From the IMG/VR virus record IMGVR_UViG_3300035698_002283, positions 1 to 46,053 of that record: a stretch of DNA of 46,053 nucleotides; one strand, 5' to 3'. The position numbers and the translations under genes were made by a program. Every line of letters begins with the position of its first letter. Positions within the stretch are counted from its first letter, which is position 1. Of the stretch, positions 1 to 46,053 are shown piece after piece. The notes below the pieces were generated by a model. The model was not told where the DNA came from. It searched no databases and worked only from the letters and a program-made list of their open reading frames with translations. The stretch is from a virus.

Positions 1-50
1 TCGGAATAATCCTTCTGGTAGGTTTCTACCCATGTCGGTATATGTTTCAT
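1..50 (-). CDS. 5' fragment of the 64-aa protein encoded at 45782-45976
   Basis: The ATG lies at 48-50 on the minus strand, preceded by AAGGTGA, and the frame runs off the left edge. It is the duplicated start of the gene at 45782-45976 and not a separate gene. On the circular map it follows directly on the gene at 52-306 in the same leftward operon. Confidence 0.85.
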   Translation of the reverse strand, partial: MKHIPTWVETYQKDYS

Positions 51-127
51 TTTATTTCACCTTCATTGTATAGGATGTGATTGGGACAGAACTGGGATCA
101 AGATATATCTTCCTCGACTTTATCAGA
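1..127. repeat. Terminal direct repeat, left copy
   Basis: Positions 1-127 are identical to 45927-46053. The exact length of 127 bases matches a common maximum k-mer size in short-read assemblers, so this is most simply the overlap left when a circular contig is written linearly. A biological terminal repeat of the same size cannot be excluded from sequence alone. Confidence 0.97.
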
Positions 128-306
128 TATTCTACATAAGCCTCTCTAAGCTCTATGTCGGTCAATCCTATCCACGTCTCAAAGAAATCCTTGTGCATCT
201 CTCTGATCGTTTGTACGTCTTTTTTTGATATATCGCCCGTTTTTAACAATTCTGCGATAATTTTATCCGTTTTATGCGTATCTACACCGTAATACATGTT
301 ATACAT
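52..306 (-). CDS. Hypothetical 84-aa early protein
   Basis: A small, mostly soluble protein with no family I recognise. It begins MYNMYYG; a second Met at residue 4 is an alternative start. The middle is helical and charged. The start follows the stop of the DUF2784-like gene by one base, with a GAGGGA ribosome-binding site inside that gene, so the two are translationally linked. It belongs to the leftward early operon served by the promoter at 1102-1131. Function unknown. Confidence 0.75.
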   Translation of the reverse strand: MYNMYYGVDTHKTDKIIAELLKTGDISKKDVQTIREMHKDFFETWIGLTDIELREAYVEYLIKSRKIYLDPSSVPITSYTMKVK

Positions 307-307
307 C

Positions 308-661
308 TTATTTCCCTCTTCGTTTCATAAAATAATGTGCTACAAAGGTTTTGATCTTAGGTAAGCCTAATTTCACCCTGAGCTCGTTTTCCATCCTGGT
401 CGCAGGACACTCAATATGCGCAAATGCAAGATTGAACACCACAACCATGAGAGTAATCGCTGGAAATATACCCAGTAAACCCATGTACAACACAAACGTT
501 GGTAATACTATGACGAAGGTAACTACATTAGCTACAATCACGACATAGTGTAATACAACTAGATAAAGGAGCTTCTTTTTCAACGCTGGACGCTCATGCA
601 CCATAGTGAAGTCCTCTTTATGCTTTATAGCTAGTTTTTCTTCTAATAATTTCTTAAACAT
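308..661 (-). CDS. DUF2784-like membrane protein, two transmembrane segments
   Basis: 117 aa. A charged N-terminus is followed by two hydrophobic spans at about residues 31-53 and 56-80, then the segment HIECPATRMENELR at about 82-95 and a basic tail ending HYFMKRRGK. The CP-T-x-x-EN-x-LR pattern after the membrane spans is the signature I associate with DUF2784, a family of small bacterial membrane proteins of unknown function. The start overlaps the end of the upstream gene by 8 bases. It lies in an early operon of small proteins, so a role at the host membrane during takeover is possible, but this is inference. Confidence 0.7.
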   Translation of the reverse strand: MFKKLLEEKLAIKHKEDFTMVHERPALKKKLLYLVVLHYVVIVANVVTFVIVLPTFVLYMGLLGIFPAITLMVVVFNLAFAHIECPATRMENELRVKLGLPKIKTFVAHYFMKRRGK

Positions 662-920
662 TACTACTTACCCACTTAGTTATTAATGCGTCAAGTCTCT
701 TTTGTTTTATCGCCCTTAAAATTGCAACGTCCCGTACATACTCATTAATAATCTGTACCCTAGCATCTGATCTAGCCTTAGCATTTTTAGTCCACTTAGG
801 TAGACTCTTGATGTAAGTACTTCGATGAGCATACTTAGCTGCATTCTCTGAGCAGATTCGTGCCCTTTCTTTTACAGCATCGTCCTGCTTCTTGAAGAAC
901 TCCTGAGAATCAGTAGTCAT
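654..920 (-). CDS. Hypothetical 88-aa basic helical protein
   Basis: A Lys/Arg-rich, predicted helical protein (MTTDSQEFFKKQDD at the start) with no membrane segment and no family I recognise. Its ATG directly follows the TAG of the 50-aa gene upstream, whose end carries AGGAGGAT as ribosome-binding site. It overlaps the DUF2784-like gene by 8 bases. The tight packing supports a real gene. Its basic character would fit nucleic-acid binding, but nothing in the sequence proves that. Confidence 0.75.
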   Translation of the reverse strand: MTTDSQEFFKKQDDAVKERARICSENAAKYAHRSTYIKSLPKWTKNAKARSDARVQIINEYVRDVAILRAIKQKRLDALITKWVSSNV

Positions 921-1073
921 CTACTTATCCTCCTGTCTAACCCATACATCATCAAATGGTACGGTAGGTAAGTCCTGAGCATTAGCTGCTGTAGGTCTTA
1001 ATTTAATGTATAACTCTCGTCCAAACGTACATCGAGTATATAATTCCTGTGTAAATGTATTTGTAATATTCAT
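921..1073 (-). CDS. Small hypothetical protein, 50 aa, first gene of the far-left operon
   Basis: The frame runs from ATG at 1073 to TAG at 921-923 and begins MNITNTFTQELYTRC. An AGAGGAG ribosome-binding site precedes the start, about 45 bases downstream of the leftward promoter whose -10 is at 1102-1107. Its stop directly abuts the next gene's ATG. Position and spacing make it the promoter-proximal gene. No motif or family is recognised. Confidence 0.7.
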   Translation of the reverse strand: MNITNTFTQELYTRCTFGRELYIKLRPTAANAQDLPTVPFDDVWVRQEDK

Positions 1074-1101
1074 ATCTATTTACTCCTCTTATTATCTAGA
1101 T

Positions 1102-1131
1102 ATTATACCATAGGTAAGTCTAAGTTGTCAA
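1102..1131 (-). promoter_or_regulatory. Leftward sigma70 promoter
   Basis: On the minus strand TTGACA (1126-1131) and TATAAT (1102-1107) are separated by 18 bases, with TGG just before the -10 (extended -10). Both hexamers are perfect. It reads toward the 50-aa gene at 921-1073 and the genes beyond it, across the circle junction. Confidence 0.85.
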
Positions 1132-1310
1132 GTACTTTCTCCTGAGTCTCCTGAGTATTGGTACAGCTATAATAGAGGAGAACCCATCTACAGATAACCT
1201 ATACATGTTGTTATCGATATGTATAGAAAACAGTAATAACCTATACATGTTATTCTCCTTAGGTAAGTTTACTTTAACTATCTCCTTAGGTAAGTTTACT
1301 TTAGGTAAGT
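1111..1310. repeat. Cluster of TAGGTAAGT repeats, iteron-like
   Basis: TAGGTAAGT occurs exactly at 1111-1119, 1260-1268, 1287-1295 and 1302-1310. Another copy lies at 965-973 and an inverted one at 1462-1470. Two copies sit inside a perfect 23-bp direct repeat (1254-1276 and 1281-1303). One copy lies in the spacer of the leftward promoter. Such spacing fits protein-binding sites for a repressor or a replication initiator. The function is not shown by the sequence. Confidence 0.65.
1194..1251. repeat. 16-bp direct repeat ATAACCTATACATGTT with dyad
   Basis: The 16-mer occurs at 1194-1209 and 1236-1251. The first copy also forms an 8-bp inverted repeat, CTATACAT (1199-1206) with ATGTATAG (1219-1226). 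The 9-base core ATAACCTAT recurs at 4697-4705 and 5206-5214, each time upstream of a leftward promoter. This is a candidate operator or activator site. Confidence 0.6.
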
Positions 1311-1395
1311 ATTGTTTACTCTCTATCTCCTGGAACTCTTGCGATGTATAGAAGAGGCTCGATTAACTCTGGAGATAAGGAGGCCTTTAATCTGG

Positions 1396-1424
1396 CGTAA
1401 AATAGGGGACGTGGTGTACCCCTA
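1396..1424 (-). terminator. Rho-independent terminator-like hairpin, leftward
   Basis: Read on the minus strand, TAGGGG (1424-1419) and CCCCTA (1408-1403) pair around a 10-base loop and are followed by TTTTACG. It lies downstream of the gene at 1678-1917 and upstream of the promoter at 1102-1131, a fitting place to end the 4938-to-1678 operon. The U-tract is short, so termination may be partial. Confidence 0.5.
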
Positions 1425-1677
1425 CCCATATGTAGTTGGAATGTTTGTGCCCCCCCCCCTGACTTACCTAGTGAACAACCCTCTCTAGCACTCCGGGTAC
1501 TCCTGGAACTCGGGAGACATGACATCGTAACGCTGGAGACTCTGGAGACGCAGGAGCAGGGCTCTATGACCCGTGTACTTGAGGTATGTCCCTTTTATAC
1601 AGGGTAATGGTAGTGATTTGGGGCATGATTGAGGTGATCTCGTTAGAGATGAGGCATATGAGGGAGGGAATAGGTAG
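1425..1677. other. Non-coding stretch between two leftward operons
   Basis: I see no convincing gene here. Two overlapping minus-strand frames lack ribosome-binding sites and have atypical composition. The region has a run of ten C at 1450-1459, an inverted TAGGTAAGT copy at 1462-1470 and a small hairpin (ATCTC, loop, GAGAT) near 1635-1650. Confidence 0.5.
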
Positions 1678-1917
1678 TTAGATCTGATCCATGTGTAGTA
1701 GGATGGTGCGTAGTGCACTGTTGTAGATACGCCAGTCAGTATCATGTATCCAGGTGCCTGTACTAGGTGTATATTGAGGGATGACAGGTGATAGAGTAGG
1801 GGCTAGCTCTATGGCTAACCTATCCCACTCACTGTCTGTGATGTAGCTACGGTTGAATAACTCATAGCTAGCGGTGTATGCTAGGAAGAGCCTAGCCTCT
1901 CTAGTAATAATAATCAT
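1678..1917 (-). CDS. Hypothetical 79-aa protein
   Basis: The start overlaps the stop of the upstream gene as TAATG, typical of translational coupling. The protein begins MIIITREARLFLAY and has no membrane span or motif that I recognise. It is the last gene before the terminator-like hairpin at 1396-1424. Function unknown. Confidence 0.65.
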   Translation of the reverse strand: MIIITREARLFLAYTASYELFNRSYITDSEWDRLAIELAPTLSPVIPQYTPSTGTWIHDTDWRIYNSALRTILLHMDQI

Positions 1918-2228
1918 TATGATAGCAGATCAAGTCTTATATTATTATCTATGATAGCATTACGTAATATAGCTAGTGCTATCTCAACACCTTGATAATG
2001 ATCTTCTGTTAACCTATGGACTGTAATATGCTCAAAGCCATCGTGGTAGCCGTAACTGCCTACATAATAATCTTCAAACTTATTGAGCTTCAGGAGTACC
2101 TCATCGATAGTGAAGTACATATCTTTAGCTTGTAATGCAACCTTCATACTCTCCTCATTCTCAGTACCTAGGTAATTACCAGCAGGATCTATTTCATTCA
2201 TGTCATACTCTATTGTTACTTTACTCAT
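1917..2228 (-). CDS. Hypothetical acidic 103-aa protein
   Basis: It begins MSKVTIEYDMNEIDP and is rich in Asp and Glu, with an aromatic stretch around residues 52-65 (EDYYVGSYGYHDGFEH). No known family is recognised. It sits between the very acidic protein at 2265-2765 and a coupled downstream gene in the leftward early operon. Early acidic phage proteins often bind host factors, but no specific target can be inferred. Confidence 0.7.
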   Translation of the reverse strand: MSKVTIEYDMNEIDPAGNYLGTENEESMKVALQAKDMYFTIDEVLLKLNKFEDYYVGSYGYHDGFEHITVHRLTEDHYQGVEIALAILRNAIIDNNIRLDLLS

Positions 2229-2264
2229 CTTATTCTAGTCCTCTTTAGTGATAATATAATAATA

Positions 2265-2765
2265 TTAATTACAGGTATCAATTATCTTGGGAGTAGCATA
2301 TTTCATCTCAACCTCGATATTACCGTCGTCATCATAACCAATATCTGCATCTAGTGGTAACCATCCCCAATTCTTTAAAGATTCTTTATCTGCATCGGTT
2401 AGGTCAGTATTAGCGTCATCATCAATATTAATAGGATTACCATCAATATCTACGAAGATAGGAGCATCAGGATCTATGTCCCAGAAAATATCACTACTAG
2501 CATCTGGGATAGTATCAGTAGTTCTATCAATATATAAATCTACATCTACATCAGTGTTATTAATTGTATCCCAAGCTTGTCCGATATCACAATCACAATA
2601 AAATATATCGTCCCCAGAACCTTCCTCGATCCCGGAGTTGTGACATATATCGCAGATATCAAAGTCGCCTGTAACGGAGTAATCGCTATCGTCTATGGGA
2701 ATAATATCCCCCTGAGCTGCCCAGTCGTCTATTGTTATACGCTTCTGATTATTATTAATAGTCAT
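2265..2765 (-). CDS. Extremely acidic Cys-containing protein, DNA-mimic candidate
   Basis: 166 aa with about 38 Asp and 5 Glu against about 7 Lys plus Arg, giving a net charge near -36. Cysteines at about residues 38, 41, 57 and 59 (CDIC and CDC) could hold one zinc ion and resemble a small treble-cleft or DnaJ-type zinc site. The acidity is spread along the whole chain, as in DNA-mimic proteins such as T7 Ocr, but I see no recognisable similarity to Ocr. It lies in an early leftward operon, the usual place for anti-restriction or anti-host factors. The charge and cysteines are observed; the mimic role is inference. Confidence 0.7.
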   Translation of the reverse strand: MTINNNQKRITIDDWAAQGDIIPIDDSDYSVTGDFDICDICHNSGIEEGSGDDIFYCDCDIGQAWDTINNTDVDVDLYIDRTTDTIPDASSDIFWDIDPDAPIFVDIDGNPINIDDDANTDLTDADKESLKNWGWLPLDADIGYDDDGNIEVEMKYATPKIIDTCN

Positions 2766-2769
2766 AATA

Positions 2770-3135
2770 TTAAACCCTCCGTGAGTCTAGCCACTTCTCA
2801 TACTCTTCTACATGATCTTCATATGCTTGTTTAGCATCTTGGTCAATCATCTGAGCCTCGTAGATACATCTCTGTTGTCCTGAGAACTTATCATCAATAA
2901 AGCCATCTTTCTCAAGAGTCTCTGAGTATAAGCGTCTAAACTTCGGACACTCAAGCTCTACTGATAGATGCACAGCTTTTAAGGTGTTTACTGCCTTCTC
3001 AAGTGCTATGATCCTAGCTTCATTAACAAAATAATCTTTCTTCGTACCAACACTAAAAGTAGTAGTACCATCCTGTGAAGCATGCCTGATAGCTGCCTGT
3101 GTATATCTAATTGCTTCTTCTAATCCTATAGTCAT
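2770..3135 (-). CDS. Hypothetical 121-aa helical protein
   Basis: A largely helical, charged protein beginning MTIGLEEAIRYTQAAI and ending with an acidic, Tyr-containing helix (YEDHVEEYEKWLDSRR). Its ATG overlaps the stop of the upstream gene at 3135. No motif was recognised. It is part of the leftward early gene cluster. Confidence 0.7.
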   Translation of the reverse strand: MTIGLEEAIRYTQAAIRHASQDGTTTFSVGTKKDYFVNEARIIALEKAVNTLKAVHLSVELECPKFRRLYSETLEKDGFIDDKFSGQQRCIYEAQMIDQDAKQAYEDHVEEYEKWLDSRRV

Positions 3136-3305
3136 TATTCTATACCTCTCTCACGGTTTAATTCACCCTTGAGTGCTCCAGTTTCCTCAATTAATGATCT
3201 AATCAACTTAATATTAATCGGATCTTCAAGGAACAACTTACTGATTTTACTCCCTAATACTAGTATCTCTTCTACTAGGTCGTCTTCTCTTATTACGACT
3301 GCCAT
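3135..3305 (-). CDS. Hypothetical 56-aa protein
   Basis: I place the start at ATG 3303-3305 (MAVVIREDDLVEEIL) because AGGAG lies about 8 bases upstream. A longer frame from 3344 would overlap the upstream gene and lacks such a site. The protein is helical and mildly acidic. Its stop overlaps the next ATG. Function unknown. Confidence 0.65.
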   Translation of the reverse strand: MAVVIREDDLVEEILVLGSKISKLFLEDPINIKLIRSLIEETGALKGELNRERGIE

Positions 3306-3309
3306 TATC

Positions 3310-3912
3310 TTATCTCCTACCTTTCTTCTTACTATTATCATCAACTAAACCGGTTCTAAATGTCCTAACTTTACCGTCTCTAGCATCTCTTAAGCCTTGT
3401 CGTATTGACGCTATGGCTTCCTTGACCTCTGCGATCGCCTCATCCTTAAGTGAGGGCTTTCTGTGGTGTGCGAAGAAGCCTGGTATGCCCCGTAGTAATC
3501 CATCGGTATCAAACTTAGATACTCTCTCTACTACTAACTTGTTGATACTACTAGCTAATTCTTTACCTCGTAGTAGGAGCGGCTCATTATGTGCTTCAGT
3601 AGGGAAAGTATGATGTAACAAACGTACAACAGCTATCTCTTTCTTAGCTAACTCTCTGAGCTCTGGCGTCTCTTTCAGCTCTACAATGTCTCTAGAGTCT
3701 AGACTTACCTGCTTAATCTTGTAGGTATACTTAGTTCCCCTAAGCCAATTGACGTGGAACTCTAGGGACTCTTGAGCTTCGGAGTGCTTCGGGTAGAATC
3801 CTACACCTATGGCATCTTCAGTCTTCTTGTCATATACAACTAATGCATATACTGTGAAGACTGTCGGAGTGGCTTTAATGTACCTCTCCAACCTGTCTAC
3901 ATAGTTTGTCAT
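3310..3912 (-). CDS. Hypothetical 200-aa protein
   Basis: The largest protein of the leftward early arm. An N-terminal part (about residues 15-65) with beta-like spacing, TVFTVYALVVYDKK, is followed by a helical middle and a very basic C-terminal tail ending NSKKKGRR. No family recognised. It lies directly downstream of a small basic amphipathic peptide gene. The basic tail would suit nucleic-acid or ribosome contact, but this is only a guess. Confidence 0.7.
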   Translation of the reverse strand: MTNYVDRLERYIKATPTVFTVYALVVYDKKTEDAIGVGFYPKHSEAQESLEFHVNWLRGTKYTYKIKQVSLDSRDIVELKETPELRELAKKEIAVVRLLHHTFPTEAHNEPLLLRGKELASSINKLVVERVSKFDTDGLLRGIPGFFAHHRKPSLKDEAIAEVKEAIASIRQGLRDARDGKVRTFRTGLVDDNSKKKGRR

Positions 3913-3914
3913 AT

Positions 3915-4106
3915 CTACTTACTCCCCTTCTTAGTCTTGGTCGTCAGTGCAGCTTTCTTGCGTGACACTGTGGCTCGGCTTGTATTATCAGCGCCGAGCT
4001 CTATGAGCTTAGCCCCAAGCTTTGATACTAAACCACCAATCTTAACGATTAAACGCGTCAGAAGGCTCTTAGTGCTGTCTAACAGCTTAATTAGTAATGC
4101 TTTCAT
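3915..4106 (-). CDS. Small basic amphipathic peptide, 63 aa
   Basis: It begins MKALLIKLLDSTKSLL. The first 40 residues form an amphipathic helix with regularly spaced leucines, and the C-terminus is Lys/Thr-rich (TTKTKKGSK). A GAGGAGAAA site precedes the ATG inside the end of the upstream 50-aa gene. It could associate with a membrane surface. No homologue recognised. Confidence 0.65.
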   Translation of the reverse strand: MKALLIKLLDSTKSLLTRLIVKIGGLVSKLGAKLIELGADNTSRATVSRKKAALTTKTKKGSK

Positions 4107-4108
4107 GT

Positions 4109-4261
4109 CTATTTCTCCTCAATATCTAATAATTGGTCATATATGTCGCTTAGATGCACATCTAGTGCTTTAGCGTTCTCGCTGTCTACTACTAACTTGA
4201 TTATCAGTAATCCTACGATAACCAACAATACTACTAGTATTAATGTTTCTATTATAATCAC
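4109..4261 (-). CDS. Single-span membrane peptide, 50 aa, GTG start
   Basis: The frame starts with GTG at 4261-4259 and ends with TAG at 4109-4111. The N-terminal 26 residues are almost entirely Ile, Leu and Val (IIIETLILVVLLVIVGLLII), a clear transmembrane segment, followed by an acidic cytoplasmic-type tail. The GTG overlaps the TGA of the upstream coiled-coil gene (GTGA), and AAGAGG lies 9 bases upstream. This supports a coupled gene pair. Confidence 0.65.
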   Translation of the reverse strand: MIIIETLILVVLLVIVGLLIIKLVVDSENAKALDVHLSDIYDQLLDIEEK

Positions 4262-4401
4262 TTCCAAATACCTCTTGATTTTAATATATTGTTTAGCTTA
4301 GCAACCTCAGATTCTAAAGCTGCCAAACTCCCTAGTGTTTCGATCTCAAGCTCTGCAATGCGGAACTCTAGCTCTTCTAGCTTACGTTTACTTATAAACA
4401 T
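4258..4401 (-). CDS. Small coiled-coil protein, 47 aa
   Basis: The frame runs from ATG at 4401-4399 to TGA at 4258-4260. Leu and Ile fall at heptad positions through KLEELEFRIAELEIETL, indicating a short coiled coil. A GAGAGGT site precedes the start. Its stop overlaps the GTG of the membrane peptide gene, so the two are probably translated as a pair and may interact. Function unknown. Confidence 0.65.
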   Translation of the reverse strand: MFISKRKLEELEFRIAELEIETLGSLAALESEVAKLNNILKSRGIWK

Positions 4402-4584
4402 CTATTTAATACCTCTCATTGTATTACAAGCATATGCTTTCGCAGGTTTATGTGCTTTTACAGGTTTCTCAGCTTGCATCTTATCGACAATCGCCCCACC
4501 TATATGTATTGTTGCAACTACAAGTGAAAATAAAATAACTACATTTACTAACCCTACTACAACGATTCCTATTAATACTAACAT
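4402..4584 (-). CDS. Single-span membrane protein, 60 aa
   Basis: Residues 1-33 form one hydrophobic segment (MLVLIGIVVVGLVNVV at its start), followed by a Lys/Ala/Pro-rich tail. The ATG follows AGAGAGGTAGG and lies just downstream of the promoter at 4623-4650, so it heads its own leftward transcript. It is one of several tiny membrane proteins in this arm, a common pattern for early phage host-control genes. No family recognised. Confidence 0.7.
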   Translation of the reverse strand: MLVLIGIVVVGLVNVVILFSLVVATIHIGGAIVDKMQAEKPVKAHKPAKAYACNTMRGIK

Positions 4585-4622
4585 CTTTCCTACCTCTCTG
4601 TTATTCCTAACTCTATATAACT

Positions 4623-4650
4623 ATTATAGCACACTATTCTAATATGTCAA
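4623..4650 (-). promoter_or_regulatory. Leftward sigma70 promoter
   Basis: On the minus strand TTGACA (4645-4650) and TATAAT (4623-4628) are 16 bases apart, with TGC before the -10 (extended -10). The motif ATAACCTAT lies 47 bases upstream of the -35, at 4697-4705. It drives the genes from 4584 leftward. Confidence 0.88.
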
Positions 4651-4704
4651 GCATTACCCTAAAATAAAAATAATGTTTGCCAGCAAGTGCTCTGGAATAA
4701 CCTA

Positions 4705-4938
4705 TTACTTGCCTCCACGCTTATATAATACCTTCAGCTCACCTTGAACCTCGCTACGTACAGCCTTCAATTCATCGATAAGACATGCTAACTTAAAGTC
4801 AACGTTATCTAAACGAGCTTTCGGACTAGGATACTTACCTACACTGTTTACTTCGATTATCTGTCCCAGTAAGTATTGGCTATCCCGTAATAGCTCACGA
4901 TGTACCTTCGCTTGTTCTTGCGTATTGATTGTCGTCAT
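4705..4938 (-). CDS. Hypothetical 77-aa protein, first leftward early gene
   Basis: It begins MTTINTQEQAKVHREL and ends with a basic stretch (LYKRGGK). It is helical with no membrane span. AGAGAGGT precedes the ATG. It is the first gene after the two leftward promoters at 4994-5022 and 5164-5192, so it should be among the earliest expressed. A weak hairpin (GCAAGT with ACTTGC, 4683-4712) lies over its stop and precedes a T-rich stretch on the minus strand, which may attenuate transcription. Confidence 0.7.
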   Translation of the reverse strand: MTTINTQEQAKVHRELLRDSQYLLGQIIEVNSVGKYPSPKARLDNVDFKLACLIDELKAVRSEVQGELKVLYKRGGK

Positions 4939-4993
4939 ATCTCTATACCTCTCTTTTATATCTGTTGTTTATAGGTTTCTCTTATCTCTAGGT

Positions 4994-5022
4994 ATTCTAC
5001 CATCTCTTTCTTGCTGTGTCAA
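4994..5022 (-). promoter_or_regulatory. Leftward sigma70 promoter, proximal
   Basis: On the minus strand TTGACA (5017-5022) and TAGAAT (4994-4999) have 17-base spacing, with TGG before the -10. It is the nearer of two promoters serving the gene at 4705-4938. Confidence 0.75.
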
Positions 5023-5038
5023 GAGGTTTAGTACTCGT

Positions 5039-5144
5039 GAGTCTCTATAGTCTATAAGAGACTCTTGTAAGAGTATATAGAGTAGTAATAATAAGTAGCT
5101 CTATAGAACTCTTAAGAGCTCTAGGTACTCTATAGACTCTAGAG
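5039..5144. repeat. Array of short CTCT/AGAG dyads between divergent promoters
   Basis: The stretch contains GAGTCTCT (5039-5046) pairing with AGAGACTC (5057-5064), CTCTTGTAAGAG (5062-5073), the 10-bp palindrome CTCTTAAGAG (5109-5118) and CTCTAGAG (5137-5144), plus CTCTATAG half-sites near 5100 and 5129. Four GANTC sites fall here. The array lies between the two leftward promoters and could be an operator array, an RNA leader or part of an origin. Confidence 0.6.
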
Positions 5145-5163
5145 ACTCCCCGTGCTTAGCTTT

Positions 5164-5192
5164 ATTATACCATACTATTAACAATCTGTCAA
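5164..5192 (-). promoter_or_regulatory. Leftward sigma70 promoter, distal
   Basis: On the minus strand TTGACA (5187-5192) and TATAAT (5164-5169) are 17 bases apart with TGG before the -10, a near-ideal promoter. It lies back-to-back with the rightward promoter at 5230-5257. The motif ATAACCTAT (5206-5214) is between them. Confidence 0.9.
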
Positions 5193-5229
5193 GCAGGATG
5201 TTCGAATAACCTATATATCTATTAAATAC

Positions 5230-5257
5230 TTGACTTATAGATATACTATGCTATAAT
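5230..5257 (+). promoter_or_regulatory. Main rightward early promoter
   Basis: TTGACT (5230-5235) and TATAAT (5252-5257) have 16-base spacing and an extended -10 (TGCTATAAT). Transcription should start near 5264, just before the ATTAGGAGG site of the first ClpP-like gene. It is the only strong promoter in front of the 5284-7523 gene block. Confidence 0.9.
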
Positions 5258-5283
5258 AGCAATATGATTAGGAGGTAACTATC

Positions 5284-5814
5284 ATGAATATATTAAAACG
5301 AATATTTAAAATAAGAGAGACCATACATTTAGATATTAAACGTGTTATTACAATGAAAAGTTTAGATACGGTTATCGAGAAACTGGAAAACGCTAACCCA
5401 TTACAGGATATTGTCTTGCATATATCTAGTGGTGGTGGTAGTTGTGCTTCAATGTATAGGTTAATGCTAGCGTTGAGATACACTAAAGCTACAGTACGTG
5501 CGAAGGTACGTGGTGATGCTTGTAGTGCGGCTGCTATGATCATGACCCAAGTAGAGAGTGTAGATATAGCTGATGATGCATCTATTATGTTTCATTATCC
5601 TAGAATAACATATCCGGATAACTCTGTCTGTATTATCGACCCTAGTGAAGTAGTAGCTGGTGAACGTGGTGGTGATATTCCATTCTTCCATGCAACGTTT
5701 GTCGCTTTAACCACTAAAGGGTTATTAACCACTGATGAGTTCTTTCAACTAAGTAACAAGAAGGATGTATACATCACGGGTTCAGAATATAATAAACGTA
5801 AGGAGGTAGCATAA
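5284..5814 (+). CDS. ClpP-like serine peptidase, paralogue 1
   Basis: 176 aa with the ClpP/crotonase-type fold. The strand and turn segment IVLHISSGGGSCASMY is at about residues 43-58. The catalytic Ser lies in DACSAAAMI (Ser81), His in IMFHYP (His104), and Asp in KKDVYITGSEY (Asp161), so all three triad residues are present. E. coli ClpP is about 207 aa, so this is shorter, with a reduced N-terminus. No Clp ATPase gene lies nearby, so it may work alone or mix with host ClpP or its unfoldases. It is the first gene after the main rightward promoter. It resembles the gene at 19616 most closely, both ending with an EYNKR motif. Confidence 0.85.
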   Translation: MNILKRIFKIRETIHLDIKRVITMKSLDTVIEKLENANPLQDIVLHISSGGGSCASMYRLMLALRYTKATVRAKVRGDACSAAAMIMTQVESVDIADDASIMFHYPRITYPDNSVCIIDPSEVVAGERGGDIPFFHATFVALTTKGLLTTDEFFQLSNKKDVYITGSEYNKRKEVA

Positions 5815-6014
5815 TGTTTACCAAGAAGACATATAGAACTAAGGCACAGCTTAAGACATCAGTTGGACTATTAGCTGAGATATATGATATAATGACAGAG
5901 TTGGCAGTCTTTATCGCCAACTACTGTTTCTGGTTCGGGATACTGTTCCTGACAGGATTATTATACTATGGGATTATAAAACTAGCAATGATGTTAGTGG
6001 GAGTTGGAATATGA
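5814..6014 (+). CDS. Single-span membrane protein, 66 aa
   Basis: The ATG overlaps the TAA of the ClpP-like gene (TAATG). A basic N-terminus is followed by one or two hydrophobic stretches at about residues 29-62 (FIANYCFWFGILFLTGLL). Its end overlaps the ATG of the LOG gene (ATGA), so the three genes form one coupled unit. No family recognised. It might bring the peptidase to the membrane, which is inference from position only. Confidence 0.7.
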   Translation: MFTKKTYRTKAQLKTSVGLLAEIYDIMTELAVFIANYCFWFGILFLTGLLYYGIIKLAMMLVGVGI

Positions 6015-6613
6015 AAGTTACAATGAGAGGCGCAGCTGAGCTTATGAAGGCAAGCTGGAAGTTTAGAAATGTTAAGGACGGCGTATGGGTATTTGGCTCA
6101 GCCAGGACTTTACCGGGTACACCTGCATTTGAGGCGGCTCGTAAGTTTGGCTACCTAGTAGCTGCGGAAGGTGTTCCTATATTGACAGGGGCAGGACCAG
6201 GAATTATGGAAGCTGCTGCGAAAGGTGCGTATGAGAATGGCGGCGTAACTATGGGGCTGGCAATTGACCTACCTATGGAACAGCGCATTCCACCTTATCA
6301 CACACATGTCCTTGAATTTAAATACTTTTTCACCCGCAAGTTAAGCGGTGTACAAAAAGCTAAGGCGTTCGTAGCCTTCGAAGGCGGATTTGGGACTATC
6401 GATGAGGTGTTTGAAGTAGTGACATTGATGCAATGTGGTAAGACATCGAAGCGACCAGTCGTACTGGTAGGACGGGACTACTGGTCAGGGTTGTTGAAGT
6501 GGGTAGAAGACAGTATGTTATTCGCAGGTAACATTGGAAGTAAGGATCTTGAGCTTATCACATTAGTTGATACAGCTGAGGAAGCCATGAAAGTAATAGA
6601 AGAGGTAAAATAA
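6011..6613 (+). CDS. LOG-family nucleotide-binding protein, probable nucleoside 5'-monophosphate phosphoribohydrolase
   Basis: 200 aa with a Rossmann-like fold. WVFGSARTLPG is at about 26-36, the phosphate-binding TGAGPGIMEAA at 59-69, and FFTRK at 106-110. EGGFGTIDE at 124-132 matches the LOG motif PGGxGTxxE with Pro changed to Glu. The catalytic Arg and Glu are retained. Bacterial LOG proteins (the former lysine decarboxylase family) cleave the base from nucleoside monophosphates. In a phage it could act in nucleotide salvage or against a nucleotide-based defence signal; neither role can be told from sequence. It lies in a coupled early unit behind a ClpP-like peptidase. Confidence 0.85.
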   Translation: MKVTMRGAAELMKASWKFRNVKDGVWVFGSARTLPGTPAFEAARKFGYLVAAEGVPILTGAGPGIMEAAAKGAYENGGVTMGLAIDLPMEQRIPPYHTHVLEFKYFFTRKLSGVQKAKAFVAFEGGFGTIDEVFEVVTLMQCGKTSKRPVVLVGRDYWSGLLKWVEDSMLFAGNIGSKDLELITLVDTAEEAMKVIEEVK

Positions 6614-6614
6614 G

Positions 6615-6848
6615 ATGACTATAAATGTACACAACGAAATGAACGCGTTGATGGAGATCTTGACCGATACAGAGATGAAACCATTAGAGAAGAACTACAA
6701 AGCTACAAAGTGGTTGACTAACTTACAACGCTCGGTTAATACTGGTAAGGCGGTTTGGACACCTAAAATACCATTAACACCAATTACGTTCATACCTTGG
6801 GGAGGCACAACACTGAAAAACGACGACGTAGATCTAGGAGGTTCATAG
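6615..6848 (+). CDS. Hypothetical 77-aa protein
   Basis: It begins MTINVHNEMNALMEIL and ends with an acidic DDVDLGGS tail. A Pro- and Trp-containing central stretch (KIPLTPITFIPWGG) suggests a non-helical C-terminal half. It starts one base after the LOG gene stop with AAGAGG as ribosome-binding site. Its end carries the GGAGG of the next gene. No family recognised. Confidence 0.7.
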   Translation: MTINVHNEMNALMEILTDTEMKPLEKNYKATKWLTNLQRSVNTGKAVWTPKIPLTPITFIPWGGTTLKNDDVDLGGS

Positions 6849-7058
6849 ATGAGAAATAGAATGATGAGAGGGGAACGAGTGGCTAGGATTATCATCGTGC
6901 ATCATCCAGACGAGCATGGTGACACTTATGAGTCAGTCATAGAGACAGAAGACCTTAAACCTAACCAGGTTATTAAGAGAACGATTAAACTACTGAAGAG
7001 CATATACAAACGAAAAAACGTATTTGCTCCAGTAGAATTGAAAGGAGTAAACCGATGA
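6849..7058 (+). CDS. Hypothetical basic 69-aa protein
   Basis: It begins MRNRMMRGERVARIII with beta-like and then helical segments and many Lys/Arg residues in the C-terminal half. AGGAGG precedes the start within the end of the previous gene. Its stop overlaps the next ATG (ATGA). Function unknown. Confidence 0.7.
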   Translation: MRNRMMRGERVARIIIVHHPDEHGDTYESVIETEDLKPNQVIKRTIKLLKSIYKRKNVFAPVELKGVNR

Positions 7059-7315
7059 CTATAACAAGAGTGTTTGAAGATGTAGGCCAGGACCTATACT
7101 ACCTATATGTGTCGACTGACACGTTCGGCGACCTATTCGGTGTAGATGTAGCCGGTAAGGTTGGCCATAGTAGGGATGGGCTGACGGAGCTTCGTAACCT
7201 ACTAAGCGGTATGCAAGAACATGACGTGAGTATTGATGAGGTTATAGGAGCTATTGATGGGTTTAAAGTGAGACGAGATCAGCCTGAACTAGTGGATGGG
7301 ATTAGACATGGATAA
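7055..7315 (+). CDS. Hypothetical 86-aa protein
   Basis: The start overlaps the previous stop and follows AAAGGAG. A compact alpha/beta pattern is likely (YYLYVSTDTFGDLFGVDVAG, then two helices). It is mildly acidic. No motif that I recognise. It belongs to the cotranscribed block from the promoter at 5230. Confidence 0.7.
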   Translation: MTITRVFEDVGQDLYYLYVSTDTFGDLFGVDVAGKVGHSRDGLTELRNLLSGMQEHDVSIDEVIGAIDGFKVRRDQPELVDGIRHG

Positions 7316-7523
7316 GAAAGAAAGAGTATGGGAATATCATGCGCACTTACTAGCTCATCAGGAATGGCTACGTAACGTAGAGTGGAAGCCTGGAGTCGGT
7401 AATGGATTACGTGATGACATACAGGCAAATAATAGGCATGATAGACCTACTACTGTGGTCTATGATCCTGATATTCTAGGAGGAACTGATTGGCCTAAAG
7501 GCATGCCACGTGCAAGTCGTTGA
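7308..7523 (+). CDS. Hypothetical 71-aa protein
   Basis: The chosen start is ATG 7308 (MDKKERVWEYHAHLL), overlapping the previous gene by 8 bases. An in-frame ATG at 7296 would add four residues and neither has a clearly better ribosome-binding site. The N-terminal half is a Trp- and His-rich helix and the C-terminal half is Pro/Gly-rich. It is the last gene of the first rightward unit. Unknown function. Confidence 0.65.
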   Translation: MDKKERVWEYHAHLLAHQEWLRNVEWKPGVGNGLRDDIQANNRHDRPTTVVYDPDILGGTDWPKGMPRASR

Positions 7524-7553
7524 TTAATAAGGATTCTTAGCTAACAAATAAAT

Positions 7554-7581
7554 TTGCATTATCTGGAAAGTGTGCTATACT
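7554..7581 (+). promoter_or_regulatory. Rightward sigma70 promoter
   Basis: TTGCAT (7554-7559) and TATACT (7576-7581) have 16-base spacing with an extended -10 (TGCTATACT). The context GTGTGC before the -10 is shared with the promoter at 4623. It reads into a 160-nt leader and then the small gene at 7751. Confidence 0.7.
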
Positions 7582-7589
7582 TAATAATG

Positions 7590-7750
7590 AAGGACGAGGA
7601 AAGAGTAGTAGGGATGTTGTGTTGTTAGTAGATGGAAGCATTGAAAACAGTCCAGGCCTAGACGCCGCATCTCGAGACTCAAAAGTACCGCCTTCCAGGG
7701 AATTTGAAGAAAGACGTAAGTAGGTAAGAAGAGAGAGAGAGGTAAATAAG
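7590..7750 (+). other. Untranslated leader between promoter and gene
   Basis: No sizeable open frame with a ribosome-binding site is visible; only 9- to 13-codon frames (for example MKDEERVVGMLCC) occur. GGAAG near 7632 can pair with CTTCC near 7691 around a C/G-rich middle part. A structured leader or small RNA is possible. The end is purine-rich and carries the ribosome-binding site of the next gene. Confidence 0.4.
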
Positions 7751-7894
7751 ATGAGTAACTGGGAACAACTATATAATGAGGCTGTATTAAAAGGCTTTAG
7801 TTATGATGAGATCTATGAAACTGATCTAGAAGGTCTAGGTGACCTAGAACAGGACTACGATGACGCTGGTATGAAGCCAGAAGATTTTGCTTAA
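7751..7894 (+). CDS. Small acidic protein, 47 aa
   Basis: The frame runs from ATG 7751 to TAA 7892-7894 and begins MSNWEQLYNEAVLKGF. It is strongly acidic in the second half (LEGLGDLEQDYDDAG). A long purine-rich stretch including GAGAGGT precedes the start. Its end carries the AAGGAGATATATA site of the next gene. Unknown function. Confidence 0.65.
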   Translation: MSNWEQLYNEAVLKGFSYDEIYETDLEGLGDLEQDYDDAGMKPEDFA

Positions 7895-7908
7895 GAAGGA
7901 GATATATA

Positions 7909-8169
7909 ATGAGACGTACAAAAAGAAAATCTAGACGACAGTTGAGAAGAGAACGGTACAATCGAGTACACAAGCTAGCTAAGCTTATACTATTTATTTT
8001 ACAACTAGGACTGACAATCGCGATAACCGCAGCATTCCTAACAAACACGTTGATAGCACTGCTACCGCTGTTTGTAGTAAAAGAAGTTTTGTACTACCTA
8101 GGGTTGAACACTGTAGCATATCTGCTAGAGAACGTGTTTAACTATGGCCACCAACATGAGGTTCTATAA
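7909..8169 (+). CDS. Membrane protein with basic N-terminus, 86 aa
   Basis: An Arg/Lys-rich N-terminus (about residues 1-22) is followed by two hydrophobic spans at about 24-46 and 48-68, and a C-terminus ending NVFNYGHQHEVL. The start has an excellent AAGGAG site. The last third has some likeness to the DUF2061 proteins at 11240 and 21961 (YY and YGH near the end), but this is weak. Function unknown. Confidence 0.7.
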   Translation: MRRTKRKSRRQLRRERYNRVHKLAKLILFILQLGLTIAITAAFLTNTLIALLPLFVVKEVLYYLGLNTVAYLLENVFNYGHQHEVL

Positions 8170-8170
8170 G

Positions 8171-8281
8171 ATGTTGACATTTATATTTTGGGCAGGAATC
8201 TGCATAACAGGGGGCGCATTAATGTATGTGTTCCTTGTTGAGAGGAGAAAGCTTGACAATACGAAGAAAGACGTGCTATAA
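8171..8281 (+). CDS. Tiny single-span membrane peptide, 36 aa
   Basis: The frame starts at ATG 8171, directly after the previous stop, and ends with TAA inside the -10 box of the promoter at 8253-8282. It begins MLTFIFWAGICITGGALM, one transmembrane helix, followed by a basic tail. GAGG lies about 9 bases upstream. Without conservation data this remains likely but not certain. Confidence 0.5.
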   Translation: MLTFIFWAGICITGGALMYVFLVERRKLDNTKKDVL

Positions 8282-8282
8282 T
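8253..8282 (+). promoter_or_regulatory. Rightward sigma70 promoter
   Basis: TTGACA (8253-8258) and TATAAT (8277-8282) have 18-base spacing and an extended -10 (TGCTATAAT). It overlaps the end of the 36-aa gene. It would transcribe the second ClpP-like gene and the replication genes beyond. Confidence 0.85.
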
Positions 8283-8303
8283 TCATAGAAAGAGGGCAGG
8301 GAG

Positions 8304-8588
8304 ATGAAATACAAACAACCTATAACAAAACAGGCGGAAGCATTAGATGCCGTAAGAGCATACTTCCGTGTCAATCGAGCCAGCGGATCAGCTATTGCGT
8401 TCCATCCATTACGAGATGCACATGGTGAACCAGATTGGGTAAGCTTGACGAACAGAGTGTTAGAGGGCTTCAATAGCAGCTCATTGTTTGAGAAGAGCAT
8501 TGATACTAACTATATCGAGGAGGATATCCTACTGAAGACAGTAGAGTTTTCTTATAAAGATCAGTATAACACAGGAGAAAGGAAATGA
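8304..8588 (+). CDS. Hypothetical 94-aa protein
   Basis: It starts shortly after the promoter at 8253 with AGGGAG before the ATG. It begins MKYKQPITKQAEALDAV and appears alpha/beta with no membrane span. Its stop overlaps the start of the second ClpP-like gene (ATGA), so the two are translationally coupled. It may be a partner or regulator of that peptidase, which is inference from position. Confidence 0.7.
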   Translation: MKYKQPITKQAEALDAVRAYFRVNRASGSAIAFHPLRDAHGEPDWVSLTNRVLEGFNSSSLFEKSIDTNYIEEDILLKTVEFSYKDQYNTGERK

Positions 8589-9229
8589 GTACATACAAAC
8601 CAGTACCACACATTCACGATGAGTTCGTGACTAAGGTCCAAGACGGCGAGGAGATTGTTAACGACATCTTCGACGAAGAGGACGCAGACGAGTTACAAGT
8701 ATTCAGTACTCCTAAAGGAGGCGTAACGCATAACATCTACCTAGGTACATCGGTCTTGTCATCTGATAAGTATTATAAACTATTTAATACATTAGCAGCT
8801 GCTGGTCCGGATGATGATTTTCGGGTTCATCTAAACAACTATGGTGGGTATGTCTCAGGAGGCACACAGCTGATGAATTCACTGCGTAGCACGAAAGGAC
8901 ACGTTAAGATGATCGTAGCCGGTCCTGTGTATAGCATGGCTTCTCTACTCGCAATCTGCGTAGAGGATGTCGAGATACATGACCATACCTTCCTTATGTT
9001 CCATGATTACAGTGGTGGCAGCGTTGGTAAGGGTGCTGAAATGATTCGAAGTGTTATTAGTTATAAAGCATACTTTGAGCAGGTGCTTAAGGATGTTGGT
9101 AAGGACTTCCTCACGAAGAAGGAGATTACAGACCTATATCATGGTGTCGATCTCTACGTAACAGCTGAGGATGCCAGAAAACGACTAGTGGCGAGAGCTA
9201 AGAAACGTAAAACAGGGGCAAAAAAATGA
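8585..9229 (+). CDS. ClpP-like serine peptidase, paralogue 2
   Basis: 214 aa, close to bacterial ClpP length. An acidic N-terminal part (about 1-45) precedes the core. VHLNNYGGYVSGGTQ is at about 81-95, the nucleophile in GPVYSMAS (Ser117), LMFHDYSGG (His140) and GVDLYVTAEDA (Asp189). The last segment matches the ClpP region around Asp171 (RDRFLSAPEA in E. coli), so the triad is complete. The C-terminus is very basic (AKKRKTGAKK). No prohead or capsid gene is near, so a maturation protease role is unlikely. It is coupled to the genes on both sides. Confidence 0.88.
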   Translation: MSTYKPVPHIHDEFVTKVQDGEEIVNDIFDEEDADELQVFSTPKGGVTHNIYLGTSVLSSDKYYKLFNTLAAAGPDDDFRVHLNNYGGYVSGGTQLMNSLRSTKGHVKMIVAGPVYSMASLLAICVEDVEIHDHTFLMFHDYSGGSVGKGAEMIRSVISYKAYFEQVLKDVGKDFLTKKEITDLYHGVDLYVTAEDARKRLVARAKKRKTGAKK

Positions 9230-9396
9230 TGTACCTAAGATGTCCATGTTGCGATAAGTCGCTCAGTGAGTACGAAAGGTTCAGCTTTAATGATAATGAT
9301 GGCTGGTGCAACGAATGCATCAGCGTCTCAGCTCAGGACGTTAGAGATTGGGAAGAATTACAGATCGAAAAGAGAGGTAGAGAAGATGAAGGTTAA
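9226..9396 (+). CDS. Small zinc-ribbon protein, 56 aa
   Basis: The start overlaps the stop of the ClpP-like gene (ATGA). The sequence MMYLRCPCCDKSLSEYERF followed later by WCNEC places cysteine pairs at about residues 6/8-9 and 28/31, a zinc-ribbon pattern. The C-terminus is a charged helix. Small zinc ribbons of this kind are common in phages, and the partner is unknown. The next gene starts within its last codons. Confidence 0.65.
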   Translation: MMYLRCPCCDKSLSEYERFSFNDNDGWCNECISVSAQDVRDWEELQIEKRGREDEG

Positions 9397-9565
9397 TGAA
9401 GATTTAAAAAGCATGCTCACAGAGTATGTAGACGTATTAAAGTACCCTATGATTAGTAGGGGTGACATTAAAGAGAAGTTTGGACCTTTCTGGATCAACC
9501 AGATCGGCCTAGATGTCTTGGAGGAACTTGTTAAGAATGAGATCGTTCGACAAGAGAAGGTGTAA
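9386..9565 (+). CDS. Hypothetical 59-aa protein, winged-helix-like
   Basis: I choose ATG 9386 (MKVNEDLKSMLTEYV) because AGAGAGGTAGAG precedes it. A longer frame from 9266 would overlap the zinc-ribbon gene fully and lacks a site. The pattern of short helices ending in ELVKNEIVRQEKV suggests a small helix-turn-helix domain. It lies just before the primase gene. Unknown function. Confidence 0.6.
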   Translation: MKVNEDLKSMLTEYVDVLKYPMISRGDIKEKFGPFWINQIGLDVLEELVKNEIVRQEKV

Positions 9566-9585
9566 TAGAGGCTTAGGATTGTTCA

Positions 9586-9627
9586 ATGATAACAACGAAC
9601 TCCTTAATAAAGCCATACGTTATCTAG
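9586..9627 (+). other. 13-codon open frame ending in amber, in frame with the primase
   Basis: ATG 9586 has AGGA 7 bases upstream and reads MITTNSLIKPYVI to TAG 9625-9627. The same frame then continues without stop through the primase zinc domain to 11238. It may be a leader peptide, whose stop overlaps the AGGAGG of the next gene, or a start separated from the primase by one suppressible amber codon. Confidence 0.4.
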
Positions 9628-9639
9628 GAGGATAGTGAT

Positions 9640-11238
9640 ATCGCAAATTATGTTGGGAAAGAAGACTGTGGTGCTTGCTCGGGCAGGCGCACAGTATCAC
9701 GTTACGATGATGGATCAAGCTTTTGCTTCCATGCATCTTGTAACAATGTAGAAGCTGCGGATGCAGACTACGAAGAGGTTAAAGTATCAGATGATGATAA
9801 GCCTACTAAAGCTTTTAGACAGCTAGTAGGTGAGCATAGACCCTTAGGTGCACGTAAGATCAGCCAAGCTACTTGCGAGAAGTTTGACTACCAGATGGGG
9901 AGCCTATTTGGGAAGCCTTGTCATATTATCAACCATAAGGATAAGAATCGTAGGATCATAGCTCAGAAGTACAGGTTTCAGGATAAGAAGATGTTCTGGC
10001 AGGGTGATAGTAAGAATGCTAACTTATTTGGTAAGCACTTGTGGAAGCCTAATGAGAAGCTGAGCATTGTAATCACTGAAGGGGAGCTTGATGCCTTAAG
10101 CGTAGGGGAGATACAAGACTGTAAATGGCCTGTCGTTTCGCTACTTAAAGGTGCAGGATCAGCTAAGAAGGTATTACAGGAAGAAATGGAGTGGTTATCG
10201 GGATTTAAGGACGTTGTTCTCTTCCTAGATAACGACGAGGCTGGTAGGAAGTCCGTAGAGGCTTGTGTAGGGCTATTTCAACCCGGTAAGGTACGTATAG
10301 TTCATATTGATATGAAAGACGCTAGCGACATGCTAGTGGCCGGTCAGACGAAAGAACTTCAACAGGCTATTTGGAATGCTGAGGAGTATCGTCCGGATGG
10401 CATCATTCGTACTAAAGACGTATCCATCGAGAAGCTATTAGAACCTGAGAAGCGTGGCTTTAGTATGCCATACCCAGAACTGAACAGTATGACAAGAGGT
10501 TTACACAAAGAACGCCTAGTATTAGTAGCTGCTGCCCCAGGAACAGGAAAGAGTAGTCTCTTTAAAGAGGTTGGCTTACATCTGGCAGTGAAACATGGTC
10601 TGAAAGTAGGTAATATCTTCTTAGAAGAAAGTACTAAGCAGAGCGTATTGTCTTATATAGCATTAGATAACAACGTTCCTTACTTCCGCCTAGCTGAAGA
10701 TCCGAGTATAGTACCACATGATAAGTTTATTGAGAGTTATAATAAGCTTAATAACATGTACTATTATGATCACTTCGGTAGTATGTCAACAGGGAACCTA
10801 TTACGTAAGATTGAGTACCTAACCGTAGCATCTGAAGTAGATTTCATACTCTTGGATCACATTAGTATCGTAATCTCTGGGCAGAAGTCCAGTAGGGAAG
10901 GCGAACGGAAGGATTTAGACATCCTGATGACTGAATTACGCTCCCTAATACAACGAACTGGTGTAGGTATCATGGCTATTGTCCATATTAAACGTAGGAA
11001 TGACTCGGAAGCCGCTGAAGGCGGTAAACTGAGACTAAGCGACCTTCGTGGCTCTGCTTCACTAGAGCAGCTTAGCGACTTCGTATTAGGCTTAGAGCGA
11101 GATCAGCAGGGAGACGACAAGGCGACTATGCGTTTGAGAGTGCTTAAAAATAGGCTCACAGGTAAGACCGGAGAGGCTGACTTAATAGAATACAACCTAA
11201 CAACTGGTCGGTTGAACCTGAAAGAGGAGTTATTTTAA
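9640..11238 (+). CDS. T7 gp4-like DNA primase-helicase
   Basis: The bifunctional replicative primase and hexameric helicase. Counting from ATC 9640 the product has 532 aa. A zinc-binding domain with Cys at 10, 13, 29 and 34 comes first, then a TOPRIM-type primase domain (ITEGELDAL, FLDNDEAGR). The RecA-like helicase has Walker A APGTGKSS and the motif FILLDHISIV, and ends LKEELF. This matches T7 gp4 through its length (566 aa). The frame has no ATG, GTG or TTG before 9895, although the zinc domain is plainly encoded upstream. ATC 9640 lies 8 bases after AGGAGG and is the only near-start in frame. The first ATG (9895) would give a helicase-rich short form like T7 gp4B. Confidence 0.9.
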   Translation: MANYVGKEDCGACSGRRTVSRYDDGSSFCFHASCNNVEAADADYEEVKVSDDDKPTKAFRQLVGEHRPLGARKISQATCEKFDYQMGSLFGKPCHIINHKDKNRRIIAQKYRFQDKKMFWQGDSKNANLFGKHLWKPNEKLSIVITEGELDALSVGEIQDCKWPVVSLLKGAGSAKKVLQEEMEWLSGFKDVVLFLDNDEAGRKSVEACVGLFQPGKVRIVHIDMKDASDMLVAGQTKELQQAIWNAEEYRPDGIIRTKDVSIEKLLEPEKRGFSMPYPELNSMTRGLHKERLVLVAAAPGTGKSSLFKEVGLHLAVKHGLKVGNIFLEESTKQSVLSYIALDNNVPYFRLAEDPSIVPHDKFIESYNKLNNMYYYDHFGSMSTGNLLRKIEYLTVASEVDFILLDHISIVISGQKSSREGERKDLDILMTELRSLIQRTGVGIMAIVHIKRRNDSEAAEGGKLRLSDLRGSASLEQLSDFVLGLERDQQGDDKATMRLRVLKNRLTGKTGEADLIEYNLTTGRLNLKEELF

Positions 11239-11239
11239 A

Positions 11240-11458
11240 ATGAAACACTTTAGATTATATATGCAGAAGTATATCACATGGGAAATTACCTCGATTACTA
11301 TTAATACGGTAGTAATCTGGGCATTTACTGGGTCATTCATGCTAGCTAGCGGGATTATCATGGCTTCCCTTATACCTAGAGCAATTGCCTATCAAGTACA
11401 CGAAAGATTATATAAGGCTAGACACAAGAAGCTCGACAAAGGGAGGAACTCAAAATGA
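11240..11458 (+). CDS. DUF2061-like membrane protein
   Basis: 72 aa with two hydrophobic spans. The pattern YITWEITSITINTVVIW followed by TGSF and ending AYQVHERLYK matches the DUF2061 layout (TWR...HERLW) and aligns with the phage's own gene at 21961. DUF2061 proteins are small predicted inner-membrane proteins of unknown function. It starts two bases after the primase stop with GAGGAG, and its end overlaps the polymerase ATG. Paralogy within the genome is clear; function is not. Confidence 0.75.
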   Translation: MKHFRLYMQKYITWEITSITINTVVIWAFTGSFMLASGIIMASLIPRAIAYQVHERLYKARHKKLDKGRNSK

Positions 11459-13203
11459 AAATGGTAATAGATTTAGAGACAGACAATCTACTAGACAAGC
11501 TGACTAAGGTACATTGTCTTGGTATCTACTGCATCGAGCAAGAGAAACAGCTTATCTACGCAGATCAACCAGGTCAAACACCAATTCAGGTTGGTATTGA
11601 TCTCATTAAGGACAGCTGTAGCTTAGCTATTATGCACAATGGTGTAGCCTTTGACAACGAAGTGTTCAAGAAGCTATACAACCTAGATTTAACAGGTAAG
11701 ATCTATGATACATTCCTAATGTCTCAACTCTATATGCCTGATGAGCAGTCACATAGCCTGATGGCGTGGGGAAAGCGTCTAGGTTTTGAGAAAATAGACT
11801 ATAAAGGTGGGTTTGAGAGCTGGTCACTAGAAATGCAAACTTATTGCGAAGTAGATACCCAGGTTACCGCGAAACTATACAATTCTATACTTTCAAGGAA
11901 ATTAATGCCAGACGCGGAGGCTTTAGAGATGGAGTTAGCCCCTGTTTGTCAACATATAACAGATAGTGGCTTCGCATTTGATAAAGAGAAGGCTGTAGAT
12001 CTATATGCAACGTTCACTGAGACCCGTAAGGAGCTTGGTGATAAGCTACGTGACAGGTTCGGCATCTGGTATGCGGACTTAGGGATGTTTATACCTAAGG
12101 TTAACAGACCAAAAGACGGTGTGACGAAAGGAGTTCCGTATACCAAGATCAAGTTAATAGAATTTAACCCCACATCTAGGGCACATATCCGTAATAGACT
12201 AAGTAAGCTATACAGTTGGACAGCTACGGAGTTTACTGAAAAAGGACTCCCGAAACTAGATGATAGTATTCTAAACAAACTTCCCTACCCTGAAGCGAAG
12301 GCTCTCGGTAACTACATGCTTATGAGCAAACGTATCGGACAACTAGCTGAGGGAGCAAACGCCTGGCTTAAGTTGTTAGGAGACGATGGAAGGATGCACG
12401 GTAGGATCAAGCAGAACGGAACGATTACAGGACGTTCATCACATTTCTATCCTAACTTAGCTCAAGTACCTAGTACTGAAGCACTTTATGGCAAGGAATG
12501 TCGTGAACTATTTACAGTTTCACCGGGGTTCAGGTTAATTGGCTGTGATGCAGAGGGCTTAGAATTAAGATGTCTTGCTGGTTATATGTCTAACTGGGAT
12601 AAGGGATCATATAGACATGAGCTCCTAAGTGGAGATATTCATCAGATGAATGCTGACTTACTCCAGCTCCCACGTGCGAAAGCTAAGACGTTTGTGTATG
12701 CTATGATTTACGGTGCTGGATTCGAGAAGCTAGGACTAACAGTAATAGGCAAGAAGTCACCCAGCGAGTGTCGTAGAGCCGGTAAGCAGTACAGAGAGCG
12801 GTTAGAAGGTGGATTACCAGCTTTGAAGGAATTAACTGACGCCGTATGCGAGAAGTATAGCCGAGTTGGGTATCTAAAGGGGCTAGACGGCCGTAGAATC
12901 ACACCTAGAGCCGAGCATTCAGCTCTTAACACGCTCTTACAGAGTGCTGGTGCTATTATAATGAAGAAGGCTACGTGTTTATTATATATCTCACTAGTAG
13001 ACTCTAAGTATACTCCTGGGAAAGATTTTAAACTAGTAGCATGGGTGCACGATGAATGGCAGATAGAGGCCAGACCAGAGGTAGCCGAACATATAGGTAA
13101 GCTAGCCAGTAAAGCGATTGTAGACGCTGGTAAGTATTTTAAGTTCCCTTGTCCGATGGCAGGTTCATACACGATAGGGGATAATTGGAAGGATACACAC
13201 TAG
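11455..13203 (+). CDS. T7 gp5-like family A DNA polymerase with 3'-5' exonuclease
   Basis: 582 aa. Exonuclease motifs DLETD (about 6-10), HNGVAFDNEVF and YCEVDTQVT come first. Polymerase motif A is IGCDAEGLELRCL, motif B (O-helix) RAKAKTFVYAMIYGAG and motif C VAWVHDEW. The order and wording follow T7 gp5, which is 704 aa, so this enzyme is shorter, mostly in the middle. The O-helix carries Tyr where T7 has Tyr526. The start overlaps the previous gene (ATGA). The T7 enzyme uses host thioredoxin; a matching binding insert is not obvious here. It ends with TAG, so amber is a normal stop in this genome. Confidence 0.95.
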   Translation: MKMVIDLETDNLLDKLTKVHCLGIYCIEQEKQLIYADQPGQTPIQVGIDLIKDSCSLAIMHNGVAFDNEVFKKLYNLDLTGKIYDTFLMSQLYMPDEQSHSLMAWGKRLGFEKIDYKGGFESWSLEMQTYCEVDTQVTAKLYNSILSRKLMPDAEALEMELAPVCQHITDSGFAFDKEKAVDLYATFTETRKELGDKLRDRFGIWYADLGMFIPKVNRPKDGVTKGVPYTKIKLIEFNPTSRAHIRNRLSKLYSWTATEFTEKGLPKLDDSILNKLPYPEAKALGNYMLMSKRIGQLAEGANAWLKLLGDDGRMHGRIKQNGTITGRSSHFYPNLAQVPSTEALYGKECRELFTVSPGFRLIGCDAEGLELRCLAGYMSNWDKGSYRHELLSGDIHQMNADLLQLPRAKAKTFVYAMIYGAGFEKLGLTVIGKKSPSECRRAGKQYRERLEGGLPALKELTDAVCEKYSRVGYLKGLDGRRITPRAEHSALNTLLQSAGAIIMKKATCLLYISLVDSKYTPGKDFKLVAWVHDEWQIEARPEVAEHIGKLASKAIVDAGKYFKFPCPMAGSYTIGDNWKDTH

Positions 13204-13263
13204 GTTGCAAGTAGCAGAATAGTGTGGTATTATATATAAATAAGTTAGAGAGGAAGTAAATAA

Positions 13264-13746
13264 ATGAGTATGTTTGAGAAGTTTAAAGGTAAAGCAATGT
13301 GGGCAGCGGTACAAACCCCTAACACAAAGTTTGATCCACGCTGGTGCGTCGACCTGATTGTTGAAGGTGACGAGATAACACGAGCTAAGAAAATAGGCCT
13401 GAAAGTACATGAAAAGAACGGGGACAGTATTCTTAAGTTCACCCGGAAAGTACAGCGCAAGGATGGTACAGAGAATAGACAACCTATTGTTGTTGATGCC
13501 TCAACTAACCCAACGGATGCCATGATTGGTAACGGCTCGGTTGTTAATGTGCAAGTACGACCTTTCACTTATAAGAATAGACAGACTGGTGAGAGCATGA
13601 CGAGTGCAGACTTACATGCCATCCAAATCTTAGAGCTTGTAGAGTTCGGCGAAGGCGTTAGCTTCGATATAGAAGACGGCTTTGTAGACGAATTGAAGAG
13701 CAGTAAGGTAGAAGATGATAGCACAGGCGACTCATTAGAATTTTAA
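13264..13746 (+). CDS. Single-stranded DNA-binding protein
   Basis: 160 aa with a beta-rich OB-like pattern (AMWAAVQTPNTKFDPRWCVD, then VVNVQVRPFTYK). The acidic tail ends DDSTGDSLEF. An acidic C-terminus with a terminal aromatic residue is the hallmark of T7 gp2.5-type and other SSBs and recruits polymerase and helicase. GAGAGGAAG lies upstream of ATG 13264. Its place between polymerase and nuclease genes fits. It resembles phage SSB-like proteins of the DUF2815 type; the exact subfamily is uncertain. Confidence 0.8.
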   Translation: MSMFEKFKGKAMWAAVQTPNTKFDPRWCVDLIVEGDEITRAKKIGLKVHEKNGDSILKFTRKVQRKDGTENRQPIVVDASTNPTDAMIGNGSVVNVQVRPFTYKNRQTGESMTSADLHAIQILELVEFGEGVSFDIEDGFVDELKSSKVEDDSTGDSLEF

Positions 13747-13768
13747 GATTGATTAGAGAGGGTAGATT

Positions 13769-15676
13769 ATGAGTAAATTATTAGCAAGATTAAAGACAGA
13801 GTTTGGAAACGACATCATTGAAGAAATGTCAATGAGTGACTACCTAGCTCTAGCTAAGAAAGATTCGACGGTTTATAGTAGTGCAGCTGAGAGGTTACTC
13901 AAAGCAATTGGCCCTGCTAAAATCTTGGAGACTAGAAACGATCCTAGATTAGGACGTATCTTTTCTAACCAACCAATTGAAACATTCAAACCTTTCGAGG
14001 ACTTCTATGGTATGGAGAAGACTATCTTACAGATTGTAGGCTTCTTACGACATGCGGCGCAAGGGTTAGAAGAAAAGAAACAAATACTATACCTCCTAGG
14101 TCCAGTCGGAGGAGGCAAATCCTCCTTGGCTGACCGCTTAAAGCATTTAATGGAGAAAGAGCCATTCTATGCGATAAAGGATTCACCAGTTTTTGAGTCA
14201 CCTTTAGGCTTCTTTGACGCAAATGATGCAAAGGAACTGGGCGTTCCCAGTAGATACTTGTCGGGTCATCCGTCACCATGGGCAATCAAGCGTTTAAGAG
14301 AAGCGAAAGGCGATTTATCTAAGTTAAAAGTAGTAAAGCTATACCCTAATGCACTCAAACAAATTGCTGTGTCTCGTACAGAGCCAGGCGATGAGAACAA
14401 CCAGGACATATCAGCTTTAGTAGGTAAACTAGACATCCGTAAGCTAGAAGACTATGCGCAGCATGATGCTGACGCTTATAGTTACAGCGGTGGGCTATGT
14501 TTAGGTAACCGAGGCATGTTAGAGTTTGTGGAGATGTTTAAGGCTCCGATTAAAACACTACATCCACTGCTTACTGCTACCCAAGAAGGGTTCTATAACG
14601 GAACGGAAGCAATCAGCGCGATCCCATTTGATGGTCTCGTAGTTGCTCACTCCAATGAATCAGAATGGGAAGCCTTTAAGAACAACCAAAAGAATGAGGC
14701 GTTTGTTGATAGGGTTAATATGATTAGGGTTCCTTACTGTCTGCGTAAGACAGAAGAAGTTTCAATCTATAGAAAACTATTAGATGGCAGTTCATTAGGG
14801 GATGCACCTTGTGCACCACGTACGCTAGAGACACTTGCAGAGTTCTGTGTATTGTCCAGGTTGGTACGACCAGAGAACAGCGATCTATTCGCTAAAATGA
14901 AGATTTATGACGGTGAGAACCTTAAAAACAAGGTTAAGTCATCTAAGAGTGTCGCGGAATTTACGAAGACCGCAGGACCTCTTGAAGGTTTTAGTGGAAT
15001 CTCTACGAGGTTCGCGTTTAAAATACTATCTAAGACATTTAATAGTATTCCCAATGAGATTGGTGCAGATCCTACCCTCCTATTTAGCACCTTAGCGGAG
15101 AGCATTCGACTCGAGCAATTTCAAGAGGAAACTATGGATAGTTACTTGGAAGTGCACGCGCACCTTGTAGAGGAGTACACTAAATTTTTAGACAGGGAGA
15201 TCAAGAAAGCGTACCTAGAGTCATATAGTGACTATGGTCAGAACATCTTTGATCGTTATATTAAATATGCAGAGTTTTGGTTAGATGATGAGGACTATCG
15301 TGATGAAGATAGTGGGGCATTGTTTGATTTAGAGCTATTAAACACTAAGCTGGCTGAGATTGAAAAGCCTGCGGGGGTTAGTAATGAGAAAGATTTCCGT
15401 AATGAAATCGTTAAGTACTGTCTTAAGTACAGGGCTTCTCATAAAGGTGATAACCCTACTTGGTCAAGTTACGCTAAGATGCGTGAAGTGATTGAGAAGA
15501 AGATCTTTACGAGCACTGACGAGTTGATCCCTATTATTTCATTCTCGGCCAAGGCTACGGAAGGGGACAAGAAGAAACATAGTGCGTTTGTTAAGCGAAT
15601 GATTGGGAACGGGTACACAGAGAAGCAAGTGCGACGAGTGTGTGAGTTCTATCTAATGGCTAAGCAGAACGGATAA
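13769..15676 (+). CDS. prkA: PrkA/YeaG-type AAA+ serine protein kinase
   Basis: 635 aa, almost the full length of E. coli YeaG (about 644 aa), and by eye strongly similar throughout. The N-terminal AAA+ domain has AAERLL, PFEDFYGME and Walker A GPVGGGKSS at residues 111-119. The central segment TEPGDENNQDISALVGK and MFKAPIKTLHPLLTATQEG follow. The C-terminal kinase-type domain has AYLESYSDYGQNIFDRY and EKPAGVSNEKDFRNEI. PrkA proteins phosphorylate host targets and control stationary-phase or starvation responses (YeaG in E. coli, PrkA in Bacillus). No truncation or frameshift is seen. It heads an operon with YeaH and SpoVR genes, as in bacteria, but sits inside the phage replication block. 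Confidence 0.95.
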   Translation: MSKLLARLKTEFGNDIIEEMSMSDYLALAKKDSTVYSSAAERLLKAIGPAKILETRNDPRLGRIFSNQPIETFKPFEDFYGMEKTILQIVGFLRHAAQGLEEKKQILYLLGPVGGGKSSLADRLKHLMEKEPFYAIKDSPVFESPLGFFDANDAKELGVPSRYLSGHPSPWAIKRLREAKGDLSKLKVVKLYPNALKQIAVSRTEPGDENNQDISALVGKLDIRKLEDYAQHDADAYSYSGGLCLGNRGMLEFVEMFKAPIKTLHPLLTATQEGFYNGTEAISAIPFDGLVVAHSNESEWEAFKNNQKNEAFVDRVNMIRVPYCLRKTEEVSIYRKLLDGSSLGDAPCAPRTLETLAEFCVLSRLVRPENSDLFAKMKIYDGENLKNKVKSSKSVAEFTKTAGPLEGFSGISTRFAFKILSKTFNSIPNEIGADPTLLFSTLAESIRLEQFQEETMDSYLEVHAHLVEEYTKFLDREIKKAYLESYSDYGQNIFDRYIKYAEFWLDDEDYRDEDSGALFDLELLNTKLAEIEKPAGVSNEKDFRNEIVKYCLKYRASHKGDNPTWSSYAKMREVIEKKIFTSTDELIPIISFSAKATEGDKKKHSAFVKRMIGNGYTEKQVRRVCEFYLMAKQNG

Positions 15677-15697
15677 CATTAAACTAGGGGTAGGAAG

Positions 15698-16945
15698 ATG
15701 AATATCATAGATAGCCGCAAAGGCGGTAGTAGAAGCGCGGACAGGAACCGTAAGAAGTTCCTAAGACGCAACAAGAAAGCAATTAAGAAGGCCGTACAGG
15801 ATGCTATCCAAGATTCTACGATAGCTGATGTCGGTAAGGGTGAAGTTGACGTGAACCTCGGTCGAGGCACAGACGAGCCTATGTTCAACCACCGTCCAGG
15901 CACAGGGGTTACCGATCAGGTACATCCCGGTAACGATCGATTCACAAGCGGTGATCAAGTTCCTCGCCCACAAGGTGGTCAGGGACAAGGTCCAGGGCAA
16001 GCCGGTAATAGTGGTGAAGGAGAAGACGAGTTTGTCTTCAGACTCTCATCTGAGGAATTCATGGATTATTTCATGGAAGATCTAGCTTTACCTAACTTAG
16101 CTAAGAAACAGCTTAGTGTCATCGAATCATTCAAGAAACAGAAGGCAGGCTTTAGCAATGAAGGATCACCTGGCTCTCTGAGTATCAACCGAACATTCAA
16201 GAATGCAGTAGGACGCCGTATTGGCCAAGCTGCTGCTGTTAGAAAACAAATCAAAGAACTAGAAGCTAAAGATCCTCGGACAGAAGAGGAAGAGAAGAAG
16301 CTTTTGTTTTTGCGAAAAAAAATCCGGAATCTGAGATTTATTGATGACCTGGACATTCGCTATGTGAGAACCGAGACCATCCCCGAAACTAAGGTGAACG
16401 CTGTGATGTTTTGCCTAATGGATGTGTCATACTCCATGGACGAAGAGCGTAAGGACTTAGCTAAACGATTCTATGTTCTATTACATATGTTCCTCCAGAG
16501 ATTCTATAACAAGGTAGATGTAGTGTTCGTAAGACATACACACGTTGCGTCTGAGGTCTCTGAACAAGAGTTCTTCCACGGCAAAGAGACTGGCGGCACA
16601 GTGGTGTCTACAGGGGTTGACTTGATCCGTAAGATTATCGATGAGAGATATCCAGAGAATGCGTGGAATATGTACTGCGCACAGGCCTCTGATGGAGATA
16701 ACTTCGAGAACGATGAGAATGCATTACGTGAGAGCCTTCATAAACTAATACCTAAGCTACAGTACTATGCTTATATAGATATCTTAGCGAACAAGTATTT
16801 TGGTATGTCAGGTGAGCCTTCTGAGTTATGGGGTTACTACGACGAGTTCTCCGATCAATACGATCACTTTGAGAGAGCTGCGATTCAAGGGTCAGAAGAT
16901 ATTTGGCCGGTATTCAGAGCATTATTCAAGAAGGGGGAGAAGTAA
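15698..16945 (+). CDS. yeaH: YeaH/YhbH family protein (DUF444), von Willebrand A-like
   Basis: 415 aa against about 427 in E. coli YeaH. A basic N-terminus (RNRKKFLRRNKKAIKK) comes first, then VHPGNDRF, a Gly/Gln/Pro-rich linker at about 91-107 and EDEFVF. A coiled region precedes the vWA-type domain. The metal-site motif is intact: DVSYS at about 242-246, TGGT, then ASDGDN. In bacteria YeaH is encoded next to and functions with YeaG/PrkA. GGGGTAGG precedes ATG 15698. The gene is complete. No enzymatic activity is established for the family. Confidence 0.95.
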   Translation: MNIIDSRKGGSRSADRNRKKFLRRNKKAIKKAVQDAIQDSTIADVGKGEVDVNLGRGTDEPMFNHRPGTGVTDQVHPGNDRFTSGDQVPRPQGGQGQGPGQAGNSGEGEDEFVFRLSSEEFMDYFMEDLALPNLAKKQLSVIESFKKQKAGFSNEGSPGSLSINRTFKNAVGRRIGQAAAVRKQIKELEAKDPRTEEEEKKLLFLRKKIRNLRFIDDLDIRYVRTETIPETKVNAVMFCLMDVSYSMDEERKDLAKRFYVLLHMFLQRFYNKVDVVFVRHTHVASEVSEQEFFHGKETGGTVVSTGVDLIRKIIDERYPENAWNMYCAQASDGDNFENDENALRESLHKLIPKLQYYAYIDILANKYFGMSGEPSELWGYYDEFSDQYDHFERAAIQGSEDIWPVFRALFKKGEK

Positions 16946-16946
16946 G

Positions 16947-18437
16947 ATGGGTAAGCCACTATATACAGATAATGAATGGAGCTTTGACGCACTAGAGAGA
17001 GTGTGGGATAAGATTGAAGAGATTGCTGAGGACAAGTACGACTTAACGTACTTCCCTGCTCAGTTTGAGATGATACCTTACGAAAGAATGCTTAATGTCT
17101 ATGCGACTGCTGGTCTCCCTAACATGTATCATCACTGGAGTCACGGGAAGTCATTCGTACAACACGAGAAGGGATATTTAGCAGGTCAAGAGAACTTAGC
17201 GTACGAGGTAGTTATTAATACTAACCCCTCTATTGCATACCTGATGGACAGTAATACTATGACGATGCAGACGCTAGTTATGGCCCATGCTTCTGTAGGT
17301 CACTCAAGTTTCTTTAAGCACAACAAGTTATTCCAAGAGCATACTGATCCTTCTAGTATTCTAGGGTTTCTAGAGTATGGTAAGGAGTACATGAAGCAGT
17401 GTGAGTTTAAATATGGGGAGGCGGAAGTCGAAAGAGTGCTAGATGCAGCACACGCCTTGAGGTTCTATGCGATTGATCGTTACAAGAAGCCTCAGATCTC
17501 ACGTAAGAAGCGTATGGAGAAAATGAGAGCTCAGAATAAAGAAACACAACAGTCTTTTAATCATGACCATTTCCAGATTAATAGTACGACCAGGAAAGAG
17601 CTTAAGTTTAAGAAGAGACCTCAATTACGTGAAGAGAATATACTCCGATACATTATGGATAACTCTCCTAACCTACCAGCGTGGAAGCGTGAGGTGTTAC
17701 GTATCGTGTGTGAAATCAATCAGTATCTATATCCACAAATGCACACACAGGTTATGAATGAAGGTTGGGCGTGCTTCTGGCATTATCACATCATGAATGA
17801 TTTAGAAGACGGTGGTCATCTACCTGAAGGAGCTATGTTTGAGTTCCTAGCATCACATACTGGTGTGGTAGCTCAACCGGCTTATAACAGCCCGTACTAC
17901 TCAGGAATCAACGTCTACGCCCTAGGGTTCAACATCATGATGGACATTAAACGTATCTGTCAAGATCCTACGGACGAAGATCGTGAATGGTTCCCTGATA
18001 TTGCAGGTAAAGACTGGCTACCAGTTATGAAAGAGATTGTCCAATTGTTTCGAGACGATTCATTCATCCAAACATATCTGTCTCCTAAGGTTATGAGAGA
18101 CATGGGACTATTTAATGTTTTAGATCATATCGAAGATGAGGAGCATTTAACTGTAACGTATATCCACGATGATGAAGGTTACAAAGCTGTGAGACAGAAA
18201 CTTTCAGAGCAGTATACCTTCTCTAATAACATCCCTGATATGTATGTGACAGGCCATGATATGCAAGGAGGCAGAGAACTAAGTATTACCCATAAAGAAC
18301 GGAATTATATAGGTCTTGACCGTAAGACAGCCATGCAGACATGTATACATATGAGAGAATTATGGGGCTATCCCGTGCATTTAGACATATTGTATACAGA
18401 TCGAACGGAAGGTGCTGAGGGGGTAATAATCCCATGA
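16947..18437 (+). CDS. spoVR: SpoVR/YcgB family protein
   Basis: 496 aa against about 510 in E. coli YcgB. Hallmark stretches are all present: YFPAQFEMIPYERML, HWSHGKSF, LAYEVVINTNPSIAYLM, MAHASVGHSSFFK, TQVMNEGWACFWHYHIMN, AYNSPYYSGINVYALGF and FPDIAGKDWL. The conserved His and Glu residues suggest a metal or hydrolase-like site. The start is ATG 16947 after GGGGGAGAAG, two bases after the YeaH stop. A longer frame to 16800 would lie inside the YeaH gene and is rejected. SpoVR affects spore cortex in Bacillus and stress traits elsewhere; its biochemistry is unsettled. Confidence 0.95.
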   Translation: MGKPLYTDNEWSFDALERVWDKIEEIAEDKYDLTYFPAQFEMIPYERMLNVYATAGLPNMYHHWSHGKSFVQHEKGYLAGQENLAYEVVINTNPSIAYLMDSNTMTMQTLVMAHASVGHSSFFKHNKLFQEHTDPSSILGFLEYGKEYMKQCEFKYGEAEVERVLDAAHALRFYAIDRYKKPQISRKKRMEKMRAQNKETQQSFNHDHFQINSTTRKELKFKKRPQLREENILRYIMDNSPNLPAWKREVLRIVCEINQYLYPQMHTQVMNEGWACFWHYHIMNDLEDGGHLPEGAMFEFLASHTGVVAQPAYNSPYYSGINVYALGFNIMMDIKRICQDPTDEDREWFPDIAGKDWLPVMKEIVQLFRDDSFIQTYLSPKVMRDMGLFNVLDHIEDEEHLTVTYIHDDEGYKAVRQKLSEQYTFSNNIPDMYVTGHDMQGGRELSITHKERNYIGLDRKTAMQTCIHMRELWGYPVHLDILYTDRTEGAEGVIIP

Positions 18438-19240
18438 AGAAACTATTAATTGATGGCGACATAATCGCCTATAGATCTTCAGCACATCAGTCCGTATGGG
18501 AAGCTGATGGTTTGTTCTTTAACCTAAGACGTGATGCGGCTAAGTATGGTACACCTACTAAGTGTGGGACATACTCGCCTTGTAAAGAAGTAGTATTTGG
18601 TAAGGCACAACGAATGATTGATACTATCGTACGGGATAATACTAAAGGATGTGAAGCTCCAATGATGAAAGTTTTCCTGAGCGGGACAACTAATTTCCGT
18701 ATGGATATCTGCTCTCAGTATAAGGCACAGCGTCCTACTGAGAAGCCTAAGTACCTAGGAGATGTTAAAGAGTTCCTTAAGGCACGATATAATACAGAGA
18801 CGTCAGCAGGTGAAGAGGCTGATGATGTAATTGGCATAGAACAATATCAAAACTATCGAAATCCCTCTACTTTTGACACTGTCATCTGCTCTACAGATAA
18901 AGATTTTAAAACGATACCGGGTTATCTCTACAACCCTGTGTCCGGTAAGATGACGTACAGCGAGGAGAAAGATGCATTACGTTTCTTCTACCTTCAAGTA
19001 CTCATGGGAGATAAAGCAGATAACATTGAAGGACTGAAAGGTGTTGGCCCTATACGGGCTGAGTCAATCTTAAAGAACTACACTACGGAATGGGATTTGT
19101 ATCGAGCTGTACGCATAGCCGTACGCCGTACATTAAAAGTTAACAAGAGTATAGCGGAAGAGATGATCCTGAAGACAGGACAGCTACTACGCATCAGACG
19201 ATGGAGAGGAGAGATATGGCAGCTTCCAACAAGGCGATAG
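18434..19240 (+). CDS. 5'-3' exonuclease, T7 gp6 / flap nuclease family
   Basis: 268 aa. LLIDGDI (Asp7, Asp9), AGEEADDVIG at about 125-134, CSTDKDFKTIPG at 152-163 and GDKADNIEGLKGVGPIRAE at 192-210 give the metal ligands and the helix-3-turn-helix of the FEN family. Such enzymes remove RNA primers, degrade host DNA and aid recombination. The start overlaps the SpoVR stop (ATGA). The gene sits with the replication genes, as gp6 does in T7. Confidence 0.92.
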   Translation: MKKLLIDGDIIAYRSSAHQSVWEADGLFFNLRRDAAKYGTPTKCGTYSPCKEVVFGKAQRMIDTIVRDNTKGCEAPMMKVFLSGTTNFRMDICSQYKAQRPTEKPKYLGDVKEFLKARYNTETSAGEEADDVIGIEQYQNYRNPSTFDTVICSTDKDFKTIPGYLYNPVSGKMTYSEEKDALRFFYLQVLMGDKADNIEGLKGVGPIRAESILKNYTTEWDLYRAVRIAVRRTLKVNKSIAEEMILKTGQLLRIRRWRGEIWQLPTRR

Positions 19241-19638
19241 GTTTAAAGTACGGGTTCCGTAGTGGCTTAGAAGAACGGGTATCACAACAGATATTCTTTG
19301 AAGGGACAATGTTCCAGTATGAGGGGATCAAGTTGCCTTTTGTCCAGCCCGAGAAGAATCGTAAGTATACACCAGACTTTACATTACGTAAGAAGGATGG
19401 TACAATGATGTATATAGAAACCAAGGGCCGGTTCGTAGTGCAAGATAGATTGAAGCACTTATTAATAAGAGAACAGTACCCGAAGTTAGATTTGAGGTTT
19501 GTCTTCACTAACCCTAACGGGAAGATAACGAAGACGAGTAAGACGACATATGCGATGTGGTGTGATAAGCACGGCTTCAGGTATGCAAAGGCGCTGATGC
19601 CTAGGGAGTGGTTAGATGAATTACAGACAATTATCTAG
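19216..19638 (+). CDS. T7 endonuclease I-like Holliday junction resolvase
   Basis: 140 aa from ATG 19216, chosen because GGAGAGGAGAG precedes it; an ATG at 19201 is less likely. FRSGLEE is at about 14-20, YTPDFTL at 51-57, YIETKG at 66-71 and HLLIREQYPKLDLR at 81-94, matching T7 gp3 (149 aa). The catalytic set Glu19, Asp54, Glu68 and Lys70 is intact. It resolves branched DNA and debranches concatemers before packaging. It overlaps both neighbours and ends with TAG. Confidence 0.95.
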   Translation: MAASNKAIGLKYGFRSGLEERVSQQIFFEGTMFQYEGIKLPFVQPEKNRKYTPDFTLRKKDGTMMYIETKGRFVVQDRLKHLLIREQYPKLDLRFVFTNPNGKITKTSKTTYAMWCDKHGFRYAKALMPREWLDELQTII

Positions 19639-20254
19639 AATCTCAGGAGCTATAATGATAGCCGTAGTGTTTGCCACAATGGGTGCACTGGATACTACGG
19701 TAGCAGTTAAGCCTACTGTGCATGGTAAGTTAGATACTACGGTATCAGTTAAGCTTTCCGTACAGAACAAGGTACTCGAGACCCGAGTGATTGAGGTCAA
19801 CCATAGGACAATGATGTACCCTATAGGTGTTGTTAGGTCTGCGGTAAAAGGAGACACGATCTCTTTCTTACTACACAGCCCAGGTGGTAACGTGTATGCT
19901 GGGTTCGGATTGATCGAGAGGATCTTAGAGACGAAAGCGAAGACTACGGGATACATCCCTGTATATTGTTATAGTATGTGTGCGATGATCTCTTTACATA
20001 TCGACAAAGTCAGACTAGCATCAAATGCTCAGATCATGTTCCACCTGTACGGCTATCAAGGGTACAAAGCAAAGCCTGGAACGTGGTTATCAAAGATTGA
20101 CCCATCAATGAATACCTACTTCATCGAGACGTTTAAACTCATGAAGAAACAGGGCTTGTTGACAGACCTAGAATATCGTGGTATTATAAAGGGGTATGAT
20201 ATATATATAGACGGTAAAGAGTATAACAAAAGACTAGCGAGGATAGGAAAGTAA
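19616..20254 (+). CDS. ClpP-like serine peptidase, paralogue 3, with N-terminal hydrophobic helix
   Basis: 212 aa. Residues about 9-24 (ISGAIMIAVVFATMGA) form a hydrophobic helix, either a signal peptide or an anchor. Then come two 14-residue near-repeats beginning LDTTVAVK and LDTTVSVK (about 25-52). The ClpP core follows, with LLHSPGGNVYAG at 85-96, Ser120 in CYSMCAM, His143 in IMFHLYG and Asp195 in GYDIYIDGKEY; the triad is complete. GGGAG precedes ATG 19616, which overlaps the endonuclease gene. It is closest to paralogue 1. A membrane or periplasmic peptidase is suggested by the N-terminus. Confidence 0.85.
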   Translation: MNYRQLSRISGAIMIAVVFATMGALDTTVAVKPTVHGKLDTTVSVKLSVQNKVLETRVIEVNHRTMMYPIGVVRSAVKGDTISFLLHSPGGNVYAGFGLIERILETKAKTTGYIPVYCYSMCAMISLHIDKVRLASNAQIMFHLYGYQGYKAKPGTWLSKIDPSMNTYFIETFKLMKKQGLLTDLEYRGIIKGYDIYIDGKEYNKRLARIGK

Positions 20255-20255
20255 C

Positions 20256-21023
20256 ATGAAACATTTAATGATTCCAGATATACAAGCGAAGCCAGGAATG
20301 GCGACAGACCATCTAACACACATAGGTCAGCTGATCTTGCATGAGCGTCCTGATGTAATCATTCAGATTGGTGACTTCGCAGACATGCATTCACTAAGCT
20401 CTTATGATCGAGGCAAGAAGTGTTTTGAGGGTCGGAGGTTCCGTGAGGATATCAAAGCGTCTGATAATGCAATGGCTCTTTTACTAGGTCCAATGCGTAA
20501 GTATAACAAGAAACGTAAGATATTAAAGAGAAAGCAGTATAAGCCTCGTATGGTAATGACTCTAGGTAACCACGAGAATAGAATCAACAGAGCTATCGAG
20601 AATGCTCCAGAGTTAGATGGTGCGATTGGTGTGAATGACCTACGATTTAGAGAACACGGCTGGGAACTCTATGACTTCCTAGTACCTGTAGAGATTGATG
20701 GTGTAACGTATGCTCATTACTTTACTGGTGACTTTAGTCCTCATCCTTTAGGAAGAGCACATATCATTATGAGTAAGCATATGAAGAGCTGTACGGCGGG
20801 ACATAAGCAGATGCTCGATTACTTTGTATCACAACATAAGATCAATGGCCGTAGAGTCCAGTGCTTGATTGCAGGTGCAGCGTATGCACATGATGAGGGT
20901 TACCGAACACCGCAGGGTCAAGATCACTTTAGAGGTGTGGTAGTTAAACATGATGTATTGGAAGGTGAATACGATCCTCACTTCATTAGTTTGGAGAGTC
21001 TGGCTCGTAGGTACGGAGCATGA
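20256..21023 (+). CDS. Calcineurin-like metallophosphoesterase
   Basis: 255 aa. IPDIQAKPG (Asp8), IGDFADMHSLSSYD at about 38-50, LGNHENR at 103-109, and AGHKQ with His183 are the metal-binding blocks of the family. The first block is DxQ where DxH is usual, as I recall from many phage members of this group. Likely substrates are phosphodiesters or phosphomonoesters; the exact one is unknown. It starts one base after the ClpP-like gene with AGGAAAG, within the replication and repair block. Confidence 0.85.
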   Translation: MKHLMIPDIQAKPGMATDHLTHIGQLILHERPDVIIQIGDFADMHSLSSYDRGKKCFEGRRFREDIKASDNAMALLLGPMRKYNKKRKILKRKQYKPRMVMTLGNHENRINRAIENAPELDGAIGVNDLRFREHGWELYDFLVPVEIDGVTYAHYFTGDFSPHPLGRAHIIMSKHMKSCTAGHKQMLDYFVSQHKINGRRVQCLIAGAAYAHDEGYRTPQGQDHFRGVVVKHDVLEGEYDPHFISLESLARRYGA

Positions 21024-21241
21024 TACTCTGGGTAGGGACAGCCCTACTACTCGCTGGAGTGATACTAGTCGTACAAGGGAAGCCTGAGTATATGGTTACG
21101 GCCATGGTGCTTAACTTGTTAGGAGATATCTTCTTACTAGTATTCTTCCTTATTAATTTTAGCCTACCAATGGTTGTATTAAATAGTATATACGCACTGA
21201 CTGCGGTGTACGGAATTAACAAATGGAGGAATGTAAGATGA
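21020..21241 (+). CDS. Small membrane protein, 73 aa, three hydrophobic spans
   Basis: The start overlaps the stop of the phosphoesterase gene (ATGA). Hydrophobic stretches lie at about 1-18, 26-48 and 50-66, so the protein is nearly all membrane-embedded, ending NKWRNVR. No family recognised. Its end overlaps the next gene's ATG and contains its GGAGG site. Confidence 0.7.
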   Translation: MILWVGTALLLAGVILVVQGKPEYMVTAMVLNLLGDIFLLVFFLINFSLPMVVLNSIYALTAVYGINKWRNVR

Positions 21242-21633
21242 CTAAGAAAGAGCTGGGGAAGCTAAGATTTGATTTAATAACACCTGAGATGGAACAGGCG
21301 TTAGCTGAGGTTCTAATGGCAGGGGCAGAGAAGTATACAGAAAGAGGTTGGGAAGAGCAGATGAATGTGTTCACAGCAGAGGAGCATATGAAATCAGCAA
21401 TGAGACACCTGAATGAGGTTAAGTATGGTAAGACAGTCGACGAAGAGACTGGTCTACATCCTATACAACACTTGTTCACTCGGATTGGAATGGCGGTTAC
21501 AGTAATGGCACGTACTAAAGAGAAGAAGGTTGCGAAACCTCTTGCTAAGTTTCCACGAATGATCCGTCACCCAGAAGTAGAGAGTCCTTATAAGGCTCGT
21601 GCTAAACAACTAGATGCAGATGTAGGAGGATAA
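21238..21633 (+). CDS. dATP/dGTP pyrophosphohydrolase-like protein (DUF5664 type)
   Basis: 131 aa from ATG 21238, which has GGAGG 9 bases upstream. The segment GKLRFDLITPEMEQALAEVL, then GAEKYTERGWEE, HMKSAMRHLNE and DEETGLHP matches the family listed as dATP/dGTP diphosphohydrolase N-terminal domain in phages (DUF5664). The Glu and His positions fit an all-alpha MazG-like metal site. It would adjust dNTP pools for phage synthesis. No PurZ or DatZ gene is seen, so there is no sign of diaminopurine DNA. Confidence 0.75.
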   Translation: MTKKELGKLRFDLITPEMEQALAEVLMAGAEKYTERGWEEQMNVFTAEEHMKSAMRHLNEVKYGKTVDEETGLHPIQHLFTRIGMAVTVMARTKEKKVAKPLAKFPRMIRHPEVESPYKARAKQLDADVGG

Positions 21634-21634
21634 G

Positions 21635-21916
21635 ATGGCTATTATAATAAGCACAACAGGAGATCGTTGCGATACGGAAGAGACTGTTGCAGAGTTGGAG
21701 ATGATGCTTCTAAAGGATATCGGACATTACCTACCAGTTAAAGCAGTAGGCCGTCCGGCGAAGATAATTAGTACAGCGTTGAATATCGATAAGATAGAAC
21801 TGATACTAGAAGATGGTGTGGATATCCCATCCCCACTACCACCCAAAGGGTTTAATACGAGAGAAGCAGTATATCAGCCTTATATAAATATGCGGTTAAT
21901 ACTTGACAAATCCTAA
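21635..21916 (+). CDS. Hypothetical 93-aa protein
   Basis: It begins MAIIISTTGDRCDTEETV. Beta-like strands (KIISTALNIDKIELILEDG) suggest a small alpha/beta fold. It starts one base after the previous gene with AGGAGG and ends inside the promoter at 21903-21930. Unknown function. Confidence 0.7.
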   Translation: MAIIISTTGDRCDTEETVAELEMMLLKDIGHYLPVKAVGRPAKIISTALNIDKIELILEDGVDIPSPLPPKGFNTREAVYQPYINMRLILDKS

Positions 21917-21930
21917 TACTGTGCTATAAT
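21903..21930 (+). promoter_or_regulatory. Rightward sigma70 promoter
   Basis: TTGACA (21903-21908) and TATAAT (21925-21930) have 16-base spacing and an extended -10 (TGCTATAAT). It overlaps the end of the gene at 21635 and serves the DUF2061 gene at 21961, which is closed by a terminator at 22228. Confidence 0.88.
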
Positions 21931-21960
21931 GTAATTATACACTTAAAGGAGGGTATGGTT

Positions 21961-22221
21961 ATGAAACGTATTAGTAGTTCGCAAGTAAGAAGTTTATTGA
22001 AGGCTTTTACATGGAGGGTAGTAGCTAGTTTAGATACCTTGATCCTAGTGTGGATCATCACAGGCTCACTAGAAGCCGGTGCAACAATTGGTCTTATTGA
22101 GATTGGTACGAAGATCTTTATTTACTACGGGCATGAACGTCTTTGGGATCGAGTACAAGTTAAGTTGATTAAGAAGGTTATTGCTAAGGTAGTACCTAGA
22201 TCGACTGAAATTACAAAATAG
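21961..22221 (+). CDS. DUF2061 family membrane protein
   Basis: 86 aa from ATG 21961, which lies about 8 bases from AAGGAGGG; an ATG at 21955 is too close to that site. KAFTWRVVASLDTL, WIITGSLEAGA and YYGHERLWDRV are the DUF2061 pattern with two membrane spans. It has its own promoter and terminator, so it forms a single-gene transcript. The gene at 11240 is a paralogue. The molecular function of the family is unknown. Confidence 0.88.
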   Translation: MKRISSSQVRSLLKAFTWRVVASLDTLILVWIITGSLEAGATIGLIEIGTKIFIYYGHERLWDRVQVKLIKKVIAKVVPRSTEITK

Positions 22222-22227
22222 ATGAGG

Positions 22228-22252
22228 AGCCTCGAGTGATCGGGGCTTTTTT
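22228..22252 (+). terminator. Rho-independent terminator
   Basis: AGCCTCG (22228-22234) pairs with CGGGGCT (22241-22247) around a 6-base loop, with one G-U pair, followed by five more T. It ends the rightward transcript after the DUF2061 gene. Confidence 0.88.
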
Positions 22253-22287
22253 ATGAGGAAGTTAAAATCCTATAGGAGGGATTAGTT

Positions 22288-22563
22288 ATGAAGATATATG
22301 TAACGAGTATAGTAGCGGGTCTTATCGTTGGTCTTGTTTTTAGCGCAAGTGCTTTAGCAGCCGACCTGACGGCAAGAGTAATTATCTTAGAGTATACATA
22401 TTATAAAACAACATGGGCACATATGCAGTTAATAACTACCGATCAGGGTATATTTATTAGAAAGCATAAGAACCAGTGGATCAAAGGGCCAGCTGAGATT
22501 ACCTATGAAGTCCGAGAAGATGGACGTAGGTACGTAACCAGTCTAACTAAGATCCATCGTTAA
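22288..22563 (+). CDS. Secreted or periplasmic 91-aa protein
   Basis: A classical signal peptide is seen: MKIYVTSIVAGLIVGLVF then SASALAAD, with a likely cleavage after ALA at about residue 24. The mature part of about 67 residues is beta-rich and basic. AGGAGGG precedes the ATG. It lies just after the terminator without an obvious promoter of its own, so it depends on read-through. Its stop overlaps the end of the convergent late gene. Function unknown; an envelope role such as superinfection exclusion is only a guess. Confidence 0.75.
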   Translation: MKIYVTSIVAGLIVGLVFSASALAADLTARVIILEYTYYKTTWAHMQLITTDQGIFIRKHKNQWIKGPAEITYEVREDGRRYVTSLTKIHR

Positions 22564-22814
22564 TGGTCTCTGTTACCTTGTAGCAGTTCAACCAGCTTAT
22601 CGATCTTGAGCTCTAGCGTACGAATTCTGTGCGTTAGAGACTCGTGATGAGCCTTAACAATCTCCAGTTTATCATCCACCAACATTCTGACTTGTCTTTC
22701 TGACATAGTCTTATCTACCTTCATCCTAATCCCCCTGATACTGTAGCCAAGATAGGTTACCATCACTCCTATTGGGGCAAGTATTAATTTACTTAGTAAT
22801 TCTATTTCCATCAT
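22560..22814 (-). CDS. Small membrane protein with coiled coil, 84 aa
   Basis: One membrane span at about residues 6-25 (LLSKLILAPIGVMVTYLGYS) is followed by a long charged coiled coil (about 38-80, HRIRTLELKIDKLVELL). It is the last gene of the late operon. The topology fits an inner-membrane spanin or a lysis accessory protein, and no other spanin is visible, but no sequence signature proves it. It ends convergently with the gene at 22288. Confidence 0.7.
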   Translation of the reverse strand: MMEIELLSKLILAPIGVMVTYLGYSIRGIRMKVDKTMSERQVRMLVDDKLEIVKAHHESLTHRIRTLELKIDKLVELLQGNRDH

Positions 22815-22815
22815 T

Positions 22816-24231
22816 TTAGTTCATCCCTAGTACTGAGATAATCCCAGAGTTTATCGTACCTGAATCGAATTCAAACTTAATTGCATCGATGTCAGATGTT
22901 GTGTCTATGTGGCTCACCACCGTAGCTGTAAATGCATTACCATTAAAATCTTTATAACTCACCAGCCCGTGCACTGCCTTACGATTGGTACTGTTGTCTG
23001 TTACATTCTCTAGAAAGATAACGCCGTTAGCTTCCTCACCAGAACCCGACCCCTGATCATTACTGTTTGTTCCTGTTAGAATAACATTAGCAGTAGAGAA
23101 CTCATTCTCACTCGAGTTTGCGATCGCAGAAGAATAACCAGTACTTAGATAAGTAGAGCCTCCATCAACAGAGACTGTCATCTCTAGAGAACTATTGTCT
23201 GTTGCACAATCAACTGTATCAAAGACAACCATGAGTCTGTTATATATACCTAGTGAGGCGAAGATGATCGAAGCTGAGGTGGAAGCTGTCGTTGAAGCAA
23301 TTGCTTGCCACCCACCGCTTACCCATGCTGCCTGTGCTGAACCGTCAGTCTCTAACCTTTGTCCATTCGTTCCATCAGCTTGTGGCCACTTGACTCCATC
23401 TAAGACAATATCACCTGTGGTGTCTGGTGTTAGCGTGATGTCTCCCGCGGAGGCACTTACGATACTATTAGAGTTAACATCTAAGTTACCACCAAGTTGT
23501 GGGGTAGTGTCAATAATAACGGTGTCTGTGCTAAAAGCTAGTTGAGCTGATCCATCAGTCGTCAAGAACTCTCCAGCATTCCCGTCCGCCTGGGGGTGTT
23601 TAAGCCCATCAATTATCACATCGCCTGTAGTACCTGGGGTGATCATAATATTAGCAGCAGAGGCGCTGACAATGCTCTGACCGTTAACATCTAAGTTACC
23701 ACCTAACTGCGGTGTCGTATCTATAATAACTGTATCAGTACCATAAGATAGTTGCCCAGCCCCATTAGTCGTTAAGAACTCTCCAGCATTCCCATCTGCT
23801 TGCGGGAACTTCTGACCATCTAGATTAATATCTCCAGAACCATTAGGTGTGATGACAATGTCACCGTTACTAGCTGAGATGATACTACTACCATTAACGT
23901 CCAAGTCTCCCCCAAGCTGTGGTGTGGTATCATCAACAACCGTAGGAGCTGTAAGTACATTGATCTCGTCGACTGTCCAGACTGTAACGTCTGCTGATGT
24001 CTTAAGAACTAGTTTGTAATTACCAAGAGCTGAGTCTAACCAGACTGCGGCTCTGCCTGCGCTATCTAAGATAATAGGATTAGCGTTCGCTACATCTAAT
24101 GCAGCTGTTGTATATGTAGCTCGTGGCGTTGTTGTTCCATTAGCATAGGTGTATAGCTTACCGGCAGCTAACGGGTTACCGCTGCTGTCGAAGCCTTGGA
24201 ATGTTCCGTCTGTAAATAATCCTGCTGACAT
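22816..24231 (-). CDS. Tail fibre or tailspike protein A
   Basis: 471 aa. The N-terminal block (about 1-90: PLAAGKLYTYANGTTTPRAT, NPIILDSAGRAAVWLD) is a virion-binding domain like that of the neighbouring fibre. The middle has three repeats of about 50 residues built as TPQLGGNLDVNG, SIVSASAGDI, TPGTTGDV and LDG-PQADG. The C-terminal beta domain (about 310-471) probably binds the host surface. Its start overlaps the stop of fibre B. Paralogous to the genes at 24231 and 33822. Confidence 0.8.
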   Translation of the reverse strand: MSAGLFTDGTFQGFDSSGNPLAAGKLYTYANGTTTPRATYTTAALDVANANPIILDSAGRAAVWLDSALGNYKLVLKTSADVTVWTVDEINVLTAPTVVDDTTPQLGGDLDVNGSSIISASNGDIVITPNGSGDINLDGQKFPQADGNAGEFLTTNGAGQLSYGTDTVIIDTTPQLGGNLDVNGQSIVSASAANIMITPGTTGDVIIDGLKHPQADGNAGEFLTTDGSAQLAFSTDTVIIDTTPQLGGNLDVNSNSIVSASAGDITLTPDTTGDIVLDGVKWPQADGTNGQRLETDGSAQAAWVSGGWQAIASTTASTSASIIFASLGIYNRLMVVFDTVDCATDNSSLEMTVSVDGGSTYLSTGYSSAIANSSENEFSTANVILTGTNSNDQGSGSGEEANGVIFLENVTDNSTNRKAVHGLVSYKDFNGNAFTATVVSHIDTTSDIDAIKFEFDSGTINSGIISVLGMN

Positions 24232-25529
24232 TATACTGATACCTCCGTTAGGGTCATAGTCGCGAATGAAGTGTTCCCAAACCTTGCTGTACCTCTATCT
24301 GTATGTACGTATGCTGTTCCTGAATTGAGAGGTCCATATCTAAAAGAATATGTGATGGGACTGGTCGATCCTGCAATGGCAACGTGACGTAGAGTAAAAC
24401 TACCCATCGTGGTTCCATCATCATAGGAGACGGTGGCTGTTGCTAGAGCTGATGATCCCCCTGTTTTATATATAGAGCCTACAAAGACTCCGTCATCCTG
24501 ACTTACGGTAGTGACTCCAATTGTCACATCGATGATTATCAGGTTGTTACTATCAGCTGCCGTGATTACGTCTGTAAGCAACTCTGAGCCCTCAGTACTT
24601 TGAGGGGCTGTATCATCCTCGGGAATTGCAGAGGTTGTAGAGACATCAGATTGAGTTTGATCCACCTGTACCTGTAGAACTTTACCAGATGCCGTAGTCT
24701 CGAAGGATAAAACACCGGCACCATCAGTTACAATGGCCTGCCCACTGGTTCCATCCGCGTTAGGCCAGGCATGGTTATCTAGTGTAACCTTCCCACCGGC
24801 CTTAGGTTGAAGGCTGATACCTATATTAGTGTCTCCTCCTCCTGCTGAAATAATAGGATCGTTTGATGTAGCTCCATTTGTAATATTAAGATAGTTAACA
24901 GCACTACTAGTTTTCGTAAAGAGCAACTGCTCATTAGAGCTATCATCTAAGATACCTTTAGTTGAGTCAAAAGTAATGTTAAAAGCATTCGTATCGAGAC
25001 TACCGCCTAGCTGTGGTGTGGTATCATCGATAACATCATCCATACTTCCTGTTCCAGATGAGACAAAACTAAGCTGTCCCGCACCATCCGTGATTACGGA
25101 CTGGCCTGCTGTCCCATCTGCCTGTGGCCATTTAAGACCATCAAGGATAACATCCCCTGTACCATTAGGTGTTATAGGAATATCTCCATTAGCTGCGGAT
25201 ATAATACTATTACCATTAACATCTAAGTCGGCTGCTAAGGTTGTACTCGTTAACCCTTCTGCAATAGGACTCAAGTTATCTAACGTGAATATCGTTGTAC
25301 CAGACGAGTTCTTAACAACTAACTTATACCGTGCATCTGCATCCATCCAAATCTGAGATGACCCAGCTGAGTCTAGTACGATAGGGTTAGCATTAGCTGT
25401 GCCCGCTCTGTCTGAGTAGGTTGCTTTGTTGGTAGTGGTTCCTTCAACGTATGTGTTAATCGTACCACTTACCAGCGGGTCACCGTTTGTATCTACCCAT
25501 TGTATAATGGGGAATAATGTTTTAGCCAT
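24231..25529 (-). CDS. Tail fibre or tailspike protein B
   Basis: 432 aa. It shares the N-terminal head-binding-like block with fibre A (GDPLVSGTINTYVEGTTT, NPIVLDSAGSSQIWMD, about 14-75) and the LDVNGNSI / GDVILDG / WPQADGT repeat style. The C-terminal half differs, with a beta-rich ending RFGNTSFATMTLTEVSV. The fold role of the N-terminus, analogous to the P22 tailspike head-binding domain, is inference. Two tandem fibres with the same anchor suggest alternative or layered receptor binding. Confidence 0.8.
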   Translation of the reverse strand: MAKTLFPIIQWVDTNGDPLVSGTINTYVEGTTTNKATYSDRAGTANANPIVLDSAGSSQIWMDADARYKLVVKNSSGTTIFTLDNLSPIAEGLTSTTLAADLDVNGNSIISAANGDIPITPNGTGDVILDGLKWPQADGTAGQSVITDGAGQLSFVSSGTGSMDDVIDDTTPQLGGSLDTNAFNITFDSTKGILDDSSNEQLLFTKTSSAVNYLNITNGATSNDPIISAGGGDTNIGISLQPKAGGKVTLDNHAWPNADGTSGQAIVTDGAGVLSFETTASGKVLQVQVDQTQSDVSTTSAIPEDDTAPQSTEGSELLTDVITAADSNNLIIIDVTIGVTTVSQDDGVFVGSIYKTGGSSALATATVSYDDGTTMGSFTLRHVAIAGSTSPITYSFRYGPLNSGTAYVHTDRGTARFGNTSFATMTLTEVSV

Positions 25530-25531
25530 TC

Positions 25532-27520
25532 CTATTCTACTCCTAAATCTGTGCCTGTGGCAGTTAAATATTGTTGAAAGAACTGGGTTAACCTGGCTGC
25601 CTTCATATCTTTTGTTCCTGATGTATTACGTAATACTGTATCAAGCTTCTTACCCCAAGTAGGGTCGAGAATAACATCAGCCACAGCAGCATCATAACGT
25701 CCGTTAAGGAGTTTACCAATGAAGGTGAATGCTGATTTCTGTACGTCAAGTGAACCACCTGAAGCACGGCCTGTGGGGGCTGTACCAAAGCTATCAAATA
25801 ATCTCGTAAGTTGAATCATACGTTGCTTAGCTTGAGGGCTCTTCTCGAGAGCTGTGAATAGTACCTCACGTTTAGCCGGTGATCCTAGTAAAGTTTTAGA
25901 GAACAGTTTACCTACACCACCCTTAGCTAGGGTTGCGTCTGATGCTGCTCTAAGCTTAGTCTCGATGTGTGCGCGAGTAAGACCATACCATAGTTCAGGC
26001 TTCTCAGCTAGAAATCTATCTCTAATCTTTCCTAACACCTTAGCATTCGTCTCTGCTGGATCGAAAATCTTGTTAGTTAGTGTCTTAAACTGCTTATCCT
26101 TGAGTCCTGCAATCAAACCCATAGGGCTATCATCCAGTACTTTCACTTCCGCAGACCCTAATTCGAATATCTTACGTGCTTTCTTGTACGCTGGGCTGAT
26201 CTTATCCATCTCATCCCTGATTTGCTTAACAGAATCACCAAGGACACGCGCCTCATTGGCCTTTCCTGCCCGTAATGCTGCTGAAACCTGGTCATCGATA
26301 CTACGCTTAACGATATCGAATCGTCCTAGCGTACCTTCACCATGTGCTGCTAACTGCTTAAGTAGTACTGGGTTACGTTTCATCTGCTCCATTACATCGG
26401 CAATCACTGGGTCTTTACTTAGCTTCTCAGTCACAGCCTTAGGTACGGCCACACGCTCAGCTGCCTCATATAGTGGCTGAGCTTCTTTCTGTACGGCTCT
26501 ACGTTCTGCCTTCAATACATCGTCAGCAAACTGATGGGCTTCAGAGGCTATGTCGTCTCCTACCTTACCATCGTGTACTAAGTTCTTAAAGTCATCAATA
26601 TTCTGTGCACTCTTTAGGTCTCTTGCTGAGAAGAAATCATCTACCTTACCTTGTACCTTATTAGTTACACCAAGTTTACCCTGTTGTTGCAGTAAGTTCA
26701 CACGCTGTGAGGCTTCTGCTGGTGTTAAAGGGTTCTGTAGTTGCTGTGAAGCTCGTACACGCTGCATGGTAGCAGCTCCTTTAGAGGCCTCAGCCAGGAC
26801 ATCGTCAGCTACTGCTACTCTACTGCCTAGAATCTTAGATAACACCTTCAGACCCTTCCCTACGAGCTTACCACCTGGGACGATAGTTTCTATACCTGCT
26901 TGAATTCCTGTACCAATCAGATGACCCTTAATGGCCTTCTCTGTTACATCATCATTACCTTTAGATAAGACACCTAAGGCAGCACCTGATTGCCCAGATC
27001 CTATTAATCGGGCTGCAACACCTGCTGCACCTTTGACGCCTGCGCCTACAGCACCTAAGGGAGCCGTTAAGCCTACCTGTGTCGCTAGGTTACCAGCCGT
27101 TCGACCAGCTTCTGAGAAGCCTGCCTCGTCTTTGTTCTCTGATAGGAATCCGGCACGTTGTGTGTCGATCTTCGTACCTATCTGTCTTGCAATCTCATCA
27201 TTCCCACGCTCTTTATTAGCTAGTGCAAAATCTGCAACACCTGCTATAGCTCGTGCGCCTTCTTGAGCCACTTCTAGGAACCCTTGTTTAGCTCCTCTAT
27301 TAAAGGCTAGCGACTTAGCTGCTAGAGATTTCCCTAGGTCTAGTAAGTCACCCATCTCAAAGCTTTTAGGTGCTTTGTCTTTAGGGGAAGGTTTGTTGGA
27401 GAAGTCAGGGATAAGAGTATCAAAAGGATTTGCCTCTGGGTCTATAGGTTTAGACTCATCAACCTTTGGTTCTACCTCGTCCTGCTTCTTTGGTATTAAA
27501 CTTTCAAATGGATTTGCCAT
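25532..27520 (-). CDS. Ejection (internal virion) protein, P22 gp16 position
   Basis: 662 aa. The N-terminus carries two copies of a short motif, NPFESLIP and NPFDTLIP (about 3-40). A Gly/Ala-rich hydrophobic stretch at about 140-215 could insert in membranes, and the rest is helical. It follows gp7- and gp20-like genes as gp16 does in P22, where these proteins leave the virion and form a channel for DNA. No lytic transglycosylase motif is seen. Similarity to gp16 itself is positional, not evident in sequence. Confidence 0.75.
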   Translation of the reverse strand: MANPFESLIPKKQDEVEPKVDESKPIDPEANPFDTLIPDFSNKPSPKDKAPKSFEMGDLLDLGKSLAAKSLAFNRGAKQGFLEVAQEGARAIAGVADFALANKERGNDEIARQIGTKIDTQRAGFLSENKDEAGFSEAGRTAGNLATQVGLTAPLGAVGAGVKGAAGVAARLIGSGQSGAALGVLSKGNDDVTEKAIKGHLIGTGIQAGIETIVPGGKLVGKGLKVLSKILGSRVAVADDVLAEASKGAATMQRVRASQQLQNPLTPAEASQRVNLLQQQGKLGVTNKVQGKVDDFFSARDLKSAQNIDDFKNLVHDGKVGDDIASEAHQFADDVLKAERRAVQKEAQPLYEAAERVAVPKAVTEKLSKDPVIADVMEQMKRNPVLLKQLAAHGEGTLGRFDIVKRSIDDQVSAALRAGKANEARVLGDSVKQIRDEMDKISPAYKKARKIFELGSAEVKVLDDSPMGLIAGLKDKQFKTLTNKIFDPAETNAKVLGKIRDRFLAEKPELWYGLTRAHIETKLRAASDATLAKGGVGKLFSKTLLGSPAKREVLFTALEKSPQAKQRMIQLTRLFDSFGTAPTGRASGGSLDVQKSAFTFIGKLLNGRYDAAVADVILDPTWGKKLDTVLRNTSGTKDMKAARLTQFFQQYLTATGTDLGVE

Positions 27521-27522
27521 GA

Positions 27523-28560
27523 TTATCTGCCTCCAGCTAATGCGTCATTAAGTGCTTTCTCGACTAACTCTCTTGGTGCGCCAGCTGCAATTGCGGCGTC
27601 TGCTTGGCTCCGTAGGGTCTTCTCATTCGCATCTGGTGCAATACGTTTCTGTACCCGCCTTGAGGCTATCTCTGCGTCGAACGCTTCAGTATTAAGTTTA
27701 CCATTTGGATCGATCAAATTAACAGCTCCATCCATAAACGATTGAATCAACTCAAGCTTAAGATCAGTAGTCTCTCTGTCATCTAGTGGTGTAGGCATAA
27801 ACCTCTTCCGAGTATTATTTACCTCTTCTGGCGGCATAGCTGCACCAGTCTCAATACGTGTTATCGCTTGAATGACCTGCTCGAGGCCTACTCGAAGTCG
27901 TCTACCATCTGTGTGTGGTGTATTGAAGTTGGCATTAATAACATTAGTATGGCTAATCGTACCATCTTCATCGAACATCAAACCCTTAACCTCATCAAAC
28001 GCTTTACGAGCTGTAAGAATCTGGGTTAAACGACCAGACTGTTCCGGTGTTAACTGGTTCTTATCCTTAGCACCAGGGATAGGCTCAATACCAATCTCAG
28101 GTTTATCTTGGTTCTTTAGGCGAAACCCTGATGGGATCTTAAACTTGCCTGCGGAAGCTACTTGAATACCTGATTTCTCAAAGGTGTCTGTAAGTGCTGC
28201 TAGTGTAGGAGCCTTTCTAAACTCTTCCTCCAGCTGTCCGGATATCTGTGCCACGTCTCCAACCTCTTTGCCTGCTGGTATTGTCTCGACTGGACTAGGG
28301 TTTCTAAACTCTTGTATGACTGAGTTAACATCTAAGCCATTAGCTAGACCTTCTATAACCTTATCTTGCTTAGAGGCTGATCCGTCTTCAAATTCTTGTG
28401 CCACAGTAGGGTCTAACTTCCGTAAGACATTCCTAAAACCTTCCTTACCAAGTCCGGCTGATCTACGTAGTAGTTCTCCTGGATCCATCTGCTGTTGTTC
28501 AGGTGGCTGTCCTGGATTTAATAGCCCCTGTTGTGGTTGTTGTCCTAAAAATGAATCCAT
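27523..28560 (-). CDS. Ejection (internal virion) protein, P22 gp20 position
   Basis: 345 aa. A Gln/Pro-rich start (LGQQPQQGLLNPGQPPEQQQ) is followed at about 27-90 by a helical domain (GELLRRSAGLGKEGFRNVL to VIQEFRN) that also occurs in the 118-aa protein upstream. The rest is helical and charged. Its position between gp7- and gp16-like genes indicates a DNA ejection role. It overlaps the upstream gene by one base. Confidence 0.7.
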   Translation of the reverse strand: MDSFLGQQPQQGLLNPGQPPEQQQMDPGELLRRSAGLGKEGFRNVLRKLDPTVAQEFEDGSASKQDKVIEGLANGLDVNSVIQEFRNPSPVETIPAGKEVGDVAQISGQLEEEFRKAPTLAALTDTFEKSGIQVASAGKFKIPSGFRLKNQDKPEIGIEPIPGAKDKNQLTPEQSGRLTQILTARKAFDEVKGLMFDEDGTISHTNVINANFNTPHTDGRRLRVGLEQVIQAITRIETGAAMPPEEVNNTRKRFMPTPLDDRETTDLKLELIQSFMDGAVNLIDPNGKLNTEAFDAEIASRRVQKRIAPDANEKTLRSQADAAIAAGAPRELVEKALNDALAGGR

Positions 28561-28916
28561 TATAGTACTCCTTTGTTTTGTTTGGTAGGGATGAAGCCGC
28601 GTGGCCTCTCTCTGTTTCTAAAATTATCTAATACCTTCTCAAAAGGCACATCATCGTGTAACTCGGCGAGCACTGACTCTCTCCTAGCCTTGTCACCACC
28701 CTTGAATTCCTCAACCAAATCTGGAGCTATATGCCCTAACACCTGGAGAAAGTCTCTCTCCCCTAAAATAGCTGCTCGTTTTAGTAACTCATCTTCTGGT
28801 CTCTTCTGGGGATTATGTAATACACCAGGAGCCTGCTCTTGCGTAGCAGATTCGCCACCGCCTAAGAGACCCTTAAAGAGTCTGCTGATTATTCCTGTTC
28901 CATCAAATCCTGGCAT
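28560..28916 (-). CDS. Small virion protein sharing a domain with the gp20-like protein
   Basis: 118 aa. Residues about 42-102 (DELLKRAAILGERDFLQVL to KVLDNFRN) align with about 27-90 of the following 345-aa protein, showing a domain duplication. The N-terminus is a Gly-rich amphipathic helix (GIISRLFKGLLGGG). It is probably packaged with the ejection proteins. No P22 counterpart is recognised. Confidence 0.7.
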   Translation of the reverse strand: MPGFDGTGIISRLFKGLLGGGESATQEQAPGVLHNPQKRPEDELLKRAAILGERDFLQVLGHIAPDLVEEFKGGDKARRESVLAELHDDVPFEKVLDNFRNRERPRGFIPTKQNKGVL

Positions 28917-28917
28917 C

Positions 28918-29607
28918 TTAAAATAAACCCCCTACTGCGCCTAGAAGACCTACGCCTTGGCTGATCTGTCCAAAGAGACTAGGCCGGCTTGTCTGTGTAA
29001 CCGTTTGATCATGAATACCTGGGACAGAAGAAGCTCGTGCCTGTCCAGCCGCTGTGGCATTCTGTGATAATGTCTGCCCTAAACCGAGCTGCCCCGTTGC
29101 CGCGGCCTGCCCTGTAGCTGTAGAAATACCTGCACTCTGTCCAGCCGCTGCGTTGCCTAAGCCTGCGATCTGTCCTAATCTAGCGAACTCATTCCCAAAC
29201 TCTTGAGATGCTGATTGTTGACCAAAGTCTTGTAAAGCTTTTAGATTAGATCCAGAGCTTAGCAACCCTCTTGCTGCTGCTGAGTTTTCTAGGTTTTTGT
29301 TACCCTGCTCCAGTCTAAATTGAAAACCAGGTGTATTCTCTAGAGCTGCTAACTGTGATGATGCGTCGCCTTCTAAACCTGTTAAGGATAGCAGGCCTCC
29401 TAATGCCTTATTACCAGCCTCTCGTTGGGGAGCGAGATCATCTCTGGCTACACCTTCCGCACGCTGGAGCTCAGCAATCGCTAGTTCTAGCTGCCGTTCT
29501 GCTGCTGCATTAGAGTCTTGAATACCTTGTAGCTGAAATTCGCTAGCTATCCTAGTTGATTCTGGATCGGGTCCAGTTGTGGTTGTAGATGTTTGGCTGC
29601 TGCCCAT
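28918..29607 (-). CDS. DNA transfer/ejection protein, P22 gp7-like
   Basis: 229 aa, rich in Ala, Gly, Gln and Ser. Typical stretches are the heptad-like ERQLELAIAELQRAEG, PGFQFRLEQGNKNLENSAAARGLLSSG and QSASQEFGNEFARL, which I recognise from the common phage DNA transfer protein family. A Gly-rich C-terminus ends GVGLLGAVGGLF. In P22, gp7 is ejected into the host and aids DNA entry. Position directly after the gp14-like gene agrees. Confidence 0.85.
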   Translation of the reverse strand: MGSSQTSTTTTGPDPESTRIASEFQLQGIQDSNAAAERQLELAIAELQRAEGVARDDLAPQREAGNKALGGLLSLTGLEGDASSQLAALENTPGFQFRLEQGNKNLENSAAARGLLSSGSNLKALQDFGQQSASQEFGNEFARLGQIAGLGNAAAGQSAGISTATGQAAATGQLGLGQTLSQNATAAGQARASSVPGIHDQTVTQTSRPSLFGQISQGVGLLGAVGGLF

Positions 29608-29611
29608 GTAC

Positions 29612-30085
29612 TTACTCCTTTGTGAAATTTAATTGAAACAAAAATAAATCTGTTACTTCCTTGTTTACCGTTACGGCATCCTTTAATCGTCCGATACAAT
29701 CGAACCCTAATTCTTTTAGCATAACCTGTACTTGGTAATGCGGCTTCCCAACTTTAGCGAGTGCTGAGGTATATCCTGTATGGGATTTAAGGTAGTTTAT
29801 ACCTTCAAGGGTGGCTGCTACGCCGATCTTACTCCCCCAGTACCTCGGTGAGATGTAGTAGTGAGCTGTCACCACCTTATCGTTGAATGGGTAGTACTCT
29901 ATAATCCCAACATCTGAGGACACCTCGCCTGTTGCCTTTCTAATCAGCATATACTTCTTTGTGGCGAACTCTGGATTCCAAAGCTTCGGGTCCTCATCTC
30001 CATGAGTAAGTGCCCAGAGTAAAGGGTCTGTTATAAACTCCTTAATCTGATCCTCATCCACAGTAGGGTACATAAATATGGTCAT
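29612..30085 (-). CDS. GNAT-like protein, P22 gp14 / DUF2824 type
   Basis: 157 aa with an acetyltransferase-like fold pattern (IIEYYPFNDKVVTAHYYISP, KIGVAATLEGINYLKSHTGY, QVMLKELGFDCIGRL). P22 gp14 and relatives (DUF2824) have this layout and are needed for a proper head and ejection apparatus. The usual acetyl-CoA pyrophosphate loop is degenerate, so enzymatic activity is doubtful. It sits between the needle-position and gp7-like genes as in P22. Confidence 0.75.
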   Translation of the reverse strand: MTIFMYPTVDEDQIKEFITDPLLWALTHGDEDPKLWNPEFATKKYMLIRKATGEVSSDVGIIEYYPFNDKVVTAHYYISPRYWGSKIGVAATLEGINYLKSHTGYTSALAKVGKPHYQVQVMLKELGFDCIGRLKDAVTVNKEVTDLFLFQLNFTKE

Positions 30086-30612
30086 TAAGCCACCTTCTCT
30101 AGTAATAAAGTAACTGTCAGACTCCCTTCAAAACCATAACCAGTACTTCCTCCGCTATAATTAAATACAATATCTTCCCCTGCCGAGGTAGCTCCAAGCA
30201 TATCGGCTACGTCTGCGGGAAAGGGTGTACCTGTATCGCCCCACCTAGCTGCTGCTAAGCTTTTAAGTGTTGCTGAAGGTATCGTTGTATATACCCGATT
30301 CGTGCTCTCATCTTGGATACTCAGGTTTTTATCTCCACCGGCTCCGAAGTTTGTACCATCACCTGAGAGAAATACTTCTCGAACCTTCCACTGATCTGTA
30401 GCCTCTACAGCTGTCTGTATCACGGTTATGGTCCCACTATCTAAGGAGTCGGCTGTAACGGTGCTACTTACATAAGTTAATTCGGCTAGTGCATCTAACT
30501 CAACTGTCTTTGCAAATAAATCAAAGAACCATTGCCCCCAGTTACTACCTACTAAACCTACTTGGCTCAGCATACCTATCATTGTTGGTGGTGGTCGTAA
30601 CTTAGTTGCCAT
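30085..30612 (-). CDS. Virion protein at the tail-needle (P22 gp26) position
   Basis: 175 aa. The N-terminus PPPTMIGMLSQVGLVGSNWGQWFFDLF carries the Pro-rich stretch followed by W-x-x-WF that I recall from small phage structural proteins. The remainder is beta-rich (GYGFEGSLTVTLLLEK). Its place between gp10- and gp14-like genes is that of the P22 needle gp26, but the long coiled coil of gp26 is absent, so the needle role is uncertain. Confidence 0.65.
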   Translation of the reverse strand: MATKLRPPPTMIGMLSQVGLVGSNWGQWFFDLFAKTVELDALAELTYVSSTVTADSLDSGTITVIQTAVEATDQWKVREVFLSGDGTNFGAGGDKNLSIQDESTNRVYTTIPSATLKSLAAARWGDTGTPFPADVADMLGATSAGEDIVFNYSGGSTGYGFEGSLTVTLLLEKVA

Positions 30613-30613
30613 G

Positions 30614-32032
30614 TTACTGAGCTCCTACTTCGATCCCTGCGGAGGCTGCTAGAATAATAGCCTTAACTGGATCAGTTATCTTTAATTTAAACGTCATTGA
30701 CCGGGCTCTTCCTAGCCTTGTCCATACAGCACGTTCGTCATAAACACCTATCTTACCTGGTGATCTCCACATCTCATTACCATAGGTATTTCCACCATCT
30801 TTACTGACGGATAACATATACTTCGGATCCGACCCCTGTCCAGTATTAAGACCGACGCCTCTCTCGAAATCTATAACAAGATTATATACGGAAAAGATTC
30901 TCTTCTCTAAGGCTACGTGTTGTGTAATCCTAGTTCTCGTAATAACTGCCCCATCTTCAGTATATGTATCCCCGTCTAGTTGGTATATAGTTCCTGATGT
31001 GTAGTCTCCTACAAAGTGTTTACCATATACATTAGCGTAACAATTAGCTCTCCAACGTGTGTGGATCGTGTCTGCAAAAGAACTTCTCTCATGCCATGTT
31101 CCGGTTAATGCGTCATATACCCATGTAACTCCTTCAGTAGGGAATGTTAAGGCGTAGAACAGATGTCCTTCATGCCCGTACGTTATTGCAAATGCATCGC
31201 TGACGGTGTTATAGGTGCTAATCTGGTATGATATAGCTGGTGTACTAATTACCTGTGGAGTGAAGCCATTCGCTTTCACTATGGATAAACTGCCATTTCT
31301 ATCTTGGGCTAACCAGAACAATGTATTGTCAATCTTGCTGACACTAGCCTTGGCAGGTGTACCCATGTCGATAAATACACCATCAATCCTGGCAAATGGA
31401 AACGATGATCCTGCATTGTACCAAATCTCAGTCGTTCTATCTCCAAACAACCATAGTTGTCTATTGTCCGAGTAACAAGTCTGTAAGTTATCAGGGACAC
31501 CTTCGGCTGATGCGAAGTCTAATGTATCCCACGTGAGACCATCTAGTAGTCTACTAATTCTAAATCGTCCAGTATCTGGTTCATTGGTTATAAAGAATCC
31601 ATCCTGAGCTGTAACAGTCTCTGTTCCATCTGGGAAGTCACTATCTGTAATTACTGTGAAAATAGTAGAAGTTGGGATATATGAGTATCCATTGGTCCCA
31701 TCTACGACGAGTAGCTCATCGTCAACAGAGGCTATAGATACTAAACCGGTCGTGCTATTCAACGAACCTAGGCTTGTGGCTGTACCTGTACTACTGATAG
31801 AATAAAGTGTGTCTGACATAACAGCATAGAGGATACCCTTATGCTCATGCATAGCTCGCATGCTATTAGAGGTACCGCCGGGTGTGGAGAAACTAATCAG
31901 ACCAGGCGTAGGCATAAGAGCCGTAGCTGTGCCATCTGCTCCTTGCTCTAAGTACCAGTTAATACATTGCTGTGTGCTCTGGTCTTTTGATTTTGATTCG
32001 TAAGCTGGGCCTACGATTGGTAGTTGTGCCAT
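30614..32032 (-). CDS. Packaged-DNA stabilisation protein, P22 gp10-like
   Basis: 472 aa. The N-terminus (QLPIVGPAYESKSKDQSTQQ, CINWYLEQ, LMPTPGLI) and the following beta-propeller-like repeats of the type GILYAVMSDTLYSI match the gp10 tail hub family. In P22 this protein closes the portal channel and anchors the tailspike. It follows the gp4-like gene directly. No disruption seen. Confidence 0.9.
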   Translation of the reverse strand: MAQLPIVGPAYESKSKDQSTQQCINWYLEQGADGTATALMPTPGLISFSTPGGTSNSMRAMHEHKGILYAVMSDTLYSISSTGTATSLGSLNSTTGLVSIASVDDELLVVDGTNGYSYIPTSTIFTVITDSDFPDGTETVTAQDGFFITNEPDTGRFRISRLLDGLTWDTLDFASAEGVPDNLQTCYSDNRQLWLFGDRTTEIWYNAGSSFPFARIDGVFIDMGTPAKASVSKIDNTLFWLAQDRNGSLSIVKANGFTPQVISTPAISYQISTYNTVSDAFAITYGHEGHLFYALTFPTEGVTWVYDALTGTWHERSSFADTIHTRWRANCYANVYGKHFVGDYTSGTIYQLDGDTYTEDGAVITRTRITQHVALEKRIFSVYNLVIDFERGVGLNTGQGSDPKYMLSVSKDGGNTYGNEMWRSPGKIGVYDERAVWTRLGRARSMTFKLKITDPVKAIILAASAGIEVGAQ

Positions 32033-32967
32033 TAGTCAAATCTCCGGTCTGGAGTCACACTTAGTGATCCATTCTCATTATCCCACATCTTAATCTCTTC
32101 GAGCATCTGTAATGCCATCGGTGCAATCATTTGTATTGCCTTCTGATCTTTACCAAACATTGGTGCTAAGCGTACTGCTAGGTTATATGTCAACGCTTCT
32201 AACCACTCCGGGGGGAAATCAGGGGTGTTGCTAGACGTATCAAAGTCTTCAATACTTCTTGAGTATGTTAATTTCAATGAATAATCTATAGCATCAGGGG
32301 CTGGCCAGAGTCTTAAGGTTCCAGTGGATAGTTGTGGATCATAGTAATATGAAACGGGCTGTCCTTGGCTAGTCTTATCTGGTAGTCCGAAATACTCAGA
32401 ACGTGATATAGAATTGAGTATTCTATCATATCCAGAGTCAGAATGCAACCTAATGCTTGATATCTCTAGAGGACGCCCCATAGCCGTAGTATAACTATAC
32501 ACGTTGTTGCCACTAGCAGCCGCACTGGTGAGAGCATCAGTAATGGTAATTTGTAGTGCACTATCCACACTAACGATTGTTGTATCTTCATAAGTTCCAT
32601 CTGTTAATTCTATTAATACTATATCAGCTGCTGTCATTCCTGTAGAGCTTGTAACACTCAATACGGTCTGCCCTGACGCCTCCGCAGCACTTAAGGTGGT
32701 TGACACCGAGGTATTAGCTGCATCTGATCCCGGCAAGCTATATGACTCAGTGCCCTTTATAACGAACAGAGAAGCCTCTTGGTGAGTCCAAAGATGTACA
32801 CCCTGGCCTTGCCATGCCTTTACCATAGAATTCAACACACGCGCTGCTAGAGCTGTGTCTGAACTGTCTACTGATTCCTCAGATCCTACAGCACCTAAGA
32901 TAATAAGGGCATCCTTAATTATCTCGTTCCGTGTTAAATTGAAGTCCGTACTTCCTGATGTTGCCAT
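32032..32967 (-). CDS. Head completion/adaptor protein, P22 gp4-like
   Basis: 311 aa. The start (LTRNEIIKDALIILGAVG), AARVLNSMVKAWQGQGVHLWT and the C-terminal EWLEALTYNLAVRLAPMFG are typical of the gp4-type head-to-tail adaptor that binds under the portal. The middle (about 80-160) contains an inserted beta-rich block (SVTSSTGMTAADIVLIELTDG). P22 gp4 is 166 aa with muramidase activity; this protein is longer and I see no proof of that activity. Confidence 0.85.
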   Translation of the reverse strand: MATSGSTDFNLTRNEIIKDALIILGAVGSEESVDSSDTALAARVLNSMVKAWQGQGVHLWTHQEASLFVIKGTESYSLPGSDAANTSVSTTLSAAEASGQTVLSVTSSTGMTAADIVLIELTDGTYEDTTIVSVDSALQITITDALTSAAASGNNVYSYTTAMGRPLEISSIRLHSDSGYDRILNSISRSEYFGLPDKTSQGQPVSYYYDPQLSTGTLRLWPAPDAIDYSLKLTYSRSIEDFDTSSNTPDFPPEWLEALTYNLAVRLAPMFGKDQKAIQMIAPMALQMLEEIKMWDNENGSLSVTPDRRFD

Positions 32968-33248
32968 TATACTATATCCTCTTCGCTTAATCCTTCTCCA
33001 AATTTATCCGTCGGCTCTGGCCTAGGATCTACCGGTACTCTGTTCTCACTTGTTGGTGTGCTGCTTACTTCGTCCTGTGGGTGCCTTGGATCCCAACATT
33101 TATTACACACCAATACGTTATCCCAACGTTTCTTCGCATCCCCTCTCTTAACGGTTCCTGCGCACACTGTACACCAAACGTTATAACTACCCTTCTTAAA
33201 CCAGGACCTAGGGTTGTAGATGCTGCTTCTAGGGTTTCTTGCTGACAT
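32967..33248 (-). CDS. Phage zinc-ribbon protein, copy 1
   Basis: 93 aa from ATG 33248 (MSARNPRSS), chosen because GGGAGG is 9 bases upstream. WCTVC and VCNKCW supply two CxxC pairs, followed by DPRHPQDEV. WFKKGSYNVWC and CW-x-x-RHPQD are typical of a small zinc protein seen before head-completion genes in many phages. It is paralogous to the next gene upstream. Probably structural or an assembly factor; unproven. Confidence 0.75.
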   Translation of the reverse strand: MSARNPRSSIYNPRSWFKKGSYNVWCTVCAGTVKRGDAKKRWDNVLVCNKCWDPRHPQDEVSSTPTSENRVPVDPRPEPTDKFGEGLSEEDIV

Positions 33249-33249
33249 T

Positions 33250-33531
33250 TTATGCATCCTCCCAATTAGTATCTTTTACTTCCCAAACTGATTGTTGTGT
33301 CTCCCAGACTATATTATCACTGTCAAAAAGGAGAGCTGGCTCTAGGCGGATCTGACTACCATCTATTGTATAGTTATCCGTAGGAACCGGGAACTTCTCA
33401 TCTCTGATGTTCTTAGACTCCCAACACTCAGTACACATCCGATGCCCTGTCCATTCCATACGAGTTCTCTCAGCTCTGACGCTGTGCCCGCATCGGTCGC
33501 AGGTTACGTTGTAACTACCCTTCCTATACAT
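33250..33531 (-). CDS. Phage zinc-ribbon protein, copy 2
   Basis: 93 aa. The start MYRKGSYNVTCDRCGHSVRA with later RMCTECWESKNIRDEKF gives two CxxC pairs spaced like those of the neighbouring protein. The C-terminal half differs and is Trp-rich (DNIVWETQQSVWEVKDTNW). The tandem pair suggests duplication. It overlaps the upstream 95-aa gene by 8 bases. Confidence 0.75.
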   Translation of the reverse strand: MYRKGSYNVTCDRCGHSVRAERTRMEWTGHRMCTECWESKNIRDEKFPVPTDNYTIDGSQIRLEPALLFDSDNIVWETQQSVWEVKDTNWEDA

Positions 33532-33811
33532 CTTTAGGCTTCGGATACTTTTCTTTAACCGCCTGGATCAAAGCGAACATCGGGTCAGAAGACTCAACGC
33601 TAGCCAGGATCTTCCATAGGGAATCTAATTGATCACCGATAGATGGGTACTCTTTAGCCCGATCATCACGATACTTTAATTTATCCATATATAATTTCTT
33701 GGCAGCTTCGGCCTTAACCCAGCCTGCTCGCACTTTCTTTTCTTCTGACGATGTTAGGTATTTCTTCTTACCATTCACCATCTTATGTAATCTATTTTTT
33801 CTTACTGCCAT
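33524..33811 (-). CDS. Small virion-associated protein with YPSIGDQLDSLW motif
   Basis: 95 aa. A basic N-terminal half (KNRLHKMVNGKKKYLT) is followed by AKEYPSIGDQLDSLWK and AVKEKYPKP. The YPS-x-x-DQLD-x-LW motif is known from small phage proteins near tail genes, including XkdW-like ones, of unclear function. It sits between a fibre gene and the zinc-ribbon pair. Confidence 0.7.
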   Translation of the reverse strand: MAVRKNRLHKMVNGKKKYLTSSEEKKVRAGWVKAEAAKKLYMDKLKYRDDRAKEYPSIGDQLDSLWKILASVESSDPMFALIQAVKEKYPKPKDV

Positions 33812-33821
33812 TCTATTTCTC

Positions 33822-35888
33822 CTATGAATCAGTTAATTTGTAGAGGCGTACTGTACCGGTGCTGATATTCCCAGTACTAAAGTATAGTCGGACTGCGTCT
33901 ACGTTAGTTGTTGCGCCCGCATTGCCATCATCAGATGTCATCCCCCCTACCCAGAGTGTTACTAAATCCCCGAAACCATTTTGATATACGACTGTGGCAT
34001 CTATAGTCATTGGCGAACCAGTCACACCTAGTACCCTTAGATGTATAAAACCAGATAGCCCGTATGTCCCTACAGCTGACGTCACCCCGACAGTGTCTAG
34101 ATTTAAATCAATCTCAGTAGCTGATTGGTCATTATCAATAATCTCAGTACTACCAGATACACCTTGTCCGTTGTACATATAATTAAGAGCTTCAAAAGTC
34201 GTCCCATTGTCATCACTGGCTCTTAAATATAAACGTGCACCAGATGTTGCCGGATCTACCTGATCCAGAGCTAGCATGTAGACTGCCCCAGATAAATCGG
34301 TAAAATCTATGGTAGCGGATGAACTAGCTGTCGTTGATGATACGAATGACCAAGCCCCACCGCCACCACCTGCTGCCTGGAAGGTAGGGGGTGCTCCAGC
34401 ACCGTTACTTGTTAATACGTGTGTCGATGTACCTGCTGCTACGGCTGCGGGTGCTCCTGCGGCATCCCATGTGATCAGCTCACCATCTGTGCCATTAGCT
34501 AAATCAGCTATGTCTATGTTAGAAATGCTGTTTCCTGTTCCGTTAGCGTCTATGGTCTTATTAGTGAATGTGGTAGTAGACGCTGCTGTGGCGTACGTCT
34601 GTAAATCTGATATGTCTGCCTCAGCCACTGTGATAGTATTAGATGCTGTATCTATAGTCTTATTGGTTAAGGTGTCTGTTGTTGCCTTACCTACTAATGT
34701 GTCTGTTGCTGCTGGTAGTGTTACGGTTGTTGTTCCTGCTACTGCTGTTGCATCTATAATAGTTGTACCACTTGTTGTACCTGCAACGATAAGCTTTCCA
34801 ACTGCTCCGGCTGACCCATATGTCTTAGCTCCTGTTACAGTTTGAACATCATTCAGTACCATGTCCCCTGAGCCTGCTGCTGCCTGCCAACTACATGTTC
34901 CATCTCCATCTTCTCTTAAGAACTTACTACCCCCTGCTTCCCCTGTTGACAGGATTGCTGTACCTTCTGGTGTCTGAGCGTCTGCGTTAACTGTTAGTGT
35001 ATCTCCTGACATCGCGGTAGTAACGTTTGTACCACCAGCTACCGTAAGGGTATCCCCTGGTGTCATACCAGTGCTTCCAGTATCCCCAGCGACTGTAGTA
35101 TCTGAGACTACAAAGTCCATATCCCCGGTCACGTCTTGGTAGGTAACTGCGATCCCTGTCTTGGTACCGCCTGTGGCCGCTAAAGGGCCTGCGATATCTT
35201 CTACTTCTTCATTCGTTAGTGTGGCTGTGATATAGCCTTCATCATTTGCCCATTGTGAGTTAGAACCTGTCTTATTAGTAAGAGCATCACTACTACTTGC
35301 TGTTATATAGCTTTCATCATTTGTCCATTGTGAGTTAGAACCTGTCTTATTAGTAAGAGCATCACTACTACTTGCTGTTATATACGCCCCAAGGTCAGTG
35401 ATATCAGCTTCAACGTGTGTATGACTAGTTGCTGCAATACCAGCTTCCGCTAGTGTTTGGTTTATCCACGCTGAACCATTCCACTTGAGGATCTCGCCGG
35501 ATGTATTACTCGTGATTGTAACATCTGAGATATCCCCTAGTGCCGTAATGGTTATGGAAGAATATGATAGCTGCCCGGCTCCGTCTGTAACGATTGCCTG
35601 GCCATTCGTGCCATCTGCTTGTGGCCAACTCTGGCCGTCTAATACGATACTGCCTGTACCGTCAGGGGTGATGGTTATGTCACCGTTAGTGTCTGCTGAG
35701 ATAATAGCATTACCGTTAATGTTAATGTTGTCTACTTGGATCTCTGCTGAGGATATGCTTAGCGCTGACTCAGTTCCCTGGCCATCCTCTACTACGCGTA
35801 AGGTTGCATCGACACCTGAATTGCCGTTACTTACCTGGAGAAGATCCTTGTACGTGTTCTTAATTTTCTTACCGGTTAAGTCTGCCAT
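33822..35888 (-). CDS. Large fibre protein C with TLTNKT repeats
   Basis: 688 aa. The N-terminal part has the DVNGNAI / GDITITPDGTG / LDGQSWPQADGT module shared with the fibres at 22816 and 24231. The middle carries repeats of DALTNKTGSNSQW and TLTNKTID. A C-terminal beta domain (about 520-688) resembles that of fibre A (SSTTASSSATIDF). A 75-bp tandem repeat (35231-35380) encodes 25 residues twice. It lies apart from the other fibres, between capsid and head-completion genes, so it may be a capsid- or neck-attached fibre. Confidence 0.8.
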   Translation of the reverse strand: MADLTGKKIKNTYKDLLQVSNGNSGVDATLRVVEDGQGTESALSISSAEIQVDNININGNAIISADTNGDITITPDGTGSIVLDGQSWPQADGTNGQAIVTDGAGQLSYSSITITALGDISDVTITSNTSGEILKWNGSAWINQTLAEAGIAATSHTHVEADITDLGAYITASSSDALTNKTGSNSQWTNDESYITASSSDALTNKTGSNSQWANDEGYITATLTNEEVEDIAGPLAATGGTKTGIAVTYQDVTGDMDFVVSDTTVAGDTGSTGMTPGDTLTVAGGTNVTTAMSGDTLTVNADAQTPEGTAILSTGEAGGSKFLREDGDGTCSWQAAAGSGDMVLNDVQTVTGAKTYGSAGAVGKLIVAGTTSGTTIIDATAVAGTTTVTLPAATDTLVGKATTDTLTNKTIDTASNTITVAEADISDLQTYATAASTTTFTNKTIDANGTGNSISNIDIADLANGTDGELITWDAAGAPAAVAAGTSTHVLTSNGAGAPPTFQAAGGGGGAWSFVSSTTASSSATIDFTDLSGAVYMLALDQVDPATSGARLYLRASDDNGTTFEALNYMYNGQGVSGSTEIIDNDQSATEIDLNLDTVGVTSAVGTYGLSGFIHLRVLGVTGSPMTIDATVVYQNGFGDLVTLWVGGMTSDDGNAGATTNVDAVRLYFSTGNISTGTVRLYKLTDS
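35231..35380 (-). repeat. 75-bp tandem repeat within fibre C
   Basis: Units 35231-35305 and 35306-35380 differ at only a few positions and encode about 25 residues each (YITASSSDALTNKT and onward). High DNA identity implies a recent in-frame duplication and a site where copy number may vary. Confidence 0.85.
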
Positions 35889-35902
35889 CTAAAAGACTCC
35901 TA

Positions 35903-36298
35903 TTATCGCTGTTCTACTTCTAAGATTATATGCAGCTCATCTAGATCCGCAAGTTTGGTTGTAGTTAGTACTATGTCCCCTGTTACCCCGGCCCCGCCTG
36001 GATTAGAGATTCCACCAAGATGTTCATAACTATGTGTCCCGGCATTATCACCAAGCCCCATAGAGGTAATAGGTGTGTTTGTTGTTGCGTCAAACTCTAT
36101 ACGCAATGATCCCCCATAGGATCCTGAAGTATGTATTGCGGATACTTTGCCCTTTGTAACATCGGCAATGAAATCTGAGTTATTGTATATAATTAAACCT
36201 GTTTCTTCTGAACCATCTGAGATGATATGAATTGAGCGGATGACTCTCTTTGTTGAAGCGTCTCCGTATAATGTTCGTTGTGTAATTGTATTTGGCAT
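35903..36298 (-). CDS. Hypothetical virion protein, 131 aa
   Basis: A beta-rich protein beginning MPNTITQRTLYGDASTKRV and ending LDELHIILEVEQR. There is no membrane span and no cysteine. It lies between a capsid-associated gene and fibre C in the late operon, downstream of the hairpin at 36324. Probably structural, for example a decoration or fibre-attachment protein; unproven. Confidence 0.7.
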   Translation of the reverse strand: MPNTITQRTLYGDASTKRVIRSIHIISDGSEETGLIIYNNSDFIADVTKGKVSAIHTSGSYGGSLRIEFDATTNTPITSMGLGDNAGTHSYEHLGGISNPGGAGVTGDIVLTTTKLADLDELHIILEVEQR

Positions 36299-36323
36299 TC
36301 TTTTAATTCTCCTGTAAAGAAGA

Positions 36324-36343
36324 CCCCCGGCGATCGCCAGAGG
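36324..36343 (-). terminator. Intercistronic hairpin, possible partial terminator
   Basis: On the minus strand CCTCTGGC and GCCGGGGG form an 8-bp stem (two G-U pairs) around GATC, followed by TCTTCTTT. It lies between the gene at 36358 and the gene at 35903. It probably lowers or processes transcription past the capsid genes. Confidence 0.55.
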
Positions 36344-36357
36344 TTCCTTATTAACTG

Positions 36358-36858
36358 TTATGAACCACCTTCGTAATCGGTAGCTAGTGCGGACGCGCCT
36401 ACAATAGATTTACCACTTGAAGGATGAACGACAATAAAGCGTTCCCCGGCTGTGTTAGCTGAGTCTACTAAAAGTAGAGTAGCTATGCCAGTAGCGGCGG
36501 TTGTAATTGTTACATGCTTCTTAGCTGTAAGAACTGAAAGAATTGATCCCGTTACTGCGGTTAAAGCACCTGATGCTGATGTAGAGGTTAAGACCCCGCC
36601 AATATCGTCATCAGTAATAAATACTTCTAACTTATGTACCGCATCAATTGCTACACCGGCTCCGTCTACTACGGTTAAAGTAGCCTCAATGCCGTCTGTA
36701 GTTGCACTGGCCTCGTAAGCAATTGTTACATTACTAACTGCATCGTCTAGTGTGTTTAATTCGGCGGCTGTCGCTGTTACCAACGTGCCTGCTAGTTTAA
36801 GACCGATGGTTGATCCATCATGATCTTTTAAGTCTACACTTTTTTGAAATGTACTCAT
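36358..36858 (-). CDS. Capsid-associated beta-rich protein, 166 aa
   Basis: It begins MSTFQKSVDLKDHDGST and has GLKLAGTLVTATAAELNTLD, a stretch common in phage head and fibre proteins. An Ig-like part follows (ATLTVVDGAGVAIDAVHKLE). It follows the capsid gene after a hairpin-rich spacer. Likely a head decoration or structural protein. The exact role is unknown. Confidence 0.7.
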   Translation of the reverse strand: MSTFQKSVDLKDHDGSTIGLKLAGTLVTATAAELNTLDDAVSNVTIAYEASATTDGIEATLTVVDGAGVAIDAVHKLEVFITDDDIGGVLTSTSASGALTAVTGSILSVLTAKKHVTITTAATGIATLLLVDSANTAGERFIVVHPSSGKSIVGASALATDYEGGS

Positions 36859-36879
36859 GTTTATTTCTCCTGTCTAAGT

Positions 36880-36964
36880 CTTGGTTCCTTCCAAGTCGCT
36901 TTTCGTACTGTTTAAAGATAAATGGTTATGGGGACGAAGCTCGATCCTTGAGCCTCACCCATTT
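36880..36964 (-). promoter_or_regulatory. Hairpin-rich spacer after the capsid gene
   Basis: Two hairpins lie in the spacer behind the capsid gene. AAATGG (36920-36925) pairs with CCATTT (36959-36964) enclosing GCTC/GAGC, and CTTGG (36880-36884) pairs with CCAAG (36891-36895). They could stabilise the capsid mRNA or cause partial termination, a common way to raise capsid output. Confidence 0.45.
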
Positions 36965-36984
36965 CCATAGTTAGAGGGCTAAGC

Positions 36985-37896
36985 TTACGCTGCGCCTTCT
37001 GAACAAAATATACCGCGTGGATCTGTCCAACCAATTGTAAACCTCATTGAGGCTAAGAATTTAGCGTTGAACGTATCGAAGTCATTGTCACTTTCGATTG
37101 AAAGAGGACGGCGATCAAGATACTTAAGACCATCCGCTACGTCAGTTTTAATAAACCAAGCATCGGTATCTGTTAAGTGGTGGTTGACTACGATTCCGCC
37201 TGGAAGCATACCCATATCCTTAATAGCATTAGCATCATTATCGGACACTGAAACACGAAGATTACTCTTCAAGATTCGGTGAGCAATGAACTCTAGCTCT
37301 TTAGGGATGACGAGTTTCATGCCTTTAGCACTCATACGTAAACCACGGTTATCACGGAAATCACCAAGATCGATGAATGCCTGTTCCAAGGCTGCCTCAG
37401 AAAGGTCAGCAGGAGTGGTTAACTCATTACGTAGATCTTGTGCTAGGGTTGGATGAACTGAAGAACTAAGTTCTACACCATCGCCGCCTAAGTAACTTGA
37501 ACTAAATGCTCTGTTAAGAACGTTAGCTGCAACGATTTCTCTGGTTTGAATCATGCCGCGTTTAAGGGCACGTGTCATTTTTTCTGCTCTAACTTCGGCT
37601 TGATTGTCTTCAATCATTTCCCGTGTTACGATAAAACCATTCGCACGTGTTACGTGTGTATAGCGTTTAGTGTAACCTTGTCCCATGTCGTCATAAGAGA
37701 CGGCTGAGCCTTCAGGTTTGATTTTAGCAAGACCGAGTCCTGACATCAAAACATCTTCTTCGTAGTTACGATCACTAGAAGACACATCAAAGATTTTAGA
37801 ATAAACCTCTGGATGCTCCTTGTATTCGTCTCCGAACCATGCATTGATTCCAGGTAGTAAAGCTTTGGCAAAGTTGCCAGTGGATATTACACCCAT
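36985..37896 (-). CDS. Major capsid protein, HK97 fold
   Basis: 303 aa. It begins MGVISTGNFAKALLPGINAWFG. The N-terminal arm, YTHVTRANGFIVTREMIEDNQ, an E-loop-like region, and the C-terminal FDTFNAKFLASMRFTIGWTDPRGIF suit the Mu gpT-like branch of HK97-type capsids. It lies two genes after the scaffold gene and next to the decoration-like protein, and hairpins follow its stop. P22 coat protein is larger (430 aa); no inserted I-domain is seen here. Confidence 0.85.
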   Translation of the reverse strand: MGVISTGNFAKALLPGINAWFGDEYKEHPEVYSKIFDVSSSDRNYEEDVLMSGLGLAKIKPEGSAVSYDDMGQGYTKRYTHVTRANGFIVTREMIEDNQAEVRAEKMTRALKRGMIQTREIVAANVLNRAFSSSYLGGDGVELSSSVHPTLAQDLRNELTTPADLSEAALEQAFIDLGDFRDNRGLRMSAKGMKLVIPKELEFIAHRILKSNLRVSVSDNDANAIKDMGMLPGGIVVNHHLTDTDAWFIKTDVADGLKYLDRRPLSIESDNDFDTFNAKFLASMRFTIGWTDPRGIFCSEGAA

Positions 37897-37923
37897 TTTA
37901 TATTACTCCTTTAGTAGTTAAGA

Positions 37924-38481
37924 TTAAACGCCTGCTGACTCACCGTCTGCATAAGCGTGCTGTGACCATGAACATTCTACGATAGCATCAGCACCGATTT
38001 CATTATCAGGCTGTTTAGCTAAACGTCTCATGTGCATATGTAGTGCACCGGTTGTAGCTTTAGTACTGAGCAGTAATTCCATTTTGGAACGTCCAGTTAC
38101 GGTACTTCCTTCTGTGAAACCAAGGTCAGCATTCAGTCCAAAATCAGTCGCGGCTAGTGTGCCGTTTACTTGCATTTCAAACGATAAGCTTGGTGAATCT
38201 GCTACCAAAAGGTATACAGCATCGCCGGACTTTTTATACAGCTGAGAATCGAGCCTATCTTTGCTTACTTCCATTCCGACTACTACGCCGACTGGGATTA
38301 AACTAGCAGTACACGCGATAACTGAAGGAACACCTTCTGTATCTGCTGTACCTTCTAGGGCTACAATATCACCAATATATAAAGCATCAGCAACGTTACA
38401 GTAATATCTATTTACATGAATATTACCTCCGCCCTCACGACGGATCGGTTTTGCACCGAAGGCATTGTCTAAGTTTGCCAT
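37924..38481 (-). CDS. Probable capsid decoration protein, 185 aa
   Basis: The sequence MANLDNAFGAKPIRREGGG, then YIGDIVALEGTA, GVVVGMEVSKDRLDSQLYK and AKQPDNEIGADA follows a pattern common in phages directly upstream of the capsid gene. It is beta-rich and resembles DUF2190-type head proteins in layout. Probably a decoration or minor head protein. Function inferred from position. Confidence 0.7.
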   Translation of the reverse strand: MANLDNAFGAKPIRREGGGNIHVNRYYCNVADALYIGDIVALEGTADTEGVPSVIACTASLIPVGVVVGMEVSKDRLDSQLYKKSGDAVYLLVADSPSLSFEMQVNGTLAATDFGLNADLGFTEGSTVTGRSKMELLLSTKATTGALHMHMRRLAKQPDNEIGADAIVECSWSQHAYADGESAGV

Positions 38482-38511
38482 TTTAAGTTACTCCTTTAAT
38501 AATTAAATTAA

Positions 38512-38535
38512 CCTTAACATACCATTATGCTAAGG
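38512..38535 (-). terminator. Intercistronic hairpin upstream of the decoration gene
   Basis: On the minus strand CCTTA-x-CAT pairs with ATG-x-TAAGG, followed by the T-rich TTAATTTAATTATT. It separates the gene at 38544 from the decoration and capsid genes and may act as a weak terminator or processing site. Confidence 0.45.
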
Positions 38536-38543
38536 CCTCCATT

Positions 38544-38975
38544 CTACGTGCCTCGTTTTTCCTCTACGGACATGGATCCATAAGTCTCTGAAGTCTGGGC
38601 TGGTTTCATTTGGTTTTCAATCTCATCGATCTCCACCTCTTTAGCCGCCTTTCCTTCATAGAACAACTCTTCTGGAATTTCCATTAAGATAGCTGTGATC
38701 TCATGACCACCACCGTCTACGCCAACCTTCTTAGTAATCGCATTACTAAATGAGCCGCCGCCTTGGCTTGTTCCTTCAAGTTCCTTATCTAGAACTGATC
38801 CACTTTTTTCTTTTACTCTAGGTTTATAGCCCATGTCCATTAACTCTTCAACGTTACCTAATTGGTCGTTTGCCCAGCGTTGTTTAAACCCTGGTCGAGC
38901 GATGGAGTATAACTTGCCTTTTCTAGCTAGTCTTTTTCTCACTGGTCTACTTACTACTCTTTTCTTACTTGTCAT
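38544..38975 (-). CDS. Hypothetical head-assembly protein, 143 aa
   Basis: A very basic N-terminus (about 1-22: KKRVVSRPVRKRLARKGK) precedes RPGFKQRWANDQLGNVEELMDMGYKP, a motif I recall from proteins next to phage scaffold genes. The C-terminal part is acidic. It overlaps the scaffold gene by 11 bases. Its assembly role is inferred from location only. Confidence 0.7.
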   Translation of the reverse strand: MTSKKRVVSRPVRKRLARKGKLYSIARPGFKQRWANDQLGNVEELMDMGYKPRVKEKSGSVLDKELEGTSQGGGSFSNAITKKVGVDGGGHEITAILMEIPEELFYEGKAAKEVEIDEIENQMKPAQTSETYGSMSVEEKRGT

Positions 38976-39870
38976 TGGATATTACCCCTTGGTCGATTAA
39001 CTCTTTTATATACCGTTCTTCTGTATAGCCTGGGATCATCTTAATGATCTTCGCACCTGCTTGCTGGAATTCCTGGGGCAAGTCTTTTAAGCTTACTCCT
39101 CTCTTCCTAGCTACTGTATTACCTTTGGTAGGTAGTACCGCGGCTGGTGCTGCTTGCCGGCTGTTTGCGAAGTGATCGGGATACACTCTTTTAACTTCGT
39201 CTTCAATCTTACTTAAAGACTCCGAAGCGGATAGCTCTGGGTGAGCCACTGCTATTCTGTCAGACATCGCTTGTGCAAACGCTGTCATTGCAATTGTTTT
39301 TGATTCGCCTGAAGCAGGATCGAACCACTTGTTCCGTTCCTTAAAGTCATCAATAGCTACCTTCGTACCTGCATCTTGTAATGTAGGTGCTTTAGATTTA
39401 GCTGTATGAGCCTCATGGTCGATTCGTGAAGCTTGCTCTTTCAGTCTGTCATAAGATTCTAAATCCCCATGCTCTACAGCCTGCCGTTGCTTTGCCATGA
39501 TATCAGCTTTCGCCTTCTCATATGCAGCTTCTTCTTGACGCTTGATATGACCTGAAAAGTCATTAATAACCGTCTTTAATTCTTTAATCTCTCTTCCCTG
39601 GGTGGAGATCGTCTTATAGAATCTGCCTCTGTCTAAGTATTCCTTAGCTGATACAAAATTCTTTCCCTCAGTATTATCATCAAACTCTTCGGCGGGCTTC
39701 CAACCCTTTTCCCTTGCCTCTAGTTCTTCTGGTGATTGTGTAGGTGCTTCCTCAACGATACTATCAGATAGTACGCCCTCGGTTGCTTCAACTACATCGG
39801 CCTCTATTTCAGCTGCAACCTCTAATGGTTCAACTACTTCTTCTTCTATATTATTAAGCTCTTCGCTCAT
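38965..39870 (-). CDS. Scaffold protein
   Basis: 301 aa, highly charged. An acidic N-terminus (LNNIEEEVVEPLEVAAEIEA) is followed by long helices with coiled-coil character (about 90-160) and a basic C-terminal segment (NTVARKRGVSLKDL) that could bind the coat protein. It lacks cysteines and has the low-complexity helical profile of P22-type scaffolds. Its position between portal/GroES and capsid genes agrees. Confidence 0.8.
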   Translation of the reverse strand: MSEELNNIEEEVVEPLEVAAEIEADVVEATEGVLSDSIVEEAPTQSPEELEAREKGWKPAEEFDDNTEGKNFVSAKEYLDRGRFYKTISTQGREIKELKTVINDFSGHIKRQEEAAYEKAKADIMAKQRQAVEHGDLESYDRLKEQASRIDHEAHTAKSKAPTLQDAGTKVAIDDFKERNKWFDPASGESKTIAMTAFAQAMSDRIAVAHPELSASESLSKIEDEVKRVYPDHFANSRQAAPAAVLPTKGNTVARKRGVSLKDLPQEFQQAGAKIIKMIPGYTEERYIKELIDQGVISNDK

Positions 39871-39884
39871 CTCTTATGTCTCCT

Positions 39885-40193
39885 TTAGACTACTTTACAG
39901 AATACATCATCATCATTAAGAATTCGGTAATGAACTTCATCGTCTTTACCTTCATTATCAATAATCAATATACCTTCATATCTCTGGAACTTAACAGTAT
40001 CACCTACGGCTACCCATGGTGTACCATCATCAAAAGCTTTATAGGCATTTGGACCGACTGCGATGACTTCGCCTTCTTCCATTCCTCGTTGCTCTTTTTT
40101 AGTTACATCAGTTGGGATAATGATACCGCCTACTGACTTCTCTTCTACTTTCTTAGTCTTTACTAAGATTCTATGTCCTACTGGTACTAGCAT
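39885..40193 (-). CDS. Phage GroES-like co-chaperonin
   Basis: 102 aa from ATG 40193 (MLVPVGHRILVK), which overlaps the previous stop as TAATG; a longer frame to 40250 is not favoured. GroES features are clear: PVGHRILVK at the start, a mobile loop KVEEKSVGGIIIP at about 14-26, EGEVIAVGP, the roof and body strands, and a closing VHYRILNDDDVFCKV. T4 gp31 and similar phage co-chaperonins let host GroEL fold large coat proteins. Its location inside the head gene cluster suggests the same job here. Confidence 0.9.
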   Translation of the reverse strand: MLVPVGHRILVKTKKVEEKSVGGIIIPTDVTKKEQRGMEEGEVIAVGPNAYKAFDDGTPWVAVGDTVKFQRYEGILIIDNEGKDDEVHYRILNDDDVFCKVV

Positions 40194-40402
40194 TAGTCTT
40201 CGTCCTCTTCTTCTTCGATTAGGTCTCCTGACATGAGTGCGTCCATGCAATGTACTATACCGCGAATACGGAACAGTTCATCATTCGTTACGTCGGATGT
40301 TACGACGCATTCCATTAACTCCTTCCGGCGAGCTAGTAGAAGTTCGAAAACTTCCTCCGTTTGAGGTAGTGTTGACCACTGCCTGAAATCTTCTCTATTC
40401 AT
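40193..40402 (-). CDS. Hypothetical 69-aa protein between portal and GroES
   Basis: A helical protein beginning MNREDFRQWSTLPQTEE and ending with an acidic tail (LIEEEEDED). It starts two bases after the portal stop and its own stop overlaps the GroES start. No family recognised with confidence. It may be a small assembly factor. Confidence 0.7.
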   Translation of the reverse strand: MNREDFRQWSTLPQTEEVFELLLARRKELMECVVTSDVTNDELFRIRGIVHCMDALMSGDLIEEEEDED

Positions 40403-40404
40403 TT

Positions 40405-42408
40405 TTATACTCCTTCAGTTGGAGCTTCCGTGCTTGGTGGTACTACGTCTTCTTCAGTTGTAGTGTCTACTTTTGCTTTAATTCTATCTATCTGATCCTT
40501 AGCGTCTGCTGATACAGTATCAAGCATTGCTCTATATTGATTGATCTGCGTACCAGCTTCTTTAGCCTCAGCTTCCGCAAGGTTTTTAATACCTTCCGTT
40601 TTCATCAATTCTAACTCAGCTTCGAGTGTAGCGATATCCCTAGCAATCTTCTTACCTTGGATAAGTACTTTACTTGCCTCAATCTCTGCTTTCTGCTCTG
40701 CTGCCCTTACTTTAGCTTCTAGTTCTAGTTGCTCTAGTGGTGGCGGTGCATTTGGATCTGCTGGAGGCATGATAGCCTCGATGTTTGGTGTATCTAAATC
40801 TTGTAGGAATCGTTTAACAATCTCCTGTCCATTAACGCCTGGCATACCTATAAGGTCTAGCTGCGCCCGTGACCGTGCCATACGCTGAGCGTCTGAGGCT
40901 AGGTTAGGATCGGATACTGGTGTTACGTCCATGCTCTCATCTTCGTAGTCAGTCTGTAGTACTGCACCCTGTTCGTCTAGGATGTTGAAATAAACTTCAG
41001 GATCTAAGAAGAGTCTGTTAAGTCGATAAATCTTTTCGAACTCTGACTTCAAGCTTCTATATAAACGTCTATGGATACTGCTAAAGACCTTGAGGCCTTG
41101 TTCGATTAGAGCGATAACTGTAGTCGCTGGCGAGTTCTGAGCGTGTTCATCACCCTTCATGATATTCGTAATAGATGATAGCTCTTGTCCAGAGTTTATC
41201 ATTGTGCCTAATAGGCTAAACAGTACGTTAGAAGGTTCTTTGTAATTCATTGGTACTACATTCTTCGCGATATCTGTTCCTGGACCTGAATCGATCTTCT
41301 TCCATTCACCCGGATTTAGTCGTAGGTTTCCGCCCTTGATCCGTAATCCACGTCCAATAAAACCACCTTGCAAGTTAGCTAAATAACCTGAATCTAGTAG
41401 CTGATTGATTGTTGTGTTAATAGTCGCATTAAGTGGTCGTAGTAACATACCAAACCCCATACTAAAGTATGCTCCTGAAGGACAGGGCAGGAAGTGGAAG
41501 TCTGTAAAGTATTGAATAGGTGTTATACTAACAACCTTATTCTCATCGTTGCGCTGTACATCTCTTTCGTCAAACCTAGCTACAATCCGTAGAATGTTGC
41601 CTGTAGGCTTGTGGAGTGTTACAACATAAGGCTCTTCGTAGAAGTCGCCATCTAAATCTAAATATGTATGCATCTCAATAACTTCATGCATCTGATCTAA
41701 GTCACTGCCTTCGTTGGTATGTATGATCTTATCTAGGATGTCGCTGTACAAGCCCGCCCGCATACGTTCGATCAAGTCGTTCTTATGCATGTGGAGTACG
41801 TGACTAACACGTCTAGCCTCTTTAAGAGACTTCGTGGTGTTGTTTAGAATAAGCTCATCATAGTTACATAGCTCACTTACATTCTTTTTATTGATAGGAT
41901 CAAACCATGTCTTCTTATGTACAGTACCAACTACTGATAACATAGGCAATAGTTTGTCTAATGCTCCTTCCCATTCTGTGTCTTGTACTAACAGCTGATA
42001 AGACATATGCTCAGACAAGCGTTTCGCTCTCTGTTCTTTAGCTCCGTCTAGGTCTGCCCCAGTAGTAGTAACCTCAACAACCTTACCTCCTCTTACAATC
42101 TCTGGATATGTCACAGAGCTGAATTGAATAGAAGCTTCGGCTAGTAGGGGGAACTTAACATTCGCAGCACCTGGCCACGGATGGTCTTTTCGTTCAGTAA
42201 TTAATTTCGCTAGTTTGAGTGATTCTTCTGCATCATCCATCCAATCTGACATTGAATCAGCATCTTCCTCGAATCCTGCCATTGAGTCTACACTGATCTG
42301 TGCTAGCTCACCTTGAGACATAATCTCCGCAATATTCGGTAATAGCCGTATCTCGTCTAAATCGAGTTCTGGCATAGATGGTAGTTTTATAATGTCTTTT
42401 TCGCTCAT
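40405..42408 (-). CDS. Portal protein
   Basis: 667 aa, in the size range of P22-type portals (P22 gp1 is 725 aa). Typical parts are a helical N-terminus, HPWPGAANVKFPLLAEASIQ at about 96-115, SVVGTVHKKTWFDP, and FLPCPSGAYFSMGFGMLLRPLNATINTTINQLLDSGYLANLQGGF in the centre. A long coiled C-terminus (about 560-650) fits the barrel of P22-like portals. It lies immediately downstream of TerL. Confidence 0.9.
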   Translation of the reverse strand: MSEKDIIKLPSMPELDLDEIRLLPNIAEIMSQGELAQISVDSMAGFEEDADSMSDWMDDAEESLKLAKLITERKDHPWPGAANVKFPLLAEASIQFSSVTYPEIVRGGKVVEVTTTGADLDGAKEQRAKRLSEHMSYQLLVQDTEWEGALDKLLPMLSVVGTVHKKTWFDPINKKNVSELCNYDELILNNTTKSLKEARRVSHVLHMHKNDLIERMRAGLYSDILDKIIHTNEGSDLDQMHEVIEMHTYLDLDGDFYEEPYVVTLHKPTGNILRIVARFDERDVQRNDENKVVSITPIQYFTDFHFLPCPSGAYFSMGFGMLLRPLNATINTTINQLLDSGYLANLQGGFIGRGLRIKGGNLRLNPGEWKKIDSGPGTDIAKNVVPMNYKEPSNVLFSLLGTMINSGQELSSITNIMKGDEHAQNSPATTVIALIEQGLKVFSSIHRRLYRSLKSEFEKIYRLNRLFLDPEVYFNILDEQGAVLQTDYEDESMDVTPVSDPNLASDAQRMARSRAQLDLIGMPGVNGQEIVKRFLQDLDTPNIEAIMPPADPNAPPPLEQLELEAKVRAAEQKAEIEASKVLIQGKKIARDIATLEAELELMKTEGIKNLAEAEAKEAGTQINQYRAMLDTVSADAKDQIDRIKAKVDTTTEEDVVPPSTEAPTEGV

Positions 42409-42411
42409 AGC

Positions 42412-43884
42412 TTAGTAACCTGTTATGTTGTCCTTACCAGTTAATTCCGGTGGCATTTCATTTTCGTCATCGTCATATTGTGGTTCTGACTCTGCTCTAT
42501 CTAACCCTGACATTATCAAGTATCGTGTCGCATCCATTAAATGGTCGTTATTCTTTACGATCTTTCCTTTGTCATCCCTACGGTATACCCTAAACTCTTC
42601 TAACCACTTCTGGCAATTGCTGAAGACTTTAAGCCTGCCTGAGCTTAGTCTCTGCCAGACAGTAAGTAATCCTGATTCAACCAATGTACGCTCGGCGCTA
42701 CAAATGTCTAAACCTAAGATATAGTAATCATCGATAAGTCTTGCGCCATCCTTCTGACTTCGTCCTTCAGACGCTGGGTCAATAACTCCTGGGATCCACT
42801 TGCCCCGTGCTTTAATAGCATCGGCGTGGATTGAAGGCTCTGCTTGGCCTCTATAGTGTTCTGAGTATAGATATACTACATCACTCTCTTTATCGTATGC
42901 AGCCCATATAACTGCTGTCTTATTCCAGCCTACGTCCATTCCGTATGCTCGTGGCCAGCTTGCCGGTATCTCGAATGGATCTACGATTACTTCAGACTCT
43001 GGTACTGGGTATATGGCACCTGATCCTAATTGTGGTATACCTCTACTCCGTGCTTCTGCCTCGTGGGGTGAGAAGGACGCTAAGAGCATCTTTTTCTGAT
43101 CTTCTTTAATATGTGCTGTATCTTCCCAAGACGCCATTACAACGTATTTACTTGGATTCATTCCTGGTATCTTAGATGGTACTATACCACCTGCCGGTCG
43201 CTTACCTCCTGGTAGGAAGTTCAATACAACCTCAGATAGACCTTTAAGAGGGGTGAATGTGCAATAAATGATACCTTCCGTTGTCATTGTTCTTGTTAAG
43301 GCTTCAGAATATATATTAGATTGTTCCATCTCCTCATCGAACCATACGACGTGTCGGCTAGTACCCATGAATGAGTCCATTCCCTGTACATATGATTTAA
43401 AACCTAGTTGACTCGTACCACCGGTTACATGTTTTACGTATAAATCCTGAACTGCGTCTGTGACACCTGCTCGGGATGTAGTCCGTACAATAGCGTCCTT
43501 TGGTATCATACCAGTGCCATATTCGCCTCGACGGCCTAATAGCTCCATCTGGATTACGTCACGTGTTGTTTCATTCGTTATCCCGGCTGCCCATGCTGTG
43601 ATAGGCTGTTCGAATCGTCGTCCTTCCCACCAGTGAGGATAATTACCGGTTAAGTGGCATACCATTTCGTATGCTCCTGCTACGGTCTTGCCTGACCTAT
43701 TAGCAGCTATAAAGGCGCGTTCCTTGTACTTTGCTCCCGCTGCGAAGAACTCCAAGTGTTTCGGGTACTTATCACGCGCAAATTCTCCCTCATCTGGGAA
43801 GAAGCCTTTATTCTTGTTTTCTTTGGTTCTACGTTCCTTTTCAGCTACAGCCTTAAGTAATTGTATCTTCGTCTCCCGATCCAT
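42412..43884 (-). CDS. terL: Terminase large subunit
   Basis: 490 aa. The ATPase domain has Walker A AANRSGKT at about 60-67 and Walker B VVWFDEEM at about 179-186. The nuclease domain has YGMDVGWN (Asp317), VIDPASEG (Asp369) and DHLMDATRY (Asp451), three acidic metal ligands. It cuts and pumps DNA into the prohead with the portal and TerS. It overlaps TerS by 32 bases and precedes the portal. Complete. Confidence 0.95.
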   Translation of the reverse strand: MDRETKIQLLKAVAEKERRTKENKNKGFFPDEGEFARDKYPKHLEFFAAGAKYKERAFIAANRSGKTVAGAYEMVCHLTGNYPHWWEGRRFEQPITAWAAGITNETTRDVIQMELLGRRGEYGTGMIPKDAIVRTTSRAGVTDAVQDLYVKHVTGGTSQLGFKSYVQGMDSFMGTSRHVVWFDEEMEQSNIYSEALTRTMTTEGIIYCTFTPLKGLSEVVLNFLPGGKRPAGGIVPSKIPGMNPSKYVVMASWEDTAHIKEDQKKMLLASFSPHEAEARSRGIPQLGSGAIYPVPESEVIVDPFEIPASWPRAYGMDVGWNKTAVIWAAYDKESDVVYLYSEHYRGQAEPSIHADAIKARGKWIPGVIDPASEGRSQKDGARLIDDYYILGLDICSAERTLVESGLLTVWQRLSSGRLKVFSNCQKWLEEFRVYRRDDKGKIVKNNDHLMDATRYLIMSGLDRAESEPQYDDDENEMPPELTGKDNITGY

Positions 43885-44350
43885 CAGTAGGTAATTCCTT
43901 TGCTGTCGTCTGTATACGCTTAATGAGGCTATCTAGCTGCTCATCTGTAAGGTTGTCGTGATCATTAGATAAATGTACTTCAGATTTGTTAGTGTCTTGC
44001 CAATCTTCTCTAAACCTACATTTCATGCTATAAATCCATGCTACTTGATTAAATCCTTTTATTTGTCCACAAATGCCTCGTGTGCCGATATCTATCCATT
44101 CAGCTTCGCATCGTGCCCTAGCGATTTCCATCGCCTTCTTAAATCCTTTACATTTAGGGTTCTTAGTCCAATTAAATAATGTTTTACGTGATACGCCAAA
44201 TTCCGCTGCCATCTGTGCTAGCGCGAGTCCCCGGTCACCCATCTCGATTATTTGTTCGTTATGTTCCGGTTTCCACTTAACTACACCTTCGCCGAACTTA
44301 GGCCGTATAATCAACTCTCCTTCGATTGGGTTTTTAGCTTCGTCTGTCAT
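43853..44350 (-). CDS. terS: Terminase small subunit
   Basis: 165 aa. A helix-turn-helix, GLALAQMAAEFGVSRKTLFNW at about 37-57, fits DNA recognition. A helical oligomerisation part (KAMEIARARCEAEWIDIG) and an acidic C-terminus (NLTDEQLDSLIKRIQTTAKE) follow. It overlaps the 3' end of the endolysin gene and the 5' end of TerL. The packaging site it would recognise is not known. Confidence 0.88.
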   Translation of the reverse strand: MTDEAKNPIEGELIIRPKFGEGVVKWKPEHNEQIIEMGDRGLALAQMAAEFGVSRKTLFNWTKNPKCKGFKKAMEIARARCEAEWIDIGTRGICGQIKGFNQVAWIYSMKCRFREDWQDTNKSEVHLSNDHDNLTDEQLDSLIKRIQTTAKELPTDGSGDEDTIT

Positions 44351-44733
44351 TATCTTTTAAGCTCCAGATGTGCTACATCCTTCATACGCCATCTACGGCC
44401 TGAGAAGAATCCTACTGATTCGCCTTGTTCGGCTAAATCTACCCAAAACTGATGATCTTTGTCTGCACATGGTCCTGACCAGCCCCATCGTCTGTCTATG
44501 ACGTCAACTGCTCTGCCCGAGAGGTGACGACTATTCATTGTCTGTGAATACCCTTTTCTAACCTTTTCGCGCTGCTGGGCTACTGTACGTTTGCCTTCTG
44601 CAATGACTGGTTGCCATTCTAACGCCCAGAGTCGGTCTAATACCTCTCCGATCATTGGTTGTATTACGGGTTCTAATAAATGGATCTTGCGGGTGTTCCG
44701 CGGCCACTGTGAGGGGGGTAAGTCTTTACTCAT
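44350..44733 (-). CDS. Endolysin, M15-family peptidase
   Basis: 127 aa. The zinc motif SRHLSGRAVDVID (His70, Asp77) and the C-terminal DVAHLEL (Asp119, His122) define an M15 L-alanyl-D-glutamate or VanY-type peptidase like the T5 endolysin. There is no signal peptide, so release should depend on the holin encoded just upstream. Unusually for P22-like phages, the lysis genes precede the terminase genes. Confidence 0.92.
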   Translation of the reverse strand: MSKDLPPSQWPRNTRKIHLLEPVIQPMIGEVLDRLWALEWQPVIAEGKRTVAQQREKVRKGYSQTMNSRHLSGRAVDVIDRRWGWSGPCADKDHQFWVDLAEQGESVGFFSGRRWRMKDVAHLELKR

Positions 44734-45135
44734 TTAGTGTACCTTGTCTATACCTTTAAGCTTCTCATATGTTCTGAGACCGCCAAGGCCAATTAAAGCT
44801 AATACTAAGTTAAACATTACTTCCGTTGGGAAGATTGGAGCGGCTACGCCTGCAAATGTTAACATAGGACCTACTAAGAAGGCAAAGAACAGCCCTAAAC
44901 CACATACCCAGCCGATGAATGGTCTCCATCCTGCTACGAAGAGTGATCTATGTCCTGCTTCTTGTCTTGTGATTTCTGCCTGCATAATATGAGGCTTTTG
45001 ACGAAGTTCAAACATAATTGCCTCAGCAGTCATCTTTTCATCCTTCGATGTGAATAAGTTGTCTAATACTTTACCGATAGTTTCAATACCAGTAGTTACG
45101 CCGCCGCCAAGCAGCAGGCTTGATAAAAATGTCAT
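44734..45135 (-). CDS. Holin, 3TM family
   Basis: 133 aa. An N-terminal hydrophobic part (FLSSLLLGGGVTTGIETIG), then a charged region with AEITRQEAGHRSLFVAGWRPFIGW. Two strong membrane spans lie at about 77-99 and 103-121. The GWRPFIGWVCGLG stretch is the hallmark of the Holin_3TM family. First protein gene of the late operon, about 610 bases downstream of the promoter at 45752. The ribosome-binding site (GACGAGATC) is weak, which may delay expression. Confidence 0.88.
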   Translation of the reverse strand: MTFLSSLLLGGGVTTGIETIGKVLDNLFTSKDEKMTAEAIMFELRQKPHIMQAEITRQEAGHRSLFVAGWRPFIGWVCGLGLFFAFLVGPMLTFAGVAAPIFPTEVMFNLVLALIGLGGLRTYEKLKGIDKVH

Positions 45136-45558
45136 ATGATTGATCTCGTCTTGAAATTGATATATTGAATAATGGTTGAAGCTTTATTCCCACCAGTAAG
45201 TAGCTTCTTCTCTCGTCGCCCGCGCACTTCGAGACCCTCACTTCCCCCATAATCATATAGTAGCTAGCGTATGATCTGGACGTCGTTACAAGTTTGCATA
45301 CTTTCCTTGGCATTCAGTACTAAATATTACGCTTCCAACGCATATATCAATTCGTGACGCCTAAGTACGGCTTTAGGGGCTAATTTTATTTTGTATGACA
45401 TCAGCCCTAGTCATTCTTAGCAATAGTGGACTCGTTTTTAGTGTTGTCCCTACGTCGTGTTACTTCACGCAATCACATCGTCAGGTGGTTGGGGTCACCT
45501 GAGTTAAGAAGTCCTTGCGGTAGCGATACTGCTCGAGCGGCCTTCTATGTTCACAATT
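45136..45558 (-). other. Non-coding, hairpin-rich stretch between the tmRNA-like RNA and holin
   Basis: I see no convincing gene in about 420 bases. Inverted repeats include TCAGGTG/CACCTGA (45481-45502, 8-base loop), TAGGGCT with AGCCCCTA inside CTAAG/CTTAG (near 45361-45420), and CGTG/CACG near 45460. It could be a structured leader, a second RNA gene or the packaging site. Confidence 0.5.
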
Positions 45559-45658
45559 TGGTGGAAGTGGCGGGTTTCGCTCCCGCGTCCTACTAAGTCA
45601 TTGCTGTATTCACTTGTGCATTTATAAGCCACTTAATAGTCGAATCTAGTACACCCCC
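45559..45658 (-). ncRNA. ssrA-like: tmRNA-like RNA lacking a tag-coding domain
   Basis: 100 nt. The 5' GGGGGTG (45658-45652) pairs over 7 bp with CACTTCC (45569-45563), keeping a G3-U70 wobble as in alanine tRNA and tmRNA, followed by A and encoded CCA (45559-45562). AGATTCGAC after the acceptor matches the tmRNA 5' signature. GGACGCGGG, a 7-base loop (AGCGAAA) and CCCGCC match the tmRNA T-arm. CTATTAAGT and ACTTAGTAG form a 9-bp P2-type helix capped by about 32 bases. The pseudoknots and tag frame of normal tmRNA (about 360 nt) are absent. The T-loop departs from TTC at its first bases. Confidence 0.8.
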
Positions 45659-45661
45659 AGT

Positions 45662-45745
45662 GTACAATTAAAAATGAGAGAGCTTCTAACGTCCAGCTTC
45701 TAAATTTCAAAGAGTCTTGTCCCTAGAATGCTTCTCTCACCTTGT
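45662..45745 (-). ncRNA. Leader RNA or small RNA ahead of the tmRNA-like gene
   Basis: From the likely start near 45745, GTGAGAGAAGC can pair with GCTCTCTCAT around a loop of about 45 bases, followed by TTTTTAATT. This looks like a small RNA with a terminator, or a 5' leader removed by processing. TTAGAAGCT occurs in part twice in the loop. A further hairpin, GTACAC/GTGTAC, overlaps the first bases of the tmRNA-like RNA. Confidence 0.45.
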
Positions 45746-45751
45746 AGCTAT

Positions 45752-45780
45752 ATTATAACACCTTTTGTAGGCCTTGTCAA
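45752..45780 (-). promoter_or_regulatory. Consensus sigma70 promoter for the tmRNA-like RNA and late arm
   Basis: On the minus strand TTGACA (45775-45780) and TATAAT (45752-45757) have the ideal 17-base spacing, with TGT before the -10. It is the only strong promoter I see ahead of the late genes, so it may drive the RNA and, by read-through, holin to fibre genes. Confidence 0.92.
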
Positions 45781-45781
45781 A

Positions 45782-45976
45782 CTATTCGTCGTAATATTCA
45801 GCTAATTTGTATAAAATAGCGGCTAAATCCTTCCTAGTGCCTTCTCTTGCCCCGTGAAAGTGTCTATACGTCATGCATACATCCAATATATCAGACTCAG
45901 TTACTGGCCTTATAGCAGCTACTTCATCGGAATAATCCTTCTGGTAGGTTTCTACCCATGTCGGTATATGTTTCAT
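45782..45976 (-). CDS. Hypothetical 64-aa protein, last leftward early gene
   Basis: It begins MKHIPTWVETYQKDYS and is helical and mildly acidic. The start follows AAGGTGA and lies one base after the stop of the gene numbered 52-306 on the circle. Its stop lies directly before the consensus promoter at 45752-45780. It marks the border between early leftward and late genes. Function unknown. Confidence 0.75.
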   Translation of the reverse strand: MKHIPTWVETYQKDYSDEVAAIRPVTESDILDVCMTYRHFHGAREGTRKDLAAILYKLAEYYDE

Positions 45977-46053
45977 TTTATTTCACCTTCATTGTATAGG
46001 ATGTGATTGGGACAGAACTGGGATCAAGATATATCTTCCTCGACTTTATCAGA
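45927..46053. repeat. Terminal direct repeat, right copy
   Basis: Identical to 1-127. See the left copy. It contains the start of the 64-aa gene and the end of the gene at 52-306. Confidence 0.97.

Follow-up and report, generated by a model that had tools for sequence, protein, structure and literature searches.

The locus

The window, i.e. the whole stretch of DNA analysed, is a virus record of 46,053 bp (IMG/VR IMGVR_UViG_3300035698_002283, positions 1 to 46,053). On its minus strand, with the 5' end at 45658, lies a mini-tmRNA of 100 nt, which comprises both ends of a tmRNA in the standard order. An earlier note on this DNA had placed it correctly at 45559-45658 and gave no strand, which is (-). 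The features of the locus are listed below, RNA position p corresponding to window position 45659-p.

45752..45780 (-), extended sigma-70-type promoter of perfect consensus (12/12 match, TG before the -10 box)
45670..45747 (-), presumed transcribed leader, a predicted long hairpin and then UUUUUAAUU (precursor fold)
45559..45658 (-), message-less tmRNA (mini-tmRNA), 100 nt (RF00023, dedicated model R2, fold)
45652..45658 (-), acceptor stem 5' strand GGGGGUG, with G3 of the G3-U70 pair (Rfam match, fold, family alignment)
45639..45644 (-), TTCGAC, the D-domain signature, whose final C opens P2 (Rfam match)
45631..45639 (-), P2 5' strand CUAUUAAGU (fold, family alignment)
45599..45630 (-), apical part of 32 nt in place of PK1, the tag frame and PK2-4 (Rfam match, fold)
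45590..45598 (-), P2 3' strand ACUUAGUAG, whose final G is the first G of GGAC (fold, family alignment)
45570..45586 (-), T-arm GCGGG-AGCGAAA-CCCGC with an unusual T-loop (Rfam match, fold, elbow comparison)
45563..45569 (-), acceptor stem 3' strand CACUUCC, with U70 (Rfam match, family alignment)
45559..45562 (-), encoded A73-CCA (sequence, Rfam match)

The promoter, TTGACA-17-TATAAT at 45780-45752 (-), stops ca. 94 nt before the mature 5' end and is, as a consensus match, as perfect as had been claimed, with an extended -10 box. It is one of six perfect TTGACA/TATAAT sites in the window, at 1131(-), 4650(-), 5192(-), 8253(+), 21903(+), and 45780(-). The leader would be expected to be removed by processing. 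An inverted repeat, GTACAC/GTGTAC (window 45645-45670), spans the mature 5' end, and through it the leader of the precursor could pair with the acceptor strand.

The tmRNA signatures, the 7-bp acceptor with G3-U70, the CCA end, and the 9-bp P2, all named in the earlier note, are present in the Rfam match and in the fold. The acceptor GGGGGUG/CACUUCC contains G1-C72, G2-C71, and G3-U70, as well as G4-U69; P2 (CUAUUAAGU/ACUUAGUAG) has one G-U pair and abuts both TTCGAC and GGAC; the T-stem GCGGG/CCCGC is of 5 bp and is followed by the encoded ACCA. In the fold all pairs of the acceptor, P2, and the T-stem are intact (21/21). PK1, the resume codon, the tag frame with its stop, and PK2-4 are absent from the RNA; the region of about 32 bases said to replace the tag and pseudoknots measures 32 nt in the fold, and this apical part (GCACAAGTGAA) resembles the apical core of the relatives (GCCACAAGTGGA in L126). 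Since its plain folding energy does not stand out (z -1.25), the case for the RNA is one of signature and covariation, not of stability.

Identification by covariance models

The covariance-model check proposed in the earlier note was run. Rfam model RF00023 (tmRNA) matches the RNA end to end (model 1-374, 38.9 bits, E 4e-13) with the whole middle deleted, which is below the cut-off of 47 bits. RF00023 also gives ordinary tRNA-sized matches of up to 39.6 bits, so that Rfam alone does not settle the identity of the RNA, and for this reason a dedicated model, R2, was built from 10 other mini-tmRNAs with the window RNA left out. R2 gives the window RNA 43.1 bits (E 2e-8), which is above its background, though not far above: tRNAs reach at most ca. 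35 bits, except for a 74-nt tRNA-like match, L217, at 39.8, and a tmRNA 3' end in one named phage reaches 37.9 bits. ARAGORN finds neither a tRNA nor a tmRNA in the window RNA, and the mitochondrial tmRNA model RF02544 does not match it. The identity as a tmRNA was decided by the closed 9-bp P2 between TTCGAC and GGAC together with the lack of a cloverleaf.

Two other assignments were rejected. For a tRNA-Ala, neither a D-arm nor an anticodon arm is found, ARAGORN makes no call, and R2 separates the RNA from nearly all tRNAs. For a permuted or two-piece tmRNA (RF04321), the match is only partial (E 0.35) and the order of the parts is the standard one. That the RNA is an attP site or an integration remnant of a host ssrA is hardly credible: ssrA is indeed an integration site for many phages, which then carry its 3' end, but here a closed P2 connects both tmRNA ends, the window contains neither a Pfam integrase (PF00589) nor a resolvase (PF00239), and in Mycobacterium phages Niklas and Validus the tmRNA 3' ends beside a tyrosine integrase obtain no more than 17.5 and 15.1 bits, respectively, with R2.

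Five relatives were also compared with RF00023; L126, Streptomyces phage Shaeky, L329, and L333 match over its full length with scores above the cut-off (53.8-70.8 bits), and L425 remains at 43. A further member of 125 nt, L055 (1727-1851), scores 70.6 bits, above the cut-off; to the eye, its apical part might still fold a PK1-like pseudoknot. BLAST searches of named phages with the window RNA or with its flanks gave no relevant match.

A family of viral mini-tmRNAs

Pattern scans of viral contigs and bacterial genomes, followed by a structural filter, revealed a large and for the most part unannotated family of mini-tmRNAs at ca. 147 places, mostly in viral contigs, with 110 distinct sequences in ca. 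80 clusters (before L425 was added, 146 places with 109 distinct sequences, which form 79 clusters at 85% identity). The patterns fix TTCGAC, GGAC, CCA, and usually TTCGA; those letters are thus conserved in part by construction, and all counts are minimum values. In the filter, G3-U70 earned a small bonus but was not required. The filter passed L055 only among the 79 matches of the first pattern scan, while the scan of bacterial genomes yielded 50 matches with six true mini-tmRNAs, most of the others being the 3' portion of a full-length tmRNA with TTCGAC present by chance.

The members are 64-140 nt long, with a peak at 80-84 nt, and fall into three size classes. In the shortest (64-69 nt) P2 is capped by a short loop; in that of 74-92 nt, comprising most members, P2 is topped by a small apical part or by a hairpin, and a core resembling AAAGCCGCAYGCGGA is frequent; the longer forms (97-140 nt) include the window RNA.

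Unannotated copies are found in isolated phages too. Streptomyces phage Shaeky has one at 42932-43013 of MT701595.1 (80.7 bits), and Streptomyces phage Alone3 one at 18155-18234 of OR725492.1 (58.6 bits), with mismatches in P2 and the T-stem; judging from its sequence, the latter is probably a family member and possibly a degenerate one. Unannotated tmRNA 3' ends in other named phages, among them Alcaligenes QDWS595, Acinetobacter BUCT628, Xanthomonas Rb1 and X1, Gordonia GMA2, and Ruegeria RpAliso, do not exceed 37.9 bits with R2 and were left uncounted, and L233, a tRNA, was removed from the family.

The family is largely invisible to ARAGORN. It is worth adding that ARAGORN calls tmRNAs of 324-343 nt with odd tags in L123, L131, L138, L161, and L170, whose 3' end is that common to the mini-tmRNAs; these are probably miscalls with a false 5' half.

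Conservation of the helices and absence of a message

The acceptor, P2, and T helices covary strongly across the family. In a set of 40 distinct sequences the structure is 96% paired and single positions show as many as six pair types, and pairs of P2 and the T-stem show at least four pair types and are formed in up to 40 of the 40 sequences. A second set, of 60 distinct sequences, has 94.6% of its cells paired and a covariation score of 0.62 versus 0.14 when shuffled (0/500); the same structure slid along the alignment scores at most 0.13. The pairings of the acceptor, T-arm, and P2, on whose presence in relatives the earlier note had staked its reading, are therefore kept in both sets. Moreover, an uninterrupted P2 averages 5.5 bp, as against 0.6 bp with the middle shuffled. 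The G3-U70 pair occurs in 39 of 39 distinct sequences, nearly all of which came from scans with no requirement for U70, while acceptor pairs 4-6 vary. Such complete keeping suggests that charging matters in nature, and would allow for an active acceptor role.

The window RNA does contain a frame running from a GCN codon to a stop, namely GCA CAA GUG AAU ACA GCA AUG ACU UAG (AQVNTAMT, 8 codons), in the apical part and P2, which could make it a working miniature tmRNA with a very short tag. This is very improbable. Frames of this type occur in 20 of 100 short members versus 20.5 +/- 4.1 in shuffles, so that chance gives one in about a fifth of the members; the 64-69-nt class, with only a short loop on P2, has no room for a tag; and in the window RNA the frame would start only ca. 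10 nt from P2, without PK1 or a linker.

The altered elbow of the window copy

The T-loop of the window RNA is AGCGAAA instead of TTCGANN and its D-loop, TACTAGA, lacks GG, so the canonical elbow is not found, while 106 of the 110 family members combine GG in the D-loop with a TT T-loop (most scans having demanded TTCGA). The only other member whose T-loop does not start with TT is L425 (4865-4961), with G at position 2 (TGCGAAT) and the D-loop AATTAGA, which shares AGATTCGAC with that of the window RNA and likewise lacks GG. L425 lies just upstream of large-terminase-like and portal-like genes, as does the RNA in the window (the L425 genes being named from sequence and order), and no BLASTP-detectable similarity was found between its proteins and those of the window.

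These departures bear on whether the window copy is a relic in decay, derived in this phage from a functional mini-tmRNA or a captured ssrA gene. Its R2 score (43.1 bits) is lower than that of most relatives, both loops depart from the consensus, and no RNA homologue was found near 42 TerL-related loci in the stretches examined. Against decay stand the 21 intact pairs, the perfect promoter, and L425, in which the elbow is changed on both sides in a locus without detectable protein similarity to the window. The joint change suggests adjustment more than decay, albeit from two cases, which are few, and we consider the relic improbable.

Known message-less tmRNAs

According to the earlier note, reduced tmRNAs without a reading frame were known only from some mitochondria, which is wrong: a "TLD only" ssrA has been published for one phage, mycobacteriophage DS6A (Hudson 2014 PMC4131195; PMC11915505), and CDS-less forms of ca. 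65 bp occur in plastids of Mallomonadaceae (PMC11915505). In the tmRNA database of 2025, CDS-less genes of standard order number 9 of 97,179 (PMC11915505). The TLD is established as the part charged by AlaRS and bound by EF-Tu and SmpB (PMC8012679). The published accounts describe a DS6A-like TLD-only RNA as strongly inhibiting tmRNA whether charged or not, perhaps by SmpB titration (PMC4131195 citing Mao 2009; PMC11915505).

The DS6A ssrA, like the window RNA, is phage-encoded, has both tmRNA ends in the standard order, and has no tag CDS. The window RNA differs from it, as far as the DS6A RNA is described, in its 9-bp P2, the 32-nt apical part, and the altered elbow; in addition, the published accounts concern one phage, while the family found here comprises ca. 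80 sequence clusters. With the standard tmRNA (RF00023) the window RNA shares the acceptor with G3-U70, TTCGAC, P2, GGAC, the T-arm, and CCA; the standard RNA, however, is of ca. 360 nt and contains PK1, the resume codon, the tag frame and stop, and PK2-4, all lacking from the ca. 100 nt of the window RNA. Full-length phage tmRNAs, such as that of mycobacteriophage Bxz1 and those of Streptomyces phages with the tag ANSKFAFALAA, are phage ssrA genes with a tag, unlike the mini-tmRNAs. Mitochondrial tmRNAs of jakobids and oomycetes (RF02544) also have no tag reading frame, but their genes are usually permuted. The plastid form, likened here by its description, resembles in size the 64-69-nt viral class and is organellar, not viral.

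Molecules of this kind have thus been described before, in DS6A, in plastids, and in mitochondria, where they are mostly permuted (PMC4131195, PMC11915505). As far as the searched literature shows, its breadth in phages, the conservation and covariation, the apical core, the setting in tRNA arrays, and the elbow variant appear to be new, and what was a single published phage case becomes a recurrent viral RNA family.

Genomic context and proposed function

Trans-translation is near-universal in bacteria. The window RNA may be understood as a phage tmRNA of which the tRNA-like domain and P2 are left, without a message, which would be charged by the host AlaRS, carried by the host SmpB and EF-Tu, and compete with the host tmRNA; we hold this reading, drawn from sequence, with somewhat better than even confidence. 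In the proposed course of events, the perfect promoter would drive transcription and the leader would be trimmed. Host AlaRS would then add alanine by virtue of G3-U70 and A73, as the conserved letters indicate, and SmpB and EF-Tu would be bound through the D-domain, T-arm, and P2, as the conserved signatures do. The partner SmpB is taken to be that of the host, since a search of 50 viral records (many of them fragments) for SmpB was negative, the control being positive in 10 bacteria. Next, the RNA would compete with the host tmRNA by occupying SmpB or the vacant A-site of non-stop ribosomes, for which there is the published precedent. As it has no resume codon or tag frame, tagging would be blocked and proteins from stalled ribosomes would not be marked for proteolysis, the net effect being a dominant-negative brake on trans-translation during infection. 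Competition for SmpB and stalled ribosomes would be the simplest mechanism, and the family of viral RNAs as a whole probably jams or diverts the host rescue system. The decoy put forward in the earlier note remains the best reading, in which charging, SmpB binding, and inhibition are all predicted from sequence features. For this phage in particular, the altered elbow and the lack of a homologue at the 42 TerL-related loci could mean that its copy is weakened.

In four of the five bacterial assemblies with a mini-tmRNA a full-length tmRNA is present as well, so that the mini-tmRNA is an addition there; the remaining one is a single-cell assembly of Prochlorococcus, and IMG/VR lists the contig in question as viral. 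In one Bacillota metagenome assembly with a full-length tmRNA, two different mini-tmRNAs lie on two contigs (L265:2879-2958 and L274:895-974).

If the RNA were purely a decoy, the conservation of G3-U70 would have no explanation, since charging was not needed for inhibition in the published test. Another possibility is that the charged RNA enters the stalled ribosome with SmpB, the nascent chain is accepted on its alanine, and after translocation another factor (ArfA/RF2, ArfB or similar) empties the ribosome, now devoid of a message, tag-and-destroy being replaced by release of an untagged product with one extra alanine. The strict keeping of G3-U70 and A73 would then have a reason that a mere decoy lacks. 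The genomic setting is also that of a translation aid: a tRNA gene is found no more than 300 nt away for 31 of 109 distinct copies (ca. 28%) versus 7 of 138 random points in control contigs, and in L146, L173, L177, and L178 the mini-tmRNA sits inside arrays of 20-33 tRNAs, where it does not replace tRNA-Ala, as the arrays include one. The tRNA-gene proximity of many relatives would fit a translation helper equally well. Furthermore, CDS-less mitochondrial tmRNA is conserved together with SmpB and has been suggested by others to still help (PMC11915505). On the other hand, no known step frees the ribosome after transfer to a message-less TLD, and the published TLD-only molecule inhibits the system; rescue of this type is unlikely for the window RNA, though the likeliest of the alternatives to the decoy. 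A broader proposal, that phages of many kinds use charged message-less tmRNAs for rescue by peptide acceptance without a template, within a translation kit with tRNA arrays and not only as decoys, is also doubtful.

With this family it can be tested directly whether ribosome rescue is shut down or re-routed by phages, and the question arises of why alanylation identity is kept though the published inhibitor needs no charging.

Other genes of the window

Genes for a PrkA kinase, a DUF444 protein (YeaH-type), and a SpoVR protein (YcgB-type) lie in a row at 13769-18437 (+), which we take to be a phage-borne version of the yeaG-yeaH-ycgB stress operon. The window also codes for three ClpP-fold serine protease-like proteins (5284-5814, 8585-9229, and 19616-20254, all (+)), two of them above the Pfam CLP_protease cut-off; these are of interest because SsrA-tagged proteins are degraded by ClpXP.
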